Below are positions 1-14,324 of a DNA stretch of 14,324 nucleotides, piece by piece. This DNA is from Anaerolineae bacterium. GTDB taxonomy: Bacteria > Chloroflexota > Anaerolineae > JAFGEY01. The stretch covers positions 1 through 14,324 of the forward strand of contig JAFGEY010000182.1 of NCBI GenBank assembly GCA_016931365.1, written 5' to 3'. Position 1 is the first letter of the stretch, and each line of letters opens with the position of its first letter. The position numbers and the translations under genes are program-made. The notes under the pieces were generated by a model. It saw nothing but the letters and a program-made list of their open reading frames with translations. It ran no database searches and was not told the origin of the DNA.

Positions 1-152
1 GAAAGGTGGATTGTTGGTTGGGACAACCAGTTTACCATGCTTCTTTCAATCAGGCCATATACCACAAACATGTGGGTAAAAGTTAGCAGAGAACCGTCGG
101 CACAATTCTTTCTTCCTCGCCGCACAGCGGATTCGCGCTTGCTGGCCCAGGC

Positions 153-181
153 TTGACAGAACCCCCCGCTTGTGATATAAA
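153..181 (+). promoter_or_regulatory. Extended -10 sigma-70 promoter of the phosphofructokinase gene
   Basis: TTGACA lies at 153-158 and TATAAA at 176-181, with a 17-bp spacer and a TGa (173-175) directly before the -10, making an extended -10 promoter. Transcription should begin near 188, giving a leader of about 90 nt before the ATG at 276. The Shine-Dalgarno AAAGGAGGAG is at 261-270. This is the best match to consensus in the window and suggests strong constitutive expression (inference). Confidence 0.8.
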
Positions 182-275
182 CGCCCAGTCAGAATGTATC
201 AAAAGCGATCTCGCCAGCGACGCCGGGATATAAGTCATATGCTCTAAGCCAGTTTGTACAAAAGGAGGAGTTTTT

Positions 276-1565
276 ATGCCAGCACCACATGCAAACAAAA
301 CCATCGGTGTCCTGGTTGGCGGAGGCCCCGCGCCCGGACTGAACAGCGTCATTCACGCCGTCACCATTGAGGCGATCAACAACGGGTTCCAGGTTTACGG
401 GATCATGGAAGGGTTCAAGTATTTGGCATCCGGCGAAGGTGAGGGTAACATCATCCCCCTGGGCATCCGCGACGTGAGCCGCATTCACCTCAAGGGGGGC
501 AGCATCCTCAAAACGTCGCGCGTCAACCCGACCCGCAAAGAGGAAACCTTGCGCAAGTGCGTGGAAACCCTGAACGAATTCGGCATCTCGCACCTGGTCA
601 GCATCGGCGGCGACGACACGGCCTTTTCGGCCTACTCGGTGGCCCGCTATGCCCAGGACAAGATGGGACTGGACATCCGCTCGGTGCACGTGCCCAAAAC
701 CATCGACAATGACCTGCCGCTGCCGGAGGGCATCCCTACCTTTGGCTTTGAGACGGCCCGTGAAGTGGGCACGAAGATTGTACAAAACATCATGGAAGAC
801 GCGCTGACCACGCAACGCTGGTACATCATTGTTGCTATGGGCCGCAAGGCCGGCCACCTGGCTTTGGGCGTCGGCAAGAGCGCCGGCACGACGCTGACCA
901 TCATTCCCGAAGAGTTTCCCCACAAGCCGATCCGTATGCAGGAACTCGCTGACATTGTTGCCGGCTCGATCATCAAGCGGCTGGCGATGGGCTTGCCCTA
1001 CGGCGTGGCGGTGGTCGCCGAGGGGATGATGGAGATCATCGATCCCGGTGATTTTGAGTTTATCGAAACCATCGAGCGCGACGAGCACGGCCACCCGCGC
1101 CTGGCCGAAGTCAACTCGGCGGCAATCGTCAAGCAAGAAGTGCGTAAAGTGCTTGACAGTCTGGGTGTCAAGATGACCATCGTCGACAAAGAACTGGGCT
1201 ATGAACTTCGCTGCGCCGACCCGTGCGCATACGACATCGATTACACGCGCAGCCTCGGCGAGGCGGCGGTCACCTTTTTGCGCGAAGGCGGCACCAATGC
1301 CATGATCACCATCCAGCAGAACCAGTCCAAGTCCATCCCTTACGATAATTTGATGGACCCGGCCACCGGGCGCACCGAGGTGAGGATGGTCAACATCAGC
1401 TCGTTCACCTACAGGTCAGCGCGCAAGTTTATGATCCGCCTGACCGAAGCTGATTTCAAGGATGAAAAACTGCTTTTCAGCATTGCAAGCGAGACCAGCC
1501 TCTCGCCTCAAGCATTTGTGCAGCGTTTTGGCTACCTGGGCGGCGTCGCGCCGCGCCCGTTTTAG
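276..1565 (+). CDS. 6-phosphofructokinase, probably pyrophosphate-dependent
   Basis: This 429-residue phosphofructokinase-family protein phosphorylates fructose 6-phosphate at C1 in glycolysis. The phosphate-donor loop GGGPAPGLN is at residues 15-23, GGDDT at 111-115, PKTIDND at 140-146, MGRKAGHLAL at 188-197 and PEEF at 211-214. Two positions decide the phosphate donor. Asp114 replaces the glycine of ATP enzymes (E. coli position 104), and Lys141 replaces Gly124. In characterised family members this Asp/Lys pair marks the PPi-dependent, reversible enzyme. The start is fixed by AAAGGAGGAG six bases upstream of ATG. The gene stands alone, with its own promoter and terminator. The family is certain; PPi use is a residue-based inference. 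Confidence 0.93.
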   Translation: MPAPHANKTIGVLVGGGPAPGLNSVIHAVTIEAINNGFQVYGIMEGFKYLASGEGEGNIIPLGIRDVSRIHLKGGSILKTSRVNPTRKEETLRKCVETLNEFGISHLVSIGGDDTAFSAYSVARYAQDKMGLDIRSVHVPKTIDNDLPLPEGIPTFGFETAREVGTKIVQNIMEDALTTQRWYIIVAMGRKAGHLALGVGKSAGTTLTIIPEEFPHKPIRMQELADIVAGSIIKRLAMGLPYGVAVVAEGMMEIIDPGDFEFIETIERDEHGHPRLAEVNSAAIVKQEVRKVLDSLGVKMTIVDKELGYELRCADPCAYDIDYTRSLGEAAVTFLREGGTNAMITIQQNQSKSIPYDNLMDPATGRTEVRMVNISSFTYRSARKFMIRLTEADFKDEKLLFSIASETSLSPQAFVQRFGYLGGVAPRPF

Positions 1566-1586
1566 CCTGATACAGAGCTAATCATC

Positions 1587-1622
1587 AAGCCCTTGGACAA
1601 TCTGTTGCCAAGGGCTTTTTTT
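1587..1622 (+). terminator. Rho-independent terminator after phosphofructokinase
   Basis: A perfect 10-bp stem (AAGCCCTTGG at 1587-1596 with CCAAGGGCTT at 1608-1617) has an 11-nt loop and ends in an uninterrupted T tract (1616-1622). It lies 22 bp after the phosphofructokinase stop codon and separates that gene from the signalling cassette. Confidence 0.9.
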
Positions 1623-1649
1623 CACTCACAGCGAGCTGAGAATCTGCCC

Positions 1650-1678
1650 TTGTCCTTCAGGGCAAGCTGTGCTACAAT
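1650..1678 (+). promoter_or_regulatory. Putative extended -10 promoter of the GAF/MinD/patatin/receiver cassette
   Basis: TTGTCC (1650-1655, four of six consensus bases) is followed after 17 bp by TACAAT (1673-1678). A TGc at 1670-1672 makes it an extended -10. The predicted start near 1685 gives a leader of about 45 nt before the TTG start codon at 1731. It lies just downstream of the preceding terminator, as expected for the promoter of the next unit. Confidence 0.6.
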
Positions 1679-1730
1679 GGTAAACAATGATAATCCCCAG
1701 ACTATGCAATCCATTTGATGGAGACGGGCA

Positions 1731-2711
1731 TTGAACAAGCCGCCGCTCGGACGATTGCTGGACAGGCGACAGATCCAAACGCTACTCCAGGACTGGAGCA
1801 CCTTGAGTGACATGCCGGTCATCTTGGGCGTTGCCGAAGCTTCCGGTCGCTGGATCGCCGCATACCCAGCGGCCCCGCAAGATGCGCCGATTGAGCAGGT
1901 CTGCCAATCCGGGCAAATGCTGATCGACGAGAAAACAGCGATCCTGCCATTGATCGATGACGACGGCAACGTGCTCGGCGCATTGTATATGGCCCCGGAT
2001 CGGCCCAATTTGCGCGTTGCTCTGCACCACGTTCTCTCCCTTGTGCTACAAAAAGAAGCGATGCTCAAGTCGCTCGCCCAGGAAACGCTGGATCGCTACC
2101 GCGAGGTCAACCTGCTCTACCGCGTCCACGAAACGATCGGCACCTCGGTTGACCTGAACGAGGTGGTGCGGCGCGTGCTGGACGAAAGTGTGCGCATCAT
2201 CAAAGCCGATGGGGGGATGGTGCTTTTGCCCGACGAGTTGACCAATGCGCTGATTGCGTGCGACAGCACGGGGTTGGATGATCCGACGCGCCGGGATGCG
2301 CTGCTCGGACACGAGTCGGCCCAGCAGGTTTTCCAGAGCGGGCGGCCGCAAATTCTGAACGAATTACAGGCGGCCGCATCGTTCCCATTCAGCGCGCTGC
2401 TGGCGGCACCGCTCAAAGCTCAAGAGATCACGCAGGGTGTGATCACGCTCTTTCGCACGCAGCAAGACGCAATGTTTACTGCCGGCGACGAAAAACTGCT
2501 CAATGCGCTGGCCTCGCAGGCCGGTATTGCCATCGCCAATGCCAGGCAAGTGCAAGAGCGCGAGCAGCGGTTCAAACAACAAATCCAGGCCCTGCGCATC
2601 GAGATCGATGAGGTCAAAAAGCAAAAAGAGGTTGCCCACATTACCGAAAGCGAATATTTCCGTTATCTGCAAGAAAACGCGCAGCGTATGCGCGAAGAGT
2701 TTGATATCTGA
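1731..2711 (+). CDS. GAF-domain sensory protein with coiled-coil C-terminus
   Basis: This is a soluble 326-residue protein. Residues about 25-100 form an alpha/beta region ending in ILPLIDDDGNVLGALYM, which looks like half of a degenerate GAF/PAS-type sensor. Residues about 105-132 are a helical linker, and 138-272 are a GAF domain (DLNEVVRRVLDESV, then APLKAQEITQGVITLF and LLNALASQAGIAIANA). Residues 273-325 are highly charged and predicted coiled coil. No kinase, cyclase or DNA-binding output domain is present, so it probably signals through partners. The start is TTG at 1731, since GGAG lies 7 nt upstream and no in-frame ATG fits. It is the first gene of a co-directional cassette with a MinD-like ATPase, a cNMP/patatin protein and a receiver. 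Its ligand is unknown. Confidence 0.8.
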   Translation: MNKPPLGRLLDRRQIQTLLQDWSTLSDMPVILGVAEASGRWIAAYPAAPQDAPIEQVCQSGQMLIDEKTAILPLIDDDGNVLGALYMAPDRPNLRVALHHVLSLVLQKEAMLKSLAQETLDRYREVNLLYRVHETIGTSVDLNEVVRRVLDESVRIIKADGGMVLLPDELTNALIACDSTGLDDPTRRDALLGHESAQQVFQSGRPQILNELQAAASFPFSALLAAPLKAQEITQGVITLFRTQQDAMFTAGDEKLLNALASQAGIAIANARQVQEREQRFKQQIQALRIEIDEVKKQKEVAHITESEYFRYLQENAQRMREEFDI

Positions 2712-2786
2712 TAACTCTAGAATCCTGTTTGGTTCCGACTCTGTCCGGGTCAGGACATCCCCCGACCGTTCGTATGGAGGCACAGT

Positions 2787-3542
2787 ATGGCTAAATTGAT
2801 CTCTTTGCACTCGTTCCGGGGAGGCACGGGCAAATCCAACATCACCGCCAACCTGTCCGCCGTCCTGGCCCTGGCCGGGAAACGCATTGCCATCATCGAC
2901 ACCGACATCCAGTCGCCGGGCATCCACATTATCTTTGGGCTGAACGAAGATCTGGCCGGTTACACCTTGAACGATTACCTGTGGGGCAAATGCCGCATCG
3001 AAGAGGCCGCTTACGATGTGACTCCCCAGGAAGCGGTACAGGGCAAGATATTCCTGGTGCCCTCCAGTATCAAGATCAATGAAATTTCACGTATTTTGCA
3101 CGAAGGCTATGATGCGCGCCTGCTCAAAGACGGGTTCAAGGCGCTGGTGCGCAGCCTGTCTTTGGATTATTTGATCATCGACACGCACCCCGGATTGAAC
3201 GAGGAAACGCTGCTCTCGATCGCCATCTCGAACATTTTGATCATCATTCTCCGTCCCGACCAGCAAGATTTGCAGGGCACCAGCGTCACTCTCGAAGTTG
3301 CCAGAAAGCTTGGCGTCCCCACGATGTTTCTCGTGCTCAACAAAATTTTGCCGGACGGCGATTTCAAAGCCTATCGCACGCAGTTGGAACAAACCTACAA
3401 CACCGAGATCGGCGCGTTGCTGCCTTTGGCAACCGAGATCGTCCGCCTGGCCAGCAGCGGAATTTTTTACCTGCAATCTCCCAAACACCGCTTCAGCAAA
3501 GAGATCAAGGCCTTGGGTGACAAAATATTGGCCGTGGAGTAG
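2787..3542 (+). CDS. MinD/ParA-like P-loop ATPase with FRGGTGKSN Walker A
   Basis: A 251-residue deviant-Walker-A ATPase of the MinD/ParA/Mrp (SIMIBI) class. The P-loop FRGGTGKSN spans residues 10-18, the switch I region IIDTDIQSPG begins near residue 36, and Walker B is LIIDTHPG in mid-protein. The usual signature lysine before GG in KGGxGKT is Arg11 here. I recall RGG variants as a distinct MinD-like subgroup in Cyanobacteria, Actinobacteria and Chloroflexota, so this may not mean loss of function. No clear C-terminal amphipathic membrane-targeting helix is seen. GGAGG at 2776-2780 sets the ATG. The gene lies 75 bp after the GAF gene and 3 bp before the cNMP/patatin gene. It is no ordinary cell-division MinD, because minC and minE are absent nearby. 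A polarity or complex-assembly role is inference. Confidence 0.85.
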   Translation: MAKLISLHSFRGGTGKSNITANLSAVLALAGKRIAIIDTDIQSPGIHIIFGLNEDLAGYTLNDYLWGKCRIEEAAYDVTPQEAVQGKIFLVPSSIKINEISRILHEGYDARLLKDGFKALVRSLSLDYLIIDTHPGLNEETLLSIAISNILIIILRPDQQDLQGTSVTLEVARKLGVPTMFLVLNKILPDGDFKAYRTQLEQTYNTEIGALLPLATEIVRLASSGIFYLQSPKHRFSKEIKALGDKILAVE

Positions 3543-3545
3543 ACG

Positions 3546-5522
3546 ATGCGCCCAGAAGACGTAAATCAGCATCCCAGCGATGGGGCAGATGGCGCGTTTG
3601 GCTGGCTCAAAAGCGGTCAGGTTCGCCCGCGCCAGCACAACGAGGCCTTTTCGGTGACCCAACTGCTGGACCTGCCCGAAGAGCAGCGCGAGTTGATGCT
3701 CGAGCTCAACAGACGCGAGCCGATCACCCTGGCCGAACTTGCGCGCGCGCTCGACCGCAGTCCGACCGAACTGGAGCTTCAACTCAACCAGTTAGTAGCC
3801 CAGAACTGGCTCGAAGTCCAGGAAGACGATTTTGGCGAGTGGATTTACCGAGTGCGTATGGCCCGGCACAGCAAGCGTATCCTGCCGCCTGGAATCTGGC
3901 AAACGCTGGACGATCAGTGGCAAATCCCCATCTTTCGCCTCTTTTCCGAAGCTGCTCTGGAAGAATTCTCGCAACGCTTCAAGCTTGAGCATCATCCCGA
4001 AGGCGCGATCCTGTTTCGCGCTGGCGAGTGGAGCACGCGGATGTACGTGGTTGACAGCGGCAGGATCGAACTGACGGTTCACAATCAGGCCGGCGATCCC
4101 TTTGTCGTCCGCGAGATCACGTCGGGCGACGTTTTTGGCGAAATGTCGATTGTTATCGGCGAGCAACGCCCTTATACTGCGTATGTAAGCGAAGAGGCGC
4201 GTGTGTGGACGCTCGACAAAGCCGACCTGGACTACTTGCTCGCGCAGTACCCGTCGGCAGGATTGTCGATCCGCCGCGAACTGGCCCGGCAGCACAAAAC
4301 GTCGCATAGTATGGCCGAAACCCAAATGCAGCACAACCCCGTTGTCGCTGTTGGAGATGAGGGGGCAAAACTGGCCTGGCGGCTGGCCAGGCAGGTTAGC
4401 GGCCCTGTCGCCTGCATCGATCTGATCGGCAAGCAACCTGAACCGCTGCCCAATTTGACCTACATCGAAGGCAGCGGGATGCGCAGCAAAACCATCGCCG
4501 ACACGATCAGCGAGCAAATCAGGCGCGGGGCCTGGGTGGTCATTGCCGCCTACCCGCAGATGACCGATCAATTGATGCGCGTGATCGGCCTGGCCGAGGT
4601 GGTGATCGATCTGACCGGCAACGGCGCTCCCTGGCTGCGCGCTGCGTCGCGCCGATACTGGAATATGCCCGCCAGCGGCGACTTGCACCTGTCGCGCCTG
4701 GCCCGCAAACTGACCGGCCAGGTTACCGGGTTGGTGCTTTCCAGCGGCGTTGCGCGGACGATAGCTCACCTCGGCGTGCTCCAGGTGCTGGACGGCGCAG
4801 GCATCGAATTTGATGTGATTGCCGGATGCGGCTACGGCGCGTACTGGGGTGCTCTATATGCCGCAGGATGGTCGATTGAGCAGATGATTGACCTGGCAGT
4901 GAACAAAATGGCCAGACTCCAGCCTTTTGGCGGCTGGCTGGGCCTGCGTCCCGCCGCGCGATCAGGGCTGTTCGACGCCCAGTCTGTGCGCAGACTGATC
5001 CGCGAGACAATCGGCGTCCGAACCTTTGCCGATCTCAAAACGCCATGCCAGTTGGTGGTCAGCGATCTGGTCACAGGCGACACGATCTGGATCGATCGCG
5101 GCAACCTGTTCAACGTCTTGTCTGCCTGTGTGGCAATACCCGGCTTGGTTACGCCGGTTGAACTCCAGGACCGACTGCTGGTCGACGCCATTCTGACCAA
5201 CCCGCTCCCCGCCGACGCGGCAGCTACCCAGGATACTGATATTGTCATCGCCAGCAGCGTCATTCCCACGTCCAGTATGCGCCAGCAAAAGACCCTGCAA
5301 GACCAGAAACAAGACCTGGTCAGCAGTTGGTTCAGCGTGTGCGATATCGTTGCCCACGCTCGCTCGCTCGATCACGTTCAAGTGATCGATCTGCTGATCG
5401 CCCCACAGATCGCCGATTTTGCCGATACCGCCTTTGAGCACGCCGAACGCCTGATCGAACGGGGGCGCCAGGCTGCCGAAAAAGCCCTGCCGCAAATCAA
5501 AAAACTTACAAGCCCGGAGTAA
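3546..5522 (+). CDS. Winged-helix / cNMP-binding / patatin-like fusion with degenerate active site
   Basis: This 658-residue protein has four regions. Residues about 35-105 look like a winged helix (ITLAELARALDRSPTELELQL). Residues about 125-240 are a CRP-like cyclic-nucleotide domain whose phosphate-binding cassette SGDVFGEMSIVIGEQRPYTA keeps Glu199 and Arg208. Residues about 264-375 are a Rossmann-like segment. Residues 395-560 are a patatin/NTE-type domain. cNMP-plus-patatin order recalls the neuropathy-target-esterase family. In the patatin domain the oxyanion loop GGGxxG is SSGVART (399-405), and the nucleophile elbow GxSxG is GCGYG (427-431) with Gly429 in place of the catalytic Ser. 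The dyad aspartate survives in VDAIL (Asp547). Lipase activity is therefore unlikely, and a cNMP-responsive scaffold is more probable (inference). The RBS GGAG (3536-3539) lies inside the end of the ATPase gene, implying coupled translation. Confidence 0.85.
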   Translation: MRPEDVNQHPSDGADGAFGWLKSGQVRPRQHNEAFSVTQLLDLPEEQRELMLELNRREPITLAELARALDRSPTELELQLNQLVAQNWLEVQEDDFGEWIYRVRMARHSKRILPPGIWQTLDDQWQIPIFRLFSEAALEEFSQRFKLEHHPEGAILFRAGEWSTRMYVVDSGRIELTVHNQAGDPFVVREITSGDVFGEMSIVIGEQRPYTAYVSEEARVWTLDKADLDYLLAQYPSAGLSIRRELARQHKTSHSMAETQMQHNPVVAVGDEGAKLAWRLARQVSGPVACIDLIGKQPEPLPNLTYIEGSGMRSKTIADTISEQIRRGAWVVIAAYPQMTDQLMRVIGLAEVVIDLTGNGAPWLRAASRRYWNMPASGDLHLSRLARKLTGQVTGLVLSSGVARTIAHLGVLQVLDGAGIEFDVIAGCGYGAYWGALYAAGWSIEQMIDLAVNKMARLQPFGGWLGLRPAARSGLFDAQSVRRLIRETIGVRTFADLKTPCQLVVSDLVTGDTIWIDRGNLFNVLSACVAIPGLVTPVELQDRLLVDAILTNPLPADAAATQDTDIVIASSVIPTSSMRQQKTLQDQKQDLVSSWFSVCDIVAHARSLDHVQVIDLLIAPQIADFADTAFEHAERLIERGRQAAEKALPQIKKLTSPE

Positions 5523-5527
5523 AACGA

Positions 5528-5908
5528 ATGAAAAAAATCTTGATCGTCGACGACGAACCTCTGATTCGCACCTTGCTTGAAGAAACACTCGAAGATTTCC
5601 AGGATCATGACGTAGAACTGCTCACTGCCGGCAACGGCTTCGAAGGCTGGACGGTGATCCAGAAAGAACGACCCCAGTTAGTGATTCTGGACGTGATGAT
5701 GCCCAAGATGAGCGGCTATGAGGTCTGCCAAAAGATCAAACAAACCCCCGAGTTTGCGGGGATTTGGGTGATTATGCTCACCGCCAAAGGACAAGAGATC
5801 GATCGACTGCGGGGCGACGAGGCCGGCGCCGACGAATATGTGACCAAACCCTTTGACCCCGATTACATCATCGAGCGTGCTGGAAAGGTGCTGGGCATCG
5901 ACGTTTAG
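5528..5908 (+). CDS. Single-domain response regulator (CheY-like receiver)
   Basis: The 126-residue protein is a receiver domain with no output domain. All phosphorylation residues are present: acidic pair Asp8/Asp9, phospho-acceptor Asp55 in LVILDVMMPKMSG, Thr84 in MLTAK and Lys106 in VTKPF. It should be phosphorylated by a histidine kinase and act through protein-protein contact. No kinase is encoded in the window, so its partner must lie elsewhere. The ATG is 5 bp after the cNMP/patatin stop, with GGAG at 5516-5519 inside the upstream gene. It is the last gene of the cassette and is followed by a strong terminator. Confidence 0.93.
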   Translation: MKKILIVDDEPLIRTLLEETLEDFQDHDVELLTAGNGFEGWTVIQKERPQLVILDVMMPKMSGYEVCQKIKQTPEFAGIWVIMLTAKGQEIDRLRGDEAGADEYVTKPFDPDYIIERAGKVLGIDV

Positions 5909-5934
5909 CGGGCCGGACAGCGCTATGCCGGGTT

Positions 5935-5979
5935 CGAGACGGTGCTCGATGCAAGATCGACGCACCGTCTCGTGCTTTT
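5935..5979 (+). terminator. Rho-independent terminator after the signalling cassette
   Basis: A perfect 11-bp stem (5935-5945 with 5962-5972) continues after a 1-nt bulge into 5 more pairs (5946-5950 with 5956-5960) and a 5-nt loop. TGCTTTT follows. It lies 26 bp after the receiver stop codon and marks the end of the four-gene cassette. Confidence 0.8.
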
Positions 5980-6020
5980 CAGATCGGTGCGAAATTTGCG
6001 CAAAATTTACCCATGACAAG

Positions 6021-6049
6021 TTGCTTTCAGGCCGAATATCCGTTATAAT
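6021..6049 (+). promoter_or_regulatory. Putative promoter of the signal peptidase/deoC unit
   Basis: A perfect TATAAT at 6044-6049 is preceded after 17 bp by TTGCTT (6021-6026), a weak -35. Transcription would start near 6056, only about 13 nt before the GTG start at 6069, leaving room for little more than the GGGAGA ribosome site. Confidence 0.55.
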
Positions 6050-6068
6050 CAAAATAGCGGGAGACGCC

Positions 6069-6641
6069 GTGAGCATCCAAGATCTGCCGGACATCCCATC
6101 CAACTCAGAACCGGGCGACGCCAGCGCTGGACGTATCGTTAAAGATCTTATCGAAACGCTCGGACTGGCGATTGTCATCTTTATCAGCATTCGGGTTTTG
6201 CTCCGCAATTTCTGGATCGACGGTTCGAGCATGGAACCCAATCTGCATCATGGGCAGTACCTGCTGGTCGCACGGTTCAGCTATTGGTTTCAAAAGCCAC
6301 AACGCGGCCAAGTGATCGTTTTTCGCTCTCCCATCTCGCAGGAACGAGACCTGATCAAACGGGTGATCGGCCTGCCCGGCGAAATGGTGGTTGTGCGCGG
6401 CGGCCAGGTGCTGATCGACGGGCAGCCACTCGACGAGCCGTATGCAAATCCGACGCCATATAACGGCGGCCCCTGGCAATTGGACGAAAATCAGGTCTTT
6501 GTGCTTGGCGATAATCGATCTGCTTCGATGGATTCGCACAACTGGGGGCCACTCACACTTGATCGGATCATTGGCAAGGCGTGGTTTTGTTACTGGCCGC
6601 CGAATCTGTGGGGAAGCATTCCTCACTGGGGGTTCAACTGA
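6069..6641 (+). CDS. lepB: Signal peptidase I (leader peptidase)
   Basis: This 190-residue type I signal peptidase cleaves signal peptides from exported proteins at the outer face of the membrane. One N-terminal membrane segment spans about residues 28-46. The catalytic Ser54 is in GSSMEP, the general-base Lys97 in DLIKRVIGLPGE, and the box E motif GDNRSASMDS runs from 147 to 156. The single-anchor, short form is typical of Gram-positive-type and Chloroflexota enzymes. The frame is open well upstream (to 5853), but that part runs through the previous terminator. GTG at 6069 is chosen because GGGAGA lies 4-9 nt upstream and the promoter -10 ends at 6049. deoC starts 3 bp after the stop. Confidence 0.93.
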   Translation: MSIQDLPDIPSNSEPGDASAGRIVKDLIETLGLAIVIFISIRVLLRNFWIDGSSMEPNLHHGQYLLVARFSYWFQKPQRGQVIVFRSPISQERDLIKRVIGLPGEMVVVRGGQVLIDGQPLDEPYANPTPYNGGPWQLDENQVFVLGDNRSASMDSHNWGPLTLDRIIGKAWFCYWPPNLWGSIPHWGFN

Positions 6642-6644
6642 GCA

Positions 6645-7418
6645 ATGAGCTATACACAAGGTGAGATCGAAACGCTTGTCCGAGAAAAAATCAGCGTGCT
6701 AGCCAGAGCGGTTATTGTTCCAGGTTCCAGCGTCAAAATCAGCGCGCATGATCTGGCGCGGATGATCGATCACACTTTGCTCAAAGCCGACGCCACCCGC
6801 GTCCAAGTGACTGCCCTTTGCCAGCAAGCTGCCGAGTACTCGTTCGCCTCGGTGTGCGTCAACCCGTGCCACGTGGCTTTTTGCGCCGATCTGCTCAAGC
6901 GCGCGCCAGATGTGGTCATATGCACGGTGGTCGGTTTCCCACTAGGAGCCACGCTCGCCCAAGTTAAGGCGTATGAAGCCGAACGGGCTATCGACGCCGG
7001 CGCATCCGAGATCGATATGGTGATCAACATCGGCGCACTCAAAGACGGCGATCGCTGGCGCGCGTACCAGGATGTGCTGGCCGTCGCCGAGGCGTGTCAT
7101 AGCAAAAACGCTCACCTCAAGGTGATCATTGAAACGGCGCTGCTGACCGACGAGGAAAAAGTCGCCGCCTGTGTTCTGTCGCAGGCAGCAGGCGCGGATT
7201 TCGTCAAGACGTCGACCGGTTTTAGCACCGGCGGCGCGACGGCTCAAGACGTCGCCTTGATGCGACACACCGTCGGACCGGAGATGGGCATAAAGGCAGC
7301 GGGCGGCATTCGCAGCTATGAAGACGCGCTGGCGATGATCGCCGCCGGTGCGACGCGTATCGGGGCCAGCGCAGGCATCAAAATTGTCACGCAAGCGCAA
7401 GATCTTTGTCAAGCATAG
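6645..7418 (+). CDS. deoC: Deoxyribose-phosphate aldolase
   Basis: This 257-residue class I aldolase cleaves 2-deoxyribose 5-phosphate to glyceraldehyde 3-phosphate and acetaldehyde in deoxynucleoside salvage. The Schiff-base lysine is Lys188 in [14 protein letters not shown]. The proton-relay lysine is Lys217 in GIKAAGGIR, and the conserved aspartate is Asp124 in IDMVINIG. The N-terminus carries roughly 30 residues more than the compact E. coli-type barrel before [12 protein letters not shown], mostly helical. The ATG lies 3 bp after the signal peptidase stop with only a distant G-rich stretch upstream, so translation is probably coupled. Nothing links its function to signal peptidase. No other nucleoside catabolism gene (deoA, deoB, deoD) is in the window. 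Confidence 0.95.
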
Positions 7419-7457
7419 AATTATCAGGTCAGACGGAGATCCAGAGGAGACGTCAAT

Positions 7458-7706
7458 ATGTCAACAGAAGATATGATACAGGCTATGTGCCCTAATTGCC
7501 ATCTGGGCAAGCTAAAACATCGTAAAATGACTTTTGCCAGCACATTCCAGGGCGATCTCCTGGTAGTTCCAAACACCACCGCGCTGATCTGCGACGTCTG
7601 CGGCGAGACCGTCGTCGATCCGGATATGCTGACGCGCCTTTCGGGGCTGCTTTCCACCGGCAAACCGGCGCGGTCGGCAACGTCACCCCGGCGGCCGCAC
7701 ACCTAG
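7458..7706 (+). CDS. YgiT-type zinc-finger domain protein
   Basis: An 82-residue protein with two zinc-binding knuckles, CPNC (near residue 13) and CDVC (near 52), separated by a beta-rich stretch. This is the layout of YgiT-type zinc fingers, best known as the N-terminal domain of the MqsA antitoxin. The DNA-binding HTH half of MqsA is absent. The C-terminus is a short basic tail. No MqsR-like or other small toxin gene flanks it, so an antitoxin role is not supported here. AGAGGAG about 8 nt upstream sets the ATG. It lies 39 bp after deoC and is probably co-transcribed. Function unknown. Confidence 0.75.
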   Translation: MSTEDMIQAMCPNCHLGKLKHRKMTFASTFQGDLLVVPNTTALICDVCGETVVDPDMLTRLSGLLSTGKPARSATSPRRPHT

Positions 7707-7729
7707 TTCGCACTCGTCTGAAACAAAAA

Positions 7730-7771
7730 CGGAGCCTTGCCAGGACATTCTGGCAAGGCTCCGCTTATTTT
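7730..7771. terminator. Bidirectional terminator between convergent genes
   Basis: A perfect 13-bp stem (7730-7742 with 7751-7763), extendable inward by one more pair and a wobble, lies between the plus-strand zinc-finger gene and the minus-strand PRC-barrel gene. An A-rich run (7721-7729) on one side and a T-rich run (7765-7771) on the other let it terminate in both directions. Confidence 0.85.
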
Positions 7772-7783
7772 CTCTAATGTGGG

Positions 7784-8272
7784 TTAGACTGAGTCGATCT
7801 GCTGTGAATCGACGATGATCATATCCGGCCCGATCGAACGGGTAATGCGTGTCGGCACGCGCTTGGATTGAGCCACTGGTCCTTTGACAAAGACCCGCGC
7901 GAGATCGTAACCCACGATCTGCCCGACCCCGTCGATGATGATATCGTTCAGGATGCCCACCTTGACCCCTTTCTCGGTGGCGATGGGCCGCCCCTTGAGC
8001 TTGCTGGTCGAAAGCAAACTGGCAACGCCGTGCAGCGTATTGTCGCGCACCATCGCCTCGTTGCTTTTGACCAGAATCACGTCGCGGCCAAAGACGTGAA
8101 TCACCGTGCACGGCACCACCATCGTATCTTTGCTGAATGCCTTGGATGGCAGCACCAACGCGGCAAGCTCCAACTTGGTCGGATCAATCAGAACATCCTT
8201 GACCTTGCCAATGTTCTCGCCCAGGTTCATGGTAATGATCGGCATACCGATCAGGTCGAGTGTTTTGATCAT
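7784..8272 (-). CDS. Protein with two PRC-barrel domains
   Basis: A 162-residue soluble protein with two repeats of the PRC-barrel fold. The first is about residues 5-75 (LIGMPIITMNLGENIGKVKDVLIDP) and the second about 85-160 (LKGRPIATEKGVKVGILNDIIID). PRC barrels occur in RimM and photosynthetic reaction-centre H subunits and often act as protein- or RNA-docking modules. Stand-alone pairs like this are common but functionally undefined. GGAGGA (8280-8285 on the minus strand) fixes the ATG. It converges on the zinc-finger gene through a shared terminator. The upstream minus-strand gene ends 253 bp away, so it may have its own promoter, but I found no convincing -35/-10 pair. Confidence 0.8.
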   Translation of the reverse strand: MIKTLDLIGMPIITMNLGENIGKVKDVLIDPTKLELAALVLPSKAFSKDTMVVPCTVIHVFGRDVILVKSNEAMVRDNTLHGVASLLSTSKLKGRPIATEKGVKVGILNDIIIDGVGQIVGYDLARVFVKGPVAQSKRVPTRITRSIGPDMIIVDSQQIDSV

Positions 8273-8447
8273 CGTTTATTCCTCCACAGTCCTTTTCCCG
8301 ATGCATATACGCAGCATAGGGCCGGTTAGGTTTCAGCGTGGTCCAATTTGCGCCGAGTCAGTTTAACATCTGCGCACAGGCCGCATGGGCATTGACAAGA
8401 CACGCATACGCAGCGGATGGGTCTGATGAAAAGACTCAAGAGGCGGG

Positions 8448-8461
8448 TGCTCGATCGAGCA
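8448..8461. repeat. 14-bp perfect palindrome in intergenic spacer
   Basis: TGCTCGATCGAGCA is fully self-complementary. It lies in the 253-bp spacer between the PRC-barrel and cNMP-binding genes. No T tract follows on either strand, so it is not a normal terminator. It could be an operator for a dimeric regulator, but nothing links it to a particular protein. Confidence 0.35.
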
Positions 8462-8525
8462 TAAAACGACCGAATGCGAGAAAAGCAATCTGGGCGTGTC
8501 GATAACCAGCGTGCCCGGAAAGAAT

Positions 8526-8960
8526 TTACATCACGTTCAGCGCACGGCGGAATCTCCGAACCACTTCCTGCAGAATACCAACCGCGACATCGGCATCCTG
8601 GCGCATCTCGCCCATCAATTCCCACTGTGAGAGCACCAGACATTCGGTATCCTCAGTGGCAACGACAGACGCAGTGCGCGGCTCTTCATCTAGCAAGGCC
8701 ATTTCACCGAAAAAATCGGTTGGACCAAAGGTATTGACCACGGCCTTGCTGCCATCCGAACGCACGCGAATGGCCTCGGCAGCGCCCGACGTGATGATGA
8801 ACAACCCCGCTCCACCCTTGCCCTGGGTGACCATGTCCTGGCCGGCAGTATATGCTCGCCTGACAAGCCGCCCGGCAAGGCGCTCAAGCTGCCGTTCGTT
8901 AAGATCCTGAAACAGTGGTACTTTGGCTAAAAACTCGACGACCTTTTTTACATCTGGCAT
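8526..8960 (-). CDS. Stand-alone cyclic-nucleotide-binding domain protein
   Basis: This 144-residue protein is essentially one CRP/PKA-type cNMP-binding domain. A helical lead (VVEFLAKVPLFQDLNERQLERLA) is followed by the beta barrel and the phosphate-binding cassette FFGEMALLDEEPRTASVVA, which keeps the Glu and Arg that contact the cyclic phosphate. No DNA-binding helix-turn-helix follows; the protein ends after the C-helix. It is therefore a receptor that must signal through a partner. The frame is open 19 codons further upstream, but ATG at 8958-8960 is chosen because AAGGAGG sits about 8 nt before it. A good divergent promoter lies upstream. A second cNMP domain occurs in the cassette at 3546-5522. 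Confidence 0.88.
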   Translation of the reverse strand: MPDVKKVVEFLAKVPLFQDLNERQLERLAGRLVRRAYTAGQDMVTQGKGGAGLFIITSGAAEAIRVRSDGSKAVVNTFGPTDFFGEMALLDEEPRTASVVATEDTECLVLSQWELMGEMRQDADVAVGILQEVVRRFRRALNVM

Positions 8961-9055
8961 TGTTTCTCCCTCCTTGTCGAAAATGCCTTGCGCTGTTCTC
9001 TGCTTTGAAAAGCGCATCCGCGAGTCGATCTGTTAAATTGTGTCCAACAGCTTCA

Positions 9056-9084
9056 AGTGTAGCACAATTGCGGCGCGACGTCAA
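9056..9084 (-). promoter_or_regulatory. Extended -10 promoter of the cNMP-binding gene (minus strand)
   Basis: On the minus strand TTGACG (9084-9079) is followed after 17 bp by TACACT (9061-9056), with a TGc immediately before the -10. Transcription would start near 9049, leaving a leader of about 90 nt. It is back-to-back with the plus-strand promoter at 9103-9131, with 18 bp between the two -35 elements. Confidence 0.65.
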
Positions 9085-9102
9085 AAATAATCTTGCGCCA
9101 AC

Positions 9103-9131
9103 TTGCCCATTGACATCTTGTCAGATATAAT
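9103..9131 (+). promoter_or_regulatory. Promoter of the UbiA-family gene
   Basis: A perfect TATAAT at 9126-9131 is preceded after 17 bp by TTGCCC (9103-9108). A closer TTGACA at 9110-9115 leaves only 10 bp, too short for a -35 element. The predicted start near 9138 gives a leader of about 25 nt carrying GGGAGG (9153-9158). Confidence 0.65.
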
Positions 9132-9163
9132 CGGGTTTTCAGCCTGCATTCCGGGAGGTTTCT

Positions 9164-10048
9164 GTGTCGACAGCCAAAGCGCTCTTTAAAACAATGCGAC
9201 CCAAAGAATGGGTCAAAAATGTGTTTATCTTTGCGGCAATTGTCTTTGATCGAAAACTCTTTGCGCCTAATGCTTTGTTGCGTACCATAGCCACCTTTGT
9301 CGCCTTCTGTCTCATCTCAAGCACCATCTACCTTATCAATGACCTGGCTGATATTGAAAAGGACCGCCAGCACCCCATCAAGCGCAAGCGCCCGCTGCCT
9401 TCTGGACAGCTCAGGCCAGGCATTGCCATTGTTGCCGCGATCATCATTCCGCTGATCATCATTCCTCTGACCTTTGTGGTCGATCTGACGCTGGGGGGCA
9501 TTGTGGCCGTTTACTTGGGACTGATGATCCTGTACACATTTTACCTTAAACAGTTTGTGATCATCGACGTGATGACCATTGCCACCGGGTTTGTGCTGCG
9601 CGTGGCAGCCGGCGTAGTGGTGATTGATGTGGAACGTTTTTCACCCTGGCTGTACGTCAGTATGACCCTGCTGGCTCTCTTTTTGGGGTTCGGCAAGCGC
9701 CGCCACGAACTCTTTACGCTGGAAGAAGACGCCGGCAACCACCGCGCCAGCTTGCAACACTACAGCCTGGAACTGATCGACCAGATGACGGTCGTGGTCT
9801 TTTCGGCAGCACTGATGTGCTATTCGCTGTATACCTTTTCTGCGGAAAACTTGCCGCGCATCGACGGGCAGCCGGTGATGATGCTGACCATTCCCTTTGT
9901 GCTCTATGCGATGTTTCGTTATCAATACCTGGTTCATGTGCGCAAGATGGGTGGCTCGCCGGAAGAGATCGTGCTGGGTGATCCGCCTTTTATCGGTGCG
10001 CTGCTCTTGTATGGAATTATGGTGCTTGTTCTGATGTATTTGTTCTAG
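9164..10048 (+). CDS. UbiA-superfamily prenyltransferase, decaprenyl-phosphate phosphoribosyltransferase-like
   Basis: A 294-residue integral membrane protein of the UbiA superfamily with about eight or nine hydrophobic segments. The first Asp-rich motif is NDLADIEKDRQHPIKRKRPLPSG (residues 59-81), in the NDxxDxxxD form. The second conserved region has GFGKRRHEL (175-183) rather than a DxxxD motif. The xHPxKRxRPxxxG block and GKR follow the mycobacterial DPPR synthase (UbiA/Rv3806c) type, which transfers phosphoribose from PRPP to a polyprenyl phosphate. That reaction is known for arabinan precursor synthesis; its role in this organism is unclear. The start is GTG at 9164, with GGGAGG 5-10 nt upstream. 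It is monocistronic, between its own promoter and terminator. Family certain, exact substrate inferred. Confidence 0.85.
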   Translation: MSTAKALFKTMRPKEWVKNVFIFAAIVFDRKLFAPNALLRTIATFVAFCLISSTIYLINDLADIEKDRQHPIKRKRPLPSGQLRPGIAIVAAIIIPLIIIPLTFVVDLTLGGIVAVYLGLMILYTFYLKQFVIIDVMTIATGFVLRVAAGVVVIDVERFSPWLYVSMTLLALFLGFGKRRHELFTLEEDAGNHRASLQHYSLELIDQMTVVVFSAALMCYSLYTFSAENLPRIDGQPVMMLTIPFVLYAMFRYQYLVHVRKMGGSPEEIVLGDPPFIGALLLYGIMVLVLMYLF

Positions 10049-10065
10049 CAACAGCGACGACATCG

Positions 10066-10092
10066 AGGCAACCCATTGGGTTGCCTTTTTTT
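10066..10092 (+). terminator. Rho-independent terminator after the UbiA-family gene
   Basis: A perfect 9-bp stem (AGGCAACCC at 10066-10074 with GGGTTGCCT at 10078-10086) has a tight 3-nt loop and a run of seven T (10086-10092). It lies 17 bp after the stop codon and insulates the sigma-factor operon downstream. Confidence 0.9.
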
Positions 10093-10103
10093 GTGCAGTT
10101 TCC

Positions 10104-10132
10104 GAACCAAACCACCCCAGGCCTCGTATCAT
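10104..10132 (+). promoter_or_regulatory. Candidate ECF-type promoter of the sigma-factor operon
   Basis: CGAAC with its core AAC (10105-10107) is followed after 17 bp by CGTA (10125-10128). This resembles the AAC ... CGTA/CGTC elements of many ECF-sigma promoters. The -10 overlaps TATCAT (10127-10132), a passable sigma-70 -10 without a good -35. It sits between the preceding terminator and the sigma gene, as autoregulation would predict. The assignment rests on short motifs only. Confidence 0.35.
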
Positions 10133-10156
10133 GGTCAAGAGAGGGCGAGAAACAGC

Positions 10157-10702
10157 GTGAATGCAGGATGGACGGATACAGATAATGAACTAGTCGCACA
10201 GGCACTAAGGGGCGACAACGCCGCTTTTGGCCGACTCGTTATGCGCTACCAGCAAATCGCCATCAGTGTTGCCTATCGCATCTGCGGCGACCCGGCGACG
10301 GCCGAAGACGTGGCTCAACTGACGTTCATCCGCATCTGGGAAAAACTGGGCACATACCGGCCTGACGGCAGTTTTCGCGGATGGCTGTGTCGCATCGCTG
10401 CCAATCTCACCGTCGATACGCTGCGCAAGCAAAAACCGACCGCAGACATCGACGATCTGGCACTGGCCGATCCCGGTCAGGGACCAGAGCGGGCCACGGT
10501 GCAGCAGGAACGGGCCGCGGCCGTCCGCGCCGCGTTGATGCGACTGCCCACACACACCCGGGCCGCGCTGGTGCTTCGAGAGTACGAAGGCTTTTCGTAC
10601 CACGAGATCGCCGATGCACTCAACGTCCCGCTGGGCACGGTCAAATCACGGATCAACGATGCGCGTCGGCGGCTGCAAGAAGACCTGAGAGATTTGATTT
10701 AA
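10157..10702 (+). CDS. ECF-type RNA polymerase sigma factor
   Basis: An extracytoplasmic-function sigma factor of about 181 residues. Region 2 covers about residues 24-92 (AFGRLVMRYQQIAISVAYRI, then EDVAQLTFIRIWEKL and FRGWLCRIAANLTVDTLRK). Region 4 covers about 122-175, with the helix-turn-helix GFSYHEIADALNVPLGTVKSRI. There is no region 1.1 or 3, and no SnoaL-type C-terminal extension. The frame is open to ATG 10076, but that start lies inside the upstream terminator. GTG at 10157 with a GAGGGCGAG stretch upstream is more likely. An in-frame zinc-binding anti-sigma gene begins 11 bp after the stop, so the factor is probably held inactive at the membrane until a signal arrives. Confidence 0.92.
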   Translation: MNAGWTDTDNELVAQALRGDNAAFGRLVMRYQQIAISVAYRICGDPATAEDVAQLTFIRIWEKLGTYRPDGSFRGWLCRIAANLTVDTLRKQKPTADIDDLALADPGQGPERATVQQERAAAVRAALMRLPTHTRAALVLREYEGFSYHEIADALNVPLGTVKSRINDARRRLQEDLRDLI

Positions 10703-10713
10703 CAGGAGGCTTG

Positions 10714-11280
10714 ATGGCACAACACGTAAACCACTTGCTCGCCGAATACTATGACAACGAACTGAATGCCCACCGTCGCCGACAGGTTGAAACACATCTC
10801 GATGAATGCGCAACCTGTCGCGCCGAACTGGAACGCATGACACAGTTATCGAGTCTGATGGAAGCATACACCTTGCCCGAAGCGTCGACACCGGTAGAGA
10901 CGTTTCGCGCACAGGTGATGCTCAAGGTATCGCGGCGCAAGCGGTCACCGCTGCCAAGCCGCACCTGGGTCTGGTATGCGATCCCGGTCAGCCTGGGCGG
11001 CGCGCTGCTCGCACTAGAAGCAGTCACCGCTTTGCTGATTCTGGCCGTTTCGGCGCTGAGTTGGGGTGGTATCGAGATCGCCGCCTCATTGGCGCCCACC
11101 TGGGTCGAATGGCTGAATGCTCAAATCTCGTGGAGTGATATGCTGATTTCTTCCGGGCTCGATCTGTTGAGTCTGACCGTACAAGTTTTGCTGTATATCG
11201 TCTTGTTTCTTTTATTTATTCCGTATGCAGGTTGGGTTGGGCTGTTGTGGCGCTCTGTCCACAAGAGCCTGACCAAGTAA
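10714..11280 (+). CDS. Membrane-anchored zinc-finger anti-sigma factor
   Basis: A 188-residue protein. Its N-terminal cytoplasmic domain carries the anti-sigma zinc motif HLDECATC (His28-x3-Cys32-x2-Cys35) preceded by LLAEYYDNELNAHRRRQVE, the classic ZAS layout. A basic linker (about 71-84) leads to two hydrophobic segments, about 89-116 and 149-178, joined by a short non-cytoplasmic loop that includes WVEWLNAQISW. Having two membrane spans, not one, is less common in this family. ATG at 10714 is preceded by AGGAGG. The gene sits 11 bp after the ECF sigma factor and 19 bp before a membrane-protein gene, so all three are probably one operon. It should bind and sequester the sigma factor (family knowledge). 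Confidence 0.88.
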   Translation: MAQHVNHLLAEYYDNELNAHRRRQVETHLDECATCRAELERMTQLSSLMEAYTLPEASTPVETFRAQVMLKVSRRKRSPLPSRTWVWYAIPVSLGGALLALEAVTALLILAVSALSWGGIEIAASLAPTWVEWLNAQISWSDMLISSGLDLLSLTVQVLLYIVLFLLFIPYAGWVGLLWRSVHKSLTK

Positions 11281-11299
11281 AAATTTAAAGGAGTTCAAA

Positions 11300-12430
11300 A
11301 TGGATCATTTCAAGATTCTCAAGCGTGCGTGGGATATCGTCTGGAAGTATCGCGCCCTGTGGTTGATCGGCCTGGTTTTGGTGCTGGTGGGCGGCGCTGT
11401 AGGCGGCTTCAGAGGTTCGCCGGGCAGCTCCGGCTCGCCGAGCGGCAGTAGCGGTGGTCAAGATTCCAGCGGTGGTACTGACGGCGAGAACTGGCCCGGG
11501 ACATCGATCCAGAATTGGGATGCCTTCTGGGAAAAAGTGATGCCGATCGTCGTCACCGTTGCTATCGTGGTTGCCGTGATCGTCGTCCTGGCCGTCTTGT
11601 TGAACATCGTCAGACTGATCTTGCGCTATGTCACCCGCACTTCGTTGATCGAAATGGTCGATCGCTACGAAGAGACGGAAACAAAGGTCGGCTTTATGGA
11701 CGGGCTGCGCCTGGGCTGGTCTCGATCGTCCGTGGGATTGTTCCTGACCAAACTTATCTTGAGCGTGCCGTCGATCTTGATCGCCTTGCTGGGGGTGCTG
11801 GTTGGAATGGCTTTGGCCATCGTGATCACCGTTCTGGTCATCGTGACGGTCAAGTCGGGCGGCGGTGGTGCGATCGCCGCGGCTGTCATCTTGGGCATTG
11901 CCGCCTTTTTCCTGTTCATCATTGTCTTGCTGCCACTGATCCTGATCGGCACCATCCTGCGGGTGATCATTTCGGTGCTCATCGAGATCGCCTTCCGCGT
12001 CTGTGTATTGCAAAAACGGGGCGCCTGGGAGTCGATCAAGGAAGCCGTGGCGCTGATCCGCCGCAACCTGTGGCCGACCGCGCTGCAAGCGCTGTTGATG
12101 GTCGGGCTGGGCATCGCCTGGAACATTGCCTTGTTTGTCGTCAACTTGCCGTTGGTGTTTTTGGCTTTTCTCATCGCCGGGCTGCCCTCGCTGGCCCTGG
12201 GCGGGATCGTTGCGCTGCTCGCTTCGCCAATTCCGGCGATCATTGCCGGAGTGCTCATCTTTGTGGCGGTAATGATCGTGGTCATTGGCCTGCCTAACCT
12301 GGCCTTCTCGACCTTTGCCACCGTGTACCACTCGACGGTGTGGACGCTGACCTACCGCGAGCTACAGGCTATCGACGCCGGTGAGGATGAGGAAACTGAG
12401 ACCATTGAGGTCAAGGCCAACCTGGAGTAA
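11300..12430 (+). CDS. Polytopic membrane protein of unknown function
   Basis: I do not recognise this 376-residue protein. It begins with a short amphipathic stretch (KILKRAWDIVWKYRALW), a hydrophobic segment (about 20-36), then a flexible Gly/Ser-rich stretch (about 36-62). Further hydrophobic segments lie at about 80-108, 147-184, 190-232, 258-295 and 297-333. The C-terminus is acidic (GEDEETETIE) and probably cytoplasmic. Val, Ile and Leu dominate the spans and few polar residues lie in them, which argues against a classical transporter. A segment near 231-258 (AFRVCVLQKRGAWESIKEAVALIRRN) resembles the repeated motif of generic DUF-type membrane proteins with glycerophosphodiesterase-like membrane domains. 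AAAGGAG precedes the ATG. Being third after sigma and anti-sigma, it may act in the same envelope response (inference). Confidence 0.75.
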   Translation: MDHFKILKRAWDIVWKYRALWLIGLVLVLVGGAVGGFRGSPGSSGSPSGSSGGQDSSGGTDGENWPGTSIQNWDAFWEKVMPIVVTVAIVVAVIVVLAVLLNIVRLILRYVTRTSLIEMVDRYEETETKVGFMDGLRLGWSRSSVGLFLTKLILSVPSILIALLGVLVGMALAIVITVLVIVTVKSGGGGAIAAAVILGIAAFFLFIIVLLPLILIGTILRVIISVLIEIAFRVCVLQKRGAWESIKEAVALIRRNLWPTALQALLMVGLGIAWNIALFVVNLPLVFLAFLIAGLPSLALGGIVALLASPIPAIIAGVLIFVAVMIVVIGLPNLAFSTFATVYHSTVWTLTYRELQAIDAGEDEETETIEVKANLE

Positions 12431-12443
12431 CGTTCGTCATTTT

Positions 12444-12472
12444 CTCGCTCCCACGCTCTGCGTGGGAGCGAG
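12444..12472. repeat. REP-like palindrome (13-bp perfect stem, 3-nt loop)
   Basis: CTCGCTCCCACGC (12444-12456) pairs perfectly with 12460-12472 around the loop TCT. No T tract follows on the plus strand; upstream bases give only a short T run for the opposite strand. The core CTCCCACGCTCTGCGTGGGAG closely resembles a palindromic dispersed repeat I recall from many unrelated bacterial genomes, usually TTCCCACGCTCTGCGTGGGAA. It could also attenuate transcription into the flavodoxin gene, whose ribosome site begins about 7 bp downstream. Confidence 0.65.
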
Positions 12473-12487
12473 ACGCTTGGGGGCAGT

Positions 12488-13141
12488 ATGAAAAAAATGA
12501 ATCGGCGGCAGTTCTTGATCTTGTCAGGCGGGTCACTTGGTGGTATGATTGCTCTCTGTGGTGGCGGCGCGGCGCTGTCCGTGTGGTCGCCGCCGGCCGA
12601 CATGGCTCAATCCAGTTGCGGAAAGGAAGAGAACGTGACGAAAAAAGTCTTGGTGGCCTATGCCAGCAAATGCGGTTCGACCGGTGAAATCGCCCAGGCG
12701 GTGGGCGATGTGCTCTGCGAAAGCGGCGCAGAGGTCGATGTCAAGCCGGTCAAAGCGGTGACCTCTCTGAGCGGCTACGATGCGGTGATCGTCGGCACGG
12801 CGATACGCATGGGGCAGTGCCTGCCAGAAGCCAAAAGGTTTGTCGAGAAACATAAAGAAGATTTGAGCAAGGTGCCCCTGGCCTACTTTGCCGCCTGTCT
12901 GGCGCCTACAGCGACGGACGAGGCGGAGCGCAAGCAGGCCGAAACCTACCTCGACGCGCTCAAGGCGATTGTCAAGCCGGCTGCCGAAGGTGTTTTCGCC
13001 GGCAAAATGGATTCTAAAAAGCTGTCCTTGTTGTTCAGACTGATGATGAACATGGCCAAGATGGAAGAAGGCGATTTCCGCGACTGGGCGGCGATCAAGG
13101 CCTGGGCGCAAGAGATCCAACCCGTCCTGCTCAAAGCCTGA
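12488..13141 (+). CDS. Tat-signal flavodoxin-domain protein
   Basis: A 217-residue protein with a probable Tat signal. NRRQFLILSGG (residues 5-15) is followed by a Gly/Ala-rich hydrophobic stretch to about residue 34. From residue about 52 onward it is a flavodoxin fold, with KKVLVAYASKCGSTGEIAQ holding the FMN phosphate loop and GYDAVIVGTAIRMGQ the next strand and flavin loop. It belongs to the flavodoxin_5 type, like the menaquinone-dependent protoporphyrinogen oxidase HemG, though HemG itself is cytoplasmic. A GTG at 12635 could start a soluble form without the signal. The upstream ATG, with GGGGG 4 nt ahead and a twin-arginine motif in frame, argues for the long form. FMN loading before Tat export would suit this route. 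Physiological partner unknown. Confidence 0.82.
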   Translation: MKKMNRRQFLILSGGSLGGMIALCGGGAALSVWSPPADMAQSSCGKEENVTKKVLVAYASKCGSTGEIAQAVGDVLCESGAEVDVKPVKAVTSLSGYDAVIVGTAIRMGQCLPEAKRFVEKHKEDLSKVPLAYFAACLAPTATDEAERKQAETYLDALKAIVKPAAEGVFAGKMDSKKLSLLFRLMMNMAKMEEGDFRDWAAIKAWAQEIQPVLLKA

Positions 13142-13170
13142 GATTTGATCGCGCGCTGGTTCGGTAGTAA

Positions 13171-13206
13171 AATGCCGCGAGTGCTTTACACATCCGGCAT
13201 TTTTTG
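13171..13206 (+). terminator. Probable Rho-independent terminator after the flavodoxin gene
   Basis: AATGCCG (13171-13177) pairs with CGGCATT (13195-13201) around a 17-nt loop, followed by a T run to 13205 and a G. It lies 30 bp after the flavodoxin stop codon. The stem is only 7 bp and its left arm overlaps a possible -10 element (TAAAAT, 13168-13173). Confidence 0.6.
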
Positions 13207-13315
13207 TTTGCAAAGGGCAACTGCTCAACCTGCGCTGGTCGCGATACGTGCCTTGCGGCCTCACTCAACCGACGCTTGCTGCGCATGGCTGAACAAATAC
13301 GTTAAGGATGTCGTC

Positions 13316-14251
13316 GTGACCCAGGCTCATGCCCCCGCAAAAGTCATTTTGTTCGGCGAACACGCCGTCGTCTATGGCCAACCGGCGATCGCCGTGCCCG
13401 TGACCGACGTGCGCGCCACCGTGATCGTTGAACCGGCCCCGCTTGGCGCGGGGATCGCCATCGACGCGCGCGACATCGAGCGAACCGTCCGCCTGGACGA
13501 GGCCCCGTCCGACGAGCCGCTGGCGCTCACGGTGCGCAATACGCTGGCCCACCTCGGTCTCGACGAGCGCAAACTCGATCTAAACCTGACCATCATCTCG
13601 ACCATTCCCGTCGCCAGCGGGCTGGGCAGTGGCGCGGCAGTGGCAGTGGCCCTGATCCGCGCCCTCAGCGCGCGCCTCGGCCGGCCGCTCGACGCGGCGC
13701 AGGTTTCCGCGCTGGCCTACCGAACGGAAACGCTCTTTCACGGCACGCCCAGCGGCATCGATAACACAGTCATCGCCTATGAGCGGCCGGTCTATTTCAA
13801 AAGGAATTGTCCCATCGAAACCTTTGGCGTCCACACGTCGTTCTGGATTGCCATCGCCGACACCGGCCGGCCCGGCCTGACCAAAGCCTCCGTTGCCGAC
13901 GTGCGTGCGGCTTGGCAGTGCGATCCGGCGCATTATAATGCGCTTTTCGATGCGATAGGATGCGCAGTCGATCGTGCGCGGCAGGCCATCGAAAAAGGTG
14001 ATGTGGCCGCACTGGGCCCGTTGATGCTTGAAAATCAAGCCCTGCTGCGCCGGATCGACGTTTCTTCGCCCGAACTGGAAACGCTGATCGCGGCGGCGTT
14101 GGGTGCAGGCGCGGCAGGGGCCAAACTCTCCGGCGGCGGGCGCGGTGGCAACATGATCGCCCTGGTGACGCCGCAAAACGCCGGACAAATACGCCGCGCC
14201 CTGCTTGACGCCGGGGCCAAAAATGTGATCGTCACAGGAGTGGGAACATGA
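13316..14251 (+). CDS. mvk: Mevalonate kinase
   Basis: A 311-residue GHMP-family kinase that phosphorylates mevalonate to mevalonate 5-phosphate in isoprenoid synthesis. Motif 1 is PAKVILFGEHAVVYGQPAIAV (residues 7-27). The ATP-binding motif 2 is PVASGLGSGAAVAVA (98-112). The catalytic-aspartate block is GTPSGIDNTV (143-152), and motif 3 is KLSGGGRGGNMIALV (270-284). Length and HGTPSGID are typical of mevalonate kinase, not phosphomevalonate kinase or galactokinase. The frame is open to 13145, but the extra 57 codons cross the upstream terminator. GTG at 13316, with AAGGA ahead, starts exactly before the conserved HAPAKVILFGEH. The stop overlaps the next start as ATGA, so the following decarboxylase is translationally coupled. 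Confidence 0.92.
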   Translation: MTQAHAPAKVILFGEHAVVYGQPAIAVPVTDVRATVIVEPAPLGAGIAIDARDIERTVRLDEAPSDEPLALTVRNTLAHLGLDERKLDLNLTIISTIPVASGLGSGAAVAVALIRALSARLGRPLDAAQVSALAYRTETLFHGTPSGIDNTVIAYERPVYFKRNCPIETFGVHTSFWIAIADTGRPGLTKASVADVRAAWQCDPAHYNALFDAIGCAVDRARQAIEKGDVAALGPLMLENQALLRRIDVSSPELETLIAAALGAGAAGAKLSGGGRGGNMIALVTPQNAGQIRRALLDAGAKNVIVTGVGT

Positions 14252-14324
14252 ACGTGCCGGACTTGATCGAGGCTTTGCGCGCCGCAGAGCAATTGACGGT
14301 GATCGAGCGCGAGGTCGATCCGCA
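14248..14324 (+). CDS. UbiD-family decarboxylase, 5' fragment
   Basis: Only the first 25 codons are inside the window. The peptide begins MNVPDLIEALRAAEQLTVIE and continues REVDP. It matches the opening of UbiD-type decarboxylases, where a short helix (xLRxFLxxLExxGEL) is followed by xRIxxEVDP. UbiD enzymes use prenylated FMN and decarboxylate unsaturated acids. The ATG overlaps the mevalonate kinase stop (ATGA), with AGGAG at 14236-14240. The coupling suggests a mevalonate-pathway substrate, such as anhydromevalonate 5-phosphate, instead of the ubiquinone precursor (inference). The family call rests on a short stretch; the active-site residues lie beyond the window. Confidence 0.65.
   Translation, partial: MNVPDLIEALRAAEQLTVIEREVDP

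Follow-up and report, generated by a model that had tools for sequence, protein, structure and literature searches.

The archaeal (anhydromevalonate-phosphate) mevalonate pathway is said to have been described from Aeropyrum pernix by Hayakawa in 2018. Within the phylum Chloroflexota, Ca. Promineifilum breve reportedly possesses the same two diagnostic enzymes, and the activity of both is said to have been shown by Kanno in 2024. A later paper (PMC13001223, 2026) states that some Chloroflexota encode the archaeal-type pathway and cites Kanno 2024 (AEM e01106-24) on Ca. Promineifilum breve. The anhydromevalonate-phosphate route is therefore already known in bacteria, and the bacterial first implied by the initial annotation of the locus analyzed here had been anticipated in print. 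Other sources treat the pathway as ATP-saving and as exclusive to archaea (PMC10040528, 2023), assign a haloarchaea-type route to Chloroflexota (PMC11052028, 2024), and describe a phosphomevalonate decarboxylase (PMD) plus isopentenyl phosphate kinase (IPK) route in Roseiflexus castenholzii, another member of this phylum (Dellas 2013, PMC3857490). A wider survey of the anhydromevalonate-phosphate route in Anaerolineae was not found in the open-access literature, including the accessible text of PMC11129491; most subscription papers lay outside the scope of this search.

The DNA under study, hereafter the window, is a stretch of 14,324 nucleotides from an uncultured Chloroflexota bacterium near Anaerolineae. 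As judged from its sequence and that of its relatives, the window very probably ends inside the lower part of the archaeal-type mevalonate pathway. In this pathway, mevalonate kinase (MVK) would yield mevalonate 5-phosphate (MVA5P), a two-subunit aconitase X (AcnX) would dehydrate MVA5P to trans-anhydromevalonate 5-phosphate, a prFMN-dependent UbiD coupled to MVK would decarboxylate the latter to isopentenyl phosphate, and IPK would convert isopentenyl phosphate to IPP. The MVK gene, a start/stop overlap, and the beginning of a UbiD gene are observed in the window, and the remaining pathway genes are observed in its relatives; we infer the presence of the same pathway genes in the window's own genome, as well as the enzyme activities. 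As in A. pernix, the relatives of the window carry MVK, UbiD, in most cases IPK, and an AcnX whose large subunit mostly has the MVA5P site; unlike in A. pernix, the hosts are bacteria, some genomes have a single cluster that begins at mvk, and the enzyme activities are predicted from the genes. The R. castenholzii route shares with the proposed one the phylum and the last steps, namely isopentenyl phosphate and IPK, but it relies on a GHMP decarboxylase where the proposed route has AcnX and UbiD. The present analysis adds the spread of the route, the gene cluster, and the pattern of PMD exclusion, with a gene set that looks common in the group. The relevant features of the window are as follows.

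13316 to 14251, plus strand: mevalonate kinase (MVK) of the GHMP family, 311 amino acids from a GTG start, matched by TIGR00549, GHMP_kinases_N, and GHMP_kinases_C
14236 to 14240, plus strand: AGGAG, read from the sequence as the probable ribosome-binding site for the gene that follows, within the end of the MVK gene
14248 to 14251, plus strand: ATGA start/stop overlap, composed of the ATG at 14248-14250 and the MVK stop TGA at 14249-14251
14248 to 14324, plus strand: opening 25 codons of a gene for a UbiD-family decarboxylase, assigned by local score against P0160 and by the UbiD_N register, with the contig ending within the gene

The MVK gene, which is present in the window itself, scored 242.6 bits against the TIGR00549 mevalonate kinase model (cut-off 163.05) and matched both the N- and C-terminal GHMP kinase domains. 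A longer in-frame start exists at 13145; the start at 13316 is favored by the four closest relatives, which are 309-311 amino acids long and whose alignment begins at 13316. Identity to relatives reaches 85% among the matches listed, and the three relatives with organism names among at least 120 matches listed are Anaerolineae. When the window MVK was used as a lone query, the scan of genome contigs returned zero relatives, and with alignment A1 it returned the best 80 of 576 loci. The MVK tree contained 116 rows, with G016 present twice; MVK frames shorter than 280 amino acids were dropped, and 14 loci were left out, of which 13 repeat genomes already included and one (L163 from G081) has a cut MVK frame. 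The MVK of locus L101 from genome G012 is recovered as the sister of the window MVK (support 100/98, with the bootstrap not yet settled), and G012 is the sole member of its own family and order in the genome collection used.

The overlap of the MVK stop with the next start, claimed in the initial annotation, is borne out at 14248-14251, and we infer translational coupling of MVK and UbiD. The downstream frame extends for only 25 codons (14248-14322) before the contig end, and such a short visible frame could belong to a gene other than UbiD that overlaps MVK by chance. Consistent with this explanation, the 25-codon peptide alone matched Pfam UbiD_N weakly (E 0.069, profile positions 1-19), and a PDB search with the peptide returned a single match to another protein at chance level. 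However, comparison of the peptide with the N-terminal 60 residues of 121 UbiDs gave a best local score of 87 (P0160), whereas the best of 200 shuffles reached 43, and thus the UbiD-like opening of the frame, also claimed initially, exceeds chance. The full-length P0160 matches UbiD_N with residues 7-83 (profile positions 1-78) in the same register as the window peptide, and the tree sister G012 has a UbiD gene directly after MVK. Given this evidence, a non-UbiD frame is extremely improbable. The truncated UbiD, of which the start lies in the window and the full length is seen in relatives, is a proposed anhydromevalonate-phosphate decarboxylase.

We further assessed the linkage of MVK and UbiD in the relatives. 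P0160 and P0002 (an MVK 85% identical to that of the window) have a common source, number of contigs, and longest contig (5647), and from the matching contig size and source they appear to lie on one contig. The contig-sharing comparison covered the 59 best of 119 listed MVK relatives, 40 of which are on contigs 2200 bp or longer. For 17 of these 40 MVK clusters, the contig size and source match those of a UbiD among the 120 UbiDs listed, and a control with sizes shifted by 1-3 bases gave 0 matches. The other 23 clusters, including P0003 (84%) and P0004 (76%) on long contigs, had no UbiD partner among the 120 UbiDs listed. In the class of genome G001, MVK was matched at E 1e-60 or better in 325 of the 396 genomes. 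The best 30 MVK loci of this class search have UbiD directly downstream in six cases, IPK in four, and neither in 20. UbiD directly follows MVK in the four best matches (L101, 65%; L102, 61%; L103, 60%; L104, 58%), with a distance of 6 nt in G012, the best-placed genome relative (MVK 65%). Altogether, UbiD lies no more than 150 nt after MVK in 15 distinct genomes, and the pair in G081 has a 558-nt gap. Within the initial set (the best 80 of 576 loci), UbiD follows MVK in L049, L066, and L075 only, and IPK does so in many. The 4-nt MVK/UbiD overlap recurs in L075 and L174. For the close MVK of L050 (G005), neither UbiD nor IPK was found beside the gene in the DNA covered. Mapping the UbiD label onto the MVK tree requires 9 changes, and supported branches force no fewer than 7 of these, indicating that the MVK-UbiD linkage was gained or lost repeatedly.

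The pathway genes in relatives form clusters. In L165 (G071), the MVK, UbiD, AcnX large, AcnX small, and IPK genes follow one another on one strand and are tightly packed, with junctions of -14, +7, -4, and -4 nt provided that the likely AcnX starts are correct.

8468 to 7506, same strand as the rest of the cluster: MVK, TIGR00549 258.9 bits
7519 to 6221, same strand as the rest of the cluster: UbiD, TIGR00148 348 bits
likely 6213 to 4981, same strand as the rest of the cluster: AcnX large, Pfam AcnX 504.4 bits
likely 4984 to 4553, same strand as the rest of the cluster: AcnX small, AcnX swivel 120.3 bits
4556 to 3744, same strand as the rest of the cluster: IPK, IPPK_Arch 169.6 bits

The L132 locus (G016) contains MVK, UbiD, an inserted gene, AcnX large, AcnX small, and IPK, and the L167 locus (G114) contains UbiD, AcnX large, AcnX small, and IPK in this order. 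The AcnX small gene was not found after AcnX large in L083, L089, L149, L164 (G012), and L172, with at least 1.4 kb in view. The inserted gene of L132 (4116-6203, minus strand), located between UbiD and AcnX large, encodes a protein kinase fused to an FGE-sulfatase domain. A gene with a similar start is found just before AcnX in L136 from G001 (769-2829, minus strand).

Two groups of UbiD proteins were distinguished, clade 1 comprising the MVK-linked type (124 genomes) and clade 2 defined by 46-52% identity to L049 (14 genomes), whereas the UbiDs of G007 and G059 fall in neither clade. The nearest solved structure to P0160 is 6h6v (269 bits), which we take to be HmfF. Among the matches listed, the database names of UbiDs are mostly generic or '2,5-furandicarboxylate decarboxylase', the latter being frequent in JGI. 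Both facts would agree with a UbiD that decarboxylates another acid, furan or aromatic in the manner of HmfF, and merely adjoins mvk. However, in a UbiD tree of 43 rows, HmfF was placed on a long branch and, together with four other Chloroflexota UbiDs, outside a clade of 38 rows comprising clades 1 and 2. This was a quick tree with long outgroup branches and no archaeal enzyme, and 21 loci that duplicated others had been omitted from it. Clade 2 is clearly delimited in this tree, and L075, L163, and L167 of clade 1 are unplaced beside the remaining rows. The specific aromatic and menaquinone NCBIfam models gave no match over cut-off in the UbiDs of L049, L066, L075, and L165, for which only the general TIGR00148 model did. 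The clustering of UbiD with AcnX and IPK in L132, L165, and L167 and the co-occurrence of clade 1 with AcnX rather than PMD in the class survey described below also argue against another acid as the substrate, which we consider very unlikely. The menaquinone- or aromatic-acid identity, raised in the initial annotation as the contrary outcome for UbiD, did not emerge from this comparison. Some JGI names among the matches listed, in both clades, are anhydromevalonate phosphate decarboxylase (P0143, P0300, and P0323).

A tblastn search of plasmids for the archaeal references revealed bacterial relatives only, at 30-39% (40 of 208 records listed), and a protein search from UbiD clade 2 gave only Chloroflexota among the organism names, where given, of the 120 matches listed. 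AcnX was detected in 0 of the 119 genomes of the archaeal phylum of the Woesearchaeota locus L070 (G400), in contrast to PMC11052028, where most DPANN archaea are credited with the archaea-type pathway.

The AcnX proteins were assessed with respect to their fit to MVA5P. The large subunit of L132 scored 378.5 bits against the Thermococcus enzyme TkAcnX (7cnr/7cns) compared to 264-269 bits against cis-3-hydroxyproline dehydratase, and the small subunit scored 134.7 bits compared to 68-70 bits. The MVA5P contact residues of TkAcnX were obtained from the accessible part of PMC8184944, and 11 large-subunit positions, namely ten contacts and the specificity position Ala47, were checked. Of the 19 other AcnX large subunits aligned, 15 agree with TkAcnX at all 11 positions, including those of G012, G016, G071, and G114. 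The AcnX proteins of L138 and L178 differ at position 47 only, 3 of the 11 positions are changed in L137 from the Promineifilum MAG, and the AcnX of L082 resembles the hydroxyproline type. The clade-2 AcnX proteins of G010 and G031 have the full set of checked positions. UbiD-linked AcnX thus appears, by alignment, mostly to keep the MVA5P-binding residues of the archaeal enzyme. Other bacterial type-II AcnX proteins are placed in subclasses of unknown function in the accessible part of the same paper (PMC8184944). The Promineifilum MAG is of the same phylum as the window, and its UbiD (L095) falls within clade 1 in the UbiD tree. In contrast, its AcnX (L137, adjoining UbiD) is more divergent (146.5 bits to TkAcnX) and is encoded by a larger frame that ends in the small-subunit domain, and its mvk and ubiD are not adjacent in the loci covered (L034 and L137).

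The class survey used the same 396 genomes for all searches, and incomplete MAGs depress each of its counts. PMD/DMD (TIGR01240) was over cut-off in 202 genomes, AcnX was found in 166, and a UbiD of clade 1, clade 2, or neither clade (E 1e-80 or better) in 140; 77 genomes had neither such a UbiD nor PMD. AcnX was present in 132 of the 140 genomes with UbiD compared to 34 of the 256 genomes without it. For the clade-1 UbiD, the corresponding numbers were 118 of 124 genomes compared to 48 of the other 272. PMD, for which 17 sub-cut-off matches were taken as the 17 weakest by E-value, occurred in 11 of the 124 clade-1 genomes compared to 191 of the other 272 (odds ratio 0.041, Fisher p 1.4e-32, the survey p-values being inflated because genomes of one class share ancestry and are not independent). 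Clade-1 UbiD and AcnX were found together without PMD in 107 of the 396 genomes.

These data bear on a further explanation, in which isoprenoids would be formed via PMD and IPK as in Roseiflexus, and UbiD and AcnX would be accessory or provide a second parallel route. PMD is indeed present in 11 clade-1 genomes, G012 among them, and in 12 of the 14 genomes with the more distant UbiD clade 2, and archaeal (Asgard) MAGs carrying both gene sets are reported in the accessible part of PMC11052028. Nevertheless, PMD over cut-off is absent from 113 of the 124 clade-1 genomes, and mixing of MAGs may account for some double carriers; we regard the PMD and IPK explanation as very unlikely. The coexistence of clade 2 with PMD is not explained by the anhydromevalonate-phosphate route. 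The clade-2 UbiD adjoins AcnX in all four loci inspected (L139, L166, L177, and L178), and its pairing with AcnX beside PMD could reflect either two parallel routes or another substrate. In L139, L166, and L178 (G010, G031, and G171), the clade-2 UbiD was observed beside both AcnX large and AcnX small, with at most one of the checked site positions changed in the large subunit.

Based on the survey and the gene clusters, the anhydromevalonate-phosphate route is probably common and often clustered across Anaerolineae, where it would largely substitute for the PMD route; other members would have PMD together with a second UbiD/AcnX pair. A widespread bacterial version that largely excludes PMD would provide a series of natural switches from one isoprenoid route to the other within one class and would bear on the movement of mevalonate pathways between domains. 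In addition, many bacterial AcnX and UbiD enzymes become candidates for engineering.

The remaining pathway-related genes were checked in selected genomes. UbiX passed the cut-off in 10 of the 15 clade-1 genomes checked and in G010 (clade 2) but in none of 4 PMD-only genomes, and IPK was over cut-off in 13 of the 15 clade-1 genomes, the exceptions being G012 and G209. UbiX over cut-off was missing in G001, G012, G016, G071, and G114 (TIGR00421 at most 27 bits). UbiD genomes without a recognizable UbiX may be incomplete MAGs or may have another source of prenylated FMN. In the G012 genome, MVK and UbiD are paired and AcnX retains the complete large-subunit site, but a PMD/DMD gene (236.8 bits) is present as well; UbiX gave no match, IPK did not reach the cut-off, and AcnX small was not found within 3 kb after AcnX. 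The initially suggested search for AcnX, UbiX, and IPK as opposed to PMD, carried out in the relatives, had a favorable outcome in most clade-1 genomes but not in G012, which has PMD and lacks a UbiX match and an IPK over cut-off. The G012 MAG may be incomplete or mixed, or G012 may truly carry both gene sets, and the same could apply to the window's organism. The fit of a bacterial mvk-ubiD pair to the anhydromevalonate-phosphate route, proposed in the initial annotation, is supported in the relatives by AcnX, IPK, and often UbiX, with PMD/DMD mostly replaced.

Several other genes were observed in the window and in G012. A flavodoxin gene with a twin-arginine-like N-terminus (12488-13141, plus strand) is located directly upstream of mvk in the window, and G012 has a flavodoxin-like gene (L131, 85-621) approximately 5 kb upstream of mvk. 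A UbiA-family protein (9164-10048, plus strand) matched decaprenyl-phosphate phosphoribosyltransferase with 255.3 bits (cut-off 234), a kind of enzyme best known in mycobacteria. Finally, a single protein encoded at 3546-5522 (plus strand) combines cyclic-nucleotide-binding and patatin-phospholipase domains, and its gene adjoins those of an AAA/ParA-type ATPase and a response regulator.
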